Assembly: GCF_018069625.1 (NCBI RefSeq)
Contig: NZ_CP072941.1
Location: 8,184,001-8,248,000 of the forward strand
Length of the DNA stretch: 64,000 nt
Source of the DNA: Streptomyces yatensis
GTDB lineage: Bacteria > Actinomycetota > Actinomycetes > Streptomycetales > Streptomycetaceae
Reading direction: 5' to 3'
This document shows, in pieces, positions 1 to 64,000 of the stretch. The notes below the pieces were generated by a model that was not told the DNA's origin, ran no database searches, and worked only from the letters and a program-made list of their open reading frames with translations. Both the position numbers and the translations under genes were made by a program. Positions within the stretch are counted from its first letter, which is position 1; the number at the start of each line of letters is the position of its first letter.

Positions 1-1404
1 ACGTATCCGCTGCGTTCCTCCTTCAAGCCGTCGTACAACATGGCGGTCAACCTCGTCTCCCAGTTCGGGCGGCACCGCTCGCGCGAGCTGCTGGAGACCT
101 CCTTCGCGCAGTTCCAGGCCGACAAGGCGGTCGTCGGCATCTCCCGTCAGGTGCAGCGCAACGAGGAGGGGTTGGAGGGCTACCGCGCCTCCATGACCTG
201 CCATCTGGGCGACTTCGACGAGTACGCCCGGCTGCGCCGCGAGCTCAAGGACCGCGAGACCGAGCTGGCCAAGCAGGGTGCGGCCCAGCGGCGCGCGGCC
301 GCCGCGGTCGCCCTGGAGAAGCTCCGCCCCGGTGATGTCATCCATGTGCCCACCGGCAAGTTCGCCGGGCTCGCACTGGTGCTGGACCCCGGGCTGCCCG
401 CCGGGCGGGTCGGCGGCCACCGCGGCATGGAGTACCACGACGGGCCGCGGCCCCTGGTGCTCACCGCCGAGCGGCAGGTCAAGCGGCTGGCGTCGATCGA
501 CTTCCCCGTCCCGGTCGAGCCGCTGGACCGGATGCGGATCCCCAAGTCGTTCAATCCGCGCAGCCCCCAGTCCCGCCGCGATCTGGCCTCCGCGCTGCGC
601 AGCAAGGCCGGTCACCACGATGTGGGGCGCCGCCGCAAGGAGCGCTCGGCCGCCGCCGACGACACCGAGATCGCCCGGCTGCGCGCGGCCATCCGCGCCC
701 ACCCCTGCCACGGCTGCAGCGACCGCGAGGACCACGCCCGCTGGGGCGAGCGCTACCAGCGGCTGCTGCGCGACACCCGGCAGCTGGAGCGGCGCATCGA
801 GGGCCGGACGAACACCATCGCCCGCACCTTCGACCGGATCTGCTCCCTGCTGAGCGAGCTCGGCTATCTGCGCGGCGACGAGGTCACGGACGTGGGGAAG
901 CGGCTGGCGCGGCTGTACGGCGAGCTGGACCTGCTGGCCAGCGAATGCCTGCGCGAGGGCGTCTGGGAGGGGCTGCCCCCCGCCGAGCTGGCGGCCTGCG
1001 CCTCCGCGCTCGTCTACGAGGCGCGGACGGCCGATGACGCGCTGCCGCCCAAACTGCCCCCGGGCCGGGCCAAGGACGCGCTCGGCGAGATGGTCCGCAT
1101 ATGGGGGCGGCTGGACGCCCTCGAGGAGGAGCACAGGATCAACCAGGCGGAGGGCGTCGGCCAGCGCGAGCCGGACCTGGGCTTCGCCTGGGCCGCCTAC
1201 CGCTGGGCGTCCGGCCATGGGCTCGACGAGGTGCTGCGGGACATCGACATGCCGGCCGGGGACTTCGTGCGCTGGACCAAGCAACTGATCGATGTGCTCG
1301 GCCAGATCGCCGCGGCGGCCCCGGAGGGCTCGGTGGCCCGGAGCGCCCGCCGTGCGGTCGACGGGCTGCTGCGCGGGGTCGTGGCGTACTCCTCGGTCGG
1401 CTGA
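1..1404 (+). CDS. helY: DEAD/DEAH-box RNA helicase with DSHCT domain, C-terminal part (HelY-like)
   Basis: Only the last ~467 residues are in the window; the frame is open from base 1 and stops with TGA at 1402-1404. The first residues (YPLRSSFKPSYNM, then VNL) are the junction after the helicase core in actinobacterial Mtr4/Ski2-like helicases, and the end carries the DSHCT helical domain (motifs such as DRICSLLSELGYL, GRLDALEEEHRI, GDFVRWTKQLIDVLGQI). The family unwinds structured RNA in the cytoplasm, probably for turnover or processing. The ATPase motifs lie upstream of the window and were not seen, so activity is inferred from family membership only. Confidence 0.85.
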   Translation, partial: TYPLRSSFKPSYNMAVNLVSQFGRHRSRELLETSFAQFQADKAVVGISRQVQRNEEGLEGYRASMTCHLGDFDEYARLRRELKDRETELAKQGAAQRRAAAAVALEKLRPGDVIHVPTGKFAGLALVLDPGLPAGRVGGHRGMEYHDGPRPLVLTAERQVKRLASIDFPVPVEPLDRMRIPKSFNPRSPQSRRDLASALRSKAGHHDVGRRRKERSAAADDTEIARLRAAIRAHPCHGCSDREDHARWGERYQRLLRDTRQLERRIEGRTNTIARTFDRICSLLSELGYLRGDEVTDVGKRLARLYGELDLLASECLREGVWEGLPPAELAACASALVYEARTADDALPPKLPPGRAKDALGEMVRIWGRLDALEEEHRINQAEGVGQREPDLGFAWAAYRWASGHGLDEVLRDIDMPAGDFVRWTKQLIDVLGQIAAAAPEGSVARSARRAVDGLLRGVVAYSSVG

Positions 1405-1445
1405 GCCGGTCGTCGGCCTGAGCCGGTCGCCGGCCTGAGCCGGTC
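1402..1445. repeat. 17-bp tandem repeat straddling the helicase stop codon
   Basis: Two 17-bp units (TGAGCCGGTCGYCGGCC) and a 10-bp partial third follow each other. The first TGA is the helicase stop, so the same stop is repeated in the trailer. No function is evident; this is probably replication slippage. Confidence 0.8.
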
Positions 1446-1461
1446 CCTCGCTTCGGCGGGC

Positions 1462-2724
1462 TCAGGCCGGGTCGTAGGTGAAGGGGAGGGTGTTGCTGTT
1501 GCCCGCGGGGGTGTGGAGCTGGACATTGACCGTTCCGGCCGCGTGGGCCGGAGTCGTCGCCACGACCAGGGCGTCCGAGAGCACGCTGAAGGAGGCCGGG
1601 ATTCCGCCGAAGGTCACGGCGTCGGTGTAGGTGAGGTTGGAGCCGTTGATCGTGACGGAGTCGCCGCCCGACTCCGAGCCCTGGTTGGGGATGAGCGACG
1701 TGATGACCGGAGCGCCGAGGTAGGTGTAGTACGGGCTCCCGGGGCCCAGCGTGCTGGTGCCGCCCGGTGTGGTCACGGTGACCACGACCGTGCCGGTTCC
1801 GGCGGGAGCGGTCACCGTCAGCTGATTGTCGGAGATCACGGTGAGGCCGGTGGCGAGGTTGGGGCCGAAGTGGACAGCGCTGGCCAGGGCCAGGTTGCTG
1901 CCGATGATGGTGACGGTGTTGCCGCCGGCGTCCGAACCGAACTGCGGGCTCACCCCGATGACGACGGGGGCGGCGACATAGACGTACGGCAGCGGATTGC
2001 TGGTGCCCCCCGGCGTGGTGACGGTCACGTTCACCACGGACGCCGGCCCCGCCGGTGCGGTGGCGGTGATCTGGGTGGGCGTATTGGTGAGGATGGTGGC
2101 CGGGGTGGCACCGAAGAGCACCTGGATGGCACCCGAGAGTCCGGTGCCGGTGATGGTGACTATGTTGCCGCCGGAGGTGGGTCCTGAGGTGGGGTTGAGG
2201 TTGGTGATGGTGGGTGCGGGGGTGGCGGCGTAGGTGTAGGGGAGGGGGTTGCTGGTGCCGCCTGGGGTGGTGACGGTGACGTTGGTGGTGCCGGTGCCCG
2301 CGGGGGCGGTGGCGGTGATCTGGGTGGGGGTGTTGGTGAGGATGGTGGCGGGGGTGGCGCCGAAGAGGACCTGGGTGGCCCCGGCCAGGTTGGTGCCGGT
2401 GATGGTGACCGTATTGCCGCCGGAGGTGGGCCCCGAGGCCGGACTGAGCATGGTGAGCACCGGAGCCGCGACCGTCGTATAGGTGAAGAACACGTTCTGG
2501 GTGCTGGTGCCCGTCGGTCCCGTGACGGTCACCTTCACCGTGCCGCTTCCCGCCGGGGTTCTGGCAGTGATCTGTGTACTGCTCACGACGACCACATTGG
2601 TGGCCAGGTTGGAGCCGAACCTGACCACGGTGGTTCCGGTGAAACCGGAACCACTGATGGTGACAGGGGTGCCCCCGGCCGGATTGCCTTGTGTGGGGCT
2701 GACGCTGGTCACTACGGGGGCCAT
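1462..2724 (-). CDS. IPT/TIG repeat protein (420 aa)
   Basis: The ATG at 2724 is chosen because GGAGAAGG lies 6-7 bases before it; a longer open frame reaching 2913 has no such site and would overlap the upstream gene. The protein is almost entirely five IPT/TIG immunoglobulin-like repeats, each opening with a phrase like VTSVSPTQGNPAGG, carrying G-T-V-T-I-G-x-x-L/F and closing with TVTTPGGTS plus a Tyr-Thr-Tyr. No signal peptide, lipobox, sorting signal or membrane segment is visible, which is unusual for a domain best known from surface proteins. It lies 148 bp downstream of a second TIG gene on the same strand. Function is unknown; adhesive or structural roles are typical of TIG folds. Confidence 0.85.
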   Translation of the reverse strand: MAPVVTSVSPTQGNPAGGTPVTISGSGFTGTTVVRFGSNLATNVVVVSSTQITARTPAGSGTVKVTVTGPTGTSTQNVFFTYTTVAAPVLTMLSPASGPTSGGNTVTITGTNLAGATQVLFGATPATILTNTPTQITATAPAGTGTTNVTVTTPGGTSNPLPYTYAATPAPTITNLNPTSGPTSGGNIVTITGTGLSGAIQVLFGATPATILTNTPTQITATAPAGPASVVNVTVTTPGGTSNPLPYVYVAAPVVIGVSPQFGSDAGGNTVTIIGSNLALASAVHFGPNLATGLTVISDNQLTVTAPAGTGTVVVTVTTPGGTSTLGPGSPYYTYLGAPVITSLIPNQGSESGGDSVTINGSNLTYTDAVTFGGIPASFSVLSDALVVATTPAHAAGTVNVQLHTPAGNSNTLPFTYDPA

Positions 2725-2758
2725 GATGCCCTTCTCCTTCTTGAGCCGTGCGGACGGC

Positions 2759-2793
2759 CGTGCCCTGACCGGCGGGACGTCGGCCAGGGCACG
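2759..2793 (-). terminator. hairpin between the two TIG genes
   Basis: CGTGCCCTG-A-CCG pairs with CGG-C-CAGGGCACG (12 bp, one mismatch, 9-nt loop). It could attenuate read-through from the upstream TIG gene or mark separate transcripts. No T tract follows. Confidence 0.4.
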
Positions 2794-2872
2794 GGGGTCG
2801 GAAATCACCGTGTGCCATGCGGGGTGCTGACCGGGGTGACCGTGCGGGGTTTGCCCGCCGACGGTCGGTGGA

Positions 2873-3655
2873 TCAGGTGACCGTGAAGGCGGCGGGCCCG
2901 GATGTACCGCCACAAGTGGTGATCGTGAAGGCTCCGGCGCCCGCGGCCGCCGCGGCGGGCACCGCGGTGACGATGGAAGTGTCGTCGATGGGGGTGAAGG
3001 GCAGGCCCGTGAAGGCGGTGGCGGCCGAGTCGGTGAACGTGACGTCGGTGATGCCGATGAGACAGGTGGCGCCGTCGATGGTGGTCTCGGTCCCCGCCGC
3101 GCCCGTGGCAGGGGTCAGTGTGGCCGCTGTCAGCGTCGGTGCGTTGTAGTAGTCGATCAGGGCCGTGCCCGCGGTCCCGGTACCGCCCGCCGTGGTGACC
3201 GTGACCTGCTGGGTGTCGAAGCAGCCGGCCGGGGTGTGGGCCGGGGCCGTGACGGTGACCTGGGTGTTGCTGCCGCCGGCGGCGAATGCGACCGGAGTGA
3301 GCGCGCCCACGTTGACGGTGCCCCCGGCCGCGAAGCCGGTGCCGAAGACCGTGAGCGCACCCCCGGCGGCGGGCAGACAGGTCTCGTCCAGCCCGGTGGT
3401 CGTCGGCCTCGCGATGACGAAGAACGGCACCGCGTTCGTCCTGGTCCCGTTCGACAGGTTGGTGCTGACCGAGACCTGACCCGAGCACGGCGCGCTGGCG
3501 GGAACCACGAAGGTGACCAGGGTGTTGGTGACCGACGTCGGGCTGACGACGGCGCCGCCGAAGTTCACCGAGACGGTGGTGCCGAGCGAAGTGCCGTTGA
3601 TGTTGACGGTGGTGCCGACCGTGCCCTGGCTGGGAGTGAGGGAGGTGATGGGCAT
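2873..3655 (-). CDS. IPT/TIG domain protein (260 aa)
   Basis: The ATG at 3655 follows AGAGGAG at good spacing. The N-terminal ~80 residues form a clear TIG repeat (MPITSLTPSQGTVGTTVNI, later VNFGGAVVSPTSV). The rest has two or three diverged beta-sandwich repeats, including VFGTGFAAGGTVNVG and a C-terminal part with CLIGITDVTFTDS and a Cys pair. Like its downstream neighbour it lacks a secretion signal. The two genes probably share a promoter upstream of 3655 and may work together, but no enzyme motif is present and no specific role can be assigned. Confidence 0.8.
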   Translation of the reverse strand: MPITSLTPSQGTVGTTVNINGTSLGTTVSVNFGGAVVSPTSVTNTLVTFVVPASAPCSGQVSVSTNLSNGTRTNAVPFFVIARPTTTGLDETCLPAAGGALTVFGTGFAAGGTVNVGALTPVAFAAGGSNTQVTVTAPAHTPAGCFDTQQVTVTTAGGTGTAGTALIDYYNAPTLTAATLTPATGAAGTETTIDGATCLIGITDVTFTDSAATAFTGLPFTPIDDTSIVTAVPAAAAAGAGAFTITTCGGTSGPAAFTVT

Positions 3656-4134
3656 GGGTGTTCTCCTCTTTGATCATCCTGCTCTGGTGTGTGGGGTGTG
3701 CCGGGAGCGGGAGGGATGGGCAACGCGACCGTTGACCGCAGCGGGTTCCGCTGTGCGGAGGGGTGGGAAGGAGATGGACCCCACGGGCCCGGGACGCCAC
3801 GGCCTTCGGCGGAGACGGCATGTCCGGTGGTGGCGACTTGAGAGTGACTCGTGCCTGGGTGCCGGCCGCAGTAGGGCGAGCCGTGCAGAGAACTGGTCGG
3901 CGCCGAGATCTACTGCGGTGCCGGAACTCTCGCTCGATGTGAGTCAATCAAAAGAGTGATAGGTGCGGAAGGTGTGAAAAAGGCGTGTGCGGAGCTCATA
4001 TGACGATATGTCAAGGCTTCGCCGTCATCTCCTGTGAGCCGGAGTGCGCTCTCCGCCGCCGGATCGACGCCGGTACTCTGCCGTGGCTGCGGAGGCCCGG
4101 AACGCACCCCTGCCCCGGCCCGGGAACACGCAAC
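3656..4134 (-). promoter_or_regulatory. intergenic region upstream of the TIG genes; weak promoter candidate
   Basis: No gene is supported here. The 3940-4030 stretch is clearly more AT-rich than its surroundings. On the minus strand it offers a TTGACA hexamer at 4014-4009 beside a partly palindromic CATATGACGATATG. No convincing -10 was found at the usual distance, so the promoter call is tentative. Confidence 0.3.
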
Positions 4135-4164
4135 GGCCCCGGCCGGATGCTCCCGGCCGGGGCC
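4135..4164 (-). terminator. intrinsic hairpin after the siderophore-interacting gene
   Basis: A perfect 12-bp stem (GGCCCCGGCCGG at 4135-4146 with CCGGCCGGGGCC at 4153-4164, 6-nt loop) lies 38 bp past the stop codon. It is very stable and has no U tract, as is common in streptomycetes. Confidence 0.75.
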
Positions 4165-4202
4165 TGCTGGTCGTACGTGTCCGGTCGTACGTGGCGCGTC
4201 CG

Positions 4203-5084
4203 CTACGCCGCGGCCTCCTCGGGCCCCGACTTCTCCTGCTCCGCCTCGACCTGCTGGTTCCACTCGCGCTTCGACGCCTGCCAGCCGTCCTCGTCATGGC
4301 CGCGCCGCCAGTACCCGGAGATGGAAAGCCACTCGCGCGGGATCTGGTGCTCGAGGCGCAGATGGCGGCGGATCTCCTTCACGAAGCCCGCCTCGCCGTG
4401 GACGAAGGCGTGCACCTGGCCGGGCGGGAACTCCAGCCCCCGGACGGCCGCCACCAGTGCCTCGCCGACCGGCGCGGCGCCCCGGTGCAGCCAGCTCACC
4501 CGGGCCCCCTCGGGCACGGTGAGCTTGAGCTCCTCCGTCTCGTCCGCCACCTCGATGAACGCGTGCACCGGCACCGCGGCCGCGCCGCCCGCCCGGCTGT
4601 CGGTGAGCCGCTCCAGCGCGGCGGCGATCGCGGGCAGCGCGCTCTCGTCCCCCGCGAGCAGATGCCAGTCGGCCTCGGCGCCCGGGGCGTAGGCACCGCC
4701 CGGCCCCATGAAGTGGATCTCCTCGCCCGGCTGGACCCGCGAGGCCCACGGCCCGGCCAGCCCCTCGTCGCCATGGGTCACGAAGTCCACCGTCAGCTCG
4801 CGGGCCGCCGGGTCCCAGGCCCGCACCGTGTACGTCCGCGTGACCGGCCACTGCTCGCGCGGGAACTCGGCACGGATCCGCTCCAGGTCGAACGGCTCGG
4901 GGTAGGTGGCGCCCCCGGTCGGGAAGAGCAGCTTGATGTAGTGGTCGGTCCACTCGCCCGCGTGGAAGTCGGCGAGGCCGCCGCCGCCCAGGACGACCCG
5001 CACCATGTGCGGGGTCAGCCGGTCGGTGCGCACCACCTGTGCGCGATGCGGCGTGCGCGTCTTACGGGCCGGACGGTCCGCCAT
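4203..5084 (-). CDS. siderophore-interacting protein (ferric-siderophore reductase, SIP family)
   Basis: The 293-aa product has the SIP/ViuB architecture: an N-terminal FAD-binding barrel with the RTYT motif at residues 83-86, VDFVTHG and GPASR-type loops, then a NAD(P)-binding half with LLAGDESALPAI and a C-terminal SGYWRRG motif. The family releases iron from imported ferric siderophores by reduction in the cytoplasm. The ATG at 5084 follows GGGAGGTG. A near-consensus iron box sits 24 bp upstream, so iron-dependent repression is expected. It is followed by a strong hairpin and is probably transcribed alone. Confidence 0.92.
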   Translation of the reverse strand: MADRPARKTRTPHRAQVVRTDRLTPHMVRVVLGGGGLADFHAGEWTDHYIKLLFPTGGATYPEPFDLERIRAEFPREQWPVTRTYTVRAWDPAARELTVDFVTHGDEGLAGPWASRVQPGEEIHFMGPGGAYAPGAEADWHLLAGDESALPAIAAALERLTDSRAGGAAAVPVHAFIEVADETEELKLTVPEGARVSWLHRGAAPVGEALVAAVRGLEFPPGQVHAFVHGEAGFVKEIRRHLRLEHQIPREWLSISGYWRRGHDEDGWQASKREWNQQVEAEQEKSGPEEAAA

Positions 5085-5107
5085 GGCACCTCCCTGATCA
5101 ATAAGAG

Positions 5108-5126
5108 TTAGGTTTACCTAACCTAA
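5108..5126 (-). promoter_or_regulatory. iron box (DmdR/IdeR-type operator)
   Basis: The 19-bp site read on the minus strand is TTAGGTTAGGTAAACCTAA, close to the TTAGGTTAGSCTMACCTAA consensus recalled for DmdR1/IdeR/DtxR. It lies between the exonuclease stop (5131) and the siderophore-interacting gene start, so it should control only the latter. Confidence 0.88.
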
Positions 5127-5130
5127 CAGC

Positions 5131-6072
5131 TCACCCCTCGAGAGTGGACAGCAATCTGCGCAAAGATCCGCCCAATCCCCACCGTTCCGCGAGCGACTCC
5201 ACGGCTCCGGGGTCGCGCGGTGACCGCGGCAGCGCCGGGTCGAAGGCCGGCAGTGCCACATCCGAGGCCACCCGCACCACCTTCGGGGCGACCTCGACAT
5301 ACGGGCGCGCCTCGGCCAGCCGCTTGCGCTGGGTGGGGGTCAGCTTGGCGGCCGGGTCGTCGACGGCGGCCATGATCCCCGCCAGGTCGCCGTAAGCGGC
5401 CAGCAGCTTGGCGGCGGTCTTCTCGCCGACGCCGGGCACCCCCGGCAGCCCGTCGCTCGGGTCGCCGCGCAGCAGCGCCAGATCCGCGTAGCCGCGGCCG
5501 TCGACCCCGTACTTCTCGCGCACGTAGGACTCGTCGATCAGCTGCAGGGTGCCCACGCCCTTGACGGGGTAGAGCACCCGCACCCCGCGCTCGTCGTCCA
5601 CCAGCTGGAACAGATCGCGGTCGCCGGTGACGATGTCGACCGGGCCGCCCGCCCGGCCCGTGAGCGTGCCGATCACATCGTCGGCCTCGTAGTCCGCGGC
5701 GCCCACCCGCGCGATGCCGATCGCGTCGAGCACCTCGTCGATCACCGGGACCTGCGGGGAGAGGGTGTCCGGCACCTCCTCCTGGTCCACCCCGGCGCCC
5801 TCCGGGGCCTCCTCGGCGACCCGGTGGGCCTTGTAGGTGGGGATCAGCGCGACCCGCCAGGCCGGGCGCCAGTCGAAGTCCATACAGGCCACCAGATCGT
5901 CCGGGCGGTGGTCCTGGACGAGCCGGGCGATGAAGTCGAGGAGCCCGCGCACGGCGTTCACCGGCGTGCCGTCGGGGGCCCGGACCGAATCCGGCACTCC
6001 GAAATAGGCTCGGAAGTAGAGGGAGGCGGTGTCGAGGAGCATCAGGCGTCGCGTCACACCCCGATCATGCAC
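5131..6072 (-). CDS. 5'-3' exonuclease (FEN/PIN-like, H3TH)
   Basis: The 313-aa protein matches stand-alone bacterial 5'-3' exonucleases related to the N-terminal domain of DNA polymerase I. It has an early metal-site Asp in MLLDTASLYFR, acidic motifs YEADDVIGTL and VTGDRDLFQLV, and the helix-3-turn-helix GLPGVPGVGEKTAAKLL that grips DNA. The expected role is flap or 5'-end trimming in repair and Okazaki fragment maturation. The GTG at 6072 has no obvious ribosome site; a GTG five codons later is an alternative. It is not functionally linked to the iron gene downstream. Confidence 0.88.
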   Translation of the reverse strand: MHDRGVTRRLMLLDTASLYFRAYFGVPDSVRAPDGTPVNAVRGLLDFIARLVQDHRPDDLVACMDFDWRPAWRVALIPTYKAHRVAEEAPEGAGVDQEEVPDTLSPQVPVIDEVLDAIGIARVGAADYEADDVIGTLTGRAGGPVDIVTGDRDLFQLVDDERGVRVLYPVKGVGTLQLIDESYVREKYGVDGRGYADLALLRGDPSDGLPGVPGVGEKTAAKLLAAYGDLAGIMAAVDDPAAKLTPTQRKRLAEARPYVEVAPKVVRVASDVALPAFDPALPRSPRDPGAVESLAERWGLGGSLRRLLSTLEG

Positions 6073-6116
6073 TACCCGACGGACAGAACTCCTGGGATAA
6101 TGTGATGTGGATCACC

Positions 6117-6134
6117 GTTTGGTTTACGCCAAAC
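6117..6134. promoter_or_regulatory. inverted repeat in the betaine-transporter leader
   Basis: GTTTGG and CCAAAC flank a 6-nt spacer. It lies ~140 bp before the transporter ATPase and just downstream of a GATAAT hexamer (6096-6101), so it could be an operator or an RNA hairpin. No regulator is identified. Confidence 0.35.
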
Positions 6135-6220
6135 CGATCAGGGCAGGCGCGCCTCCGGAGCGAACCCGTTCAGTACTTCAACTATTGCGGCGGTCCGCGG
6201 TCCGATGCCGTGCCGCTCCA

Positions 6221-6253
6221 CGACCCGCCGGCGGGGGTGGCGGGTCGTTTTTT
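6221..6253 (+). terminator. terminator-like hairpin plus T6 just upstream of the transporter start
   Basis: CGACCCGCC (6221-6229) pairs with GGCGGGTCG (6239-6247) and is followed by six Ts ending 21 bases before the GTG start. The position inside the leader suggests an attenuator, but it could equally terminate upstream transcripts. Confidence 0.6.
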
Positions 6254-6274
6254 GGTGCGATCTGAGAGGTACAT

Positions 6275-7423
6275 GTGGCCACATTGCGAGCCGAACGCCT
6301 GTACAAGGTGTTCGGCAGACGACCCGATGAGGCGGTGGCGCAGCTCGAGAGCGGCGCGGACCGTGAAGAGCTCCGCGCGAGCGGGACGACAGCAGCGGTC
6401 ATCGATGCCTCCTTCACCGTCGAGGAGGGTCAGATCTTCGTCGTCATGGGTCTGTCCGGATCCGGTAAGTCCACGCTGCTGCGCATGCTGAACGGGCTGC
6501 TGGAGCCGACCGCGGGACGCGTGCTCTTCGACGACGACGACCTGACCGTGCTCAGCCCCAAGGACCTGCGCGAGGTGCGGTCCCGCAAGATCAGCATGGT
6601 CTTCCAGCACTTCGCCCTCTTCCCGCACCGCAGCGTGCTGGAGAACGCCGCCTACGGCCTCGAGGTGCAGGGTGTGCCGCGCGAGGAGCGCGTCCGGCGC
6701 GCCACCGAGGCGCTGGAGATGGTGGGCCTGGCCGGCTGGGAGAAGTCCTGGCCCGATGAGCTCTCCGGTGGTATGCAGCAGCGCGTCGGGCTCGCCCGCG
6801 CCCTGGCCACCGACGCCGACATGCTGCTGATGGACGAGTCCTTCAGCGCGCTCGACCCGCTGATCCGGCGCGATATGCAGGACCAGCTGCTCCAGCTGCA
6901 GAAGCGGCTCAAGAAGACCATCGTCTTCATCACCCACGACCTGAACGAGGCCATGCGGCTCGGCGACCGTATCGCCGTGATGCGCGACGGCCAGATCGTG
7001 CAGATCGGCACCGCCGAGGACATCCTGGTCACCCCGGCCAACGACTACGTCGCCTCCTTCACCCAGGACGTCGACCGCAGCCGGGTGCTCACCGCCGGCG
7101 CGATCATGGCCGAACCGAGCGAGGCGCTGGGCAGCGAGACCGACGACGGGACCACGCTCCGTACCGAGCAGGACGTGCTGGCGGCCGCCCCCGCCACCGT
7201 CCCCGAGTCCACGCCGATCATCGAGCTGTTCCGGCCCTGTTCGCGCAGCGGGGTCGCGGTCGCCGTCACCGACGACGACGGTGCGCTGGTCGGCGTCGTC
7301 ACCCGCGCCCGGCTGCTCGCCGTCCTCGGCGAGCCGGACTCCGGACCCGACGGCGCACAGCCGCCGGCCGGTGACACCCCGGACGCGCCCGAGGCCGCCA
7401 AGAAGGTGATCACCGGTGCCTAG
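6275..7423 (+). CDS. proV: glycine betaine/proline-type ABC transporter ATP-binding protein
   Basis: The 382-aa cytoplasmic ATPase has Walker A GLSGSGKST (59-67), the signature LSGGMQQR (163-170), Walker B MLLMDE (183-188), switch His in THDLNEAM, and the ~50-residue N-terminal extension typical of ProV/OpuAA. A C-terminal CBS-like segment (about 265-350) is where family members sense ionic strength. The GTG at 6275 follows GAGAGG. It overlaps the permease gene by 8 bp, implying translational coupling. Its role is to power osmoprotectant uptake (glycine betaine, proline betaine or choline); the exact substrate cannot be read from the sequence. Confidence 0.93.
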   Translation: MATLRAERLYKVFGRRPDEAVAQLESGADREELRASGTTAAVIDASFTVEEGQIFVVMGLSGSGKSTLLRMLNGLLEPTAGRVLFDDDDLTVLSPKDLREVRSRKISMVFQHFALFPHRSVLENAAYGLEVQGVPREERVRRATEALEMVGLAGWEKSWPDELSGGMQQRVGLARALATDADMLLMDESFSALDPLIRRDMQDQLLQLQKRLKKTIVFITHDLNEAMRLGDRIAVMRDGQIVQIGTAEDILVTPANDYVASFTQDVDRSRVLTAGAIMAEPSEALGSETDDGTTLRTEQDVLAAAPATVPESTPIIELFRPCSRSGVAVAVTDDDGALVGVVTRARLLAVLGEPDSGPDGAQPPAGDTPDAPEAAKKVITGA

Positions 7424-10037
7424 GCTTCAGCTCGGCGACTGGATCAACTCCGGCGTCAACTGGCTCCGAGACAATCTGAGCTGGCTCTTCGACTTCATCT
7501 CCAGCGTCGTGCAGGGCATGTACGACGGGCTGAACACCGTGCTCAGCGGCCCCGAGCCGCTGCTGTTCGCGGGCATCCTGGCGCTGCTCGCCTGGTGGCT
7601 GCGCGGACTGCTGCCGGCCGTGCTCGCCTTCCTGGGATTCGCCCTCATCGACTCGATCGAGTTGTGGGGCGAGGCGATGAACACCCTCGCACTGGTGCTG
7701 GTCGCCGGTGTGATCACCATCGTGTTCGCGGTGCCGCTGGGCATCTGGGCCTCGCGCAACCGCGCGGTGAGCGCCGTGATCCGTCCGGTGCTGGACTTCA
7801 TGCAGACGATGCCCGCCTTCGTCTACCTGATCCCCGGCATCTTCTTCTTCGGCCTCGGGGTGGTCCCCGGCGTCGTCGCCACCGTCATCTTCTCGATGCC
7901 CCCGGGCGTCCGCATGACGGAACTGGGTATCCGGCAGGTGGATGCGGAGCTGGTCGAGGCGGCCGACGCCTTCGGCACCCATCCGCGCCGCACCCTCCTG
8001 CGCGTCCAGCTCCCGCTGGCCCTGCCCACCATCATGGCGGGCGTCAACCAGGTGATCATGCTGGCGCTGTCCATGGTCGTCATCGCCGGCATGGTCGGCG
8101 CCGAGGGCCTGGGCTCCACCGTCTTCCAGGCGATCAGCTCCGTCGACGTCGCCATGGGCTTCGAGGGCGGTATCGCGGTGGTCATCCTGGCCATGTACCT
8201 GGACCGGATGACCAGCGCGCTCAACCAGCGCGTCTCCCCGCTGGCCCGCCGTGCGCTGGCCAAGGAGAAGGCCAAGGCGCTCAGCGGCCTCAAGGTGCTG
8301 CACTGGCGTCCGGCGACCTCCGTCGCCATGGTCGGCGTCGTCGTCCTGGCGCTGGTCGCCGGCGGCATGAGCATGTTCGGCGGCGACGACAAGGGACCCG
8401 AGGTCTCCGCCAACGTCGGCAAGGGCCAGTCGGTCAACATCGGCTACATCAACTGGGACGAGGGCGTCGCCTCCACCTTCCTGTGGAAGGAGCTCCTGGA
8501 GCAGCGCGGCTTCAAGCCCAAGGTCCAGTCGTACGACGTCGGCGCGCTGTACACCGGTATGGCCGCGGGCAACATCGACTTCGAGACGGACTCCTGGCTG
8601 CCCACCACCCACGCCTCCTACTGGGCGAAGTACAAGGACAAGCTGGAGAACCTCGGCTCCTGGTACGGACCCACCTCCCTGGAGGTCGCGGTGCCCTCGT
8701 ACGTCAAGGGCGTCAAGACCCTGGAGGACCTGGAGAAGAAGTCCAGCACCTTCAAGAAGAAGATCACCGGCATCGAGCCCGGCGCCGGTGAGATGAAGCT
8801 GATGCAGGACAAGGTCATGCCGGGCTACGGCCTGAACAAGAACTTCTCCCTGGTCAAGGGCTCCACCGCGGCCATGCTCTCCCAGCTGGACCGCTCCTAC
8901 GCCAAGAAGGAGCCGATCGCGGTCACCCTGTGGTCCCCGCACTGGGCGTACAACAAGTACGACCTCATCAAGCTGAAGGACCCCAAGGGCGCCTTCGGCA
9001 AGGGCGACCGCATCGACTCCCTGGCGCGCAAGGGCTTCTCCAAGGACAACCCGCAGGTCGCCAAGTGGATCAAGGACTTCAAGCTGGACGAGAAGCAGCT
9101 CACCAGCCTGGAGGCGGCGATCCAGGACGCCGGTAAGGGCAAGGAGCAGCAGGGCGTGCGCGCCTGGCTGAAGCAGAACCCGGGCATGGCCAATAAGCTC
9201 GCCCCGGTGCCCGGCGGCGCCGACCAGAAGGGCAAGGACGCGGGCGCCGCGCCGATGATCGGCTACTTCCCGTGGGACGAGGACATCGCCACCACCTACC
9301 TGTGGAAGAACGTCCTCGAGCGGCGTGGCTACAAGCCGGAGATCAAGCAGTACGACGTCGGCTCGATGTTCACCGGTATGAGCACCGGACAGGTCGATGT
9401 CGAGTTCGACGGCTGGCTACCGGTCGCCCAGAAGCAGTACTGGGACAGATACAAGAAGAACCTGGTAGATGTCGGGTCGTGGTACGACAAGACCTCCCTG
9501 GAGATCGCGGTGCCGTCCTACGTCAAGGACGTGAAGTCGCTCGCCGACCTCAAGGGGAAGTCCGGCACCTTCGGCGGCAAGATCGTCGGTATCGAGCCCG
9601 GGACCGGCGAGATGAAGCTCCTGAAGGGCAATGTGCTCAAGCAGTACGGCCTGGACAAGGAGTACAAGGTCAGTGACGGCTCCTCGCCGGCGATGCTGGC
9701 CGAGCTGGAGCGCTCGTACGCCAAGAAGGAGCCGGTCGCGGTCGTCCTGTGGACCCCGCACTGGGCCTACAGCAAGTACAAGCTGACCAAGCTCGCCGAC
9801 CCGAAGAAGGCCTTCGGGGCCAGCAACCAGCTCCACACGCTGGCCAACAAGTCCTTCCCGAAGAAGTTCCCCGAGTTCAACGGGTGGCTGAAGAAGTGGC
9901 ACATGACCGAGAAGGAACTCGCGAGCCTGGAGGCGTCGATCCAGGACGCCGGTAAGGGCAACGAGGAGAAGGGCGTCCAGAAGTGGATGGACGCCCACCC
10001 CGGCATCGTCGACAAGATGGCGCCGGTGGCTTCCTGA
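7416..10037 (+). CDS. betaine-type ABC transporter permease fused to two tandem substrate-binding domains
   Basis: The 873-aa protein starts at a GTG inside the ATPase stop region. Residues 1-~290 form a ProW/OpuAB membrane domain with several hydrophobic helices and the coupling-loop motif VEAADAFGTHPRRTLLRVQLP. A further membrane helix near 305-320 tethers the outside part. Two OpuAC-type binding domains follow, about 338-610 and 612-873. They are clear duplicates: each has INWDE/FPWDE, LWK, DSWLP/DGWLP, GSWY, VPSYVK, GIEPG and PHWAY, including the Trp/Tyr residues used for quaternary-amine cages. Permease-binding protein fusions are known (OpuA); two domains in tandem on one chain are less usual. 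Confidence 0.93.
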   Translation: MPRLQLGDWINSGVNWLRDNLSWLFDFISSVVQGMYDGLNTVLSGPEPLLFAGILALLAWWLRGLLPAVLAFLGFALIDSIELWGEAMNTLALVLVAGVITIVFAVPLGIWASRNRAVSAVIRPVLDFMQTMPAFVYLIPGIFFFGLGVVPGVVATVIFSMPPGVRMTELGIRQVDAELVEAADAFGTHPRRTLLRVQLPLALPTIMAGVNQVIMLALSMVVIAGMVGAEGLGSTVFQAISSVDVAMGFEGGIAVVILAMYLDRMTSALNQRVSPLARRALAKEKAKALSGLKVLHWRPATSVAMVGVVVLALVAGGMSMFGGDDKGPEVSANVGKGQSVNIGYINWDEGVASTFLWKELLEQRGFKPKVQSYDVGALYTGMAAGNIDFETDSWLPTTHASYWAKYKDKLENLGSWYGPTSLEVAVPSYVKGVKTLEDLEKKSSTFKKKITGIEPGAGEMKLMQDKVMPGYGLNKNFSLVKGSTAAMLSQLDRSYAKKEPIAVTLWSPHWAYNKYDLIKLKDPKGAFGKGDRIDSLARKGFSKDNPQVAKWIKDFKLDEKQLTSLEAAIQDAGKGKEQQGVRAWLKQNPGMANKLAPVPGGADQKGKDAGAAPMIGYFPWDEDIATTYLWKNVLERRGYKPEIKQYDVGSMFTGMSTGQVDVEFDGWLPVAQKQYWDRYKKNLVDVGSWYDKTSLEIAVPSYVKDVKSLADLKGKSGTFGGKIVGIEPGTGEMKLLKGNVLKQYGLDKEYKVSDGSSPAMLAELERSYAKKEPVAVVLWTPHWAYSKYKLTKLADPKKAFGASNQLHTLANKSFPKKFPEFNGWLKKWHMTEKELASLEASIQDAGKGNEEKGVQKWMDAHPGIVDKMAPVAS

Positions 10038-10078
10038 CCTGCCACCAGGTGGTCCGCTGACCCACGGCGGACCCCACG

Positions 10079-10123
10079 CACACACCGCGGCCCGGAGCAT
10101 CTCGCTCCGGGCCGCGGTGTGTG
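10079..10123. terminator. strong terminator after the transporter operon
   Basis: A perfect 19-bp stem (CACACACCGCGGCCCGGAG with its complement) and a 7-nt loop lie 42 bp after the transporter stop. It isolates the transporter from the TROVE/Y RNA locus. Confidence 0.9.
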
Positions 10124-10154
10124 GTCCCCCGGTCCCGCGGGCGGAGAAAACCGG

Positions 10155-10184
10155 ATGACGGCGAAGGAACCGGCCCCCTACTGT
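10155..10184 (+). promoter_or_regulatory. candidate vegetative promoter for the Y RNA
   Basis: ATGACG (10155-10160) and TACTGT (10179-10184) are separated by 18 bp. Transcription would start near 10190-10192, directly at the foot of the long RNA stem described in the next entry. The boxes alone are modest; the match to the RNA end adds weight. Confidence 0.5.
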
Positions 10185-10190
10185 CGTATC

Positions 10191-10314
10191 CGTGAACGCA
10201 CCTCCCGGTGCGAAGACGACGGCTACTTCGGTCGATTTGGGTTCGATTCCTGAAACACCCCGCCGGCGCGGGGTGGGAAACGTACCGTCGTCGACTCTGA
10301 TCTCGGGAGGCGCG
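10191..10314 (+). ncRNA. candidate bacterial Y RNA with tRNA-like T-arm, partner of the TROVE protein
   Basis: The ends pair into a bipartite stem: CGC-A-CCTCCCG (10197-10207) with CGGGAGG-C-GCG (10304-10314), an internal loop, then a perfect 8-bp helix GACGACGG (10215-10222) with CCGTCGTC (10285-10292). The enclosed part has a 6-bp hairpin with the 7-nt loop TTCGATT in a GGTTCGATTCC context (10236-10254), exactly like a tRNA T-arm, and a second 8-bp GC hairpin (10256-10275). A Ro-binding terminal stem plus a tRNA-mimicking module is the known design of bacterial Y RNAs, which are often encoded beside rsr. An alternative local hairpin CGCACC/GGTGCG (10197-10212) exists. Both ends are inferred. 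Confidence 0.72.
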
Positions 10315-10459
10315 CGCACGGCATCGGAGCGCCTGGTGCGCGGGCCGCGGTTACTTCCTTTCCCAGAGCGGACCGCCGCCCACTTTCGACCTCAGGCGCT
10401 GCCGACGCACCGGTGCGCCGCCTCCCTCCAATGCCCACTCGGGGGAGAGGCATGGCAGC

Positions 10460-12088
10460 ATGACGAAGTTCAACCGCGCCATCCGGCGCGCCACGGACAC
10501 GACGACCACCACGGCCACCACGACGACCACGGCTCCGACGACCACCTATGAGGGCGCCGCCGCCGTCACCCGCGACAGCAGGTCCGAACTGGTGCTCCTG
10601 GCCGTGGTGAACATGGTCGGCGAGCAGACCTTCTACGAGTCCTCCGGCGACCGCGACGACCGCTTCCGCACCCTCGTCCGCACCGTCGCCGTCCAGGACG
10701 CCGAGTGGACCGCGCGCTTCATCACCTGGCTGCGCGGCGAGGCCCAGATGCGCACCGCCTCGCTGGTCGCCGCCGCCGAGGCCGTCGCGGCACGTCGCGC
10801 GGCCGGGCTGCACGGCGGCAACCGCCGCATCGTCGACGCCGCGTGTCTGCGCGCCGACGAGCCCGGTGAGTTCCTCGCCTACTGGACCGCCCACCACGGC
10901 CGCGCGCTGCCCAAGCCGGTCAAGCGCGGCCTCGCCGACGCCGCCCGCCGCCTCTACACCGAGCGCTCACTGCTCAAGCACGACACCGAAAGCCACGACT
11001 TCCGCTTCGCCGACGTCCTGGAGCTGGTGCACGCCGCCCCGGACCCCGAAAAGCCCTGGCAGAGCGAGCTGTTCCGGCACGCCATCGACCGCCGCCACCA
11101 CCGGGACGCCGCGCCCCCGGTCTCGCTGCGCACCCTGCGCGCCCGCGCCCGGCTGACCGCCCTGCCGCAGTGGGAGCGCCGCGCCGTGCTGGAGCGGCCG
11201 GACGCCGCCGAAGCGCTCCGCACCGCCGGGATGACCTGGGAGGCACTCGCGGGCTGGCTGCAGGGGCCGATGGACGCGGTGGCCTGGCAGGCCGTACTGC
11301 CCTCGATGGGCTACATGGCGCTGCTGCGCAATCTGCGCAACCTCGACGAGGCCGGACTGCCGGACGCGGTCGCCGAGCGGATCGCGGCACGGCTGGCCGA
11401 CCCGGCGGAGGTGGCCCGCTCCCGTCAGTTCCCGTACCGCTTCCTGTCCGCGTACCGGGCCGCGCCGTCACTGCGCTGGGGCCACGCCCTGGACCGGGCG
11501 CTGACCGCGGCCACGGCGGCCGTCCCGGCACTGCCGGGCCGCACCCTGGTGCTCGTGGACACCTCCGGCTCCATGCAGGCGCCGGTCTCGGGCCGCTCCC
11601 AGGTGCGCCATGTGGACATCGGCGCGCTCTTCGGGGTCGCGCTCGCACACCGCGGCTGCCAGGTGGACCTGGTCGGCTTCGCCTCCGGGCACTTCGGCCA
11701 CCGGCTGACCCCGGGTGGTTCGGCGCTCCGCGACATCGAGGGATTCTGCGCGCGGATCGGCGAGGTCGGGCATGGCACGGAGACGGGGGCGGCGCTGCGG
11801 GCGGCCTACCGCGGCCACGACCGGGTGGTGATCGTCTCGGACATGCAGGCGTTCGCCGACGCTCGCGGCGGCCGGTCCGTGCCGGTATCGGAGGCCGTTC
11901 CGTCGCGGGTGCCGGTGTTCGGCGTCAACACCACCGGCTACGCGGCCACGTCCATCGACACCGGCCGGCCGAACCGGTACGAGATCGGCGGTTTCAGCGA
12001 CAAGCTGTTCACGATGGTCGGGCTGCTGTCGGAGGGCGACCGGGACGGCAGCGGCGGCCGGACCGTCTGGCCGTGGGAGGCGGCGTAG
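10460..12088 (+). CDS. rsr: TROVE domain protein, bacterial Ro60 orthologue (Rsr)
   Basis: The 542-aa protein has an N-terminal HEAT-like TROVE ring (about 30-340) and a C-terminal von Willebrand A domain with the MIDAS motif DTSGSM near residue 365, GTETG and VIVSDMQ. Family members are ring-shaped RNA-binding proteins. They bind Y RNA on the outside and misfolded or structured RNA ends in the cavity, and with PNPase can form an RNA-degrading machine. The ATG follows GGGGGAGAGG. Residues 12-29 are a Thr-rich low-complexity tail absent from most homologues. A candidate Y RNA lies 145 bp upstream on the same strand, supporting a working Ro-Y RNA pair. Confidence 0.9.
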   Translation: MTKFNRAIRRATDTTTTTATTTTTAPTTTYEGAAAVTRDSRSELVLLAVVNMVGEQTFYESSGDRDDRFRTLVRTVAVQDAEWTARFITWLRGEAQMRTASLVAAAEAVAARRAAGLHGGNRRIVDAACLRADEPGEFLAYWTAHHGRALPKPVKRGLADAARRLYTERSLLKHDTESHDFRFADVLELVHAAPDPEKPWQSELFRHAIDRRHHRDAAPPVSLRTLRARARLTALPQWERRAVLERPDAAEALRTAGMTWEALAGWLQGPMDAVAWQAVLPSMGYMALLRNLRNLDEAGLPDAVAERIAARLADPAEVARSRQFPYRFLSAYRAAPSLRWGHALDRALTAATAAVPALPGRTLVLVDTSGSMQAPVSGRSQVRHVDIGALFGVALAHRGCQVDLVGFASGHFGHRLTPGGSALRDIEGFCARIGEVGHGTETGAALRAAYRGHDRVVIVSDMQAFADARGGRSVPVSEAVPSRVPVFGVNTTGYAATSIDTGRPNRYEIGGFSDKLFTMVGLLSEGDRDGSGGRTVWPWEAA

Positions 12089-12095
12089 ATGCGGG

Positions 12096-12182
12096 CCTTA
12101 CGGATCCCATCCCGCCCTTACGGCTCGCATCCCGGCCTTACGGCTCGCATCCCGGCCTTACGGCTCGTATCCGGCCTTGCGG
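12096..12182. repeat. 20-bp tandem repeat after rsr
   Basis: Four units of CCTTACGGCTCGCATCCCGG (first and last diverged, the fourth one base short) and a partial fifth fill the gap before the next gene. The CCTTACGG head recurs elsewhere in the window. Spacers are absent, so this is not a CRISPR array. Confidence 0.85.
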
Positions 12183-12216
12183 AACCGCGAGACCGGCCGC
12201 GCCGTACCGTGGAGCG

Positions 12217-12954
12217 ATGAGCTCTCGCACCCCCGTACGAAGCGTGGTGTCCCTCGTGCCCTCGCTCACCGAGGCCGTCGCCGCCACCGCGCCGGAGCTG
12301 CTGGCCGGAGTGACCGACTGGTGCACCCATCCGCCCGGCCTCGCGGCGGAGCGCATCGGCGGCACCAAGAACCCCGACACCGCCCGGATCGCCGCCCTCG
12401 CACCGGACCTCGTGATCGCCAACGAGGAGGAGAACCGCCCCTCCGACCTCGCCGCGCTGCGCGCCGCCGGTCTCGAGGTCCTGGTGACCGAAGTGCGCAC
12501 CCTGGACCAGGCGTTCACCGAGCTGGAGCGGGTCCTGGTGGGCGGCTGCGGACTGGCCAGGCCCGGCTGGCTGGACGCGGCCGAGGCCGCCTGGGCGGAC
12601 GTCACGGCCAGTGGCCCGGCGCGGCTGGCCGTCGTACCGGTGTGGCGGCGTCCGTGGATGGTGCTGGGCCGGGACACCTTCGCCGGCGACGTCCTGGCCC
12701 GGCTGGGCGTACGGCACCTCTACAGCACGCATCCCGAGCGCTATCCCCGCATCCCGATCGAGGAGTTGACGGCGCGGAACGCGGATCTGGTGGTGCTGCC
12801 CGACGAGCCGTACCGCTTCACGGCCGACGACGGCCCCGAGGCGTTTCCCGGCATACCGGCGGCCCTGGTCAGCGGTCGTCACCTGACCTGGTACGGCCCC
12901 TCGCTGGCCGAGGCGCCCGCCGCCCTTACGGCCGCGTTGGCGGCGGCGCGCTGA
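12217..12954 (+). CDS. helical-backbone metal receptor (BtuF/FecB-like), apparently cytosolic
   Basis: The 245-aa product begins RSVVSLVPSLTEAVAA and contains IGGTKNPDTARIAALAPDLVIANEEENRP and VVPVWRRPWMVLGRDTFAGDVLARLG, the pattern of TroA-superfamily cobalamin or siderophore receptors with a long backbone helix. Unlike transport receptors it has no signal peptide or lipobox, and no ABC genes are adjacent, so it is unlikely to be a classical uptake receptor. The ATG at 12217 has GGAG very close (2-nt gap), suggesting weak initiation. A role in intracellular corrinoid or metal handling is only a guess. Confidence 0.8.
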   Translation: MSSRTPVRSVVSLVPSLTEAVAATAPELLAGVTDWCTHPPGLAAERIGGTKNPDTARIAALAPDLVIANEEENRPSDLAALRAAGLEVLVTEVRTLDQAFTELERVLVGGCGLARPGWLDAAEAAWADVTASGPARLAVVPVWRRPWMVLGRDTFAGDVLARLGVRHLYSTHPERYPRIPIEELTARNADLVVLPDEPYRFTADDGPEAFPGIPAALVSGRHLTWYGPSLAEAPAALTAALAAAR

Positions 12955-13109
12955 CGGCGGACGCACATCCGAGCGGGTACGGCCGAGGGCGGCGGCCAGG
13001 CCTCCTCGCGCTGGCCAGGGCCTCCTCGCGCCGGCCGCACAGAGTAATGCTCGCTACGGGAGTCGATCCCGACCCCCGCGAGTCCGGACCACCCCACCAC
13101 GGAGGACCC

Positions 13110-14777
13110 TTGCTGAACGTCATCGCCGTACCCGCGGCGCCCGAGGCGGCCCGAGCGGTCCGCGACCGCGCCGACGCGCTGATCGCCGCCCCGCTCCCGG
13201 ACGACGCCGAGGTGCGCGGCGACTGGGTCCGCGCACCCGGCGCCCGCGGCGGCGCGGTGATCTATGTGCACGGCGGCGGGTTCGCCCACACCATGCCCGA
13301 GGCCGAGCGGGTGATGGCCTATCGGCTGTCGAAGGCCACCGGACGCCCCGCCCTGCGGGTGAACTACCGGCTGGCGCCCGAACACCCCTATCCCGCGGCG
13401 CTCGAGGACGTCCTGGCCGCCTGGCGAAGCGTGCTGGACGAGGGCGTCCCCGCCGCCGAGGTCGTACTCGCCGGTGAGTCGGCCGGGGCCACGCTGGTGC
13501 TGTCCGCCCTGCTGGAGATCGGGCGGACCGGCGGTCCGCGGCCCGGGGCCGCGGTCGTGGTCTCACCCGTCACCGACTTCGCCCTTACCGGTGCGTCGCT
13601 TGCCGCCAACGACGGTAAGGACGTCATGAGCCGGGCCGCCCTCGACTCCCTGCGCGCCCAGTACCTGGCCGGCGCGCCCGCCGACCAGACCCCGCAGTCG
13701 CCGCTGTACGGGGATCCGCGCGGGCTGCCGCCGCTGCTGATCGCCGTCGGCACGGATGAGGTGCTCCTGGACGACGCCCGCCGCTTCTCCGAGGCGGCCG
13801 ACGCCGCCGGGGTGAGCGTGCGCCTGGAGGAGTACGCGGACATGCCACACGCCTTCCACCTGTCCGAGCCGGGCGAGGTGCTGCTGGGCCGGATCGGCCG
13901 GTGGCTCGCCGACCCGGTCCGCGTCTTCACCGTCAGCCCGCCGGACGCGGGGCCCTACGCGCTCACCGGCGGCCCCGACGGCGCCCTGTGGTTCACCCTG
14001 GTCCACCAGGGCGCGATCGGCCGCAGGGGCACGGACGGCGGGATCACCGTCCACCCCGTGGGAGCCGGACCGACGGTGATCGCCCGGGGGCCCGACGGCG
14101 CCCTGTGGTTCACCGAATACGGCACCCACCGCATCGGCCGGATCACCGTGGACGGCGCGATCTCCTCCTACGCACCGCCGACCGCCGAGGGCGGCCCGTA
14201 CGGGATCGCCGCGGGCCCGGACGGGGCCATATGGTTCACGCTGTCGGGCGCCGACCGCATCGGGCGGATCACCATGGACGGCGACATCACCGAGTACCCC
14301 GCGCCCGGAGCCTTCCCGTCCGCCCTGGCGGCCGGTCCCGACGGCGCGATGTGGTGCACCCTCAACCAGGGCAACGCCATCGGCCGGATCACCATGGACG
14401 GCGTGGCGACCGTCCACCCCCTGCCGACCGAGGCCGCCGCGCCGGTGGGCATCGCCCAAGGGCCGGACGGCGCCCTGTGGTTCACCGAGATCGGCGCGGG
14501 GCAGATCGGCCGCATCACGGTGGACGGCACCGTCACCGAGTACCCGCTGCCCGACCGCGAGGCGCGGCCGCACGCCATCACCCCCGGCCCCGACGGGGCG
14601 CTGTGGTTCACCGAATGGGGCCGCGGCGGGGTCGGACGCATCACCACCGACGGCCGGATCACGGCGTACGACCTGCCCCGAGCCGACTGCGAACCGCACG
14701 GCATCGCCCCGTACGACGGCGCGCTGTGGTGCGCCCTGGAAACGGGCTCCCTGGCCAGGATCGACGTCCCCCGGTGA
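13110..14777 (+). CDS. alpha/beta hydrolase (HSL type) fused to a virginiamycin B lyase-like beta-propeller
   Basis: The start is TTG at 13110 after GGAGGA; an in-frame ATG at 13047 is possible. Residues ~1-265 are a hormone-sensitive-lipase-type esterase: oxyanion HGGG (54-57), nucleophile Ser124 in GESAG, Asp216 and His247. Residues ~272-555 are a seven-bladed propeller made of repeats around GPDGALWFTE and IGRIT. Its C-terminal HAI...EPHGI...ALE keeps His488, Glu528, His530 and Glu544 at the spacing of the catalytic and Mg-binding residues of staphylococcal Vgb as I recall them (His228, Glu268, His270, Glu284). The lyase opens the streptogramin B lactone ring by elimination. Both halves look intact and the joint is tight. 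Confidence 0.85.
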   Translation: MLNVIAVPAAPEAARAVRDRADALIAAPLPDDAEVRGDWVRAPGARGGAVIYVHGGGFAHTMPEAERVMAYRLSKATGRPALRVNYRLAPEHPYPAALEDVLAAWRSVLDEGVPAAEVVLAGESAGATLVLSALLEIGRTGGPRPGAAVVVSPVTDFALTGASLAANDGKDVMSRAALDSLRAQYLAGAPADQTPQSPLYGDPRGLPPLLIAVGTDEVLLDDARRFSEAADAAGVSVRLEEYADMPHAFHLSEPGEVLLGRIGRWLADPVRVFTVSPPDAGPYALTGGPDGALWFTLVHQGAIGRRGTDGGITVHPVGAGPTVIARGPDGALWFTEYGTHRIGRITVDGAISSYAPPTAEGGPYGIAAGPDGAIWFTLSGADRIGRITMDGDITEYPAPGAFPSALAAGPDGAMWCTLNQGNAIGRITMDGVATVHPLPTEAAAPVGIAQGPDGALWFTEIGAGQIGRITVDGTVTEYPLPDREARPHAITPGPDGALWFTEWGRGGVGRITTDGRITAYDLPRADCEPHGIAPYDGALWCALETGSLARIDVPR

Positions 14778-14826
14778 CCGTCTCGGCCCCCTGACCCGCT
14801 CCCCGAAACCGGGTGCTGGAGCAGGC

Positions 14827-14857
14827 GGGGCGGGCCGGGGAGCCGAGCCCCCGCCCC
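14827..14857. terminator. hairpin between convergent genes
   Basis: GGGGCGGG (14827-14834) pairs with CCCGCCCC (14850-14857) between two converging genes. Such stems are easy to find in GC-rich spacers, so confidence is moderate. Confidence 0.45.
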
Positions 14858-14873
14858 ACCCCGCCCGCCACCC

Positions 14874-17800
14874 TCAGCCCTCCACAGCGCAGCAGGAGTC
14901 GCGCCGCAACAGCCGCCCCACCTCCAGCCACTCCTCCGCCGACCGCCCGTGCGGTGCCGCCGCGGCACCGGCCCCCGGGAAGGACTCGACCAGCTCGCGC
15001 CGCTCGTACGGCACCCCACCCCGCAGCACCGACACCGTCCGTACCAGCGCGTCGAAGTCCGTGAAGGGGTCGCCGTCCACGACCGTCAGATCCGCCAGCT
15101 TCCCGACCTCCAGGGTCCCCAGGTCGCGATCGGCACCGAAGGCCCGCGCCGGGAGGATCGTCGCCGTGCGCAGCGCCTCCTGCGGCGACAGCCCGAACCG
15201 GTGCAGGGCGCGCAGGGCCAGATGCAGATGGAGGCCCACCGGCACCAGCGGCTGGTCCGTCCCCAGGGCCACCACCCCGCCCTCGGCCAGAATCCGCCGG
15301 TAGACCCCGATCTCGGTGCCCAGTGTGGTCAGTTGGGCCGCCGTCGGGGGTGTCCCGGCGAGCTGCCGTACGAGCGCGGTGTCCCACGGCGGCATCAGCC
15401 GGGTGACCCGCTCGTCCTCCGCCAGCGAGGGGTCCGCGCCCACCAGGGGCGAGGCCGTGAACGGCGTGGCGATGAGCCGGAAGTCGGAGGTCGCGGTGTA
15501 GATCTCCGCCACGTCCTGCTGGGAGTGCCCGGACGCCGTCGTGGCGTGCCCGTACTCCAGCCGCTGGGTGGCCTGCAGATGCGTCGTCAGGTCCTGCCCG
15601 AGCTGTATGCCCGGTGAGCACAGATGGCTGCCGGTGCGCACCCCGAGCCGCTCATGCGCGAACCGGGCCGCCTCCTCCATGATCCAACCGGGGGCGCGTA
15701 CATACGTCTTGACGAAGTCCCAGTCGAGCGCGGCACCCCGCTCCAAGGAGCGCCGCAGACCGTCCCGGGTGCGATGCGCACGGCCCATGCTGTACGCGAC
15801 GCGCGGCCCGTCCAGCAGCTCGCCGGTGGCCAGCAGCCGCGGCCCGGCCAGGGCGCCCGCCGCGACGGCCTCCCTGAGGCGCGCCTGCTCATAGGCGAAA
15901 CCACCGAGGGAAACGGCCGTGGTGATGCCGTAGGCGAGCTGCAGGGCGGTCTGGCGGCCGCCATAGGTGTACTGCCAGGGGTGGGTGTGGGCGTCCCACA
16001 GCCCCGGGACGACGGTGCGTTCGGAGGCGTCGACGCGCCGCTTCGCGGGCCGCCCGGCCCGGTGGGCCTCCACGGCCGCGATGCGTCCGCCGCGCACCAC
16101 GATGTCCACGTCCTCGCGGACCGTGCCGCCCTTACGGCCGTCACGACCGGCGCCGCCCTCGCCCCCGGTGCCGTCCCAGAACCGTCCGGCATGCACGACG
16201 GTGTCCGCGGGGCGCGGCCGCCGGTGGTCCAGCGGGACGCGGACCGTGCGGGCGGTGCCGCGCTCGACGTCCAGCAGCCGCAGCCGGCCCGCCGACAGAT
16301 ACAGGACGTGGCGGGAGTCGCCGGACCAGGAGGGATGGTCGGCGGCCTCGTCGGTCAGCCGGCGCGGCGCGCCGTCGGGGGTGCCGTCCGCCCGCACCGG
16401 CAGCAGCCACAGGGCGGACTCGACGATGAGCGCCATGTGGCGGCCATCGGGGGACCAGACCGGTCCGGAGTCATAGCGGTCGGAGAGGGAGGTGTGCGGT
16501 GCGACGGCATGCTGCCCCGTCTTACCGGTGTCGGTGTCGATCACCCGGATCAGGTTGTAGCCCTCGCGGAACCGCTGATTCAGCCGGTTGCGATCGCACA
16601 GGGCGACATAGCGCCCGTCGGGTGACCAGCTCGGCCGGCCGGGCAGTCCGCCGGCGCCCATCGGCGCGGCGAGCACCCGTTCCGTACCGGCGTCGAGATC
16701 CCGCAGAACCAGGTTTCCCGACATGTCGACACAGGCGAGCCGCTTGCCGTCGGGGGAGAGCGCCGGATGCACCCTGCCGCCGGAGGCCAGCACGGTCTCC
16801 TCACCCGAGGCGAGGTCCCGGCGGCGCGCGGCCAGCAGCCCGTCGCGGTCGTCGGCGTACACCAGGGCGCGCCCGTCGGGCGTCCAGGTAGGGGCCAGCA
16901 GATACCGGGTGGGGGCCGCCCGTACGACCCGGCGCGGGGCGCGGCCGCCGGAGACATCGGCGACCCAGAGGGAGTTGAGGGCGGCGAAGGCCACCTTACG
17001 GCCGTCAGGAGAGAGCGCGGGCAGATGCAGCCCGCGCACCGGCCGCACCCCGCCACCGTCGAAGTCGTACCGCTTGACGCGATACCGGGGCCGGTTCACC
17101 GGGAGGGTGGCGGAGAAGGGGATCTCCTCGTACGCGACGTCCTTACGGTCGGACTTACGGTCCGACTTACGGCCGGATGCCTCACCGGCTCCGGCTCCGG
17201 CACCGGCACCGGCACCGGCCGCGCCGGAGCGTACCGCCGGGGACATCCGGAACACGCGGAACCGCCCGTCGACGGTGAGCAGCAGCTCGTCCCGCGACAC
17301 CCAACGCGGCGGCACGGGCTGCACATCCCCCGCGATCGCCACCGGTTCGCCGGCCACGACCAGCGTGCAGGAGGCGGCGGGAGCGGCCGTGGTCCGCAGA
17401 TAGGCGAGATGGCCGTCCGCCGACACGGACGGCGTCATCACCTGGGCGTCGGCGGTGGGATCGGTGTGCTCGGCCGTGACCGGCCCGGTGCCGTCGGCCC
17501 GTACGGAGGCGACCGTACGGGCGTTCAGCGTCGTCCCGGCGAGTGCGCCGCGCACGAACAGCACCCGCGCGCCGTCCGCGGACCAGGCGGGGTCGAAGTC
17601 CTCCCAGGCGCCGTCCTGGAGCGGCCCGTCCTGGCCGTCCGCGCCCGTGAGCCGGGTGAGCTCACCGCTGGCCACCTCCAGGACCCAGATCCGGTACGGG
17701 CTGCCCGCCACGGGGTCGCCGCCGCGCTCGGAGGCGAACGCGATCCGGGTGCCGTCGGGCGACCAGGCCGGACCGCGGTCGTCCCACGGACCATCCGTTC

Positions 17801-18248
17801 GCTGCCGCAAACCTGAGCCGTCGGGGCGCAGCGTCCAGATATGGAATCCGCCGCCCCGGTAGGCGCAGACGGCCAGCAGCTTTCCATCGGGGGAGTAGAC
17901 CGGCCGGGTGGGCTCCAGATCGGCCGGTGTGAGCGATATGGCCTCGCCACCCTTACGGGCGACCGACCACAGGACGTTCTGGACCTCGGCGATCATGCGG
18001 TCGCCGGACGGGGAGAGGGTCGCGGCGCCGTTGGTGGCGGCGGTGAAGGAGAGCGAGCCCGGCCGGGCCGGTGCGGCGGCGGCCGTCTCGAAGGGCAGGG
18101 TGGCCGCGGTGGCGGCGGCGGTGCCCGCGGCGGCGGCCTGCAGAAAACGCCGCCGCGACAGGGCGGAGGCGGCTGGGGAGCCGTCCGCCGAGGCGTCTGC
18201 CGAGGCGTCTGCGGAGGCGGGGGAGAGCGAAGCGTCGTGCGTGTCCAA
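14874..18248 (-). CDS. Tat-exported TolB-like propeller/amidohydrolase fusion (1124 aa)
   Basis: A TTG at 18248 follows AGGAGGA. The leader has SRRRFLQ then an alanine-rich hydrophobic stretch, a twin-arginine signal. Residues ~65-700 hold about ten PD40/TolB-type repeats (SPDGK, WSPDGTRIAF, WSPDGRYVAL). Residues ~720-1080 are a metal-dependent amidohydrolase with DAHTHPW, a Lys in DFVKTYVRAP, His in GSHLCS and EYGHAT, and Asp in ALGTDQPLVP. The family hydrolyses amide or ring bonds; substrate unknown. Two low-complexity stretches occur: a repeated Ala-Asp-Ala-Ser N-terminus and an (Ala-Gly)n plus RKSD linker near residue 360. The gene stands alone between a convergent and a divergent neighbour. 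Confidence 0.87.
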   Translation of the reverse strand: MDTHDASLSPASADASADASADGSPAASALSRRRFLQAAAAGTAAATAATLPFETAAAAPARPGSLSFTAATNGAATLSPSGDRMIAEVQNVLWSVARKGGEAISLTPADLEPTRPVYSPDGKLLAVCAYRGGGFHIWTLRPDGSGLRQRTDGPWDDRGPAWSPDGTRIAFASERGGDPVAGSPYRIWVLEVASGELTRLTGADGQDGPLQDGAWEDFDPAWSADGARVLFVRGALAGTTLNARTVASVRADGTGPVTAEHTDPTADAQVMTPSVSADGHLAYLRTTAAPAASCTLVVAGEPVAIAGDVQPVPPRWVSRDELLLTVDGRFRVFRMSPAVRSGAAGAGAGAGAGAGEASGRKSDRKSDRKDVAYEEIPFSATLPVNRPRYRVKRYDFDGGGVRPVRGLHLPALSPDGRKVAFAALNSLWVADVSGGRAPRRVVRAAPTRYLLAPTWTPDGRALVYADDRDGLLAARRRDLASGEETVLASGGRVHPALSPDGKRLACVDMSGNLVLRDLDAGTERVLAAPMGAGGLPGRPSWSPDGRYVALCDRNRLNQRFREGYNLIRVIDTDTGKTGQHAVAPHTSLSDRYDSGPVWSPDGRHMALIVESALWLLPVRADGTPDGAPRRLTDEAADHPSWSGDSRHVLYLSAGRLRLLDVERGTARTVRVPLDHRRPRPADTVVHAGRFWDGTGGEGGAGRDGRKGGTVREDVDIVVRGGRIAAVEAHRAGRPAKRRVDASERTVVPGLWDAHTHPWQYTYGGRQTALQLAYGITTAVSLGGFAYEQARLREAVAAGALAGPRLLATGELLDGPRVAYSMGRAHRTRDGLRRSLERGAALDWDFVKTYVRAPGWIMEEAARFAHERLGVRTGSHLCSPGIQLGQDLTTHLQATQRLEYGHATTASGHSQQDVAEIYTATSDFRLIATPFTASPLVGADPSLAEDERVTRLMPPWDTALVRQLAGTPPTAAQLTTLGTEIGVYRRILAEGGVVALGTDQPLVPVGLHLHLALRALHRFGLSPQEALRTATILPARAFGADRDLGTLEVGKLADLTVVDGDPFTDFDALVRTVSVLRGGVPYERRELVESFPGAGAAAAPHGRSAEEWLEVGRLLRRDSCCAVEG

Positions 18249-18452
18249 CGGTCCTCCTGGAGCAAGGGAGTTGCATGGATCAGGAGTCGATACGCGGTAC
18301 CAAGCCCTTGATCGTTACACCCCCCATGCCCCGGAGGACAAGAGCGCGTCGATGCCCTTGGCTTGCGGGCCCGGCAAAGGGAGAGTGGGCTTCCGTCCGC
18401 ACCACCCCGACTCACACCAGACCCACCAGACCGACTTACACAGACCGACCAG

Positions 18453-18511
18453 CACCACATCGATGTGCACCAGATCGATGAGCGCCAGATCGATGAGCAC
18501 CAGGAGATGAG
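18453..18511. repeat. 15-bp tandem repeat in the leader of the lysophospholipase-like gene
   Basis: Units CACCACATCGATGTG, CACCAGATCGATGAG, CGCCAGATCGATGAG and a 14-nt CACCAGGAGATGAG follow without spacers. The last supplies the AGGAG ribosome-binding site of the next gene. Confidence 0.85.
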
Positions 18512-18516
18512 ACGGC

Positions 18517-19467
18517 ATGTCCGACGGCGGTATCACCCACCGCACCGACCATCTGCCCATGCCCGACGGTGTGCGGGTCGCGACCTACACCTGGCTGCCG
18601 GAGAACGGCGCCCCGCGCGCGATCGTCCAGATCGCGCATGGCGCCGCCGAACATGCCCGGCGCTACGACCGGTTCGCCCGCTTCCTCGCCGCGCACGGCT
18701 ATGCGGTGGTCGCCTCGGACCACCGCGGCCACGGAGCCACCGCCGAGTCGACGGGCGGGTTCGGCGTCGTGGGCGAGGAGGGCGACAGCTGGCGGGCGAT
18801 CGTCTCGGACCTGCGCGCCATCGGCGACCGCGCCCGGGCCGCGCACCCCGGTGCGCCCCTGGTCCTGCTCGGCCACAGCATGGGTTCGATGCTGGCCCGC
18901 GACTGCGCCCAGGAGTACGGCGAGGAACTGGCCGGACTGATCCTCTCCGGGACCTTCCGCTCCCTGCCGGGGAGCGAGACCGAGGAGGCGCTGGCGGGCA
19001 TCGCCGAGGAGATCGCGGATCGGGGCCGGACCGCCCCGTCCACCTTCATCCCCACCCTCTTCGCCTCGTTCAACGACCCGTACGAGTCGGTCCAGGACCG
19101 GACGGGCTTCGAGTGGCTTTCGCGCGACCCGGCGGAGGTGGCCGCGTACGTGGCGGACGAGCGGTGCGGCTTCGCGTTCAGCGCCGGGCTGTCCCTGGAC
19201 TGGGTCCATGGCGTCCGTAAGATCAACGACCCGCGTCACCAGGCCCGTATCCCGGCCGCGCTGCCGGTGCATCTGGCGGTGGGCACCGAGGACCCGTGCA
19301 ACCAGGGGATGACGCTCGTCTACGAACTCCTGGAGGACTTCCGCTACGGCGGCACGCGGGAGCTGAGCTGGAAGGGATACCAGGGGGCCCGGCACGAGAT
19401 CCTCAACGAGACCAACCGGGACGAGGTCCAGCAGGACCTGCTGACCTGGCTGGAAAAGGACCTCTGA
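18517..19467 (+). CDS. alpha/beta hydrolase, monoacylglycerol lipase/lysophospholipase type
   Basis: The 316-aa cytosolic protein has the Hydrolase_4 pattern: HGAAEHARRYDRFARFLA, SDHRGHG, the nucleophile elbow GHSMGS, an Asp in VGTEDPCN and the catalytic His in YQGARHEILNE. Family members cleave mono- or lysophospho-acylglycerols. The ATG follows AGGAG, which is part of a 15-bp repeat. It converges on the transketolase genes with only 35 bp between stops, so it is probably a single transcription unit. Confidence 0.88.
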   Translation: MSDGGITHRTDHLPMPDGVRVATYTWLPENGAPRAIVQIAHGAAEHARRYDRFARFLAAHGYAVVASDHRGHGATAESTGGFGVVGEEGDSWRAIVSDLRAIGDRARAAHPGAPLVLLGHSMGSMLARDCAQEYGEELAGLILSGTFRSLPGSETEEALAGIAEEIADRGRTAPSTFIPTLFASFNDPYESVQDRTGFEWLSRDPAEVAAYVADERCGFAFSAGLSLDWVHGVRKINDPRHQARIPAALPVHLAVGTEDPCNQGMTLVYELLEDFRYGGTRELSWKGYQGARHEILNETNRDEVQQDLLTWLEKDL

Positions 19468-19502
19468 ACCGTGGGCCGCCCGGCCCCGGCGGAACCACCG
19501 CC

Positions 19503-20396
19503 TCAGCGGAGGAAGCCGGAGATCCGCTCGCGCAAGGACGCCGGGTCCAGCCCCTGACCCGCGAGATGCTCGTCGATCGTGCCGTACCGCCGCAGCTCAC
19601 GCCGGGGGATGCCCAGGCCGAGCACCCGATGCGGGCGATCGCCGAGCGCGTCGTTGACGGCGGCGGTCGAGGTGCCCGCGAGATACGGCTCGACGAGCAC
19701 GACATCGCCCGCCGCCCCGGCACCTGCGTGCAGCGTCCGCGCGTCAAAGGGCCGCACCGTAGTGGCGTAGAGCACGGTCACATCCAGCCCCTCGACGGCC
19801 GTGAGCACACTGTCGAGCATGGGCCCGACCGCGATCACCACGCCGCCGCGCCCCTCCCGTACGGTCAGGAAGCGGCCGGGGGCGATGTCCCGCGGGGCGA
19901 GGTTGGAGTGCGCCGACAGCCGTACGTACACCGAGTCATCACCGGCGGCGGCCGCGTCCCGCAACAGGGTCTCGGCCTCGTCCGGATGGCCGGGCACATG
20001 GACGGTCCAGCCGTCGAGCGTGTCCAGCAGGGCCACATCGCCGGGAGCCATATGGGTATAGCCGCCCGCGGGCCAGTCGTATGAACCGGCCGCGCTCACC
20101 AGCACCCCGCCCACGCCCTGATGCCCGAAGTCCAGCTTGACCTGCTCAAAGGGCCGCTCGACCAGAAAGCTGGCGAAGGTGTGCAGAATTGGCCGCAACC
20201 CGGTCAGGGCCAGTCCACCGCCGACGCCGACCAGCAGCTGCTCGCGGATGCCGACGTTGATCACCCGGTCGGGATGCGCCTGGGCCGCGTCCGTGAAGCC
20301 GTCCTTACCGATCTCCGCCAGCACCACGGCCAGCCGGGGGTCGTCGTCGAGAAGGCGGGAGACGGTGGTGGCGTAACGCTCACGCATGGTGTCCAT
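19503..20396 (-). CDS. transketolase, C-terminal subunit (pyrimidine-binding plus C domain)
   Basis: The 297-aa product corresponds to the second half of transketolase/DXS-type enzymes: VLAEIGKDGF, VINVGIREQLLVGVGGGLAL (with the Glu that activates thiamine diphosphate), HTFASFLVERPFEQVKLDFG and the C-terminal domain VVIAVGPML...VLYATTVRPFD. It needs the N-terminal subunit encoded 32 bp upstream to form a ThDP enzyme moving two-carbon units between sugar phosphates. Split transketolases are usually found in specialised sugar pathways rather than as the housekeeping enzyme. GAGAGGA lies 11 bases before the start. Confidence 0.88.
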   Translation of the reverse strand: MDTMRERYATTVSRLLDDDPRLAVVLAEIGKDGFTDAAQAHPDRVINVGIREQLLVGVGGGLALTGLRPILHTFASFLVERPFEQVKLDFGHQGVGGVLVSAAGSYDWPAGGYTHMAPGDVALLDTLDGWTVHVPGHPDEAETLLRDAAAAGDDSVYVRLSAHSNLAPRDIAPGRFLTVREGRGGVVIAVGPMLDSVLTAVEGLDVTVLYATTVRPFDARTLHAGAGAAGDVVLVEPYLAGTSTAAVNDALGDRPHRVLGLGIPRRELRRYGTIDEHLAGQGLDPASLRERISGFLR

Positions 20397-20428
20397 CGAA
20401 GACAGTTCCTCTCACGTGGAGAAAGAAT

Positions 20429-21130
20429 TCAGACCTTGGCCTCGACCCGGGCCACCACGGCATGCGGCCGCCCCGGGTGCGGCTTGGTGTAGGCCTCGTA
20501 CAGCGCCTGGTGATCACGCCCGTCCACGGTCGCCGTGGACCACCCCGCGGCCTCGAAGCGCGCGGCGATGCCCCCGGGCCGGCCATGGGTGGCGGAGGCG
20601 TTGTCGACAACGACCGTGTGCAGCCGCTCCAGTCCGACGGCCCCCGCGTAGGCGATCGCCTCGTGATTGCTGCCCTCGTCCAGCTCGGCGTCGCCGACGA
20701 GCACCCACACCGCCGCCCCGGAGAGCCCCTGCGCCCGCAACCCGAGCGCACTCCCCACGGCCAACGGCAACCCATGCCCGAGCGAGCCACTGCTGATCTC
20801 GGCACCCGGCACAAGCACCCGATCCGGATGGTGCCCCAGCGGCGACCCGTACGCCCCGAACCCCGGCAGCAGCGACTCGGGCAGAAACCCCTTGGCTGCG
20901 AGCACGGCGTAGTACGCCATCGGCCCGTGCCCCTTGGACAGCAGAAACCGATCCCGGCCCGGAGCATCCACGGCCTCCGGCGAGACCCGCAGCACCCGGT
21001 CGTAGAGCACCCAGACCACATCAAGCGTCGAGGTCGCGGCCGGCCCGTGCTTCTCGTCCCCGGTCATCAGACTCATCAGCCGAGGAAGATCGTCGTACCC
21101 CTGTGCGGTGTGAACGTCGGTGAAGGTCAT
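20429..21130 (-). CDS. transketolase, N-terminal subunit (ThDP pyrophosphate-binding)
   Basis: The start is the ATG at 21130; a TTG at 21145 would add five residues but overlaps a likely operator. The 233-aa protein has the N-terminal transketolase core: DRFLLSKGHGPMAYYAVLA, GSPLGHHPDR, ISSGSLGHGLPLAVGSALG and the ThDP/Mg motif VGDAELDEGSNHEA. It forms the enzyme with the downstream subunit and is co-transcribed with it. An inverted repeat immediately upstream suggests specific regulation. No Shine-Dalgarno site is evident, so the transcript may be nearly leaderless. Confidence 0.87.
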   Translation of the reverse strand: MTFTDVHTAQGYDDLPRLMSLMTGDEKHGPAATSTLDVVWVLYDRVLRVSPEAVDAPGRDRFLLSKGHGPMAYYAVLAAKGFLPESLLPGFGAYGSPLGHHPDRVLVPGAEISSGSLGHGLPLAVGSALGLRAQGLSGAAVWVLVGDAELDEGSNHEAIAYAGAVGLERLHTVVVDNASATHGRPGGIAARFEAAGWSTATVDGRDHQALYEAYTKPHPGRPHAVVARVEAKV

Positions 21131-21144
21131 AGACCGAGCCTGCA

Positions 21145-21164
21145 ACTTAAACCAAACTTCAAGT
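21145..21164. promoter_or_regulatory. inverted repeat upstream of the split transketolase
   Basis: ACTTAAA-N6-TTCAAGT (one mismatch), in an AT-rich patch beside a TTGACT hexamer on the minus strand. The geometry resembles MerR- or MarR-type operators, but no such gene is adjacent. Confidence 0.45.
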
Positions 21165-21366
21165 CAACCCCCACTCTCCCTCCAACGCCGCCGCCCCGGC
21201 CCCCACCCGCTAACGCTGGGCAACCACCCCATCCCACCGAGCGACCACCCCAGCTGATCCCGCCGGACTCCCGATCTTCACCCGGGGGTGGCAGCAGCCA
21301 CCCCCTGAGGTGCGGTATTGTTCTTCATGCGCGGTCGGCGAGGGAAAGCCCAAGCCGAACGAGCAC

Positions 21367-21469
<103 letters not shown>

Positions 21470-21471
21470 TC

Positions 21472-22841
21472 TCAGAGATGGGAAAGCGGCCTTTTGCGTG
21501 TTGTAGTGGCTGGTGGTCGCATTGTGGTCGCGGTCGCTTGTTGGGGTCGGGATGCGGTGGGTGAAGTAGCGGTGATGGTGGGGGAGTAGGTCCGTTTCCA
21601 GAGGTGGTGGGGCCGGTTTCGGTGGTCGCGGTGTGGTCGCGGTCGCGGCCGGGGTGGCCAGTGTCGGCGGATGCCACCCGTGTGGCCGGTGTCGGCTTTG
21701 GTGAGTGCTGTGTCGATGGCTTCTACGGCGTCGCGGGCGGCTTGCCGGGTGAGGTGGGAGTAGATGTTGGCGGTGGTGGAGAGGGTGGAGTGCCGCAGGG
21801 TCTTGGAGACGGTGAGGAGGGGGATGCCTGCGGTGATGGGGACGGTCGCGGCGAGGTGGCGCAGGTCGTGCAGGGTGATGATGGGGACTTTGGCCTGGGC
21901 TGCGAGTCGTTTGAAGTGGCCCGGGACCAGGCCGGAGAACAGATCGTCGGGCTTCGGTGCAGCAGGGGTGAGTGGGGCCTGGTGTTGGAGGGCGGTTGCG
22001 ACGCGTGGGGAGATGGCGACCCAGTTTTTGCTGCTGCGGGTTTTGGGGGTGGTGATGACGAGGCGGCTGTTGTTGATGGCGGAGAGGGCGTAGCGGACGT
22101 AGAGGACTTGTTCGTCGAGGTGGACGTCGGTCCAGTGGAGGCCGAGCGCTTCGCCTTTGCGCATGCCGGTGCCGATGAGGACTTCGACGAAATCGGCCAT
22201 CAGGGGGTCGGCATCGTGGCAGTGACGCAGGAATCGGGCGGCTTCTTCTGGTGTCCAGATGGTGCGCTCGGCGGCCGGTGGGCGGGGGAGAACGGAGGAC
22301 TTTGCGGGGTTGTGGACGAGACGGCGTTGGCGGACGGCGTGGCCGAGCGCGCTGGAGAGTGTGGCGAGGCAGCGGTGGAGGGTGACTCGGCCGCGGCCGG
22401 TGTTGAGTTGGGCGCGGGTGAAGCCGGCGATGTGGCGGTAGGCGAGGTCGTCGAGTCTGAGTGTGCCGAGTGCGGGGATGAGGTCGTGGGTGACGTAGTC
22501 GCGGTAGCGGACCAGGGTGGTCGGTTTGAGGGTGAGGGCTTGGCGTCGAGCCAGGTGGTGAGGTAGTCGGCGACGGTCTGGTTCGGATCGGCGTTGAAGC
22601 CACCGGCCTCGCCCTCGAGTAGCCGCCGCAGCGCGGACCGGGCGGCGTCTTCGGAGGGGAAGCCGCCGCGGCGGATGGTGGTGCGTTTGCCCGCAGGCGC
22701 GGGCAGGTCCACGGCGAAGGTCCAGGTGCCATGATCGCGATCGCCGGCGAGTTGGGGGCAGCGCGTGCCGAGCTGGTGATGCTGGGCGTCCCGGCAGCCG
22801 CAGCGCCGGTAGACACGGCCCCGGTCGGCAGAGGAGCGCAT
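21472..22841 (-). pseudogene. tyrosine-recombinase integrase, frameshifted
   Basis: The ATG at 22841 follows GGGAGGCG. The first ~100 residues (MRSSADRGRVYRRCGCRD, later PNQTVADYLTTWLDAK) are in one frame. From ALTLKPTTLVRYRDYV onward the protein continues in another, so one base is missing near 22538-22542. The C-terminal catalytic domain is intact in its own frame with Arg in GTGMRKGEALGL, HDLRHLAAT, LRHSTLSTTANIYSHL (His and Tyr nucleophile). It ends 3 bp from the tRNA-Pro att core, so it is the integrase of the island. Either the element is fixed or the shift is a sequencing error. Confidence 0.85.
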
Positions 22842-23345
22842 GATGATCGCCTCCCGAATGTGGAGCAAAGTGCCGACACACCCAGTTTGAACCGGGTGAG
22901 CTCACACATGCGACCACCCGGCCTGCAGAGCGCGTCTGACCTGCGGTGATCCCTTGTCGCGGCGACAAGTGCGGCGTGGGCCAGCCAGCGTTTGTATGGA
23001 CAGGTTGAATGTGATGGTCAGGAAATAATGTGCCAAGCGGCTCAGGTGATCAAGATGGCGCGACGGTCCTCAGGCGCATCGCCGCGAACATGCTGGTCAC
23101 GCAAATAAGCCAATCGGACGGCGGACCGTCACGCCTCAGTGCCCACCAAGTTCCGCACGTGCTCGTACACGATCAAACACGTCGCTCGTGCGAAGAGGTG
23201 TGGTGGCCAGCCGAAGGCTTCTCGTATGGGCGCTGGGTAGCTTGAAATCGCCCCCAAGCGCCGCGAGGCGCACGAATCACTCTTGACGCTGTGCCTTTAT
23301 GTTGGATCTACTTCGCCGCACATATGAAGATTCTGTGACTCCGGG
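22842..23345. other. 504-bp spacer between integrase and LamG gene
   Basis: No recognisable gene. A 71-codon frame (GTG at 23030, AGGA seven bases before it) exists on the plus strand but has no recognisable motif. The segment is less GC-rich than the flanks and probably carries the promoters of the divergent integrase and LamG/Rhs genes; no clear boxes were found. Confidence 0.4.
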
Positions 23346-26300
23346 GTGGGGACTGTGGGGTTGAGGTGGAGCTGTCGCGTGCGCGACGGTGGGATGAGTG
23401 CGGCCCGTCGCACCGTCGCGGGGGCGTCTGCCGCGGCGATCGTCGCCGTATCGCTGGTCTTGTTACCGGTTGCACCTGCGGGTGCGTTACCCGTGGCACA
23501 AGCGCTGAGTGCATCGGAGCGAGCAGTTGCAACGGGCGAGCCGGTGGAGGTGACTGCCCAGCGAGCCGAGTACTCGCAGACGTTCGCAAACCCGGACGGG
23601 ACGTTCACGCTGGAGCAGTCCTCGGTCCCGCAGCGCGTGAGAGCGGACGACGGATCATGGCGCGATGTGGACACCACGCTGGAGCGCCGCTCCGACGGCA
23701 GTGTCGGGCCCAAGAGCGTGGTGGTCGACCTGGCGTTCTCCGGGGGTGGTGACGCCAAGGACCTCCTGCGTCTGGGAACGGCTGGTAAGACGATTCGGCT
23801 TTCATGGCCTGGGCGGCAGCTTCCTGCGCCGAGGCTGGACGGGTCCACTGCCACGTATCCCGATGTGCTGGACGGAGTGGACCTTCAGCTGACAGCGACA
23901 GCAGAGGGGTATCGACAGGTTCTCGTCGTGCGGACGGCTCAGGCGGCCACCAATCCCGACCTTGAGCAGATCAAGTTGTCGGTTTCCGGGGTCGGGCTCG
24001 AAGCCGCTCCCGGCGCGGGGGGCGGGCTGCGCGCGATGGACGATGACGGCAACGCGGTGTTCAAGGGCCCGGCCGGTCAGATGTGGGACTCGGCGGGAGG
24101 TGCCGAGGGCCTCGCCGCGGACGGTCCGAAAGTCCCGAAAGCCCGGGTGACGACGGCACCGGACGAGAGAGGTCCGCAAACACGGCCCGGCGATGGTGAT
24201 GCCAGCGCAGTACTGCCCGTCACAGTGCGGGACGGTGCGGTGATCGTGAAGCCGGACCTCGGGTTGCTGCGCGGGGGCAAGACTGTCTACCCGGTCTACA
24301 TCGATCCGCCAGTCGGCCTCGGCGCCTCTGAGCGCACCAAGCTCTCGTCCGACGGGGACAGATTCTGGCAGTTCGACGGCAGCCTCGGGGTCGGCAAGTG
24401 CGGCAGTGCCAACGGCTACTCCTGCGGGGCCGGCTACGTGGACCGGATGTACTTCGAGTTCGCGCCCTCGAAGCTCGTCGGGAAGTACGTGCTGGATGCG
24501 ACCTTCCGCGCCCACGAGACATGGTCATTCGATTGCGATCCGCACTGGGTGGACTTGGAGCGCACCGACAACATCTCCGAGGGCACACGCTGGCCGGGTC
24601 CCAAGCAACTCGATCAGATGGGCGACCGCTACGTTTCCGCCGGGCGTGGCAAGAATTGCAGTCCGGAACAGCCCGACGCCTGGATCGAGTTCAACGACAA
24701 CCCCGACGAGTCGGACGAGAACCTCGCGAGCACGGTCAGGTCCTTCGCCGACGGCAAGATCTCTCGGCTCACGCTGATGCTGCGTGCGAAGGACGAATCA
24801 GACGCCACCGCATGGAAGCGATTCGAGGACAACGCGACCCTGAAGGTCACCTACGTTCCCAGACCCGGTGTGCCCACCTCGGTGGGGGTGATTCCGGGGG
24901 ACGGGACCTCCGGTTACTGCAAGACGTCCTCCTCGGATCCGCTGGTCGTCACCCGCAAGGATCCGATGGTCCAGGCACGCGTCCAGACGAGAACGCAACC
25001 GAAGAGCGGCGAGGACAAGGGCTCGCTCCAGGCCGAGTTCTGGATGGAGCGCAAACAGGACGACGGGGCATGGGACAAGGTGTGGAGCGGCTACCGACCG
25101 GACAGCGGCTGGGACCCGGACGGCACCTTGGAGAAGATGCGCACAACGGACCGGGCCGACGGTGGTTTGTACCGCTACAAGGCGCGGACGCAGTCGCACT
25201 GGGCTTACAGCGGCAAGTCGGGTGATCTGTTCTCGTCCTACTCCTCCTGGTGCTACCTGAAGATCGACTCCACCGCTCCGAAGGCACCGCAGATCACGGC
25301 GGGCAAGCCCTACACCGAGTGCCTGCCGAACCAGTGCGTGGGGATGGGCGGTCCCGGTGTGGCCGGCACGTTCTCCGTCAAGCCGAACGCCGTCGATACG
25401 GACATCACCGGCTATCGCTGGCGGTTGCTGACCACGACGGCCGCGAACACCAAACAGAGCGCCGGAGCACGGGTCACCTTGAATGTCACTCCGCCACTGT
25501 CCGGGACCCAGGTGCTGTCCGTGGAGGCCAAGGACGTACGCAATCGCTGGGGTACCCCCGCGGAGTTCACCTTCGCGGTGGCGCCGGCCGCGGGCCCTGT
25601 GGGCCGATGGCACTTCGCGGACGGGGCACCGGGTTCCGGTGTGACCAAGGCCGTCGACAGCGCCACGGAGGGGACCCGTCATGACGCCACCCTCCACGAC
25701 GAGGCGGGAACGGGCTGGTCGACCTTCGGGCGGCGGGGCGACGCCGACTATTCGCTGTGGCTGAACGACTCCTCGGCCACCAGCGGATATGCCGCCACAT
25801 CCACGGCGGCAGTGAACACCCAGGACTCATTCACCGTCTCGACCTGGGCGTACCTCACCGACTCCACCGAGAACAGGGTGGTGCTGACCGAGCCGGGAGA
25901 GGACGGCTCCGGCTTCACCCTGTACTACTCCTCCACGTACAAGAAGTGGATCTTCAACCGTACGGACAAGGACCGCAACGACCCCACATACATCCGCTCC
26001 TTCGCCAACGCGCAGAACCCTCCGCTCAAGGTCTGGACACATCTGGCCGGAGTCTTCGACACCAAGGGCGATACCGACAAGTCGAATGACACCATCCAGC
26101 TGTTCGTCAACGGGCGGCCACAAGGCGACCCTGTGGTGCTGTCGAAAGCGGCGGCCGGTTACGAGCCGTGGACCGCGAACCGTGGCCTCCAGTTCGGCCG
26201 GTCCAAGGTGGGTGGTACGTACGGTGAGTACTTCCACGGTCGCATCGACGAAACGGCCCTCTGGCAGCGCGTGCTGACCACAGAGGAGATCCGCACAGAG

Positions 26301-27083
26301 GCCCGGCTGATGGGAAGCGAGGCGCCGCCCAACGAGCTGGTGGCCATGTGGGACGCCTCCGCGGCAAAGGGAACGGAGATCACCGAAGGCACTCCGTACC
26401 CCGCAGCCGCGATGAAGCTGTCCTCCACTGGGGCGACACTGAACGAAGACGACAACGCGCTCCTCCTGGACGGAACCTCCGGCTACGCCTCCACGACGGG
26501 GCCGGTGCTCGACGAGAACGGTTCGTTCACGGCCTCGGCCCGCGTACGCCTCGACAGTGCCAAGCTCTCCGGCAAGCCCATCGGCTACGAAGCCCAGGTG
26601 ACCGGGCAGCGGACGGGCACCGAATCCTCCTGGGCGCTGTGGGTGACCAAGCCGGCGGAAGACACCTATCGATGGCGCTTCACCCGCACAAGCGTCGATG
26701 GCACCGGCAAGGCGACCCAGAGCGCTTCCGTACCCGGAGAGGAAAACGCCGAGCTGGACACCTGGGTGCAGGTGACGGGGGTCTTCGACGCCCAGGAGGC
26801 CCGGGAATGGACCGACCCGGACGACCCGGAGAAGACCGAGACCCGGTACGGGAAAGTGCACCTGTACGTCGGGGATTCCGACCAGGAGCCTCTGGACCGG
26901 GCCGGTTTCACGGCCGAACAGCAAGGCACCGGTGAGCTGGCCCTGGGCCGGGGGACTGGGGGCGGCAGCACGGCCCACTATCTGCCCGGGGCCGTGGAGG
27001 AGCTGAGGATCTGGGCGGGAGCCATGAGCGCCGAACAGGTTCGCTCGCAGGTCCTGGATGCCGGACCACTGGAGAACTCGTGA
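23346..27083 (+). CDS. secreted LamG-domain protein, partner of the Rhs toxin
   Basis: The 1245-aa protein begins with a signal peptide (RRTVAGASAAAIVAVSLVLLPVAPAGA). GTG 23346 or ATG 23394 could start it; neither has a strong ribosome site. Residues ~50-480 are a beta-rich region with a DNRLRE-like part (FAPSKLVGKYVLDATFRAHETWSFDC, with paired Cys). After a fibronectin-like linker come two concanavalin/LamG jellyroll domains, about 755-990 and 1010-1240 (SFTVSTWAYL...RVVLTEPG, HGRIDETALW; later GAVEELRIWAG). It is followed after ~65 bp by the giant Rhs gene. This LamG-Rhs order is common in Streptomyces, where the first protein is thought to help display or deliver the second; that is inference. 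Confidence 0.85.
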   Translation: MGTVGLRWSCRVRDGGMSAARRTVAGASAAAIVAVSLVLLPVAPAGALPVAQALSASERAVATGEPVEVTAQRAEYSQTFANPDGTFTLEQSSVPQRVRADDGSWRDVDTTLERRSDGSVGPKSVVVDLAFSGGGDAKDLLRLGTAGKTIRLSWPGRQLPAPRLDGSTATYPDVLDGVDLQLTATAEGYRQVLVVRTAQAATNPDLEQIKLSVSGVGLEAAPGAGGGLRAMDDDGNAVFKGPAGQMWDSAGGAEGLAADGPKVPKARVTTAPDERGPQTRPGDGDASAVLPVTVRDGAVIVKPDLGLLRGGKTVYPVYIDPPVGLGASERTKLSSDGDRFWQFDGSLGVGKCGSANGYSCGAGYVDRMYFEFAPSKLVGKYVLDATFRAHETWSFDCDPHWVDLERTDNISEGTRWPGPKQLDQMGDRYVSAGRGKNCSPEQPDAWIEFNDNPDESDENLASTVRSFADGKISRLTLMLRAKDESDATAWKRFEDNATLKVTYVPRPGVPTSVGVIPGDGTSGYCKTSSSDPLVVTRKDPMVQARVQTRTQPKSGEDKGSLQAEFWMERKQDDGAWDKVWSGYRPDSGWDPDGTLEKMRTTDRADGGLYRYKARTQSHWAYSGKSGDLFSSYSSWCYLKIDSTAPKAPQITAGKPYTECLPNQCVGMGGPGVAGTFSVKPNAVDTDITGYRWRLLTTTAANTKQSAGARVTLNVTPPLSGTQVLSVEAKDVRNRWGTPAEFTFAVAPAAGPVGRWHFADGAPGSGVTKAVDSATEGTRHDATLHDEAGTGWSTFGRRGDADYSLWLNDSSATSGYAATSTAAVNTQDSFTVSTWAYLTDSTENRVVLTEPGEDGSGFTLYYSSTYKKWIFNRTDKDRNDPTYIRSFANAQNPPLKVWTHLAGVFDTKGDTDKSNDTIQLFVNGRPQGDPVVLSKAAAGYEPWTANRGLQFGRSKVGGTYGEYFHGRIDETALWQRVLTTEEIRTEARLMGSEAPPNELVAMWDASAAKGTEITEGTPYPAAAMKLSSTGATLNEDDNALLLDGTSGYASTTGPVLDENGSFTASARVRLDSAKLSGKPIGYEAQVTGQRTGTESSWALWVTKPAEDTYRWRFTRTSVDGTGKATQSASVPGEENAELDTWVQVTGVFDAQEAREWTDPDDPEKTETRYGKVHLYVGDSDQEPLDRAGFTAEQQGTGELALGRGTGGGSTAHYLPGAVEELRIWAGAMSAEQVRSQVLDAGPLENS

Positions 27084-27147
27084 TAGCCGGCCGCCGTGGC
27101 GGACGGCCGACGAGGCGGGACAACGAGCGCGGTGCGGACCGCACGCG

Positions 27148-30100
27148 ATGGGATGGGGAGTGAAACGGATCGTGTCGGCCCGTGTCTTAGTCAGAAGTAG
27201 AGCGCGGAGAGACCGCTGGCTGGGGCGCGTCGCCGCGGTGGCCGGCTTGTCGCTGGTGCCGGGACTGCTGTCACCGGTCACGTTCGAGTCAGAAGCCAAA
27301 GGGCTTGGCAGACCCAAGCTGGAGGCCCCGCGGGCGGACGAGGTCATACCCCTCTCTCCGAAGACGGACCGCAGGACTGCCGCCCTGGTGAAGGAGAGCG
27401 AGGCGGCAGACCGTTCGGCCGCTGAGGCGGCGCGCCGCGACCAGGCCAGGAAGGTGACCTGGCCGAAGGCCGGTACCGCGCGCTTGGCGTTATCCGGCAG
27501 TGGCTCGGCCACGGCCCGGCCGGGTGGCCTGCCGGTCACCCTCGGTACGGTGGGCAGGAAGGCCCAGGGCAGGAAGGCCCACGCCACTCCCAGTCTGAGC
27601 GTCCAGGTGATGGACGAAGGCCGAGCCCGGAAGGCCGGGGTCAAGGGCGTGCTTCTGAAGGCCGTCGCCTCGGCCAAGGGGGGTAGCACGAAGCTCGGCA
27701 TCAGCTACGCGGGCTTCGCCGCGGCATACGGCGGTGACTGGGCCGGACGTCTGACCCTCGTGCAGCTACCGGCGTGCGCGCTGACGACACCACAGAAGGC
27801 CGTCTGCCGTACGCAGAGCCCCCTTCGGGCGGTCAACAAGCGGCACAAGGAACAGCTCTCCACACCGCTCACCTTCGCCGCGAGGCCGGGCGGCGAGGTG
27901 AAGGTCCTGGCGGTGGCCGCCGCCGCCAAATCCGGCGGTGGCGACTACAAGGCGACGCCGCTTTCCGCCTCGTCCACGTGGGAGTCGGGTGGCTCCTCGG
28001 GCTCCTTCACATGGACGTATCCGCTGGGCATGCCTCCGGCAGCGGCCGGGCCCGCACCGGATCTGTCGATCTCGTACGACTCCGGCAGCGTCGACGGACG
28101 AACGGCGAACACCAACAACCAGGGCTCCTGGATCGGTGAGGGATTCGATCTCACCTCGTCGTACATCGAGCGCAAGTACGGCAGTTGCAACGACGACGGA
28201 CAGGACGACAAGTTCGATCTGTGCTGGAAGTACGACAACGCCTCGCTCGTGCTCAACGGCAAGGCGACGGAACTGGTGAAGGACGACACCAGCGGCACGT
28301 GGCGGCTGAAGAACGACGACGCCTCCACCGTCCAGCACTCCACCGGTGCCGACAACGGAGACGACAACGGCGAGTACTGGACCGTCACCACGGGCGACGG
28401 CAGCAAGTACGTCTTCGGACTCAACAAGCTGGACGGCGCGGCCGCGGACGACCGCACGGCGTCGGTCTGGACGGTGCCGGTCTTCGGCGACGACGAGGGA
28501 GAGCCTGGCTACTCCTCGGGCTCGTCCTTCGGTGAGCGTGACAAGAAGCAGGCGTGGCGCTGGAACCTCGACTACGTCGAGGACACCCACAACAACGCCA
28601 TGACGTACTGGTACAACGCCGAGCACAACAACTACGCCAAGAACGGCAAGGACGACCCCGGCACCGACTACATACGCGGCGGCTATCTCAGGGAGATCCG
28701 CTACGGGCAGCGCGCCGATGCTCTGTTCTCCGCGACCCCCTCTGCCTCGAACAAGGTCACGTTCACCGTCGCGGAACGCTGCATGGCCTCCGGTACAGGC
28801 TGTGACTCGCTGAACGAGGATCACCGTGACAACTGGCCGGACGTGCCCTTCGACGCGGTGTGCAAGGACGGTGACAAGTGCACCGGAAACGTCGGCCCTT
28901 CCTTCTTCACGCGCAAGCGCCTGACGGACATCACCACGTACTTCTGGAACGTGGCCGCTGCCACACCCGGTTATGAACCCGTCGACTCCTGGGCGCTCAA
29001 GCAGACCTATCTCGACCCGGGCGACACGGGCGACTCGTCCGATCAGTCCTTGTGGCTGGACGAGATCAAGCGCACCGGCAAGCGCGGCAGTGACATCTCT
29101 CTGGACCCGGTGAAGTTCACTCACACCTGGCTCACGAACCGTGTGGACGGTGCGACGGACGACATTCTGTCGCTGGACAAGCCACGGGTGAAGACCATCA
29201 CCTCCGAGGCCGGTGCCCAGACCGTCGTCGACTACGCGGAAGCCGACTGCGTCGCGGGCCGGACGATGCCGAAGGCGGATGAGAACACCAAGCGCTGCTT
29301 CCCGGTCTACTGGTCACCCAACGGTGCGGCCGATCCGCAACTCGACTGGTTTCAGAAGTATCCGGTGACCGGTGTGCGGACCACCGACCCCAAGGGCGGC
29401 TCCGAAGCCGTTGCCCACTCCTACACGTACGAGGGAGGCGCGGCCTGGCACTACAACGACGACCCGATGACGCCGGCGAAGCAACGCACCTGGTCCGAGT
29501 GGCGAGGTTACGGCAAGGTCATCCACCGAACCGGCGCAGGCGACAGTACGCAGTCCAGGGCCGTCACCGTCTACATGCGCGGCATGGACGGCGACCGCGT
29601 ATTGAATTCCGACGGCAAGAGCGTCGATCCGGACAAGCGGAAAACGGTCACGGTCAAGGGAGTCACGGCCGCCGAGATCACCGACTCCGACCCGTACGCC
29701 GGTTTCACACGGGAGTCGGTGACCTACAACGGCGACGCCGAGGTGTCCGGCAGCATCAGCGACCCGTGGTCCAGGCGCACCGCCACCCAGCACAAGTCCT
29801 ACGCGGACACCGAGGCATACTACGTTCGGACCAGGGCCACCCACGATCGCACCAGGATCACCAGCGGCATCAGCCCGGTGGACAGGGTCCGCACCCAGAC
29901 CACCACCTACGACGACTTCGGGATGCCCGCCACCGTCGAGGACAGCGGTGACGACGCGGTCAGTGGTGACGAGACCTGCACCCGCAACTGGTACGCACGC
30001 AACGACAAGGCGGGCATCAGCTCACTGATCGCGCGCGCCCAGACCGTGTCGCGGAAGTGCTCGGTCACGGCCGCTGACCTCGATCTTCCCGCTGACTCCT

Positions 30101-33100
30101 CGCGTCGCGGTGACGTCGTCTCTGATGTGGCCACCGCGTACGACAGCACCACCTGGTCGGAGGACCAGACCCCCACCCGAGGAGAAATCCGCTGGACCGG
30201 CCGTGCCAAGGGCTACGCCGACAGCAACGACCCCAGCTGGCAGAAGGTCGAGACCACGACCTACGACACGCTGGGGCGGCCGAAGACTGTCAAGGACGCT
30301 CTCGACCGCACCACCGCCACCACCGCCTACGCGCCCGAGACGGCCGGTCCGCTGACCTCCACCGTGGCCGCCGATGCCAGGGGCTTCTCGACCATCACCA
30401 CGGTCGATCCGGCGCGGGGTTCGCCGCTCAAGGTCACCGACCCCAACAAGAAGATCACCGAGACCGAGTACGACAGCCTCGGCCGGGTGACCAAGGTGTG
30501 GCTGCCCAACCGGTCCAGTGCCGTCAAGGAGAAGCCCAACTACGTATACGGCTACAAGGTCACCAACGCATCCCTCCCGTGGATCTCCACGGGCACACTC
30601 AAGGGCGACGGCTCCGGGTACAACACCACCTACGAGATCTTCGACAGCCTGCTGCGCCCCCGTCAGACGCAGGAGCCCTCGCCGGTCGGCGGGCGGGTCA
30701 TCGCGCAGACGCTGTACGACGACCGTGGTCTGGCCGTCTCTTCGCAAGCCGACATCTGGGACGAGAAGAACGGGCCGTCGGGCGAGGCGGTGGAAACCGA
30801 CGGCGGTCAGGCACCCACCCAGACCGACACGAAGTACGACGGCGCCGGCCGCCCGGTCCAGGCGGTCACCAAGGTCCGCGGCGCCGACCGCTGGACCACG
30901 ACGACCACCTACACCGGTGACACCGCCGCGACCACCGCCCCGGCGGGCGGGTCAGCCGTCGCCGAGGTCACCAACGCCCTGGGGCGGGTCACCGAGCGGC
31001 GTGAGTACCCGGGCACCAGCCCGACCGGCACGAAGTACACGACCACGAAGTTCACCTACACACCGGACGGCGACCAGAAGACCATCGCCGGCCCGGACAA
31101 CGCCACATGGACCTACACCTACGACCTCTTCGGCCGGCTGAGCACGGCTGACGACCCCGACAAGGGCAAGACGTCCACGCACTACGACGAGCTCGACCAC
31201 ATCAGCTCCACGGACGACGCGAACAAGAACACCCTGCTGTACGAGTACGACGAACTCGGCCGCAGAACCGGCATGTGGCAGTCCTCCAAGACGGCCGCCA
31301 ACAAGCTGGCGTCCTGGACCTTCGACACCGCCGCAATGGGGCAGCAGGACTCGGCGACCCGCTATGAAGGCGGCGTCGACGGCAAGGCGTACACCCGTAA
31401 AGTCACGAAATACAACAGCCTGTACCAGCCGACCAGCTCCCAGCTCCTCCTGCCGGGGAACGACCCGCTCGTACAGGCCGGCGTACCCTCCACACTGGCC
31501 TTCTCCACCGACTACAGGCTCGACGGCACGGTCAAGAAGACCGGAGAGCCGGCCGTGGGTGGGCTGTCGGGCGAGTCGGTCTCCTATACCTACAACGCGA
31601 CCGGTCAGCAGCTCACCGCCACGGGCGCTTCCAGTTATCTGCTGGAAGCCGTCTATTCCCCTGTCGGGGACCTGCGCCAGTTGGAGCTGGGAACATCCCC
31701 CGCCTCGGACAGCAAGAAGCTGTACACGAGCTATGAGTACGAGGACGGGACCCGACGCCTGACCCGCGGCTTCACACGTGATGAGACCTACGGATACCTG
31801 CTGCAGGACCTGAAGTACACGCAGGATGACGCCGGGAACGTGACGTCGATCTTCGACAGCACGAACCTCGGCGGTACCGGCAAGGCCGACTACCAATGCT
31901 TCGGCTACGACGGCTACCGGCGCCTGGCCGAGGCGTGGACACCGAAGGCGGCGGACTGCGCGGATTCCGGCCGGACCACCGCGAACCTCGGCGGCGCCGC
32001 CCCGTACTGGACGTCCTACACCTACAACGTGGCGGGCCAGCGAGAATCCGAGACCCGGCACGCGGTAGCGGGCGATACGACGACAACCTACGCGTACGGC
32101 ACGGCCAAGGGGCAGCCGCACCCATTGGCCGGGACCCGCACGACCAAGCCGGGAAGCACACCACCCGCAACGGCCGCGTACACATACGACGCCGCAGGCA
32201 ACACGACCACACGGCCGGGCACCCAGGCCGAACAGACCCTGGCCTGGAACACGGAAGGCAGACTCGCGGCCTCCTCAGAACCTGCGAAGGGCGGGAAGGC
32301 GGCCACGGGGACCGGCTACCTCTACGACGCCGACGGCGAGCTCCTCATCCGCCGTGCCACGACGGCTGACGGGGACACGGTCCTCTACCTGGGCGCCACC
32401 GAGGTCCGTCTCACTGCCCAGGGCTCGGCGAAGACCTTGACCGGCACCCGCTATTACACCGGCGCCGGGCAGACCATCGCGGAGCGCACCGGCGCAAAGG
32501 GCCAGTCCACCACGGAGCTGACCTTCCTCGCCGCCGACCACCACGGCACCGGCACCCTGGCCGTCGACGTCGGTACCCGTGCGGTCACCAAGCGCTACAC
32601 CACCCCCTTCGGCGCTCCGCGCGGTACCAAGCCCACCACATGGCCGGACGACAAGGCGTTCCTCGGCAAGCCGGCCGACGGCGTCACCGGCCTCACCCAC
32701 ATCGGCGCCCGCGAATACGACCCCGTCACCGGCCAATTCCTCAGCCTCGACCCGCTCCTCACCCCCGATCAGGGGCAGTCCCTCAACGGCTACAGCTATG
32801 CCAACCAGAATCCGGTCACTGACTCGGATCCCACGGGCCTCTGTGTAGACCCCGGCAACGGGCACTGCATGCCGACCAACGGCGGAGACGCAGGTAAAGA
32901 CGCCCCACCGGAGAACCACTACCCCAGCGGTGGTGGTCGGCACCATGGCGGCGGCGGCGGTGGCGGAGGCGGCGGTGGTGGGGGTGGGGGCACGGCGTCC
33001 ACTTCAGCTTCCTACCCGACGCCCATGCCCAGTCCGGGACCTCCACCTGTGCCCGGCCCCTATCACGATGAGAAAGCCGGCACGGGACTGTTCAGTGCCT

Positions 33101-34068
33101 TAAAACTGGCGGTGGACTTCTTCGGCCCGGACACATCGGAATGGAAGAGGTGCGGAGACTTCAAACTCTCCGGATGTCTTTGGGCTGCGGCTGATCTGCC
33201 GGGCCCGGGGAAGGCCCTCAAGGGCGTCAAGATCTGGAAGAAGGCACGGAAGGCCGAGAAGAAGGCTGACGATGCGGTCGACACAGCCGAGAAGGTGGTC
33301 GAGAAGTGTCACAGCTTCACCGAAGAAACCCAGGTCGAACTCGCAGACGGCGGCCACAGTGACATCGAGGACATCAAGGTCGGCGATAAGGTTCTCGCCA
33401 CCGATCCCGAAACCGGGAAGAGCGAGGCCCGCCCGGTCGTTGCGACGATCGTCACCAACGATGACAAGGACTTCACCGACCTCACAGTGAAGACCGGTGA
33501 CCGACCCGCGTCGATCATCGCCACCGACACCCACCCGTTCTGGGTAACGAGCGAGGCCCGCTGGGTGGACGCCGGCGACGTCATCACCGGAATGCGGCTC
33601 CGCACGGACAAGGGCGAGGCCGTGACGGTTGTCTCCGTGCGTCACTTCACGAAGCTGCAACGCACCTACGACCTCACAGTCAGTAGAACCCACACGTACT
33701 ATGTGCTGGCGGGGCCTACGCCGGTCCTCGTTCACAACAGCAACTGCGGCATTCGCCAACACGACAAAGCCCGCGGCGCTGCCGGTGTCGATGAAATGAC
33801 AGAGACGTTTGAGGAGTTCTACAACAAGTCTGATATCTACAGCGAGAGCTACGGGAATGGACTTGATTTGTGGACCCCTTACGGCAGGCGTCAAGTGGAT
33901 ATCGCGGTCAGGAATCCAGACGGAAACCTTCACCTTTATGAGGTGAAGGTGAATAAATCGAATTACACCAGGGGTCAGCGAAGGAAGGACGAATGGCTAG
34001 CGAAGACGTACGGGTTTGAAACCTCGGTCGTCCGGCGCGGTACAGAGTGTCCAATCTGCAACCCCTAA
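27148..34068 (+). CDS. Rhs/YD-repeat polymorphic toxin with HINT domain and nuclease-like tip
   Basis: About 2306 aa from the ATG at 27148; GTGs at 27160 and 27175 are alternatives and no start has a good ribosome site. A basic leader plus hydrophobic segment (LGRVAAVAGLSLVPGLL) indicates export. Residues ~300-1850 form the Rhs shell with many YD repeats (YDTLGRPKTVKDALDR, YDELGRRTGMW) and the core motif LTHIGAREYDPVTGQFLSLDPLL near 1860. A 15-Gly run follows, then a HINT autoprocessing domain and a 109-aa C-terminal toxin. Such proteins encapsulate a toxin that is released into competing cells. The toxin tip is less GC-rich than the rest, indicating exchange. Confidence 0.92.
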   Translation: MGWGVKRIVSARVLVRSRARRDRWLGRVAAVAGLSLVPGLLSPVTFESEAKGLGRPKLEAPRADEVIPLSPKTDRRTAALVKESEAADRSAAEAARRDQARKVTWPKAGTARLALSGSGSATARPGGLPVTLGTVGRKAQGRKAHATPSLSVQVMDEGRARKAGVKGVLLKAVASAKGGSTKLGISYAGFAAAYGGDWAGRLTLVQLPACALTTPQKAVCRTQSPLRAVNKRHKEQLSTPLTFAARPGGEVKVLAVAAAAKSGGGDYKATPLSASSTWESGGSSGSFTWTYPLGMPPAAAGPAPDLSISYDSGSVDGRTANTNNQGSWIGEGFDLTSSYIERKYGSCNDDGQDDKFDLCWKYDNASLVLNGKATELVKDDTSGTWRLKNDDASTVQHSTGADNGDDNGEYWTVTTGDGSKYVFGLNKLDGAAADDRTASVWTVPVFGDDEGEPGYSSGSSFGERDKKQAWRWNLDYVEDTHNNAMTYWYNAEHNNYAKNGKDDPGTDYIRGGYLREIRYGQRADALFSATPSASNKVTFTVAERCMASGTGCDSLNEDHRDNWPDVPFDAVCKDGDKCTGNVGPSFFTRKRLTDITTYFWNVAAATPGYEPVDSWALKQTYLDPGDTGDSSDQSLWLDEIKRTGKRGSDISLDPVKFTHTWLTNRVDGATDDILSLDKPRVKTITSEAGAQTVVDYAEADCVAGRTMPKADENTKRCFPVYWSPNGAADPQLDWFQKYPVTGVRTTDPKGGSEAVAHSYTYEGGAAWHYNDDPMTPAKQRTWSEWRGYGKVIHRTGAGDSTQSRAVTVYMRGMDGDRVLNSDGKSVDPDKRKTVTVKGVTAAEITDSDPYAGFTRESVTYNGDAEVSGSISDPWSRRTATQHKSYADTEAYYVRTRATHDRTRITSGISPVDRVRTQTTTYDDFGMPATVEDSGDDAVSGDETCTRNWYARNDKAGISSLIARAQTVSRKCSVTAADLDLPADSSRRGDVVSDVATAYDSTTWSEDQTPTRGEIRWTGRAKGYADSNDPSWQKVETTTYDTLGRPKTVKDALDRTTATTAYAPETAGPLTSTVAADARGFSTITTVDPARGSPLKVTDPNKKITETEYDSLGRVTKVWLPNRSSAVKEKPNYVYGYKVTNASLPWISTGTLKGDGSGYNTTYEIFDSLLRPRQTQEPSPVGGRVIAQTLYDDRGLAVSSQADIWDEKNGPSGEAVETDGGQAPTQTDTKYDGAGRPVQAVTKVRGADRWTTTTTYTGDTAATTAPAGGSAVAEVTNALGRVTERREYPGTSPTGTKYTTTKFTYTPDGDQKTIAGPDNATWTYTYDLFGRLSTADDPDKGKTSTHYDELDHISSTDDANKNTLLYEYDELGRRTGMWQSSKTAANKLASWTFDTAAMGQQDSATRYEGGVDGKAYTRKVTKYNSLYQPTSSQLLLPGNDPLVQAGVPSTLAFSTDYRLDGTVKKTGEPAVGGLSGESVSYTYNATGQQLTATGASSYLLEAVYSPVGDLRQLELGTSPASDSKKLYTSYEYEDGTRRLTRGFTRDETYGYLLQDLKYTQDDAGNVTSIFDSTNLGGTGKADYQCFGYDGYRRLAEAWTPKAADCADSGRTTANLGGAAPYWTSYTYNVAGQRESETRHAVAGDTTTTYAYGTAKGQPHPLAGTRTTKPGSTPPATAAYTYDAAGNTTTRPGTQAEQTLAWNTEGRLAASSEPAKGGKAATGTGYLYDADGELLIRRATTADGDTVLYLGATEVRLTAQGSAKTLTGTRYYTGAGQTIAERTGAKGQSTTELTFLAADHHGTGTLAVDVGTRAVTKRYTTPFGAPRGTKPTTWPDDKAFLGKPADGVTGLTHIGAREYDPVTGQFLSLDPLLTPDQGQSLNGYSYANQNPVTDSDPTGLCVDPGNGHCMPTNGGDAGKDAPPENHYPSGGGRHHGGGGGGGGGGGGGGGTASTSASYPTPMPSPGPPPVPGPYHDEKAGTGLFSALKLAVDFFGPDTSEWKRCGDFKLSGCLWAAADLPGPGKALKGVKIWKKARKAEKKADDAVDTAEKVVEKCHSFTEETQVELADGGHSDIEDIKVGDKVLATDPETGKSEARPVVATIVTNDDKDFTDLTVKTGDRPASIIATDTHPFWVTSEARWVDAGDVITGMRLRTDKGEAVTVVSVRHFTKLQRTYDLTVSRTHTYYVLAGPTPVLVHNSNCGIRQHDKARGAAGVDEMTETFEEFYNKSDIYSESYGNGLDLWTPYGRRQVDIAVRNPDGNLHLYEVKVNKSNYTRGQRRKDEWLAKTYGFETSVVRRGTECPICNP
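33307..33738 (+). other. HINT (intein/hedgehog-like) domain of the Rhs toxin
   Basis: Residues 2054-2197 start with Cys in CHSFTEETQVEL. They contain DIKVGDKVLATDPETG and the block-B TDTHPFWV, and end VLVHN followed by Ser. All splicing-type landmarks are present (Cys1, T-x-x-H, terminal His-Asn), so self-cleavage to free the toxin is expected. Confidence 0.88.
33739..34065 (+). other. C-terminal toxin domain, PD-(D/E)xK nuclease-like
   Basis: The 109-residue tip has FEEFYNK, then RQVDIAVRNPDG followed by LYEVKVNKSNYTRGQRRKDEWL. An Asp, a short hairpin and Glu-Val-Lys match the D-(x)n-ExK core of restriction-endonuclease-fold toxins, with trailing Gln/Arg. This is a fold inference from motifs; the substrate (DNA or RNA) is unknown. 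Confidence 0.65.
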
Positions 34069-34084
34069 CCTGAGAGGATGGCCT

Positions 34085-34408
34085 GTGAGTAGCGACTTCG
34101 CCTTCTGGAAGCGCTCTGCCGGGGACCCTGAGGAAGTCTTCGACAACCTTGCTGAGGGCGACACCGGCGACCTTATCGTGAGCCCTGACGTATTGCGGTT
34201 CCGGGAGGAGTTGCTGACTAGGTGGCCAGATGTGGGCGACGTTCTGGAGCCGTCTCGATTCGACCTGGAAGAGGAACCGGATGACGCCGGAAAGTACGTC
34301 CTCCTGACCCTCTCGGTTCGCCAACTGGATTATCTCCCTGAGATTCTTGACATGGCGAAGAGGAACGGCCTCGTCGGATTCAGTGGAGTGGCGGGCGAGC
34401 CGATTTAG
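34085..34408 (+). CDS. candidate immunity protein for the Rhs toxin
   Basis: The GTG at 34085 follows GAGAGG, only 17 bp after the toxin stop. The 107-aa acidic protein (SSDFAFWKRSAGDPEEVFDNLAEG, LEPSRFDLEEEPDDAG, RQLDYLPEILDMAKRNGLVGFSG) has no signal peptide, transmembrane helix or family I can name. Position, small size and acidity are what an immunity protein neutralising the basic toxin tip should show. Its base composition matches the toxin tip rather than the Rhs shell, consistent with the two having moved together. A terminator follows. Confidence 0.75.
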   Translation: MSSDFAFWKRSAGDPEEVFDNLAEGDTGDLIVSPDVLRFREELLTRWPDVGDVLEPSRFDLEEEPDDAGKYVLLTLSVRQLDYLPEILDMAKRNGLVGFSGVAGEPI

Positions 34409-34444
34409 GCTTCCGATTCACTGCGCATCCAAGCGCAAAGATGC

Positions 34445-34473
34445 GGCCCCTGTCGGTGTCGCCGACAGGGGCC
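34445..34473 (+). terminator. terminator after the toxin-immunity cassette
   Basis: A perfect 12-bp stem GGCCCCTGTCGG/CCGACAGGGGCC with 5-nt loop lies 37 bp past the immunity gene stop. Confidence 0.85.
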
Positions 34474-34557
34474 GTTCTGCGGCTTGACGGCAGTAGATGA
34501 CGGCAACGGCGGCGGACACCAGGTGTCCTGCGCCGTTCAGAAATCTGTCGCTGCAGG

Positions 34558-35644
34558 TCAGGCCGCGTGTCTGTACTCGTTGATCAGGCCGCCGAGGACG
34601 CGAGTCTGGAGCAGTCGTCGCGGAGTGCTCGAGTCGGTCAATGGTGCGGTCCGGCTGTCGGTAAGAGGCGGACGTTGCTCTCGAGCCTGATGGGGGCGAT
34701 GGCCGTTGTAGTGCCGGGCGTAGACATCGAGGACGTGGCGAGCGTGGGTCTCGTTCCAGATCAGCACGTGATCGAGGAGTTCACGCCGCAGTGTCCCGAT
34801 GACTCTCTCGCAGTGCGCGTTCATCCACGGGGCCCGCGGGGCGGTCCTGACGGTTTCGATGCCCTCAGCTTCGAAGACCGCGTCGAAGGATTCTGTGTAC
34901 TTGCTGTCCCGGTCGCGGATCAAGAAGCGCAGACTCGAGGCGCACGTCCACCTCAAGAGCAAGGTTGCGGGCCTGCTGGGCCGTCCACTGCGCAGTCGGA
35001 TGAGCGGTGACGCCGGCGATGTGGAGGCGGCGCGTGCCATGCTCAAGGAAGACCAGCGCGTAGACCCGGCGAAGGCTTGCCAGGTCGATGTGCAGGAAGT
35101 CGCAGGCGATGATGGCCTCGGCCTGGGAGGTCAGGAACTCGCGCCATGTCGGCCCGCCGCGGCGGGGAGCCGGATCGACACCAGCTGCCGTCAAGATCTT
35201 CCAGACGGTAGAGGCGCCGATCCTGTGGCCCAGCCGGGCGAGTTCCCCCTGGATCCTGCGGCATCCCCAGCGCGGGTTCTCCCGCGCCAGCCGCAGCACC
35301 AACTCCTTCACAACTTCCACTGTCGCCGGCCGGCCCGGCCTGGTCCGGCACTCGCTGTAGTCCCACCTGCGTGCAACGAGACGCCGATGCCAACGGAGCA
35401 ACGTCCCTGGCGTAACAGGGAACACTTGCGCCCAGCGACACCGGGGTATCAGCGAGGACAATGCCGCGAACCACAACCGGTCCGCCCACTGATACCGCAC
35501 CGGACTCGCAAGTTGCCTGCGCAGCACCGCGTTCTCGTGCTGGAGCACGAGCAATTCAGCATCTCTGGACGTCCGCCGACGCAGCAACACCGCAGGAACC
35601 GAGAGCAGCTTCCGTGTGACCTGATACACCAGTGACACGATCAC
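34558..35644 (-). pseudogene. rve (DDE integrase-core) transposase, IS3-like, frameshifted
   Basis: The N-terminal part (VIVSLVYQVTRKLLSVPAVLL, HENAVLRRQL, RLARENPRWGCRRIQGEL, IACDFLHIDLASLRRVYALVFLEHGTRR) and the C-terminal part (LRFLIRDRDSKYTESFDAVF, NAHCERVIGTLRRELLDHVLIWNE, HYNGHRPHQ) are in different frames, with the shift near 34930. All three acidic residues survive but on separate frames, so the element cannot make a full transposase without recoding. It is related to the remnant at 42.4-43.1 kb. Confidence 0.85.
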
Positions 35645-35719
35645 CTGGACATGGTCCCAGCAGCCCGCTGATCCCGCCAGACCGCCTACGACCTGCAACG
35701 ACGCATTCCTGAACGGCAC

Positions 35720-35851
35720 AGGGTCGTCACGGCACCCGTCGGTCGTACTGAGGGCGTTGCCCAGGGCGTCGATGGCTTGGCGTTGGAGGCGGAGTCGGAC
35801 GTGGGCGTAGACGCCGGCGGTGACGCCGATGTGGGCGTGGCCGAGCCTGTG
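35720..35851 (-). pseudogene. C-terminal relic of a second tyrosine recombinase
   Basis: A 44-residue stretch reads HRLGHAHIGVTAGVYAHV followed by RLQRQAIDALG. This is the box-II His and Tyr region and tail of a phage-type tyrosine integrase. Nothing upstream continues the domain. It suggests a further integrative element once existed here. Confidence 0.65.
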
Positions 35852-35888
35852 GGGATCCGAAGCAGGGCCGCCGCACTCACCTGCGAAC

Positions 35889-36491
35889 TTATCCGGCCCT
35901 TTCATACTCATTGATAAGTCCTCCGAGGACGGGTCGACGCTTGATCCGTTCTTGCGAGAGGTCGGCGATGGGATGGTCGGGTCGGGGCGGTTTGAGTTGG
36001 CGTCCGCGGTGGGGTCTTCGCCCGTTGTAGTGGCGGGCGTATTCGTCCAGCACGATGCGAAGGTGGCGCTGGCCGAGGATGAGCATGCGATCAGTAACCT
36101 CGGAGCGGACGGTGCGTACGAATCGTTCCGCGTACGCGTTCGCGCGGGGGCTGCGCGGAGGGATCTTCACGACCGTGATGCCGGCGCTGGCGAGGACGGC
36201 GTCGAACGCATCGGTGAACTGCCCGGCCCGATCCCGCACCAGGACCGTGAACTCGGAGGCTCGGTCGCCCAGTTTCATCAGGAGGTTGCGTGCCTGCTGG
36301 GTGGTCCAGGGGCCGTCGGGATGCGAGGTGGTGCCCAGGATGTGTACGTAGCGGGTGCCGACCTCGATCGCGAAGAACACGTAAAGGCGTCGCAGGGTGA
36401 GGGCGCAGTCGATGTGGAAGAAGTCGACGGCGAGCATGGTCGATGCCTGGGTATGCAGGAACTGTCGTGTGGGTGCCGGAATCTGTGTCAC
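35889..36491 (-). pseudogene. 5'-truncated rve transposase
   Basis: Two hundred residues cover only the catalytic and C-terminal part: MLAVDFFHIDCALTLRRLYVFFAIEVGTR, VLVRDRAGQFTDAFD, RANAYAERFVRTVRSEVTDRMLILGQ, HYNGRRPHRG and the terminal VLGGLINEYERA. The helix-turn-helix region is missing, replaced by the adjoining element at 36493, so it is a fragment left by another insertion. Confidence 0.8.
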
Positions 36492-36492
36492 C

Positions 36493-37437
36493 CTATGCGA
36501 CCTGCGAGTATTCGTGGATAAGGCCGCCGAGTCGATCGCGTGGATTGCTGCGAGTGTGGTCCCTGGCGATGGGCGGCTCGGGGTCGGTGAGTCGGTCTGG
36601 TGCCCGTTGTCCGAGGGATCGGTGCGGTCGGTGTCTGTTGTAGTGCTCCGCGTACTCGCCGACGACGAGGCGCAGGTGGCGCTCTCCGGTGATCAGGACG
36701 CGGTCGGTTGCCTCGCGTCGGCATGATCCGATCCAGCGTTCCGCGATGGCGTTCATCCGGGGCACTTGGGGCAGTGTCGGGCCGGTCGGGTGCCGGGTGA
36801 CGCTGGCGATGTGCACGCGGCGGGTGCTGTGGTCGATGAAGAACAGCACGAATCAGCGCCGCAGGAAGACCGTGTCGATGTGGAAGAGGCCGGTGGCCAC
36901 GATGGCGGAGGCCTGGGCTTTGAGGAAGGCGGGCCAGGACTGGTTGGTGCGCTGGGGTGCGGGGTCGATCCCGGCCTTCTGCAAGATCTCCCAGACGGTC
37001 GAGGCGCCGATTTTGCGTCCCAGGCCGAGCAGTTCGCCGTGGATCCGTCGATATCCCCACCCCGGGTTCTCCCGCGCAAGGCGCAGGACCAGATGCCGCA
37101 GTGCTTCCGGCTTCGGCGGTCGGCCCGGACGGCGGTGTGGATAGGTCCACTTCCGGGCCACAAGGCGTGCGTGCCGGCGCAGGACCGACCGTCGAGTGAC
37201 CAGCAACACCAGCTGTGTACGCTGCTGCGTGTTCACCATCCGGAGCAGCGCTGCCATGACAGCCCGATCGCTCCAGGAAAGTTGAGGTCGTGGCTGGGTG
37301 CGTTGCGCGACACCGAGCTGGTGCCGGAGGATCAAGATCTCGACGTCTTTCGCCGCACCCGACCGGGCAGCAGCGCAAGCCATTGGAAGAGCTGACACGC
37401 GGGCTGATAGAGCAGACGTATCGCCACGACCCAGCAT
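36493..37437 (-). pseudogene. rve transposase interrupted by an in-frame TGA
   Basis: The frame runs from EILILRHQLGVAQR through RLARENPGWGYRRIHGELLGLG and FHIDTVFLRR, then a TGA at 36855-36853, then FVLFFIDHSTRRVHIASVTRHP, MNAIAERWIGSCRREATDRVLI and HYNRHRPHRSLGQ. It is an otherwise uninterrupted IS3-like transposase with one nonsense codon after the first catalytic Asp. It abuts the previous fragment end to end. Confidence 0.82.
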
Positions 37438-37525
37438 GATGCCGCAGCCCCCGTCAGCTCCTGCGCTCTGGAAGATCCGAAGCCGCAGGTCACCCCGGGT
37501 GACAGATTTTCCGGCACCCGCAGGG

Positions 37526-37576
37526 TTGCAGATTCAAATCCTGTCACCCCGACGGTGTAGAGGGTCTTCGCAGGTC
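37526..37576. repeat. degenerate att-like relic of a tRNA 3' end
   Basis: Thirty bases from GGTTGCAGATTCAAATCC to CCCCGAC match the tRNA-Pro att core at 26 of 30 positions, and a TCGCAGGTC follows at the same distance as in the att cores. There is no 5' tRNA half and no CCA. It is probably an older integration scar or a different tRNA used as attB. Confidence 0.55.
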
Positions 37577-37727
37577 AACGTGCGACGACCGTCGGGACTC
37601 GGTGCACCCGCTCCGATCCGGGCTGATGGCTTCTCGGCAAGCACAGTCGCATGAACTGCACACCCGAGGCATCGAGTCCCCCTGGATCCTCGGCGGCCTC
37701 AACAACGACGCTGGAACGAGAGCAACG

Positions 37728-37988
37728 TCATCCGTACCAGGTGATGTTGCAGATATAGATGCAGTGATGGCGTGGTACTGAGAGGAAGCTGATGAAGCCG
37801 CGTCCGCCGAGAATGTCGAATTCTCGGAGTCCGCCTTCTCGGTCGAGGGGCCGACCCACCTTTGCCGCGTCGACTCCAAGCGCGGCGAGTTCGGTCGCCA
37901 GTCGCTCGACCTCTGCTACGACACCTGGCGCAAGTCCGTCGGCGACGTACTCCTCACTCGGGTTGTACTCCCAGGTCCAGTCGGTCAC
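37728..37988 (-). CDS. RelE/ParE-like toxin candidate
   Basis: The 86-aa protein (MTDWTWEYNPSEEYVADGLAPG, VERLATELAALG, REFDILGGRGFISFLSVPRHHCIYICNI) has the helix-helix-beta layout and Leu/Arg-rich strands of small RelE/ParE toxins. It starts at a GTG overlapping the stop of the upstream gene by 4 bp (GTGA), which implies coupled translation. Family assignment comes from overall pattern, not a diagnostic motif. It sits between the degenerate att relic and the second att core. Confidence 0.55.
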   Translation of the reverse strand: MTDWTWEYNPSEEYVADGLAPGVVAEVERLATELAALGVDAAKVGRPLDREGGLREFDILGGRGFISFLSVPRHHCIYICNITWYG

Positions 37989-38332
37989 AGCCCCGCCTCG
38001 GCCTCCGCGGCCTTACGGATCTGCTGAATTTCGTGGATGGCTGCCGTCGGGTCCTGTTCGGCCATATCGACGATCTGCTCGAGTTCACGGAGGCGGGCGG
38101 CGCGTTCCGGGTGCCGCTCGATGGCGACGAACACGGCCCATGAGTGGACGAAAGCCCGCAGGGGCGCGAGGCTCTGTGTCTGCTGTGCGTTTGTAGTCGC
38201 CTCGAACAGGTGCTGAGTGAGCGCAGGGACTCTGCTGGGAGCGATCCGGGCGACAGCCGTGCGCAGTGCGTCAGGGGCGAGGTCGGGCATGGGGATCAGG
38301 GGTCCATACGGGCCGTCTGGCTGCGCACTCAC
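37985..38332 (-). CDS. DUF6247-like protein, probable antitoxin
   Basis: A GTG at 38332 follows AGGAGGTC. The 115-aa helical acidic protein (LAPDALRTAVARIAPSRVPALTQHLFEAT, FVHSWAVFVAIERHPERAARLRELE) resembles actinobacterial DUF6247 proteins encoded just before small RelE-like genes. It lacks a recognisable DNA-binding motif. The overlap with the next gene and island location support a toxin-antitoxin pair, but the role is inferred from context. Confidence 0.55.
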   Translation of the reverse strand: MSAQPDGPYGPLIPMPDLAPDALRTAVARIAPSRVPALTQHLFEATTNAQQTQSLAPLRAFVHSWAVFVAIERHPERAARLRELEQIVDMAEQDPTAAIHEIQQIRKAAEAEAGL

Positions 38333-38514
38333 GATGACCTCCTGTGCAGGGTTACTCGTCGTACCCTATCGTGCGGGCGCGGTAGCTGTGGGAGACCCTT
38401 GTCCGCTCCGCAAGCCGTCGCATGGCGTGGCTGTTGCTATGGGGGAGTGGCTGATTGCAGCGTTCTCCGTAGGCGCGCAAGGACGCGGTACGGTTCTGAA
38501 CCGAGCGCTACGGT

Positions 38515-38855
38515 GCGGTACGGATGGTTGCGGAGAGTCGCCACGCCGCTGGGGGTCAAGGGGTCGCAGGTTCAAATCCTGTCGTCCCGACCAGCATCAT
38601 CGCAGGTCGGAGGCCGTTTCCGCGGGTAGCGGGGACGGCCTTAACCGTTTCCGGGCTGGGAGCAAGTGGGAGCCCTCTGGGAGCCCTCGTGCTCCCAACT
38701 CGCAGACGTGTCAACGGTGCCCGATTCGTCCGTCACCCGATCCGGTAGACGTGCGGTGCCGTACCGCGCTCCTATGCGCCGTTGTCAACCACAGGGCACC
38801 AAGGTCACCCCACCGCTATGGATGCTCTCGGCATCGAGAGGCATAAGGACCCCTT
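38515..38855. repeat. left copy of a 340-bp direct repeat containing an att core
   Basis: This segment aligns with 42024-42364 at roughly 85-90% by eye, including the att core, CTTAACCGTTTCCGGGCTGG, a block of GGGAGCCCT repeats and GCATCGAGAGGCATAAG near the end. No gene is supported inside it. The copies are 3,509 bp apart. Confidence 0.8.
38549..38619. repeat. att core, middle copy (three mismatches)
   Basis: The sequence is identical to the tRNA-Pro att core except for three bases just after the CCA. Only the 3' part of a tRNA is present, so it is an attachment scar and not a tRNA gene. Confidence 0.9.
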
Positions 38856-38900
38856 GTCGGCGCTCGACCCTGCGTTTGCCGAATATCTTGTCCGTGCAGG

Positions 38901-39998
38901 TCACGCGGCATGTCTGTATTCGTGGAGGATGCCGCCAAGGCGGTCGTGGCGTCGTATGTCGAGGTCGTTTAGCTTGTCGGGATCGTCGATTGGTGTGGGC
39001 AGTGGGTGTAGCGGTCGGGCGTTCGCGATGCCCTGGTGCGGTCGGTGGGAGTTGTAGAACTGCTCGAACTCTCGTAGGGCGTGGAGGAGGTGGCGCTGGT
39101 TCCAGATCAAGGTCCGTTGCAGGAGTTCGTGTCTGCAGGTCTGCACCCACCTTTCCATGATCGAGTTCATTCTCGGCATCTGGATGCCGGTGAGGACGAC
39201 CTCGATCCCTGTGTCCTTGAGGACGGCGTCGAACAGTCCGGGGAACTTCCTGTCCCTGTCCCGGATCATGAATCGTGCCCGGCAGCCTACGTCCTCGAGA
39301 TCCATGACCAGGTTCTTCGCCGCTTGGGTTACCCATGAGGTGGTCGGGTGTGCGGTGGCGCCCAGGACCCGGATGCGGCGACTGCTGTGTTCGATCACCG
39401 CGAGTACGTACATCCGCGCGCCGGACAAGGTGACCGCCTCAAAGAAGTCACAGGCCAGGAGGGCGTCGGCTTGGGAACGCAGGAAGTCGGCCCACGTGCT
39501 GGAGCTCCGGCCGGGCGCCGGATCGATGCCGGCATCCTTAAGGATCTTCCAGACGGTCGACGCAGCCACCTTCACTCCCGGCACGAGCAGCTCGCCATGA
39601 AGGCGCCTGTAGCCCCAGCTTGGATTCTCTCTCGCCAGACGCAGCACCAGAATCCGGATGGAGCGCACGGTACGTGGGCGACCGGGTCGCTTGGGCCGCG
39701 TTAAGGCGGCATGACGGCGCTTGGAGAGGTCGCGGTGCCAGCGCAGCACCGTGTCAGGACGCACGAGCAGCCGCACCTGCCGCAGAACGGGCAACGGTAG
39801 CCGGTGCAGCAGCGCCGCCAGGAACGCCCGGTCGCCCGGAGTGAACCGTACTCGGGCACCACCGAGTTGGCGTTCGAGCACCGTGATCTGATGGCGGAGG
39901 GCCAGGATCTCCGCATCCTTGTCCCGGTCGCTCATCGGCAGCAGACGCAGCAGCGCGAGCGCGTTGGTCACTCCCAGGTAGGCCAGTCGCAGCAGCAC
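38901..39998 (-). CDS. integrase-core (rve) transposase of an IS3-like element
   Basis: The 365-aa protein starts at GTG 39998. It has an N-terminal leucine-rich region (KDAEILALRHQITVLERQLG), an HTH region with SWGYRRLHGELL, and the DDE core: Asp in LACDFFEAVTLSGARMYVLAVIEH, Asp in RFMIRDRDRKFPGLFD and Glu in MNSIMERWVQTCRHELLQR. It ends HYNSHRPHQG-like and LGGILHEYRHAA. There are no stops or shifts. It catalyses cut-and-paste or copy-out transposition of the flanking element. Confidence 0.88.
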   Translation of the reverse strand: MLLRLAYLGVTNALALLRLLPMSDRDKDAEILALRHQITVLERQLGGARVRFTPGDRAFLAALLHRLPLPVLRQVRLLVRPDTVLRWHRDLSKRRHAALTRPKRPGRPRTVRSIRILVLRLARENPSWGYRRLHGELLVPGVKVAASTVWKILKDAGIDPAPGRSSSTWADFLRSQADALLACDFFEAVTLSGARMYVLAVIEHSSRRIRVLGATAHPTTSWVTQAAKNLVMDLEDVGCRARFMIRDRDRKFPGLFDAVLKDTGIEVVLTGIQMPRMNSIMERWVQTCRHELLQRTLIWNQRHLLHALREFEQFYNSHRPHQGIANARPLHPLPTPIDDPDKLNDLDIRRHDRLGGILHEYRHAA

Positions 39999-40020
39999 GG
40001 TCGATCATCATGCCGCGTCG
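38901..40020 (-). mobile_element. complete rve-type insertion sequence (~1.1 kb)
   Basis: A single intact transposase gene is bounded by 10-bp inverted repeats ACGCGGCATG (38903-38912) and CATGCCGCGT (40009-40018). The transposase stop lies at the left end. It is the only insertion sequence in the window that looks able to move. A decayed relative lies at 58.4-58.9 kb. Confidence 0.75.
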
Positions 40021-40097
40021 ACTACCGGCTACGCGACAGCGCCTACTCGAGCGACGAGGCCGACGACCGTCAGTCCAGGTGCAGGCTTCCGACCAGG

Positions 40098-40457
40098 GCG
40101 GATGCCATTCTCGGCAAGCGCAACGTTGAGCTCGCAGGCCAGCATCGTGGGGGAGAGTTCGGGGTCGGCGAGGTGGCGGTCCGCGAGGTCCTTCGTGGCC
40201 TGGGCGAGTGGGGGTGCCAGCCGGGGTTCCACATCGTCGAACCGGCCCCTGGCCACCGCTTTGGTCAGCTCGATCAGGGCGCTGTGGGCGGCGTGGACAC
40301 CGGCCGGACCGAGGTCGGTGACGGTGGAGCGGACCATGTTCGCGTGGGCCACCAGCAGGCGCGCCTCGGCCGAGTCCGCCGGCCCGGTGATGACCCGGTC
40401 TCCGAGCAGCGGTGCGAGCGTCTCCGCCTCGCGTTCGTCATTCCGATGCGGCTCCAT
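40098..40457 (-). pseudogene. fragment of an AraC-family regulator
   Basis: About 120 residues match the ligand-side and first HTH portion of AraC/XylS proteins: HANMVRSTVTDLGPAGVHAAHSALIELTKAVARG and DLADRHLADPELSPTMLACELNV. The frame then drifts into unrelated sequence where the recognition helices should be. Both ends are missing, and there is no start or ribosome site. Confidence 0.65.
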
Positions 40458-40617
40458 CCTATGGAGCTGAGTTCTGCCCGGATGCCGCTCGGGTTCACGC
40501 GCGTGCCGTTCACCGCGCTGGTCGGAAAGCCGGCCATGACGGGCTCGCGCATGAGGTACGGGGCCCGTCTGCTCCGGGAATCGTCCGTCGGCCCGGTCCG
40601 CGCTACCGGCCCCACCG

Positions 40618-40773
40618 ATGGCAGGTCCAACGCCGGGATCGCCGCCCAACTCGTGCTGAGCCCGCTGACCGTACGACGCCACATCCAACGCGCCATGACC
40701 AAGCTGCACGCCCGCGACCCCGCACAACTCGTCGTCATCGCGTACCAGAGCGGCCTGGTGAAACCACGCCCCG
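40618..40773 (+). pseudogene. LuxR-type HTH relic of a response regulator
   Basis: Fifty residues read SNAGIAAQLVLSPLTVRRHI then MTKLHARDPAQLVVIAYQSGLVKPR. This is the C-terminal LuxR helix-turn-helix of a NarL-type regulator, without a receiver domain or start. It lies on the opposite strand from the AraC relic. Confidence 0.65.
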
Positions 40774-40850
40774 CATCGGACGTGAGCGACGTCTCGGCAA
40801 TGGGGTGCACGTTCCTCATGATGGCACCGCCAGCGTCCTGGGCAGTGACG

Positions 40851-41270
40851 TCAGTGGTCCGCTGTGCCTGCCTCCGTGACCCACTTCATGGGCTGGCCTG
40901 TTATGGCGGCGATCATGTCGTAGTCCTGGTCGTAGTGCAGCACGGTCACCGCATGTCGTTCGGCTGCTGCGGCGATCAGCAGGTCAGGCATGGACAGTGC
41001 GCGGTGGTTGCCTTTGGTGATGGCCTGTCGCTGGATGTCTTTGGCCCGGTCCCACACTTCGTCGGGCATCGGCAGGTAGTCGAAGCCGGACAGGAACCAG
41101 TGCAGGCGCTTCGCGTCGTTGTCGTTGCGTGCGGAGTACATCACCTCCATCTCGACCGGTCCACACACAGCCAGTACGCCATCCTCGTGGAGTGGGTCGA
41201 GGACCTCGGCCACCTTCGGCTTGCGCCATCGCTGGAGGGCGGAGTTGTCGATCAGGAAGCGCTCACTCAC
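40851..41270 (-). CDS. vapC: PIN-domain ribonuclease toxin (VapC)
   Basis: The 139-aa protein has the PIN signature: Asp in FLIDNSALQRW, Glu in VCGPVEMEVMYSAR, Asp in ALSMPDLLIAAAAERH and Asp in VTVLHYDQDYDMIA, forming the metal-binding acidic cluster. VapC toxins cut specific RNAs, often tRNA or rRNA loops, when freed from antitoxin. Its GTG overlaps the antitoxin stop by 4 bp. The pair lies inside the inner 3.5-kb unit of the tRNA-Pro island, where it could act against loss of the unit. Confidence 0.9.
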   Translation of the reverse strand: MSERFLIDNSALQRWRKPKVAEVLDPLHEDGVLAVCGPVEMEVMYSARNDNDAKRLHWFLSGFDYLPMPDEVWDRAKDIQRQAITKGNHRALSMPDLLIAAAAERHAVTVLHYDQDYDMIAAITGQPMKWVTEAGTADH

Positions 41271-41479
41271 GCCACGTTCCTGCTGTCGGGCTCCGTCCGG
41301 CTGTCGTAGGTCAGGTCCAGGTCACCGGACTTGATCGCGTCGATGCCCTCCTGTCGCAGCCGACGCTTGACAGCTTCCTCCATGGCCATGCGCACAGCCT
41401 TGGCCTTCGTCTTCACGCCGTACAGGCGCATGGCGTGTTCCACCATCTCATCGTCGAGATCGATCATGGTGCGCGACAT
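41267..41479 (-). CDS. vapB: ribbon-helix-helix antitoxin (VapB)
   Basis: The 70-aa product starts at the ATG at 41479 after AAAGGAG. MSRTMIDLDDEMVEHAMRLYG then KTKAKAVRMAMEEAVKRRLRQEG is the type VapB2/RHH DNA-binding domain with a C-terminal toxin-binding tail. It should bind VapC and repress its own promoter. The minus-strand leader has a TATCAT hexamer and the near-palindrome ATACTGCTATCAT just upstream, a plausible promoter and operator. Confidence 0.9.
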   Translation of the reverse strand: MSRTMIDLDDEMVEHAMRLYGVKTKAKAVRMAMEEAVKRRLRQEGIDAIKSGDLDLTYDSRTEPDSRNVA

Positions 41480-42023
41480 CGAAAACTCCTTTCGTCGGGG
41501 ACGACGGCCTTCAAAATGATAGCAGTATGAGGCGTTGAAGTGGTGTCGTTTGAGGGTTAATGGTCGTGCGGGTGTCGCTGCGGCCTTGCGCGCGCGCAAA
41601 GCCGCATAACGGGCTCCGTTTGATGATCAAGCCTGCGGCCTGGGCGTATGAATGGCTGGTACTAACGGTGTTCGTTGAGTGCGCCGCACCCCGTAGATCG
41701 TCCATGGGTTCGGTTTCCTGGACTCCTGCTCCGGGAGCGCGTGGGACGACTCCCGTGAGGCGCTGAGGATGTTGGGCGGGTGTGATTCCAGGCTGGTGAT
41801 GTCGGAAGAGGAGCGATCGGATTCGGGGCGGCTGTAAGTTCCCCGGGGGCGTTGTGTGGAGTGAAGGTGTGCGGTTCATGACGGCATCCGGGTCGGCGGA
41901 TGGTCATGGTGTTGGAGTGAAGCGTTGCGGCGGCAGGAGGGACGCGTTCGGGGGTCGGGCGTTGGGAGCGGTGTTCTCTTGCTCTGTACGGCGGTGTACG
42001 GCTTCGAGGCGGTCTGCTACAGA
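41480..42023. other. 544-bp non-coding stretch between vapB and the second repeat
   Basis: It carries the vapB promoter region next to 41480 and otherwise no supportable gene. The 41560-41700 part is comparatively AT-rich and may be a relic of foreign DNA. Confidence 0.4.
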
Positions 42024-42364
42024 CCGATACCGATCGTTGCGGAGAGTTGCCGCGCGGCTGGGGGTCAAGGGGTCGCAGGTTCAAATCCTGTCGTCCCGAC
42101 CAGCGTTTTCGCAGGTCGGAGGCCGTTTCCGCAGGTAGCGGGAGCGGCCTTAACCGTTTCCGGGCTGGGAGCGATGGGGAGTCCTCTGGGAGCCCTCGTG
42201 CTCCCAACTCGCGGACGTGTCAACGGTGTCCGATTCGTCCGTCACTCGATCCGGTAGACCTGCGGCGCCGTACCGAGCCCCTGCGTGCCGTCGTCAACCG
42301 TAGGCCTCTGAGGTCACCCCGTCGATCTGGATGCTCTCTGCATCGAGAGGCATAAGAACCCTTG
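42024..42364. repeat. right copy of the 340-bp direct repeat containing an att core
   Basis: Counterpart of 38515-38855. The match ends near GCATCGAGAGGCATAAG at 42336-42353. The rve remnant begins right after it. Confidence 0.8.
42058..42128. repeat. att core, right copy (perfect)
   Basis: Seventy-one bases are identical to 21399-21469 in the tRNA-Pro gene, in direct orientation, 20.66 kb away. This is the expected outer right boundary of the island. Confidence 0.92.
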
Positions 42365-42369
42365 TCGGC

Positions 42370-43096
42370 TCCCGACCCTCTTTCGCCTCCCCGTACTTGC
42401 CATCGCGGTCGCGTAACAAGAAGTGCAGGGACCCTATGCGTATGCCCAGGTCGGCGGTGAGATTCCGCGCCTGCTGCGCCGCCCAGTCCCATGTCGGGCG
42501 TGCGGTGATCCCGGTGATGTGCAGCCGCCGGATGCCGTGCTCGAGGAACACCAGCGCGTACAAACGCTTGCCGGGGGCGGTGTCGATGGGAAAGAAGTCT
42601 GCCGCGATGATGCCCTCGGCTTGCACGGTCAGGAACTCGCGCCAGGTGGGACCTGAGCGACGTGGCGCCGGATCGACGCCCGCGGCATGGAGGATCTCCG
42701 TAAGTTGTTTGGTCGCCCGGGAGGGCCGGATGTGGCTGATGAGGATCTTGCCTTGAGCGTGGCTCTCTGGGAGTGGCCGTCCGGTGCGTCGGCGCGCGGT
42801 GTAGTCCCACTTCGCGGCGATGAACCTGCGGTGCCGGGCCAGCAAAGTGCCGGGGGCGACAGGGACACCTCGCGCCAGTGGCGTCGGGGTATCAGCCCGG
42901 ACAGGGCGGCAAACCAGAACCGGTCGGCGAGCTCGTAGCGGACTGGTCCGGCCAGCTGGCGACGCAGGACCGCGTTCTCGTGCCGCAGCGCCAGAAGTTC
43001 CGTGTCCTTCGCCGTCCCGCGACGGAGGAGAACTGATGGAACGGTCAGCAGCTTCCGGGTCACGTTGTACAGCAAGGACACGATCACGGAGGACAT
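42370..43096 (-). pseudogene. truncated and frameshifted rve transposase
   Basis: MSSVIVSLLYNVTRKLLTVPSVLL and HENAVLRRQLAGPVRYELADRFWFAALSGLIP are in one frame. GVPVAPGTLLARHRRFIAAKWDYT, EILHAAGVDPAPRRSGPTWREFL and FPIDTAPGKRLYALVFLEHG are in another. The sequence stops after LLRDRDGKYGEAK, so the last third including the catalytic Glu is gone. It closely resembles the element at 34.6-35.6 kb. Confidence 0.8.
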
Positions 43097-43272
43097 GATC
43101 CCAGCGGACTGGCCGTACCACTCCCACCTGCGACGACGACTTTTCGAGCGGACAGGGTGGCGGAGCCGTAAGGCGTCACCAGAATCTGCATGGCGATGAT
43201 AAAAATCGACGTCGTGTAGAGTTTGAGGTGGGGGAGCAACCAGGCTCCTTCCGAGTCCCAGCTGGAGGAACA

Positions 43273-44121
43273 ATGCAGCAGCAGAAGTGGCTCATCACCG
43301 GCGTCAGCACGGGCCTCGGACGTGCCTTCGCCCAGGCCGCCCTGGCCACCGGGCACACCGTCGTCGGCACGGTCCGCTCCGAGGAGGACCTGCGGGCCTT
43401 CGAGGGGCTTAAGCCCGGGCACGCTCACGGCCGCATCCTGGACGTGACGGACGACCACGCCGTCTCGAATGTGATCACGGAGGTAGAGCAGAGCATCGGT
43501 CCCTTGGATGTCGTCATCGCCAACGCCGGCTACGGCCTGGAGGGCACCTTCGAGGAGACGCCGCTGGCCGAGGTGCGGCGGCAATTCGAGGTCAACGTAT
43601 TCGGGGCAGCGGCCACCCTGCGCGCAGCACTGCCCCACATGCGCCGACGCCGCCGCGGACACCTGATGGCCGTCACCTCCATGGGCGGGCTCATGGCCGT
43701 GCCCGGCATGTCCGCCTACTGCGGCAGCAAGTTCGCCCTGGAAGGCATCCTCGAAGCACTGGGCAAGGAGGTCGCACAGTTCGGGATCCACGTGACGGCG
43801 ATCGAGCCCGGCTCCTTCCGCACCGACTGGGCCGGACGGTCCATGACACGCACCGCGCAGTCCGTCGACGACTACGACGAGCTGTTCACCCCCATTCGCG
43901 AAGCGCGGCAGAAGGCCAGCGGGAACCAACTGGGCAACCCGGCCAAGGCCGGGGAAGCCGTCGTGCACATCACGACGGTGGACCAGCCGCCGGCCCACCT
44001 CGTCCTGGGCTCGGACGCGCTACGACTGGTCGCCGCTGCGCGCACTGCCGTGGACGAGGACATCCGCGCATGGGAGACGCTCTCCCGTACGACCGACTTC
44101 GACGAGGGCGCTCAGCTCTGA
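43273..44121 (+). CDS. short-chain dehydrogenase/reductase
   Basis: The ATG at 43273 follows GGAGGA. The 282-aa enzyme has the classical SDR cofactor motif TGVSTGLG (residues ~8-15), NAG in VIANAGYG, a Ser in VTSMGGL and the YxxxK pair in MSAYCGSKFALEG. The Thr/Ser-rich start and the Arg in VGTVRSEEDL suggest NADP preference. The substrate cannot be told. Its stop overlaps the start of the TetR gene by one base (TGATG), so the two form an operon and the regulator probably senses the substrate or product. Confidence 0.9.
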   Translation: MQQQKWLITGVSTGLGRAFAQAALATGHTVVGTVRSEEDLRAFEGLKPGHAHGRILDVTDDHAVSNVITEVEQSIGPLDVVIANAGYGLEGTFEETPLAEVRRQFEVNVFGAAATLRAALPHMRRRRRGHLMAVTSMGGLMAVPGMSAYCGSKFALEGILEALGKEVAQFGIHVTAIEPGSFRTDWAGRSMTRTAQSVDDYDELFTPIREARQKASGNQLGNPAKAGEAVVHITTVDQPPAHLVLGSDALRLVAAARTAVDEDIRAWETLSRTTDFDEGAQL

Positions 44122-44735
44122 TGCCCGGCCACCACCCCGCGCGGAACCGGCGCGCCACCGAACGCAAGGGCGATGTCCGAGAGCGGGCCATTCTCGACAC
44201 CTGCGAAGCTCTGCTCGCGCAAAAGGGCTACGACGCCATGACCGTCGGCGACATCGCCCAGGGCGCCGGCATCACACGCGGCGCCCTGTACTTCTACTTC
44301 GGCTCCAAACAAGAAGTGGTCACGGCACTCGTGGCCCGGACCGTTGAACACCTGTGGGAGCGATCCCGGGCCACTGCGCAGGCCGACGAGCCGCGCCAGG
44401 CCATCGCAGAAGCCATGCAGCGCACGGTAGAGCTGTGGAACGAGCACGGCCTGGTCATGCGCACGGCGATCGACCTGTCCCTGACCGTGCCGGAGATCGG
44501 CGAGCTGTGGAGCCGTACAGCCGACTTGTTCATCACAGCCATCACCGCTGTCCTGGAACGAGCCGGCGTTCAGCCCGGCACCGAACCGGAACAAGCGTCG
44601 GCGATGGCACGCGCCCTGTGCTGGATGATCGAGCGGACCTTCTACCACGCCTCGCAGGAGTCCCGCGAGAATTTGCAAAAGGCATCCTCGACCTGCGAAC
44701 ACATCTGGCTGGTCAGCGCCGGGCTGACCGCCTGA
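44121..44735 (+). CDS. TetR-family regulator
   Basis: The 204-aa protein has an N-terminal HTH (RERAILDTCEALLAQKGYDAMTVGDIAQGAG, TRGALYFYFGSKQEVV) and a helical ligand-binding C-terminal domain. The TTF/YFYF helix-4 pattern is typical of TetR. It is translationally coupled to the SDR gene and is likely a repressor of that operon. No operator could be assigned in the AT-rich 43.18-43.23 kb segment upstream. Confidence 0.9.
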   Translation: MPGHHPARNRRATERKGDVRERAILDTCEALLAQKGYDAMTVGDIAQGAGITRGALYFYFGSKQEVVTALVARTVEHLWERSRATAQADEPRQAIAEAMQRTVELWNEHGLVMRTAIDLSLTVPEIGELWSRTADLFITAITAVLERAGVQPGTEPEQASAMARALCWMIERTFYHASQESRENLQKASSTCEHIWLVSAGLTA

Positions 44736-44858
44736 TACATCTGGCATGGACGGTGGAGCATAAGACGTTGTCCTATGTGGGTGTGTGAGTAGAGGAGTTG
44801 GGTGGGCCGACCGTTCTGTCCCTGCGCACAAGCAGGAGCAGTGGGGCCGGACGCTGAA

Positions 44859-45120
44859 GTGATCCTGAGCTTTTCCGGCCTCGGGGTCCAGCTCGGCGCC
44901 CGGGTGCTTGCCGAGATCGGAGACGATCGACAGCGGTTCGCCGACGCCCGGGGCCTCAAGGCTTACGCCGGATCGGTACCCATCACCCGCGCGTCAGGCA
45001 AGAAACACCACGTCGGACGCCGCGTGGTGAAGAACGACCGACTCAACCATGGCGGCTACCTGTGGGCCTTCTCAGCCTTGCGATCCTCGCCCGGAGCCAC
45101 TGCCTCCAGACCGGCGAAAT
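44859..45120 (+). pseudogene. IS110-family transposase, C-terminal relic
   Basis: About 85 residues (ILSFSGLGVQLGARVLAEIGDD, RFADARGLKAYAGSVPITRASGKKHHV, NHGGYLWAFSAL) match the Transposase_20 domain of IS110 elements, including GLKAYAGSVP. The N-terminal DEDD half is absent and the frame loses similarity after SAL. Confidence 0.8.
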
Positions 45121-45196
45121 CGACGAACACGTCGCGTTCCCCTCCGAACTGGCCGCAGCCGCTTGACACGTTGGCATCGTGGGATGTCTGGGCTGA

Positions 45197-45547
45197 ACCG
45201 CACCGAAGGTCCGCGATCCGCACACTGCCGACCTGTGGACGTGGCTGATCATCGCCGCCCACACCCAACTCCGCCTTGCCCGGCCCCTCGCCGAGGATCT
45301 TCGCCGCCCCTGGGAACGGCCGACGCAGCCTCGTCGGCTCACCCCTGCCCGGGTCCGACGGGGGTTCCGCCACCTCCGCGTGAAGACCGCCCGTCCCGCC
45401 GACGTGCCCGGACCCTTCAAGTCCGGCCCCGGACGCCCACCAGGCTCGAAGAACCGCAGGCCAGCCCCACGTCACAAGCCTGGGAGGACCATGAAACGAA
45501 TGGAAACCCTCACCGAACACATCCGCCTGAGACAGCAGCAAGCTTAA
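45197..45547 (+). pseudogene. C-terminal relic of another Streptomyces transposase
   Basis: The frame reads TAPKVRDPHTADLWTWLIIA, HTQLRLARPLAEDLRRPWE, LTPARVRRGFRHLRVKT and GPGRPPGSKNRRPAPRH before TAA. This is the tail of a DDE transposase type widespread in Streptomyces (NF041680-like). The catalytic part is gone. It follows directly on the IS110 relic. Confidence 0.65.
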
Positions 45548-45642
45548 TGATCAAGCTTAGATGACACCGACTGCCTCGGCGCGGTGAACGACCGCCGCTG
45601 AGACCACGGCGCGAGGCAGGCTCGCTGACCAGCACGTTTCTT

Positions 45643-46353
45643 TCAGCAACCACATGGGGGGCCGGGGTCCTGCTTGCCTATTTCCTCGTGCCGCCCGTAA
45701 TCGTTGAGCAGTAGTTGCGTGGTGATGTTGATGTGCTGGCTGAGTGCCTCGACGACGCCTGGTACATCCCGGGCGATGGCGTGATCGCAGATCATCTGGT
45801 GTTCTGCGGCGACATCGCGGTGGCTGTGCTCGGCCGGTGTGCGGGCCCAGCAGCGGTAGACCTCGGCGGCATCGCGCAACTGTGTGGCGATGTCCCGCAG
45901 CTGCCGGTTGGGACATCCCTCCAGCAGGACGCGGTGGAAGCGGGCGTGGGCGTTCAGCCAGTGTTCGCTGAGGGCTCCGTCGTCGCTGAAGTACGGAGTG
46001 CGGGCGAGATGGTGGTGTGCCGCGAGCAGATCGGACTCCCACTCGATGGTGCCGGCGGCGACGGACTCCCGGACCACGTGGATTTCGATGAATACGCGGG
46101 CCTCGGTCAGCTCCTGAAGGCGCTCGGGGGAGACGGTGACGACCCGGAACCCTCGCTGTGGCGCGAAGGTCGCCAGCCCCTGGCCGACCAGCCGGGGCAG
46201 CGCCTCCCGTATTACCCCGCTGCTGGCGCCGTAGCTGTCCTTCAGGGCTTCCACGCGCAGACGTGAACCGGGTTCGTGTCGTCCGTTGAGGATGTCCGCG
46301 CGCAGCCGCTGGTAGATCTCCTCGGCACGGGTCATGGAGCTGGTAGTCGCCAT
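45643..46353 (-). CDS. GntR-family regulator, FadR/FCD subfamily
   Basis: The 236-aa protein has a winged HTH (AEEIYQRLRADILNGRHEPGSRLRVEALKDSYGASSGVIREALPRL) and an all-helical FCD domain with metal-ligand-type His residues (FIEIHVVRESV, NAHARFHRVLLEGCPN, EHQMICDHAIARD). FCD regulators usually respond to carboxylic-acid intermediates. It is divergent from the catabolic genes with a perfect 16-bp palindrome between, so it most likely represses both directions until inducer accumulates. Confidence 0.92.
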   Translation of the reverse strand: MATTSSMTRAEEIYQRLRADILNGRHEPGSRLRVEALKDSYGASSGVIREALPRLVGQGLATFAPQRGFRVVTVSPERLQELTEARVFIEIHVVRESVAAGTIEWESDLLAAHHHLARTPYFSDDGALSEHWLNAHARFHRVLLEGCPNRQLRDIATQLRDAAEVYRCWARTPAEHSHRDVAAEHQMICDHAIARDVPGVVEALSQHINITTQLLLNDYGRHEEIGKQDPGPPCGC

Positions 46354-46386
46354 GTCGCAGATTCTAGCGCCCCTAGATATTCTAAA

Positions 46387-46402
46387 AAAATCTCGAGATT
46401 TT
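46387..46402. promoter_or_regulatory. GntR operator candidate
   Basis: AAAATCTCGAGATTTT is a perfect 16-bp palindrome in a strikingly AT-rich patch between the divergent regulator and catabolic genes, 33 bp from the regulator start. A second, looser CTAG-rich element (46360-46380) lies beside it. Confidence 0.7.
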
Positions 46403-46472
46403 CTTGACGTGTCGACTGGGAGGGGCGTTGACTCTGGTCATCCAGAAGCAGGAAGACCGGAGGCGGCGCGCG

Positions 46473-47309
46473 ATGCGGACGACGACCAGAGCAGGACGGA
46501 TGTGCCTGGTGACCGGAGAGGCGGTGATCGATGTCGAGCAGGCCAGTGCAGGCCGGTTCCCGGCTGATCCGCTGGCAGTGTTCGAGGAGTGGGACGCCTT
46601 CCGGTCCTGGGCCGCTGAGCTGGAGGCTGCGGGTGTCCAGGCGCCGGCCGGGCCGGACGGCAGCGTCTCGCCGACACCGCGGCAGGTGTTCGCGATCGGG
46701 CTGAACTACCGCGACCACGCCGAGGAGGCCGGCCTGGCGGCACCTGAGTCCCCGTCGGTCTTCACCAAGTTCGCCACGTCCCTCACCGGCCCCGACACGC
46801 AGCTGCGGCTGCCCGGCGGCCGCGTTGACTGGGAGGCCGAGCTGGTGGTGGTGATGGGGCGCCGGGCGGAGCACGTTGCCGCAGGGGGTGCCTGGTCCTA
46901 CGTGGCCGGGCTGACCGTGGGGCAGGACTACTCCGAGCGCGATGTGCAGTCCGTGGGCCCCGTGCCGCAGTTCTCTCTCGGCAAGTCCTTCCCCGGATTC
47001 GCGCCGACCGGCCCGGTGCTGGTCACGGCCGACGAGTTCGCCGATCCGGACGACCTGGCGATCGAGTGCCTCGTCAACGGGGAGAGCGTCCAGAAGTCAC
47101 GAACCTCTTCGATGATCTTCCCGGTCCCGGAACTGATCGCACGGCTGTCCGCGGTGTGCCCGCTGCTGCCGGGCGACCTGATCTTCACCGGCACCCCCTC
47201 AGGAGTGGGACATGCCCGCACCCCCCAGCGCTACCTGCGGCCGGGAGACGAGGTCGTCACCCGTATCGAGGGCATCGGACAGCTCCGGCAGACCTGCGTC
47301 GCCGCCTGA
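46473..47309 (+). CDS. fumarylacetoacetate hydrolase-family protein
   Basis: The ATG at 46473 is preceded by GGAGG; a longer frame to 46404 overlaps the promoter. The 278-aa protein has the FAH fold: QVFAIGLNYRDHAEEAG, PSVFTKFATSLTGPD, RVDWEAELVVVMG (metal Glu), GLTVGQDYSERDVQ, GKSFPGFAPTGP and GDLIFTGTPSGVG. Family enzymes hydrolyse or decarboxylate ring-fission products and acylpyruvates. As first gene of the cluster, upstream of an extradiol dioxygenase, it likely acts on the ring-cleavage product. Confidence 0.9.
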   Translation: MRTTTRAGRMCLVTGEAVIDVEQASAGRFPADPLAVFEEWDAFRSWAAELEAAGVQAPAGPDGSVSPTPRQVFAIGLNYRDHAEEAGLAAPESPSVFTKFATSLTGPDTQLRLPGGRVDWEAELVVVMGRRAEHVAAGGAWSYVAGLTVGQDYSERDVQSVGPVPQFSLGKSFPGFAPTGPVLVTADEFADPDDLAIECLVNGESVQKSRTSSMIFPVPELIARLSAVCPLLPGDLIFTGTPSGVGHARTPQRYLRPGDEVVTRIEGIGQLRQTCVAA

Positions 47310-47323
47310 GAGAGGGGTACCCC

Positions 47324-48250
47324 ATGCCTTTGCACAGACTTCAGTCACTCACCGTCGGAGTGCCGGATGTGGCCGAGGCGGCCGACTACTACGTCGACTT
47401 CGGACTCGAGGAGGTGGCACCCGGACGGTTCGCCACCGTCGAGGGCGGCGAGCAGTTCTTCCTCGAGTACTCTCCCGTCCGGCGGCTGCTGGGGATGACG
47501 GTCGCCGCCGACGACGGCGACGACCTGGACCGGATCGCCGCGAACCTGGAACGGCTCCAGTTGCCGTGCGAACGCGACACCGGCTCCCTGCGCACCAGGG
47601 AACCCATCGCCGGTGTATCGGTCGAGGTCCGTGTCGCACCCCGGCTGACCCGGATCACCGTCCCGGCCACCCCGTACAACGGTCCCGGACGCCTGGACCG
47701 TGCCGGCACCCGGGCACCCGTACTCTCCCGCACCGACCCAGTCCGGCCCCTGGCCCTGGGCCACGTCGTCATCGGTTCGGTGGAACAGGAGTCGACACAG
47801 CGGTTCTTCACCGAAGGACTCGGATTCAAGGTCAGCGATGTTGTGCCCGGCTCGGCCGCGTTCCTGCGCTGCTCCACCGACCACCACAACGTCCTGGTGC
47901 AGCAGGCGCCACTGAACTTCCTGCACCACACCTCGTGGCAGGTGACGGATGTCGACGAGGTGGGCCGGGGCGCCACGCGCATGCTCACCGAGCACCCGGA
48001 ACGCCATGTGTGGGGGCTCGGCCGCCACCACATCGGCTCAAACTTCTTCTGGTACCTCAAGGACCCGGCCGGCAACTTCAGCGAGTACTACGCCGACATG
48101 GACTGCATCGTCGACGACCAGCTGTGGACGCCACGCTCCTTCGAGGGCATGCAGGCGCTCTACACCTGGGGGCCTCCGCCGCCGCCGTCGTTCCTCGCCC
48201 CCGAAGACCTGGCCGCGCTGATGGCCGGCGCCCATAAGGCCAATAACTGA
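47324..48250 (+). CDS. type I extradiol ring-cleavage dioxygenase (VOC fold)
   Basis: The 308-aa protein starts at an ATG after GAGAGGGG, 15 bp from the preceding stop. It has two VOC modules. The C-terminal one holds the 2-His-1-Glu iron site: His147 in LGHVVIG, His202 in LHHTSWQV and Glu254 in FSEYYADMD, with the typical HHIGSNFFWYLKDPAGN loop. Such enzymes insert both oxygen atoms of O2 into a catechol beside the hydroxyls. The preferred catechol cannot be read from sequence. Context suggests it receives the product of the FAD monooxygenase. Confidence 0.9.
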   Translation: MPLHRLQSLTVGVPDVAEAADYYVDFGLEEVAPGRFATVEGGEQFFLEYSPVRRLLGMTVAADDGDDLDRIAANLERLQLPCERDTGSLRTREPIAGVSVEVRVAPRLTRITVPATPYNGPGRLDRAGTRAPVLSRTDPVRPLALGHVVIGSVEQESTQRFFTEGLGFKVSDVVPGSAAFLRCSTDHHNVLVQQAPLNFLHHTSWQVTDVDEVGRGATRMLTEHPERHVWGLGRHHIGSNFFWYLKDPAGNFSEYYADMDCIVDDQLWTPRSFEGMQALYTWGPPPPPSFLAPEDLAALMAGAHKANN

Positions 48251-48437
48251 GAGCGCTCGACACCGTAAACCGCGGCAAGGCGCGTTGCCCCGCCCGCATC
48301 ACACGGATGAGGCCCCGAGCCGCATTCCTGCGCCGACCCGCCGTCGACGAGCCGCACAGAGACACCTCCGCCCCTTTCCCGCAGCGCCGCGGTCAGCAGT
48401 CGCGACGGGTGAGACTGTTGAAATCGGAGCCGGAACA

Positions 48438-49739
48438 TTGAGCACACCAGCCTTCGTCCGTCGGCGCGGCCAACCGTCCCCGGGCCCTTCATCGCCGTCA
48501 GGCACCGCACTCGCCGTGGGCCTGGCTGTGATGACGCTGGAGGGCTTCGACCTCGTCGCCTACGGTGCGACCACTCCGCTGCTGCTGGGCTACCGTCCCT
48601 GGCACCTCTCCGTCGCCTTCGTCGGCCTGCTCGGCAGCCTCACTCCGATCGGCATGCTCGTCGGCTCCCTGCTGGTCGGCCAGTTCACCGACCGGTTTGG
48701 CCGGCGCCGCACGACCCTGATCAGTATCGCGGTGGTCAGCGCCGGGATGTTCGCCTGCGCCGTGGCAACCCTTCCCTCACTGTTCGGCGCCGGCCGATTC
48801 GTCGTCGGGCTCGGTGTCGGTGCGATCTACCCGGCGATGGCCCCACTGATCTTCGAACTGGCCCCGGACAGGCGAAAGAACCTTTACTCGGGCATCGTCC
48901 AGTGTGGGACCGCCATCGGCGGTTCGTTCGCGGCCCTCGTCGCCAACACACTGCTGAGTGGGCACAGTTTCCACCAGGAGTACCTGGTCGGCGGCATCGC
49001 CGGTCTGCTTCTGCTGCCCATGGCCTTCGTCTGGCTGCCCGAGTCCACGGAGTACCACCAGGCGGTCAGCGCGTCGGCCCCCGACCTCGGCAACCGTGGT
49101 GTCCGGCTGGTGTTCAGACCGCCCTACCGCGGCACCACCCTGATGTTCTGCGCCATGGCGGCCCTGTCGTTCTTGCTCATCTTCGGCATGAACACCTGGC
49201 TGCCGCGGCTGATGCAGACGGCGGACTATCCGTTGCAGGACTCCCAGACCTTCCTCGTGCTGCTGAACCTCGGTGCCACCGTCGGCGGGCTCGCGATGGC
49301 GCTGCTGGCTGACCGTGCCGGATCGAGGGGCCCGATCACGGCCAGTTTCGCCCTCGGAGCCGCCGCGATCGTCGCCATGAGCGCCCAACTGCCGCTGCCG
49401 GTGCTCTACGGCATCGTGATAGTCGGCGGCTGCGGCGCGGTCGGGGTCCAGGGGCTGATCAACGTGTACATCTCGCGTTCCTACCCGGTGACCGCGAGGG
49501 CCAGCGCGGTGGGTGTCGCGCTCGGGGTGGGCCGCATCGGCGCCATCGTCGGCCCCACGCTCGGCGGCTGGATCCTCGCGGCCGGCCTGGAACCCCGCTG
49601 GAACTTCGTCCTCTTCGCCGTCCCCGCCGTCCTCGGTGCGGCCCTCGCCCTGGCTGTCGGCGGACGGACATCCCAGAATCAGGGCCGTCTCGCCCCCGCG
49701 CCGCGCGCCAAAGAGCCGACGGCCGGACACACAAAATGA
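48438..49739 (+). CDS. MFS transporter, aromatic acid:H+ symporter (AAHS)-like
   Basis: A TTG at 48438 with GGAG eight bases before is the best start (433 aa); no ATG is available upstream of the first helix. Twelve hydrophobic segments are visible. The first carries the AAHS-like D-x-x-A pattern (LEGFDLVAYGATTP), and the 2-3 loop has GQFTDRFGRRRT. LPESTEY in mid-protein is also typical. It should import an aromatic carboxylate with protons across the membrane. Its stop overlaps the monooxygenase start (ATGA), placing it in the catabolic operon. Confidence 0.88.
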   Translation: MSTPAFVRRRGQPSPGPSSPSGTALAVGLAVMTLEGFDLVAYGATTPLLLGYRPWHLSVAFVGLLGSLTPIGMLVGSLLVGQFTDRFGRRRTTLISIAVVSAGMFACAVATLPSLFGAGRFVVGLGVGAIYPAMAPLIFELAPDRRKNLYSGIVQCGTAIGGSFAALVANTLLSGHSFHQEYLVGGIAGLLLLPMAFVWLPESTEYHQAVSASAPDLGNRGVRLVFRPPYRGTTLMFCAMAALSFLLIFGMNTWLPRLMQTADYPLQDSQTFLVLLNLGATVGGLAMALLADRAGSRGPITASFALGAAAIVAMSAQLPLPVLYGIVIVGGCGAVGVQGLINVYISRSYPVTARASAVGVALGVGRIGAIVGPTLGGWILAAGLEPRWNFVLFAVPAVLGAALALAVGGRTSQNQGRLAPAPRAKEPTAGHTK

Positions 49740-51238
49740 AAGAGCGCATCATGGACACCTACGACATCGCCGTCGTCGGCTGCGGCCCGGTCGGACTGGC
49801 TCTCGCACGACTGTTGGCCATGAAGGGGCTCCGGGTCGCCGCCATCGACCCCAACCGGCTCGTCTGCCAGCATCCGCGCGCCACGCATCTCGACGACGAG
49901 ACCATGCGCCTTCTGCAGACCCTGGGCGCGCAGGACATGGAACACCGGTTCCTGCGCCAAGCCGCCTGGACACTGCACCGGGAGGACGGGCGGGCCTTCC
50001 TCCAACAGATGCTGCCCGAGGAGGAGTCGGACCAGGGCTGGCGCACCGACTACCAGTTCCACCAGCCGGACTTCGAGTCGCGGCTGCGGGGTCTGCTGGC
50101 GGCCGACGCGAACGCGGACCTCTGGTTCGGCTGGACGGCCACCGCGATCGAGCAGGACGACAAAGCGGTGCGGCTCACGCTGCTCGACCGGTCGACCGGA
50201 GCCGAAACCACTCTCACGGCCGGCTACGCCGTCGGCTCCGACGGCGCCAACTCCTTCGTCCGGCAGGCGATGAACGCCGAAGTCGAGGACCTCCACGGCA
50301 CTCAGCGTTCCCTCATCGTCGACATCCACCCCTTCGAACACCCTGCACAGCTCCCAGCGGACAGCGGATTCATCTGGTGCGAGGGGAAGCGGCCCGTGAC
50401 CTACGTCCCGATCTTCCCACCCATGCTCCGCTTCGAGTTCATGCTGCTCGACGAGGACGACGCGGCAGAGCTCGAACGACCGCAGTCGGTGTACGACCTG
50501 CTGAGCCGCTGGCTGGAACCCGGCAGCTACCGCATCATGCGTACTGACACCTACGAATGGCACGCCCGGCTCGTGCACGGCTGGCGGTCCGACCGTCTGC
50601 TGCTCGCCGGCGACGCCGCGCACGAAATGCCTCCCATGCTCGGCCAGGGCATGTGCTCCGGGCTGCGCGATGCCGCGAACGTGGCGTGGAAGCTCGCCGC
50701 CGTGGTCAAGGGCGAAAGTCCCCAAGCCCTGCTCGACACCTACGAAAGCGAGCGGGCTGCGCACGTGCGCCCTTACATTGAGGAATCCGCTCGGCAGTCC
50801 AACCTGATCGAAGCCCTCGGAATGGGCGCGTTCCCGGAGCTGAACGGAACGCAGACGATCGAGAGGTACCGGCCGCTGCTAGGGCCAGGCGTGGTTGTCC
50901 AGCCCGGCGGAGCCATCGGGCAACTGAGCCCGCAGCCACGCGGCGCGAACGGGGAGAAGCTGGACGATGTGAGCGGATACGGCTTCACCGTCGTGGGGAA
51001 GCCGGAGGTCACCTCCGCCGTGTCCGTGGATGTGCAGCAGCTATGGCGCCAGCTCGGCGTAGTGGCCGTCCCGGAGACGGGGCCGGCCATCGACCGCTGG
51101 CTGGCCGAACACGCGGCGGCAGCGGCAATCATCCGTCCGGATCGCTACACCTTCGCCCTCGTCGCCGACACGGCGGAACTGGAGCGGGCCACCCGCGACC
51201 TGGCGCGGACGGCATCGGTACAGGAGGTGGGCGTGTGA
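49736..51238 (+). CDS. FAD-dependent aromatic monooxygenase (MhpA-like)
   Basis: The start may be the ATG at 49736 (overlap with the transporter stop) or 49751 (MDTYDIA). The ~500-aa flavoprotein has the dinucleotide motif VVGCGPVGLALA, PRATHLDDETMRLLQTLG, the DG motif VGSDGANSFVR and the second FAD motif LLLAGDAAHEMPPMLGQGMCSGLRDA, with a C-terminal thioredoxin-like tail. This set is typical of 3-(3-hydroxyphenyl)propionate and related phenol hydroxylases. It uses NAD(P)H and O2 to add a ring hydroxyl, producing a substrate for extradiol cleavage. It overlaps the next gene by 4 bp. Confidence 0.9.
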   Translation: MKERIMDTYDIAVVGCGPVGLALARLLAMKGLRVAAIDPNRLVCQHPRATHLDDETMRLLQTLGAQDMEHRFLRQAAWTLHREDGRAFLQQMLPEEESDQGWRTDYQFHQPDFESRLRGLLAADANADLWFGWTATAIEQDDKAVRLTLLDRSTGAETTLTAGYAVGSDGANSFVRQAMNAEVEDLHGTQRSLIVDIHPFEHPAQLPADSGFIWCEGKRPVTYVPIFPPMLRFEFMLLDEDDAAELERPQSVYDLLSRWLEPGSYRIMRTDTYEWHARLVHGWRSDRLLLAGDAAHEMPPMLGQGMCSGLRDAANVAWKLAAVVKGESPQALLDTYESERAAHVRPYIEESARQSNLIEALGMGAFPELNGTQTIERYRPLLGPGVVVQPGGAIGQLSPQPRGANGEKLDDVSGYGFTVVGKPEVTSAVSVDVQQLWRQLGVVAVPETGPAIDRWLAEHAAAAAIIRPDRYTFALVADTAELERATRDLARTASVQEVGV

Positions 51239-52077
51239 AGGAGTACGCGGCCGGAATGACGTGGGGGGAGGGCCCCCGCTGGCAGCGCGGTGCACTGTGG
51301 CTGTCCGACACCCAGGGCGGGAAGCTGTGGACCGACCACGACGGCCCCTGGCGCGGCATCCCGCTGGATGCCATCCCCAACGGCCTTTGGTTCCTGCCGG
51401 ACGGGCGGCTGGTCGGGGCCATGATGCATCAACGGCGTATCGGCGTGTGGACCGGTGAGCAATTCGACACTTACGCGGACCTGAGCGCGGTGGCCACCGG
51501 TCCGCTCGGCGACATGGTCGGCGACCCGCACGGCAACCTTTACGTGGATGACGTCGGCTTCGCCGCGCACGCCGGTGAGCCATTGCGACCGGGTCGGCTG
51601 CTGCGCGTTGCTGCAGACGGAGCGGTACACGTGGCCGCCGAAGACGTTGAGTTCCCCAACGGGCTGGCCTTCGCCGGCGACGGCCGCACCCTGGTTGTCG
51701 CCGAGACCACCCGGCAACGACTGACCGCCTTCACCGTCGCAGACGACGGTGCCCTCACGGACCGTCGCACCTACGCCGACCTCGCCCACCTGATCGGCGA
51801 CGACGTCCGGCCGGACGGAATCTGGTCGACACAAGACGGAGTCTGGGTGGCCACCACGACCGGACACGCCGTCGCCCTGGTGCGGGAGAACGAGCTGGTC
51901 ACCTCGATCGGCACCGGGACGCTGCTGCCGATCGCATGCTGCGGCGACGGCGGGAACCGGCTCTTCGTCACCCTCGCCGACACCCATGGCCTCCCCCTGG
52001 GCGAGGCCATGGCCACAAAGTCAGTGCACACGACGGTCGCACTGCTCGAAGTACCGAAGGCGGGGGACACCTCATGA
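51235..52077 (+). CDS. SMP-30/gluconolactonase-family lactonase
   Basis: The 280-aa protein starts at a GTG within GTGTGA, after AGGAGGTGG. It is a six-bladed propeller with Glu in WGEGPRW, Asn in IPNGLWF and FPNGLAF and Asp in RPDGIW, the ligands of the divalent metal in SMP-30 enzymes. It has no signal peptide, so it acts in the cytoplasm. In this operon it probably opens a lactone formed from a ring-fission product, or a sugar-like lactone. It is coupled to both neighbours by overlaps. Confidence 0.88.
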   Translation: MKEYAAGMTWGEGPRWQRGALWLSDTQGGKLWTDHDGPWRGIPLDAIPNGLWFLPDGRLVGAMMHQRRIGVWTGEQFDTYADLSAVATGPLGDMVGDPHGNLYVDDVGFAAHAGEPLRPGRLLRVAADGAVHVAAEDVEFPNGLAFAGDGRTLVVAETTRQRLTAFTVADDGALTDRRTYADLAHLIGDDVRPDGIWSTQDGVWVATTTGHAVALVRENELVTSIGTGTLLPIACCGDGGNRLFVTLADTHGLPLGEAMATKSVHTTVALLEVPKAGDTS

Positions 52078-54074
52078 GCACGAAACCACCGGACTGGACC
52101 CCGACGACACAGGCTGTCGAAAACGCCCGGATCACCGACTTCACACGGTTCGCCTCACGGCACGCAGGACGTGACCTGAGCGGTGACTACCACAAGCTGT
52201 GGGCGTGGTCGGTTGACGACGTGAGCGGCTTCTGGGCCGTGGTGTGGGACTACTTCCGTCTGCCCGAGCGCCCAGCGAGACCCGCGCTGGCGACCGAGGC
52301 CATGCCGGGAAGCGTGTGGTTCCCCGGCAGCACGCTGAACTACACGGCCGAGGTGTTCCGCGACCGGACCGGCACCGACACCGCCGTCATCACGGTGACC
52401 GAGGACACCGGCCCGGTGGCCATCACCTGGCACCAACTGCGCCGCCAGGTCGCCTCACTCGCGCAGGCACTCACCGGACTTGGCGTGCGCATGGGTGACC
52501 GGGTGGTGGGATACCTCCCCAACGGGGTGCAGGCCATCACAGCCTTCCTCGCCACCGCCAGCCTGGGCGCGACCTGGGCGGTGTGCGGGCAGGACTACAC
52601 CGCGGCCGCGGCCGAAGCACGGTTCACACAACTCCAGCCGACCGTGCTGATCGCCGGGACCGGCTGCCTCCACGGCGGGAAGCACATCGACCGCTGCCCC
52701 GACGTACAAGCCCTGCGCGACGCACTGCCGACCCTGGCGGCGACCATCGTTGTAGGGGACGCGACACGGGTGCCCGACGCCCTTGAGTGGTCCGCGCTCA
52801 CCGAGCACGACGCCGACTTCGCACCCCGCCCCGTCCCGTTCGACCATCCGCTGTGGGTCGTGTTCTCCTCGGGCACGACCGGACGGCCGAAGGGCATCGT
52901 GCACGGGCACGGCGGGGTCGTGCTCGAGCAGCTCAAAAACCTGGGCCTGCAGCTTGGCCTGCGCGCCGGGGACCGCCTGCTGTGGCACACCACGCCGAGC
53001 TGGATGATGTGGAACGTCTTGGTCGCTGGTCTGCTGCTGGGTGCCACAGCCGTGTGTTACGAGGGCAGCCCGACGTATCCGGATACCGATGCGCTCTGGC
53101 AGCTCGCGGCCGGCCTGGAGGTGAAGGTCCTGGGTACCAGTCCCGGCTACCTGGCGGCGTGTCGCAAGGCTGGCGTGCGGATCACCGACCACTATCCGGC
53201 CTCGCTCGAGCGCCTGGGCGTCACCGGCTCGACGTTCCCCGGCGACCTGCAGCACTGGATCGCCGGCGAGCTCGGGCCCCGGACACAGGTGGTGTGTACC
53301 AGCGGCGGCACCGACGTGGTCACCGCGTTCGTCGGTGCCACCCCCACCACTCCGGTCTGGGCCGGGGAGCTGTCCGCCCCCTGCCTGGGCGTGTCCGTGG
53401 AAGCCTTCGGCCCGGACGGGAAGCCGGTGCGGGGCGAGGTGGGGGAACTGGTAGTACTCCGGCCAATGCCGTCGATGCCGCTCTTCTTCTGGGACGATCC
53501 GGACGGCTCTCGCTACCGCAACGCCTACTTCGACGTATACCCGGGAGTGTGGCGGCACGGCGACTGGATCACCATCACCGATCAGGGCTCGGTGATCATG
53601 CATGGCCGGTCCGACGCGACCCTGAACCGCCACGGCATACGCATGGGCAGCAGCGACATATACGGCCCGGTGGAGGAGCTCAAGGAGGTCGCAGAAGCTC
53701 TCGTCGTCGGGATCGAGCAGGACGGCGGCGACTACTGGATGCCGTTGTTCGTCACCACCACCGACGGCATCGACGTCGACGACGTGCTGCGCGAGAAGAT
53801 CCGCAACGCCATACGCCACGGAGCCTCCCCCCGCCACGTACCCGACGAGATCATCCAAGCCCCCGGTATCCCGCACACCCGCACCGGCAAGAAACTCGAA
53901 GTCCCCGTGAAACGTCTGCTGCGCGGAGACGCTCAGGACACCGTGGTCGACCCCGGCAGCGTCGACAGACCAGAACTGATCGACTGGTACGCACGGATCG
54001 GCGCCGCTCACCGTACGCGGCGTGGCACCGCTCTCGGTTCCGCTCCGTCCCGATCAGCGAACGGCAGACCCTAG
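52074..54074 (+). CDS. acetoacetyl-CoA synthetase-like acyl-CoA ligase
   Basis: The ATG at 52074 overlaps the lactonase stop (ATGA). The 666-aa protein has the ACS N-terminal DYHKLWAWSVDD, the AMP-binding P-loop FSSGTTGRPKGIVHGHGG, SGGTDVVTAF, GRSDATLNRHGIRMGSSDIY and the C-terminal catalytic Lys in RTGKKLEVPVK, all as in acetoacetyl-CoA synthetases. It activates a short oxo-acid with ATP and CoA. In this cluster the acid is presumably an end product of ring degradation, so acetoacetate itself is possible but not proven. Confidence 0.9.
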   Translation: MSTKPPDWTPTTQAVENARITDFTRFASRHAGRDLSGDYHKLWAWSVDDVSGFWAVVWDYFRLPERPARPALATEAMPGSVWFPGSTLNYTAEVFRDRTGTDTAVITVTEDTGPVAITWHQLRRQVASLAQALTGLGVRMGDRVVGYLPNGVQAITAFLATASLGATWAVCGQDYTAAAAEARFTQLQPTVLIAGTGCLHGGKHIDRCPDVQALRDALPTLAATIVVGDATRVPDALEWSALTEHDADFAPRPVPFDHPLWVVFSSGTTGRPKGIVHGHGGVVLEQLKNLGLQLGLRAGDRLLWHTTPSWMMWNVLVAGLLLGATAVCYEGSPTYPDTDALWQLAAGLEVKVLGTSPGYLAACRKAGVRITDHYPASLERLGVTGSTFPGDLQHWIAGELGPRTQVVCTSGGTDVVTAFVGATPTTPVWAGELSAPCLGVSVEAFGPDGKPVRGEVGELVVLRPMPSMPLFFWDDPDGSRYRNAYFDVYPGVWRHGDWITITDQGSVIMHGRSDATLNRHGIRMGSSDIYGPVEELKEVAEALVVGIEQDGGDYWMPLFVTTTDGIDVDDVLREKIRNAIRHGASPRHVPDEIIQAPGIPHTRTGKKLEVPVKRLLRGDAQDTVVDPGSVDRPELIDWYARIGAAHRTRRGTALGSAPSRSANGRP

Positions 54075-54204
54075 AGCATTGAACGCTGCCCCGGGCTGCC
54101 CGACGCCGAGGCCGGCAGCATCGTTCCTGATAGCGGGGCCAGTCTGTCCGAGACCTGCCTACCGCCTCCGATCACCGCACAAGGCACGACGAAGGAGCCC
54201 TGCC

Positions 54205-55167
54205 ATGACCTACATCGCCTTGGAAGAAGCTTTCATCATCCCGGAGTTGTTCTCGCGCCAACCCTCGTCGCCCCAGAAGATCCAGGTCAGCGACCAGTAC
54301 GTCAAGGACTGGGGACGACGCCTGGGTGACTTTGAGGAGCACCGTCTTCCCGACATGGACGCACACGGCATCGACATTCAGATCCTGTCGCTGAGCGTCC
54401 CCGGCATCCAAGCCGACACCGACGCCGGCGCCGCCGTCGACAACGCCCAGTTTGCCAACGACTTCCTCGCCCAGACCATCGCTCGCCACCCCACCCGCTT
54501 CAGGGGGTTCGCCGCCCTCCCCCTGCAGGACCCTGCCGCCGCCGTGGCCGAACTCCAGCGCTGCGTCGAGCAGCTCGGATTCAAAGGTGCCTTGGTCAAC
54601 GACCACACGCAGGGCCGATACTTGGACGATCCCGCATATGAGGAACTGTGGAGCGCGTTGGAAGAGCTCCGTGTGCCGTTGTATCTGCACCCCGGTTCGC
54701 TGCCCTGCGACGACTGGCACGTGATGCGCGGACGGCCCGAGATGTACGGGGCCAGCTGGAGCTGGCAGGCCGAAACCGGCGGCCACGCCATGCGGCTGAT
54801 CTACGCCGGAGTGTTCGACCGGCACCCCGCCGCAACCCTCATCCTCGGGCACCTCGGCGAGTTCCTGCCGTTCCAACTCTCCCGCATCGACTCGCGCTAC
54901 CGCTCGCTCCGGGTCGACGAACCGCTCCAGCGGATGCCGTCGGAGTACTTCGGGAGCAACATCCTGATCACCACGAGCGGGGTACTGGCCCCGGAGGCCG
55001 TACAAGCCGCCGTGCTGACCATCGGGGCCGACGCGGTCATGTTCGCGGTCGACTACCCGTACGAGGTTACGGCCGACGCGGTGGCCTCGATCGAGAAGGC
55101 TGACCTTCCATCCCAGGTGAAGGAGAAGGTTGCCCATCTGAACGCCCGACGTGTGCTGCGCATCTGA
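54205..55167 (+). CDS. amidohydrolase-2 aromatic acid decarboxylase (dihydroxybenzoate decarboxylase-like)
   Basis: The ATG at 54205 follows GAAGGAG. The 320-aa TIM barrel begins YIALEEAF, has GFKGALVNDHTQGRYLDD, LYLHPGS, RLIYAGVFDRHP, LILGHLGEFLPF and ends with FAVDYPYE. Glu, His and Asp ligands are those of the non-oxidative decarboxylases. The Ala two places after the Glu ligand (EEAF instead of EEHF) resembles fungal 2,3-dihydroxybenzoate decarboxylases more than gamma-resorcylate decarboxylase, as I recall those families. It probably removes CO2 from a hydroxybenzoate. It is separated from the ligase by 130 bp without overlap. Confidence 0.87.
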   Translation: MTYIALEEAFIIPELFSRQPSSPQKIQVSDQYVKDWGRRLGDFEEHRLPDMDAHGIDIQILSLSVPGIQADTDAGAAVDNAQFANDFLAQTIARHPTRFRGFAALPLQDPAAAVAELQRCVEQLGFKGALVNDHTQGRYLDDPAYEELWSALEELRVPLYLHPGSLPCDDWHVMRGRPEMYGASWSWQAETGGHAMRLIYAGVFDRHPAATLILGHLGEFLPFQLSRIDSRYRSLRVDEPLQRMPSEYFGSNILITTSGVLAPEAVQAAVLTIGADAVMFAVDYPYEVTADAVASIEKADLPSQVKEKVAHLNARRVLRI

Positions 55168-55356
55168 CCGCAGCGCCTCGTCGGCAAGGCCGCCCAGCTC
55201 GGGCAGGGGGTCTGGTCCGGAGAAGACGGCGTGGCGGGCGAGCCGCTCGGCAGCCGTGGGATGCTCGCCGAACAGGAGCGCCAGACCCCGCCGGTGCGAC
55301 TCCCTGTTCTGCCGCTTCGGCTGGGCATCGCACCTTCCCCGGCGCGTGATCAGATG

Positions 55357-56049
55357 TCAGATGGAGTCCGGGGCCAAGCCCGGGTCATCCCCGTACTGGG
55401 GCAGGAGGGCCGCGATCTCGGCTGCCGGGCGGGCTGTGTGCAGGCTGAGCAGGTCGGCGATCAGGTCGTCCAGGGGTGGCCAGGGAATGTTCCCGTGGTC
55501 GTTGTAGAGGCTGACCAGGCCGTGCAGCGCGGTCCAGAGCATGAGGCCGGCCTGCCACTGCTGCTCCGCCGAGGGCTGCCTGCGCTCTCCCTCGGCGGCG
55601 GCCGCCAGGGAGGTCACGACGGCCTCGAGCAGTTCGGCCCCGGCGCCGTGCGCTGATCCGGGGACAAGGTCGTCCGGCATCCGCCCGCCGAAGAGAGTGC
55701 GGTAATGGCCGGGCTGGCCGACTCCCCAGCGCACGTAGGCCGCGCACCGGGCGACGAGGTCGACCAGTGGATCCGGGGCTGACTCCGCGGCCTGGTCCAT
55801 CAAACGGGCCAGTTCCTCATAGCGCAGCCGCAGCACGTGCTGGATCAATGCGCTCAGGTCGGGGAAGTGGCTGTAAATGCTGGCAGGTGCCACCCCGACC
55901 TCACGCGCTACCTGCCGCAGCGTCAGCGTCTCCGGCTGATCAAGGGTGGACAGCAGCTTCGCCGCGGCGTCTACGAGCTGGGCCTTGAGGACCTGCCCCT
56001 GCCCGCGCGGATTGCGGCGACGGGGAGCGGAGCGCTCCTGAGACGACAT
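55357..56049 (-). CDS. TetR-family regulator
   Basis: The ATG at 56049 follows AGAAGGGGG; an upstream open extension runs through the promoter and is rejected. The 230-aa protein has the HTH QLVDAAAKLLSTLDQPETLTLRQVAREVGVAPASIYSHFPDLSALI and a TetR_C-type ligand domain with WGVGQPGHYRTLFGG. It is divergent from a small NAD(P)-binding protein gene. The shared intergenic region contains repeated CAAC-N-GTTG sites overlapping a good promoter, so it is most likely a local repressor. Confidence 0.92.
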   Translation of the reverse strand: MSSQERSAPRRRNPRGQGQVLKAQLVDAAAKLLSTLDQPETLTLRQVAREVGVAPASIYSHFPDLSALIQHVLRLRYEELARLMDQAAESAPDPLVDLVARCAAYVRWGVGQPGHYRTLFGGRMPDDLVPGSAHGAGAELLEAVVTSLAAAAEGERRQPSAEQQWQAGLMLWTALHGLVSLYNDHGNIPWPPLDDLIADLLSLHTARPAAEIAALLPQYGDDPGLAPDSI

Positions 56050-56073
56050 CTTCGCCCCCTTCTGACCAGTGCG

Positions 56074-56096
56074 AACAGTTGAGCAACAGATGTTCA
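56074..56096. promoter_or_regulatory. third inverted-repeat element near the TetR start
   Basis: GAACAGTTGAGCAACAGATGTTC has GAACA/TGTTC arms and internal GTTG/CAAC words related to the two operators at 56129-56165. It lies just upstream of the TetR gene, a likely autoregulatory site. Confidence 0.5.
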
Positions 56097-56117
56097 CCGT
56101 ACAGGCAGCGCACGCCC

Positions 56118-56165
56118 TTGACATCACTAACCAACGGTTGTTTACTGAAGTAACCAACAGTTGTT
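56118..56165 (+). promoter_or_regulatory. promoter with two TetR operators
   Basis: TTGACA (56118-56123), a 17-bp spacer and TTTACT (56141-56146) form a strong vegetative-type promoter towards the NAD(P)-binding gene. AACCAACGGTTGTT (56129-56142) lies in the spacer and -10 region, and AACCAACAGTTGTT (56152-56165) lies over the start point, 23 bp centre to centre. Repressor binding would occlude polymerase. Confidence 0.8.
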
Positions 56166-56179
56166 CAGTTAGAGGATGA

Positions 56180-56800
56180 ATGATCATGCGCATAGCCGTA
56201 CTCGGAGCGTCAGGGCGGACCGGCAGCGCGCTCGTCGATAAAGCGCTGGAACGGGGACACGAGGTCGTGGCCCTGGTTCGCACGCCGGCCAAGGTCACCG
56301 TGCCCGCGTCGCGGCAGGTCGAGGTCCGGAAGGCGGATGTCACCGACCCGCAGAGCTTCCCCGACCTGACCGACGTCGACGTGACCGTCTCTGCCATCGG
56401 TATCGGTAAGGGTGACGGCCCGGGCGCACTGGTCGCCGGGGCCAGGGTGCTCGCGTCGGCGAACTCTCGTGCGACGGTATGGCTCGGCGCACTGGGCTCG
56501 GGCGTGTCGAGTCGATCGGGTGGGCTGATCTATGCGGGGGTGATGCGGATGTTCGTCGGCTCGGAGCTGGCCGAGAAGGTCGAGGCCGACCGGATCGCCC
56601 TGGATGCCGGCGCTACGGTGTTCCACGCCCCGGACGTCACCGATGGCCCTCTCAGCCCTACCCGCCACATCGTGCCACTGGCGGACCTGCGGCGTCCGCT
56701 GCTGCCGCCCCGAATCTCCCGGGCCACGCTGGCCTCCTTGTTGCTGGACGAGGCGGAGACGGGCCGGCACGGTACCGGAATCGTCGTACCCCTGAGTTAG
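56180..56800 (+). CDS. NAD(P)-binding (atypical SDR, NmrA/YwnB-like) protein
   Basis: The 206-aa protein starts at ATG 56180 or 56186 behind AGAGG. The N-terminal RIAVLGASGRTGSALVDKALERGHEVVALVR is a G-x-x-G-x-x-G Rossmann motif with an Arg favouring NADPH. ADVTDPQSF and VSAIGIG follow. There is no YxxxK pair, so it may reduce quinone- or flavin-type substrates or act as a redox sensor. Its promoter carries operators for the divergent TetR protein, so expression is induced by that regulator's ligand. A hairpin follows the stop. Confidence 0.85.
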   Translation: MIMRIAVLGASGRTGSALVDKALERGHEVVALVRTPAKVTVPASRQVEVRKADVTDPQSFPDLTDVDVTVSAIGIGKGDGPGALVAGARVLASANSRATVWLGALGSGVSSRSGGLIYAGVMRMFVGSELAEKVEADRIALDAGATVFHAPDVTDGPLSPTRHIVPLADLRRPLLPPRISRATLASLLLDEAETGRHGTGIVVPLS

Positions 56801-56818
56801 TCATCGGTTGACGCGACA

Positions 56819-56839
56819 GCCCCCGTTGTCCACGGGGGC
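56819..56839 (+). terminator. short GC hairpin after the NAD(P)-binding gene
   Basis: GCCCCCGT and ACGGGGGC form a perfect 8-bp stem with a 5-nt loop, 19 bp past the stop. Confidence 0.65.
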
Positions 56840-57032
56840 GGGAGTGAACCGCCATCGGCAACCGCGATCGCGGTTGTGCAGACGGCCATGCCCGGCACCG
56901 ACGCGTGACAGGGGGCTGCCCCTCATCGGGCAGGCCGAGGTCAACGAGCACCGGCCGTCGCGGTAGCCCGAACAAAATCGCCTGGGCGAATCAGGCATCG
57001 CCTGGTGCGAGTAACTACATCGGAAGGTCATC

Positions 57033-57785
57033 ATGGGCAACTTCTCAGGAAAAATCGGACTCGTGACGGGTGCTGGAAGCGGAATCGGCCGCGCGACGGC
57101 GATCGAGCTGGCCCGGCAGGGTGCCACTGTCACCGTCACCGACATCAACGAGGCCACAGCCGTCGAGACCACCGAAACGATCAGGAAGGACGGCGGAGAG
57201 GCACTTGCACTCAGCGTCGACATCGCCGACGAGGACGCGGTGCGGACGGCCGTCGAACGCACGGTCGAGACGTACGGCGGCCTCGACTTCGCCGTGAACA
57301 ACGCCGGCCTGGACTCACACCACCGGCAGCTCGACCAGATGCCCCTGGAGGAGTTCGAGCGCGTGACCCACGTCAACCTGGGTGGGACCTTCCTCTGCAT
57401 GAAGTACGAGCTACCCGCTCTGCGGAGCCGCGGCGGCGGCGCGATCGTCAACGTCGCCTCCAACGGCGGCCTGTACGCGATCCCGACCGCCCCCGCCTAC
57501 GTGGCAGCCAAGCACGGCATCGTCGGGCTCACCAAGGTAGCCGCCGTGGACTACGCGCCGCACAACATCCGCGTCAACGCCGTCTGCCCCGGCCCGACCC
57601 GTACACCCGGCTTCGAAAGGGTGGCGGCCGGAACCGACTTGATCGCGATGCAGGAGGCGATCACCCCACTCGGCCGGATGGCCACATCGGAAGAGGCCGC
57701 CGCAGCCGCAATCTGGCTCTGCTCGGACGCCGCGTCCTACATCACCGGGATCGCCCTGTCGGTCGACGGCGGACGGCGGGCATGA
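57033..57785 (+). CDS. short-chain dehydrogenase (FabG/glucose dehydrogenase-like)
   Basis: The ATG follows GGAAGG. The 250-aa classical SDR has TGAGSGIG, an Asp in VTDINEATA that favours NAD(H), NNAG in AVNNAGLD, a Ser in VASNGG and the catalytic YVAAKHG, with the C-terminal ITGIALSVDGG. The Ser is displaced in an Asn-Gly-Gly loop, but Tyr and Lys are intact. It lies ~230 bp behind the NAD(P)-binding gene with a terminator between, so it is probably transcribed separately. Substrate unknown. Confidence 0.9.
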   Translation: MGNFSGKIGLVTGAGSGIGRATAIELARQGATVTVTDINEATAVETTETIRKDGGEALALSVDIADEDAVRTAVERTVETYGGLDFAVNNAGLDSHHRQLDQMPLEEFERVTHVNLGGTFLCMKYELPALRSRGGGAIVNVASNGGLYAIPTAPAYVAAKHGIVGLTKVAAVDYAPHNIRVNAVCPGPTRTPGFERVAAGTDLIAMQEAITPLGRMATSEEAAAAAIWLCSDAASYITGIALSVDGGRRA

Positions 57786-57953
57786 GGTCATCGCGGTCGA
57801 GGAGTACACGGCCGCCGAAGCCCTCAGCCTGCCCCGGCCTCGGAACATCCGCGCCACACAAGGACGGAGTCGCCCTCAGCGACCCGACGACGGCTCATGA
57901 ACGATCGAGGCTGACGCTTGTCACAGCATTCCTTGATCATTAGGGGTGTGTCG

Positions 57954-58100
57954 ATGGCGAGGCGGGGGCGTCATCGCAGGCTGGAGTTCGAGGTGGAGTA
58001 CTGGCGCCTGCCGGCAGCCGGGGTGGGCACCGTGGACGCCTGCAAGCAGCTCGGGTTCGGGCAGAAGACCGGGCACCGGTGGCGGACACGGAACGGAGGT
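57954..58100 (+). pseudogene. IS30-like transposase N-terminal fragment
   Basis: MARRGRHRRLEFEVEYWRLPAAG then VDACKQLGFGQKTGHRWRTRNGG resembles the HTH start of IS30-type transposases. Similarity ends after ~50 residues and no catalytic domain follows. Confidence 0.55.
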
Positions 58101-58147
58101 CTCCAGCGGGCGTCCAGCTCGCGGCAGAAGAAGTCGATGCGTGCGCC

Positions 58148-58249
58148 ATGGCCGCGATCAGCGCCGTGGGAGCTGCCAACAGGGCTGTGAACCTGGCGGA
58201 GACGCTGGGAATCGACAAGCTCTTCCGGATCGGCAAGGACGAGGAGTGA
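58148..58249 (+). pseudogene. orphan C-terminal coding fragment
   Basis: A short frame MAAISAVGAANRAVNLAETLGIDKLF ending GKDEE and TGA has good coding composition but no family I recognise. It is joined directly to the IS30 fragment, so it looks like the tail of a gene cut by insertion or deletion. Confidence 0.35.
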
Positions 58250-58354
58250 TCTCCGAGTGCCCTCCTCGCCGGGCCGCACGAGTCACCGGGCGTCCTCCGT
58301 TTGTGGCGGCTCGTCTCCGCGAACGCCGATCTCGAACCAGGTGGTTTTACTTGA

Positions 58355-58850
58355 GTTCCGCTGGGGTGCTGGGTTGATGCCGGCCTCCTTCAGGACTTCC
58401 CAGATGGCGGACGCGCCCACCTTCACTCCCGGCACGAGCAGTTCGCCCTACAGGCGCCGGTACCCCCAGCTCGGCTTCTCCTTCGCCAGGCGCAGCACCA
58501 GGATGCGGATGGAGCGCACGGTGCGCGGTCGTCCTGGGCGTTTGGGGCGGCAGAAGGCGGCATGGCGGCGTTTGACGAGGTTGCGGTGCCAACGCAGGAC
58601 TGTGTCGGGGCGTACGAGCAGCCGTAATCGTCGCAAGACGTGCAGTGGCAGCCGGTGCAGCAGCGCAGCCAGGGATGCCCGATCGCTGGGCGCGAACCGG
58701 CTCTTGTCCCTGCCGAGTTGACGTTCCAGCACGGTGATCTGGTGGCGCAGGGCGAGGATCTCCGCGTCCTTGTCCCGGTCGGTCATCGGCAGCAGGCGCA
58801 GCATTGCGAACGCGTTCGTCACTACCTAGGTAAGCCAGTCGCAGCAGCAC
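58355..58850 (-). pseudogene. truncated, stop-containing copy of the rve element at 38.9 kb
   Basis: DRDKDAEILALRHQITVLERQLG, LLVRPDTVLRWHRNLVKRRHA, RPRTVRSIRILVLRLAKEKPSWGYRRL, a TAG where the intact copy has His, then GELLVPGVKVGAS. The catalytic core is missing. The right-end repeat is decayed (CATGACGCCT near 58860). It is clearly homologous and co-oriented with the intact element. Confidence 0.82.
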
Positions 58851-58862
58851 GACCGATCATCA

Positions 58863-59204
58863 TGACGCCTGGCCCACCGACTAGCTATGAGGGGCCGAGA
58901 CCGTTGCCTCACCGCGGAATCTTTTCCGCGTTCTCGTCGGAGCGGGGGGCGTGCCTGTTGAGTCGGCACGGAGCGTGGTGCCGGTGTTGCCACCGGTCCA
59001 TTCCTCCGTGCCGCTCGCCGAACGCGGCGTACCCGTCTCCGAGTACCGGGCTCTCCACGGACTCTGCCGTTCGCGCGGGGTTGGGGTGGGTCCACGGGTC
59101 GGAGGTCGTGTTGCCTCTGTAGCGGTAGCGGGTGACCGTCACCGCTTGGAGGTCGAATAGTTCGATCCCGTCTGCCGAGGGCTTTTGCCACCGTCCGGTG
59201 TGGT
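58863..59204. other. spacer without a supportable gene
   Basis: An open minus-strand frame continues from the AraC relic, but its residues match no family I know and it lacks the expected second HTH. It is probably rearranged DNA. Confidence 0.35.
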
Positions 59205-59529
59205 CGGTGGTCAGGTTCACCAAGGCGTGGTGGATACGCAAAGTGGTGCGCCAGCGGTGAAAACTCATGCTCAGCTCGGTGTGGAACAGCCGGCTCAGGG
59301 TGCGCTCGCTGGCCCCCACCGCGCGGCCCAGCTCGGCCGGCGTGGCAGGTCGGGTGGGATCCTCGCGCAACAGGTCCGTGGCCGCGCGCAGCCGGTCGTC
59401 GCTGGCTTCCTGCAGGTGCAGGGACGATTCCGCCGCGTCGACGAGCTCGTCCACGATGACGGCCAGCAGGCGCCGGTGTGCGCCGGGACGCCGTTCCGGC
59501 ACGTCGGTGAGAGCCAGACAGCAGGACAA
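59205..59529 (-). pseudogene. AraC-family regulator relic
   Basis: RLRAATDLLREDPTRPATPAELGRAVGASERTLSRLFHTELSMSFHRWRTTLRIHHALVNLTT is a good first AraC HTH plus linker helix. The second HTH that should follow is replaced by unrelated residues, and the ligand-binding N-terminus is absent. It is most likely non-functional. Confidence 0.7.
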
Positions 59530-59661
59530 GCCAGGCGAAGATCCGTGTGGAGATCAGGCAGAGCAGTCGCACGAACCTAAGGACTCACGGTGTCGTATCG
59601 GTGCAGGGGAGCGTCGTCCCAGGTCAGGGGCTGCGCAGCCCTTCTGAAGCGGTACGGGACC

Positions 59662-59840
59662 CTAGTGCTCTGGCCGCAAAGGCAGGTCGACGGCGGCGAA
59701 GTTCCGGTCGCCCAGCAGCGTCCCGGCACGCAGATCGCCCGCCAGCCGTCCGGCGTACTCCAGCTCGGCGGTAGCGGCCGAGCCGAACACCGCCCCGATC
59801 ACCGCCCGGGTCCCGCAGGCCACCAGCGCCGCCAGCCGGA
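59662..59840 (-). pseudogene. IS4-type DDE transposase fragment
   Basis: About 55 residues (LVACGTRAVIGAVFG, ATAELEYAGRLAGDLRAGTLLGDRNFAAV) match the part around the second catalytic Asp of IS4-like transposases of actinomycetes. Nothing on either side continues the domain. Confidence 0.6.
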
Positions 59841-59845
59841 CCTGC

Positions 59846-59997
59846 GGATCGCCCTGCGGCACTTCGCCGTGCAGACCGCGATGATCGGCTTCGCGGCGGT
59901 CCTCTCCTGCGGCGCCGTTGTGTCGGTCGCCGTCGCGTTGCGCGACCGCGCACCCGGTCCCGGCGCGCTCTCGGCGCAGTCCGCTCGCCCCTCCTGA
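59846..59997 (+). pseudogene. C-terminal fragment of an MFS drug transporter
   Basis: HFAVQTAMIGFAAVLSCGAVV then VAVALRDRAPG before TGA is a last transmembrane helix and tail typical of 14-helix DHA2 exporters. The rest of the gene is gone. Confidence 0.5.
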
Positions 59998-60099
59998 CCT
60001 CCCTGCGGCGTATGCGACACCGGTTGGCTGGGAGGCGCGGACCTGGGCACTCGGTGAGGGTACGCGTGACACGGATCCGCGGCAGACGGGAGGCACGAG

Positions 60100-60945
60100 A
60101 TGCCTGCGGAATCGGCCAGAACGATCGCACTCCCCTCCGGTGAGGAGATCGCGGCGCTCGGGCAGGGCACCTGGTACCTGGGCGAGGATCCGGCCCGGCG
60201 TGAACAGGAGATCGCCGCGCTGCGGCTGGGCGTGGACCTGGGCATGACCGTCGTGGACACGGCGGAGATGTACGGCGACGGCGCAGCCGAGGAGCTCGTC
60301 GGGGAGGCCCTCCGGGGACGCCGGGAGGAGGTCTTCCTGGTCAGCAAGGTGCTGCCCGGCCACGCCGATCGGAAGGGCACCGTCGCCGCCTGCGAGGGCA
60401 GCCTGCGGCGGCTCCGTGCGGAACGGCTGGACCTCTACCTGCTGCACTGGCGGGGACGGTGGCCACTCGAGGAGACCCTTGCGGGGTTCACCGACCTGAT
60501 GGAGGCGGAGAAGATCCGTTACTGGGGCGTGAGCAATCTGGACGTCGCCGACATGGTCGAGCTCACCGCCCTCCCCGGCGGCGACGCCGTGGCCGTCGAC
60601 CAGGTGCTGTACAACCTCTCCCGGCGCGGCATCGAGTGGGATCTGCTCCCCTGGTGCCGCGAGGCCGGGGTGACGGCCATGGCCTACTCCCCGATCGAGC
60701 AGGGACGGCTGCTGAAGGTCGAGGCTCTGGGTGCCGTGGCCCGGGCCCTCGGAGCCACGCCGACCCAGGTGGCACTCGCCTGGGTGCTGGAACAGGGGGT
60801 GGCCGCGATCCCGCGTTCCGGATCACCCGACCACGTTCGGGAGAACCGCGGCGCGGCGGACCTCCACCTTCCTGCCGAGGCGCTCGACGCCCTCGACGAG
60901 GCGTTCCCGCCGCCCAGCGGGCCCACGCCCCTGGAGATGCTCTGA
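60100..60945 (+). CDS. aldo/keto reductase
   Basis: The ATG follows GGGAGG. The 281-aa TIM-barrel enzyme has the AKR tetrad: Asp and Tyr in VVDTAEMYGDG, Lys in FLVSKVLPGH and His in YLLHWRG. It also has the NADPH-binding MAYSPIEQG and AIPRSGSPDHVREN. It reduces aldehydes or ketones with NADPH; the DkgA/YeaE-type substrate is open. Fourteen bases separate it from the FMN reductase gene, so the two are probably co-transcribed. Confidence 0.92.
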   Translation: MPAESARTIALPSGEEIAALGQGTWYLGEDPARREQEIAALRLGVDLGMTVVDTAEMYGDGAAEELVGEALRGRREEVFLVSKVLPGHADRKGTVAACEGSLRRLRAERLDLYLLHWRGRWPLEETLAGFTDLMEAEKIRYWGVSNLDVADMVELTALPGGDAVAVDQVLYNLSRRGIEWDLLPWCREAGVTAMAYSPIEQGRLLKVEALGAVARALGATPTQVALAWVLEQGVAAIPRSGSPDHVRENRGAADLHLPAEALDALDEAFPPPSGPTPLEML

Positions 60946-60958
60946 AGGAGTTGACAGG

Positions 60959-61570
60959 ATGGCGCGCTCCCCGCTCGTCGTCGGAATGGGGGGTTCGCTG
61001 CGCACCCCGTCGACCAGCCTCACCGCACTGTGTGCGGCGGTCGAGGGGGCGGCCGAGGCGGGCGCCGACACCCAGGTGATCGACCTCAAGCGGCTGGATC
61101 TTCCGCTCTACATGTCCGAGCAAGGGGTCCCTCCGTCCGCCCGTCGGCTTGCGGACGCCGTTCAGGCCGCCGACGCCCTGCTGTGGAGCAGCCCGACGTA
61201 CCACGGGTCGGTCAGCGGCGCGTTCAAGAACGCGGTGGACTGGCTCGCCCTCCTGGCCGACCACGACCCGCCCTACCTGAGCAACAAACCCGTGGGGATG
61301 CTGACGACCGCCGGTGGAGTGCAGGGTCTACAGGCGATCAACGCGATGGAGTTCATCGTCCGGTCGCTGCGCGGCTGGGCCGTGCCGCTGGTGTTCGCGG
61401 TCCCGCGGTCCTCCCGGGTCTTCGATGGCGACGGACGCCTCACCGACCAGGCGGTCGCGGACCAATTGCGCGGCCTCGGCGCGGAGGTGACCAGGGCGGC
61501 CCTGCAGTTCCGGGCGGAGGGCACGTGCGACTACGCGCAGGAGCGGCCGTCCGGGGCCGTCCTGGACTGA
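60959..61570 (+). CDS. NADPH-dependent FMN reductase family protein
   Basis: The ATG at 60959 lies behind AAGGAG. The 203-aa flavodoxin-fold protein has the phosphate-binding GMGGSLRTPSTS, the WSSPTYHGSVSGAFKNAVDWL motif of FMN/quinone reductases and TTAGGVQGLQAINAMEFIVRSL. It would supply reduced flavin or reduce quinones. The convergent LLM-type monooxygenase 41 bp downstream on the opposite strand uses reduced flavin, so a functional link is plausible but not required. Confidence 0.9.
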   Translation: MARSPLVVGMGGSLRTPSTSLTALCAAVEGAAEAGADTQVIDLKRLDLPLYMSEQGVPPSARRLADAVQAADALLWSSPTYHGSVSGAFKNAVDWLALLADHDPPYLSNKPVGMLTTAGGVQGLQAINAMEFIVRSLRGWAVPLVFAVPRSSRVFDGDGRLTDQAVADQLRGLGAEVTRAALQFRAEGTCDYAQERPSGAVLD

Positions 61571-61611
61571 GCCCGGCCCTGCCACGCAGGGGCGTCGGGG
61601 GTCGTCCTTTC

Positions 61612-62667
61612 TCAGGGCCCGGCCCGCCCCATGGGCCGCCGGTGCTCGCCGCGCGCCCCGGAGCTCCCGGGCGGGAAGTGCGGCAGCACGTGCTCGGCCA
61701 GTTCGTCGATCACTTCGGCGACCGGGCGGCGGCTGTGCTTGAAGTTGATCATCAGCTGGTCGATGCCGATGTCCTGCCAGGCCCGCATCATCGCCAGGAA
61801 CGACACCCGGCCCACCGAGAAGCCCTGGTGGATGCGCCGGGGCAGGGCCAGCGGGTCCTCGGTCAGGTCCAGGTAGGTGGCCTGCGCGTACGGCTTGAAC
61901 CCACCGCCGTCGCCCCGGGTCAGCTCCCGCCACCGCTCGATGTTCTCGGCCTGCTGCTGGAGCGGCGGGGTGTAGTACAGCCAGCCGTCCGTACTGTCGG
62001 CGATCCACCGGACGTCCTGCCTGCCGCGTCCCGTCATCAGGACGGGGATCCGCCGGTACACCGGCTTGGGCAGCAGATCGGTGCCGCGCATCCGGCCGAG
62101 CGGCGACTCCACGTGCGGGAAACGGTGCTCGAGGACGACACGGAAGTACTCCAGCGACTGCCGGAACGTCTCGGCCCGGCCGCCCAGGTCCTGACCGAAG
62201 GCCGGGAACTCCACGGGCCGGTCACCGGTGGCCACCCCGAGCAGGAGCCGTCCGCCTGACAGTTGGTCCACCGAGGCGGCCGCCTTGGCGGTGTGCAATG
62301 GATGCCGCAGCGGCATGACGATGCTTGCGGTCCCCAGCGTGATCGAGGTGGTGCGGGCGGTGAGCTGCCCCAGGTACACCCACGGGTCGAAGACCTGCCC
62401 GGCGTCCCCGAAGCCCGGGTCCAGCAGCGGCACGTCACGGACCCACACCGAGGCGAAGCCGGCCCGCTCGGCCTGCTGGATCCGCTCGATGTGCCCGGCC
62501 AGGGACGGCACGGGCCCGTCGAAGCCCTCCAGGGGCGTGATGGCGCCCACGGTCATCCTGCCGCCGGGATACGCCCTGGCCATGGCCACGTGCTCGGAGA
62601 ACGGCAGCTGCGCCCTGCCTTCGACGTCCACGGGTGCGCCGGCTGAGGGAACTGTCGGTTGTGTCAT
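61612..62667 (-). CDS. LLM-class flavin-dependent oxidoreductase
   Basis: The ATG at 62667 follows GGAGGA; longer readings to 62808 lack a site. The 351-aa protein has the luciferase-like barrel with MTVGAITPLEGFDGPVP, AERAGFASVWVRDVPL, SITLGTASIVMPLRHPLHTAKAAASVDQLSGGRLLLGVATGDRP and VLMTGRGRQDVRWIA. Family members use FMNH2 or F420; the substrate is not evident. It is divergent from the degenerate DUF1931 gene. Confidence 0.9.
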   Translation of the reverse strand: MTQPTVPSAGAPVDVEGRAQLPFSEHVAMARAYPGGRMTVGAITPLEGFDGPVPSLAGHIERIQQAERAGFASVWVRDVPLLDPGFGDAGQVFDPWVYLGQLTARTTSITLGTASIVMPLRHPLHTAKAAASVDQLSGGRLLLGVATGDRPVEFPAFGQDLGGRAETFRQSLEYFRVVLEHRFPHVESPLGRMRGTDLLPKPVYRRIPVLMTGRGRQDVRWIADSTDGWLYYTPPLQQQAENIERWRELTRGDGGGFKPYAQATYLDLTEDPLALPRRIHQGFSVGRVSFLAMMRAWQDIGIDQLMINFKHSRRPVAEVIDELAEHVLPHFPPGSSGARGEHRRPMGRAGP

Positions 62668-62988
62668 GCGATCCTCCGGCGATTTCATGCCGTGTCCGGG
62701 TCCGCATCCATGCGCTGCGCCGGGGCCGCGTCGTTCCAGGGCCCGTGACGTCCGCCGAAGCGGCGGGTGCCCATGCCGCCGGGGGCAAAACCGTGACGGC
62801 CCGGCCACATTTTAGGGATGGGCATGACCTCGTCAGCTCTGCCAGGGAAAAGGGGGTGTTCTTTTTCGGCCTGGCGTGCGGAGTCGCTCAGCAGGGGGGC
62901 TCTGCGTATCTCGACCGGGGTAACAGCCGATGGCGGCGCGGCTGGGAGCGAGCGACGCCGTACGGTTCTCGGTGAGGAGTCGAGAGGC
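62668..62988. other. 321-bp divergent intergenic region
   Basis: Promoters for the LLM gene (minus) and the DUF1931 relic (plus) should lie here, near the more AT-rich ACATTTTAGGG patch at 62808. No clear boxes or operators were found, and no gene is supported. Confidence 0.35.
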
Positions 62989-63320
62989 ATGACGGTGATG
63001 GGTGTGTCGAAGTTCGAGAGGTTCTTCCGCGCCGCCGCAGGCCTCGACGTGGACAGGAACGACCTGAAGCGGTACGGCGACTTCGTCGACGCCAAGGTCT
63101 ACGACCTCCTGGTCGTGGGCCAGGCGCCGGCCAAGGCCAATGGCCGGGACACCGTCGAACCGTGGGCCTCCAGGAGAGCATCCACCGGTTCCGGCGGTCG
63201 ACGAGGAGGTCGAGGCGAAGCCGATCCTGGAACGGCTCGCCGCGCACCCTCCCCTCGGCAGGACGCCCACCCAGGAGACCGAAGACCGGCTGCTGTCGCA
63301 GTCGCGCCCCGGTGCATGTC
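62989..63320 (+). pseudogene. DUF1931 (histone-fold-like) gene with deletion and frameshifts
   Basis: The start is good (ATG 62989 behind GAGAGG): MTVMGVSKFERFFRAAAGLDVDRNDLKRYGDFVDAKVYDLLVVGQAPAKANGRDTVEPW. After that the family continues in a second frame (GLQESIHRFR) and a third (VDEEVEAKPILERLAAHPPLG, TQETEDRLL), with the DLPITK-type segment missing. The family's C-terminal part is not recognisable downstream. The intact protein is a small archaeal-histone-like DNA-binding protein. Confidence 0.8.
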
Positions 63321-63553
63321 GCCGGACTGAACCGGCATGCCGGGCGGGGGCCGGAAGGTGGAGACTGGAAGCCTGCACCGAGGCCCGGGTCGCGCCGCAG
63401 GTGCTCGGGGATTCGCGATCGCCCTTTCAGCGCGGTTGGTCACCTGGGCCTGGAAAATCACACCCGATTGCCTTCACATAACGGCGCGGGACGCGGAAGG
63501 TCGTTTCGGGGGTCCGTCTCGTCCCGCGATGCTCTGACACGCCAAGGGAAGAC

Positions 63554-64000
63554 ATGAAAGCTGTCGTCTACGAGGGACCGCGCGCCGTGAGCGTGAAGGA
63601 TGTCCCCGAGGCGCGTATCGAAAGACCCACGGATGTCCTGGTGAAGATCACCACAACGAACAATCTGACCACTCCCGACGATCCGAGGATGGCCGGGGCC
63701 GCCTACGGTTTCGCCGACATAGGGCCCCTACGTCGGCAGGCAGGCCGAACTGCTGCGCTTCCCTACGGCGACCACAACTCCCCGGTGGTGCCGGAAGAGG
63801 CCGGGGGGCGGCAGACCGACTATGTGATGCTCTCCGACATCTTCCCCACCGGCCGGCACGTCACCGAGCTCGCCTGCGTGCGGCCCGGCGATACCGTGGT
63901 GCTCTACGGAGCCGGCCCGGTGGGCTGCGTGGCCGCGCTGTCGGCAACGCTCAAGAGCGCCGGGAAGGTCCTAATTTCCGACCTACACCCGGACCGCCTC
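63554..64000 (+). pseudogene. FdhA-like zinc dehydrogenase with internal deletion, runs off the window
   Basis: MKAVVYEGPRAVSVKDVP and RIERPTDVLVKITTTN are the start of glutathione-independent formaldehyde dehydrogenase-like proteins. The next recognisable residues are MAGAAYGFADIGP, so about 90-100 residues, including the catalytic Cys-Gly-x-Asp and the structural-zinc cysteines, are absent. The GPYVGRQAELLRFP segment lies in a shifted frame before PYGDHNSPV restores it. TDYVMLSDIFPTGRHVTELA and the NAD motif LYGAGPVGCVAAL follow in frame to base 64000. An active dehydrogenase is unlikely. Confidence 0.8.

Follow-up and report, generated by a model that had tools for sequence, protein, structure and literature searches.

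Two tandem candidate Y RNAs upstream of the Ro60/Rsr gene of Streptomyces yatensis

The closest described systems are the bacterial Y RNAs that accompany Ro60 homologues (Rsr). As far as the excerpts of the published accounts go, YrlA has three tRNA-like arms (D, T and acceptor) and serves DusA and TruB as a substrate, the lower stem is the part that Rsr binds, and in Deinococcus radiodurans a Y RNA tethers Rsr to PNPase (PMC8394870, PMC7790460, PMC4726728, PMC8058203). Among the titles and opening abstract lines of the literature on bacterial Y RNAs, Ro60 and TROVE, no title concerns Streptomyces Y RNAs; Chen et al. (2013, 2014), Sim and Wolin (2018) and Wang et al. (2018) could include some.

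Here we analysed 64,000 nt of Streptomyces yatensis DNA (the window, from whose first letter all positions are counted). An initial annotation had proposed that the interval 10191-10314 encodes the Y RNA of the adjacent Rsr. From comparative sequence analysis, we put the probability at roughly 85% that this interval holds the first member of a tandem pair of Y RNAs belonging to that Rsr. The second RNA, at 10325-10403, is an addition to the earlier reading, which had RNA1 alone.

Like YrlA (RF02553; Salmonella rsr-yrlBA-rtcBA) in its excerpted descriptions, the window has an RNA beside a Ro gene, with a long terminal stem and a candidate tRNA-like T loop, and its RNA1/RNA2 pair resembles the tandem yrlB and yrlA of Salmonella, as far as these are covered in the excerpt of PMC7790460. 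Unlike the Salmonella locus, the window RNAs lie upstream of rsr; unlike YrlA, RNA1 lacks a D arm and is not matched by the YrlA model. A further probable parallel is the D. radiodurans Y RNA of the RYPER complex (Rsr-Y RNA-PNPase), which works with Rsr and from which the mechanism proposed below is taken (excerpts of PMC7790460, PMC4726728 and PMC8058203).

The rsr locus and its two candidate RNAs

The intergenic stretch 10038-10459 is bordered on one side by a glycine-betaine ABC transporter gene and on the other by the gene of a Ro60/Rsr homologue. This protein matches Pfam TROVE with 52.3 bits (cut-off 23), as do 39 of 39 aligned relatives, and the D-x-S-x-S motif of its vWA domain occupies residues 367-371; an NCBIfam search with it returned no match. 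It is the single Ro match of the whole 10.36-Mb genome. In the Ro tree, the proteins of the window's clade form a supported branch of their own, apart from other Streptomyces Ro proteins. The features of the locus are as follows.

10179-10184, + strand: -10-like box TACTGT (TANNNT) of the RNA array; a TANNNT box occupies this place in 11 of 11 analysed clade relatives with RNA1
10191-10314, + strand: RNA1, candidate Y RNA with a putative T arm and no D arm, 10197-10314 from stem to stem (fold, clade alignment, models)
10197-10207, + strand: 5' strand of P1, pairing with 10304-10314 at 10 of 11 positions (read directly; family covariation)
10208-10214, + strand: conserved internal-loop motif GTGCGAA (family GTGCGNN) between P1 and P2 (alignments)
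10215-10222, + strand: 5' strand of P2, pairing with 10285-10292 at 8 of 8 positions (read directly; family covariation)
10223-10229, + strand: conserved CTACTTC motif after P2 (the relatives' motif aligns with AUGCUU of the Rfam YrlA consensus)
10237-10253, + strand: putative T arm, stem 10237-10241/10249-10253, loop TTCGATT 10242-10248 (comparison of D-less RNAs, consensus fold)
10256-10275, + strand: acceptor-like hairpin, 10256-10263/10268-10275, 8 bp, loop CGGC (fold; 5 of 8 pairs changed on both sides)
10285-10292, + strand: 3' strand of P2 (read directly)
10304-10314, + strand: 3' strand of P1 (read directly)
10325-10403, + strand: RNA2, candidate second short Y RNA without a tRNA-like module (R2 match, alignment)
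10325-10335/10393-10403, + strand: P1 of RNA2, 9 of 11 pairs
10343-10350/10373-10380, + strand: P2 of RNA2
10460-12088, + strand: Ro60/Rsr homologue, 542 aa, TROVE and vWA (Pfam TROVE, A7 conservation)

Reading the sequence directly confirmed both stems and the TTCGATT loop where the initial annotation had placed them. One of the 11 positions of P1 is an A-C mismatch, and the stem of the T-arm-like GGG-TTCGATT-CCT (10239-10251) includes two G-U pairs; TTCRANY loops closed by five of five pairs occur only four times in total on the two strands of the 64-kb window. The fold of 10185-10330 reaches -70.9 kcal/mol (z -3.5), and none of 200 shuffles was as stable. RNA2 shares the core of RNA1, GGTGCG...TTACTTC, closed by its own stem; folded alone it is only mildly stable (z -1.9), and 7 of 200 shuffles did as well. 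Ten nucleotides separate RNA1 from RNA2, and 56 nt lie between the end of RNA2 and the rsr start.

Both RNAs have the marks of a Y RNA, a terminal stem made from the 5' and 3' ends and a linked Ro60/Rsr gene. Of the arms that define YrlA, RNA1 has a putative T arm and an acceptor-like hairpin, and RNA2 has none. Searched against Rfam at gathering scores, the window gave no family except a tRNA-Pro elsewhere, and ARAGORN called no tRNA at RNA1. The YrlA covariance model, proposed earlier as a check, failed to match: RF02553 (gathering score 69) gave nothing in the intergenic stretch even at E 10. The same model does match homologues next to other Ro genes, with 29-61 bits (below 69) in 4 of 6 loci of one set and 7 of 9 of another; the outer P1 stem and the GTGCG motif of these relatives lie outside the part aligned to the model. 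By the defining tests RNA1 is not YrlA; it is very probably a D-arm-less variant of a Y RNA, and its way of working is probably like that of YrlA.

Several other elements of the stretch were set apart. A GTG frame at 10192-10551 is unsupported as a coding gene, because the length of RNA1 varies among clade members (115, 117, 118 or 119 nt, and 91 in S. oryzae). A long near-perfect hairpin at 10075-10129, 3' of the transporter gene and similar in clade relatives, is likely a terminator without a T run; the miRNA-type Rfam matches sit on this hairpin and are spurious. A three-codon open frame, ATGGCAGCATGA, at 10452-10463 overlaps the rsr start ATGA, and the form ATGACCGCATGA is present in L002 and five named relatives (L032-L036); this arrangement is perhaps one of translational coupling. 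In S. endocoffeicus (L034, upstream of 2867), RNA2 and Ro are kept and RNA1 and its promoter box are absent.

Relatives, covariation and co-occurrence with Ro

A DNA-similarity search of 150 Streptomyces genomes for the interval gave matches in 46, comprising the genome itself, three near-full copies and 42 genomes with a conserved part of the 5' side, mostly 32-34 nt. Because DNA similarity outside the clade yielded mostly this 5' core, we turned to loci selected by protein and to covariance models (R1, with RNA1 in its alignment, and R2, with RNA2 in its alignment). Loci were read from both sources, 30 from DNA similarity and 61 fetched by the Ro protein. In Streptomyces, Kitasatospora, Actinomadura, Nocardiopsis, Glycomyces, Dactylosporangium and others, a regex detector found arrays upstream of Ro that hold between one and four RNAs. 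The array RNAs have P1, GTGCG, P2 and a TACTTC-like motif in common, and differ in the apical head.

The detector reported 118 elements in 55 of the 61 stretches of up to 1 kb upstream of protein-selected Ro loci, none on the reverse strand of these stretches, and three in 454 kb of other strand-bases. Its matches in the window were RNA1, RNA2 and a chance one at position 1369, which passes neither R1 nor R2. The first version of the detector saw no element in L056, L061, L070, L075, L078 and L092. R2 recovers one in the first four; L078 and L092 have none by detector or R2, and L092 holds only a 19-residue Ro match.

R1 exceeded 120 bits in 4 of the 150 genus genomes, the next score being 64; it gave 110-137 bits in seven named clade loci and 64 in S. 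oryzae. Outside the training set, L122 scored 80 bits, and by eye its sequence shows an arm of 5 bp, a T loop and a hairpin with GGAAAC after it, the same as in the window. In the whole genome of S. yatensis, R1 and R2 each found RNA1 and RNA2 alone below E 1e-5, with the next best at E > 1. Both RNAs score high by construction, since each is in the alignment of its own model (RNA2 reaches 68.2 bits with R2, E 4.4e-11, as part of the R2 training set), and the informative part of the search is the absence of other matches.

To score covariation, we combined sequence-only alignments with named structures and used shuffles and slid structures as controls; the latter weigh more, because related sequences can exceed shuffles without structure. 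Among the short RNAs (alignment A3, 57 distinct elements plus RNA2 of the window, 58 rows), 85% of cells were paired and 15 of 19 pairs had changed on both sides, a number that none of 500 shuffles matched; slid structures gave at most nine such pairs. The YrlA-like RNAs (A5, 64 rows) gave 92% paired cells and 31 of 39 pairs changed on both sides (0/500 shuffles, slid structures at most 18). A5 holds 64 of 73 distinct elements; nine with class-II-like D arms, long inserts or an unusual head were excluded (L023, L026, L028, L045 second, L060, L076, L084, L088 and L091 second). For the 14 rows of D-arm-less, T-type RNAs the values were 92% and 10 of 32 pairs (0/500 shuffles, slid structures at most five), and in further pair types shuffles were as high in 95 of 500 cases. 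For the condition under which the initial annotation would have been refuted, no covariation of its two helices among related species, the outcome is mixed: covariation is strong in the wider family, and the close clade offers almost none, P1 and P2 of RNA1 being nearly invariant there.

Across the 150 Streptomyces genomes, an R2 RNA was found in 78 and a Ro match in 84; no genome had the RNA without Ro, and 66 had neither (Fisher P 4.9e-36, uncorrected for kinship, many genus loci having also trained R2). Two of the RNA genomes, G066 and G125, have partial Ro matches only. Of the six Ro genomes without an R2 match, four have R1 matches and two carry only Ro fragments, so that R1 and R2 combined, from lists read by eye, place an RNA in 82 of 84 Ro genomes. 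A class-level sample of 296 genomes, which overlaps the genus sample, contained 31 with both, one with RNA only, six with TROVE only and 258 with neither (P 7.5e-35, again uncorrected for kinship); R1 had no match in the six TROVE genomes. Of 108 R2 matches, 94 share the strand of a Ro match and precede it by 26-413 nt, and 14 lie away from Ro. Position, co-occurrence with Ro, covariation of both helices in the family and the sub-threshold YrlA matches of homologues argue that the interval encodes a Y RNA of the adjacent Rsr, in agreement with the initial annotation.

The head of RNA1 and the series of head types

A rough classifier sorts the 177 elements into 75 without a tRNA-like head, 77 with T and D arms, and 25 with a T arm and no D arm. 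The heads with both arms are circularly permuted tRNAs, running from T arm through acceptor hairpin and UA to D arm, in which the Y stem replaces the anticodon stem. The acceptor-like hairpin of RNA1 sits at the place of these relatives' acceptor stem. The earlier description of a sequence without acceptor or anticodon arms was half right: it overlooked this hairpin, and the arm that is missing is the D arm.

The nearest counterparts are the T-type RNAs of three Actinomadura loci (L050, L053, L071), which likewise have a T arm, a hairpin and no D arm and score 83-91 bits with R1, all three being in its training set. They differ from RNA1 in P2 sequence and in the YrlA-like RNA that precedes them, and their Ro proteins belong to another tree branch than the window's.

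Whether the T arm of RNA1 forms was weighed against a second reading, in which the head has drifted to an alternative hairpin in the window's subclade, the T arm is unused, and the Rsr-binding stem alone matters. It is a variant inside the best explanation, compatible with Y RNA identity. In the minimum-energy fold of the window's RNA, a competing apical hairpin is formed; the T arm has a probability of 2% and lies 2.6 kcal/mol behind. The competitor wins by 1.4-2.6 kcal/mol in the window and near relatives, where T-arm probability is 2-5% (L002, L003, L032, L033, L035, L036, L040); it is also low in L037 (0.2) and Actinocorallia L052 (0.01). Against drift, the T-arm loop and G-C closing pairs are retained in the clade, and the RNAs of S. 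gossypii, S. oryzae and Actinomadura L043, L050 and L071 fold preferentially into the arm. Comparison among D-less RNAs points the same way. The 25 D-less elements that have the loop yield 16 distinct arms. With shuffles as the control, 74 of 80 cells were paired in these arms compared with 60, and 13 two-sided changes were counted compared with four (0/2000 shuffles as high in each case); in further pair types, shuffles were as high in 207 of 2000. Consensus folding of alignment A6 by RNAalifold picks the T arm, and did not choose P2. Given this retention and covariation, we regard the drifted head as rather unlikely.

Some permuted heads upstream of Ro (L023, L026, L028, L049 and L088) differ from the usual TAGCTC kind in having D arms of the form TGGCGGAA...AGACGCG, typical of Leu-type tRNAs. 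It is as if heads had been taken from different tRNAs.

Transcription and a proposed mode of action

The initial annotation had also seen a promoter-like pair with a start point at the stem foot. The box TACTGT is at the stated place, 10179-10184, and would put the start near 10191; a strict sigma-70 scan found no match, so that the case for a promoter rests on the TANNNT pattern. Of 83 first RNAs of arrays, 56 have that pattern 2-22 nt upstream; the corresponding counts are 7 of 88 for later RNAs and 92 of 4250 (2.2%) for random positions. Some boxless 'first' RNAs follow the apparent end of an earlier RNA missed by the detector (e.g. L042). Gaps between neighbouring RNAs are mostly 4-12 nt, and no terminator-like site was found between RNA2 and rsr. 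Because the boxes mainly precede the first RNAs, RNA1, RNA2 and rsr likely form one processed transcript.

Instead of free RNAs, the same arrangement could suit structures in the leader of the rsr mRNA that act in cis and through which Rsr, by binding them, regulates its own gene: most family matches (94/108) are upstream of and co-oriented with Ro, the two elements here are 10 nt apart, the 56 nt from RNA2 to the rsr start carry no terminator-like site, and promoter boxes stand mainly before first elements. Yet 14 of the 108 matches lie away from Ro, with 10 of 13 such loci between metK and priA, every element has a terminal stem of its own, arrays differ in how many elements they hold, and many elements contain whole permuted tRNA modules like that of YrlA (as described in the excerpt of PMC8394870). 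We therefore hold the leader reading to be improbable. A chance hairpin or a decayed tRNA gene beside rsr deserves hardly any credence: hairpins form easily in high-GC DNA and ARAGORN calls no tRNA there, but co-occurrence, covariation, the reverse-strand controls and conservation make it very unlikely.

For two free Y RNAs, we infer the following course. A promoter at about 10180 would transcribe RNA1, RNA2 and rsr together; each RNA would fold back through P1 and P2 and then be set free as a separate molecule. Rsr would bind the bipartite stem, whose GTGCG/GATCT internal loop is conserved; in this way the RNA would be held at the rim of the Rsr ring and would gate the entry of substrates. 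At its free end RNA1 would carry a smaller version of the tRNA mimic, made up of the T arm and the acceptor-like hairpin, by which a partner could take hold of it. By analogy this partner may be PNPase, as in the Ro-Y RNA-PNPase type of system that the initial annotation proposed, or a tRNA enzyme such as TruB. RNA2, which lacks the module, may serve only as a gate or stabiliser. The genome has one PNPase match, unlinked and 4.9 Mb away, and one TruB match, which show that the partners exist and nothing beyond that.

More tentatively, actinomycete Ro systems might obtain several Y RNAs from a single rsr transcript, all with the same stem for binding Rsr and each with one of several interchangeable heads: a full permuted tRNA, a T-arm minihelix without a D arm (RNA1) or none (RNA2). 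In the window's clade, the full mimic could then have given way to the smallest part still able to recruit a partner that reads the T arm, with one RNA as the handle and the other as the gate. Such a natural series of heads on one stem makes it possible to ask directly what in the tRNA mimic is important, and to which partner. The family extends Ro-Y RNA systems to the genetically tractable Streptomyces, with near-perfect Ro co-occurrence, and its RNAs scanned here were missed by the Rfam gathering cut-off.

Several observations concern other loci. Ten of the 13 remote loci (L105-L111, L113, L115, L116) place Y-RNA-like genes between metK and priA, as judged from protein motifs; in L106, L108, L109 and L111 a YrlA-like RNA follows directly, and all metK-priA genomes have a Ro match. 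In Catellatospora (L060, L066, L076; about 1385-2940), R1 finds about five Y RNAs per locus within 1.6 kb upstream of Ro. The Streptomyces Ro matches of G005, G040, G059 and G115 each contain one in-frame TGA, and in G066 (L015) the Ro gene behind the first Y RNA is reduced to its end.
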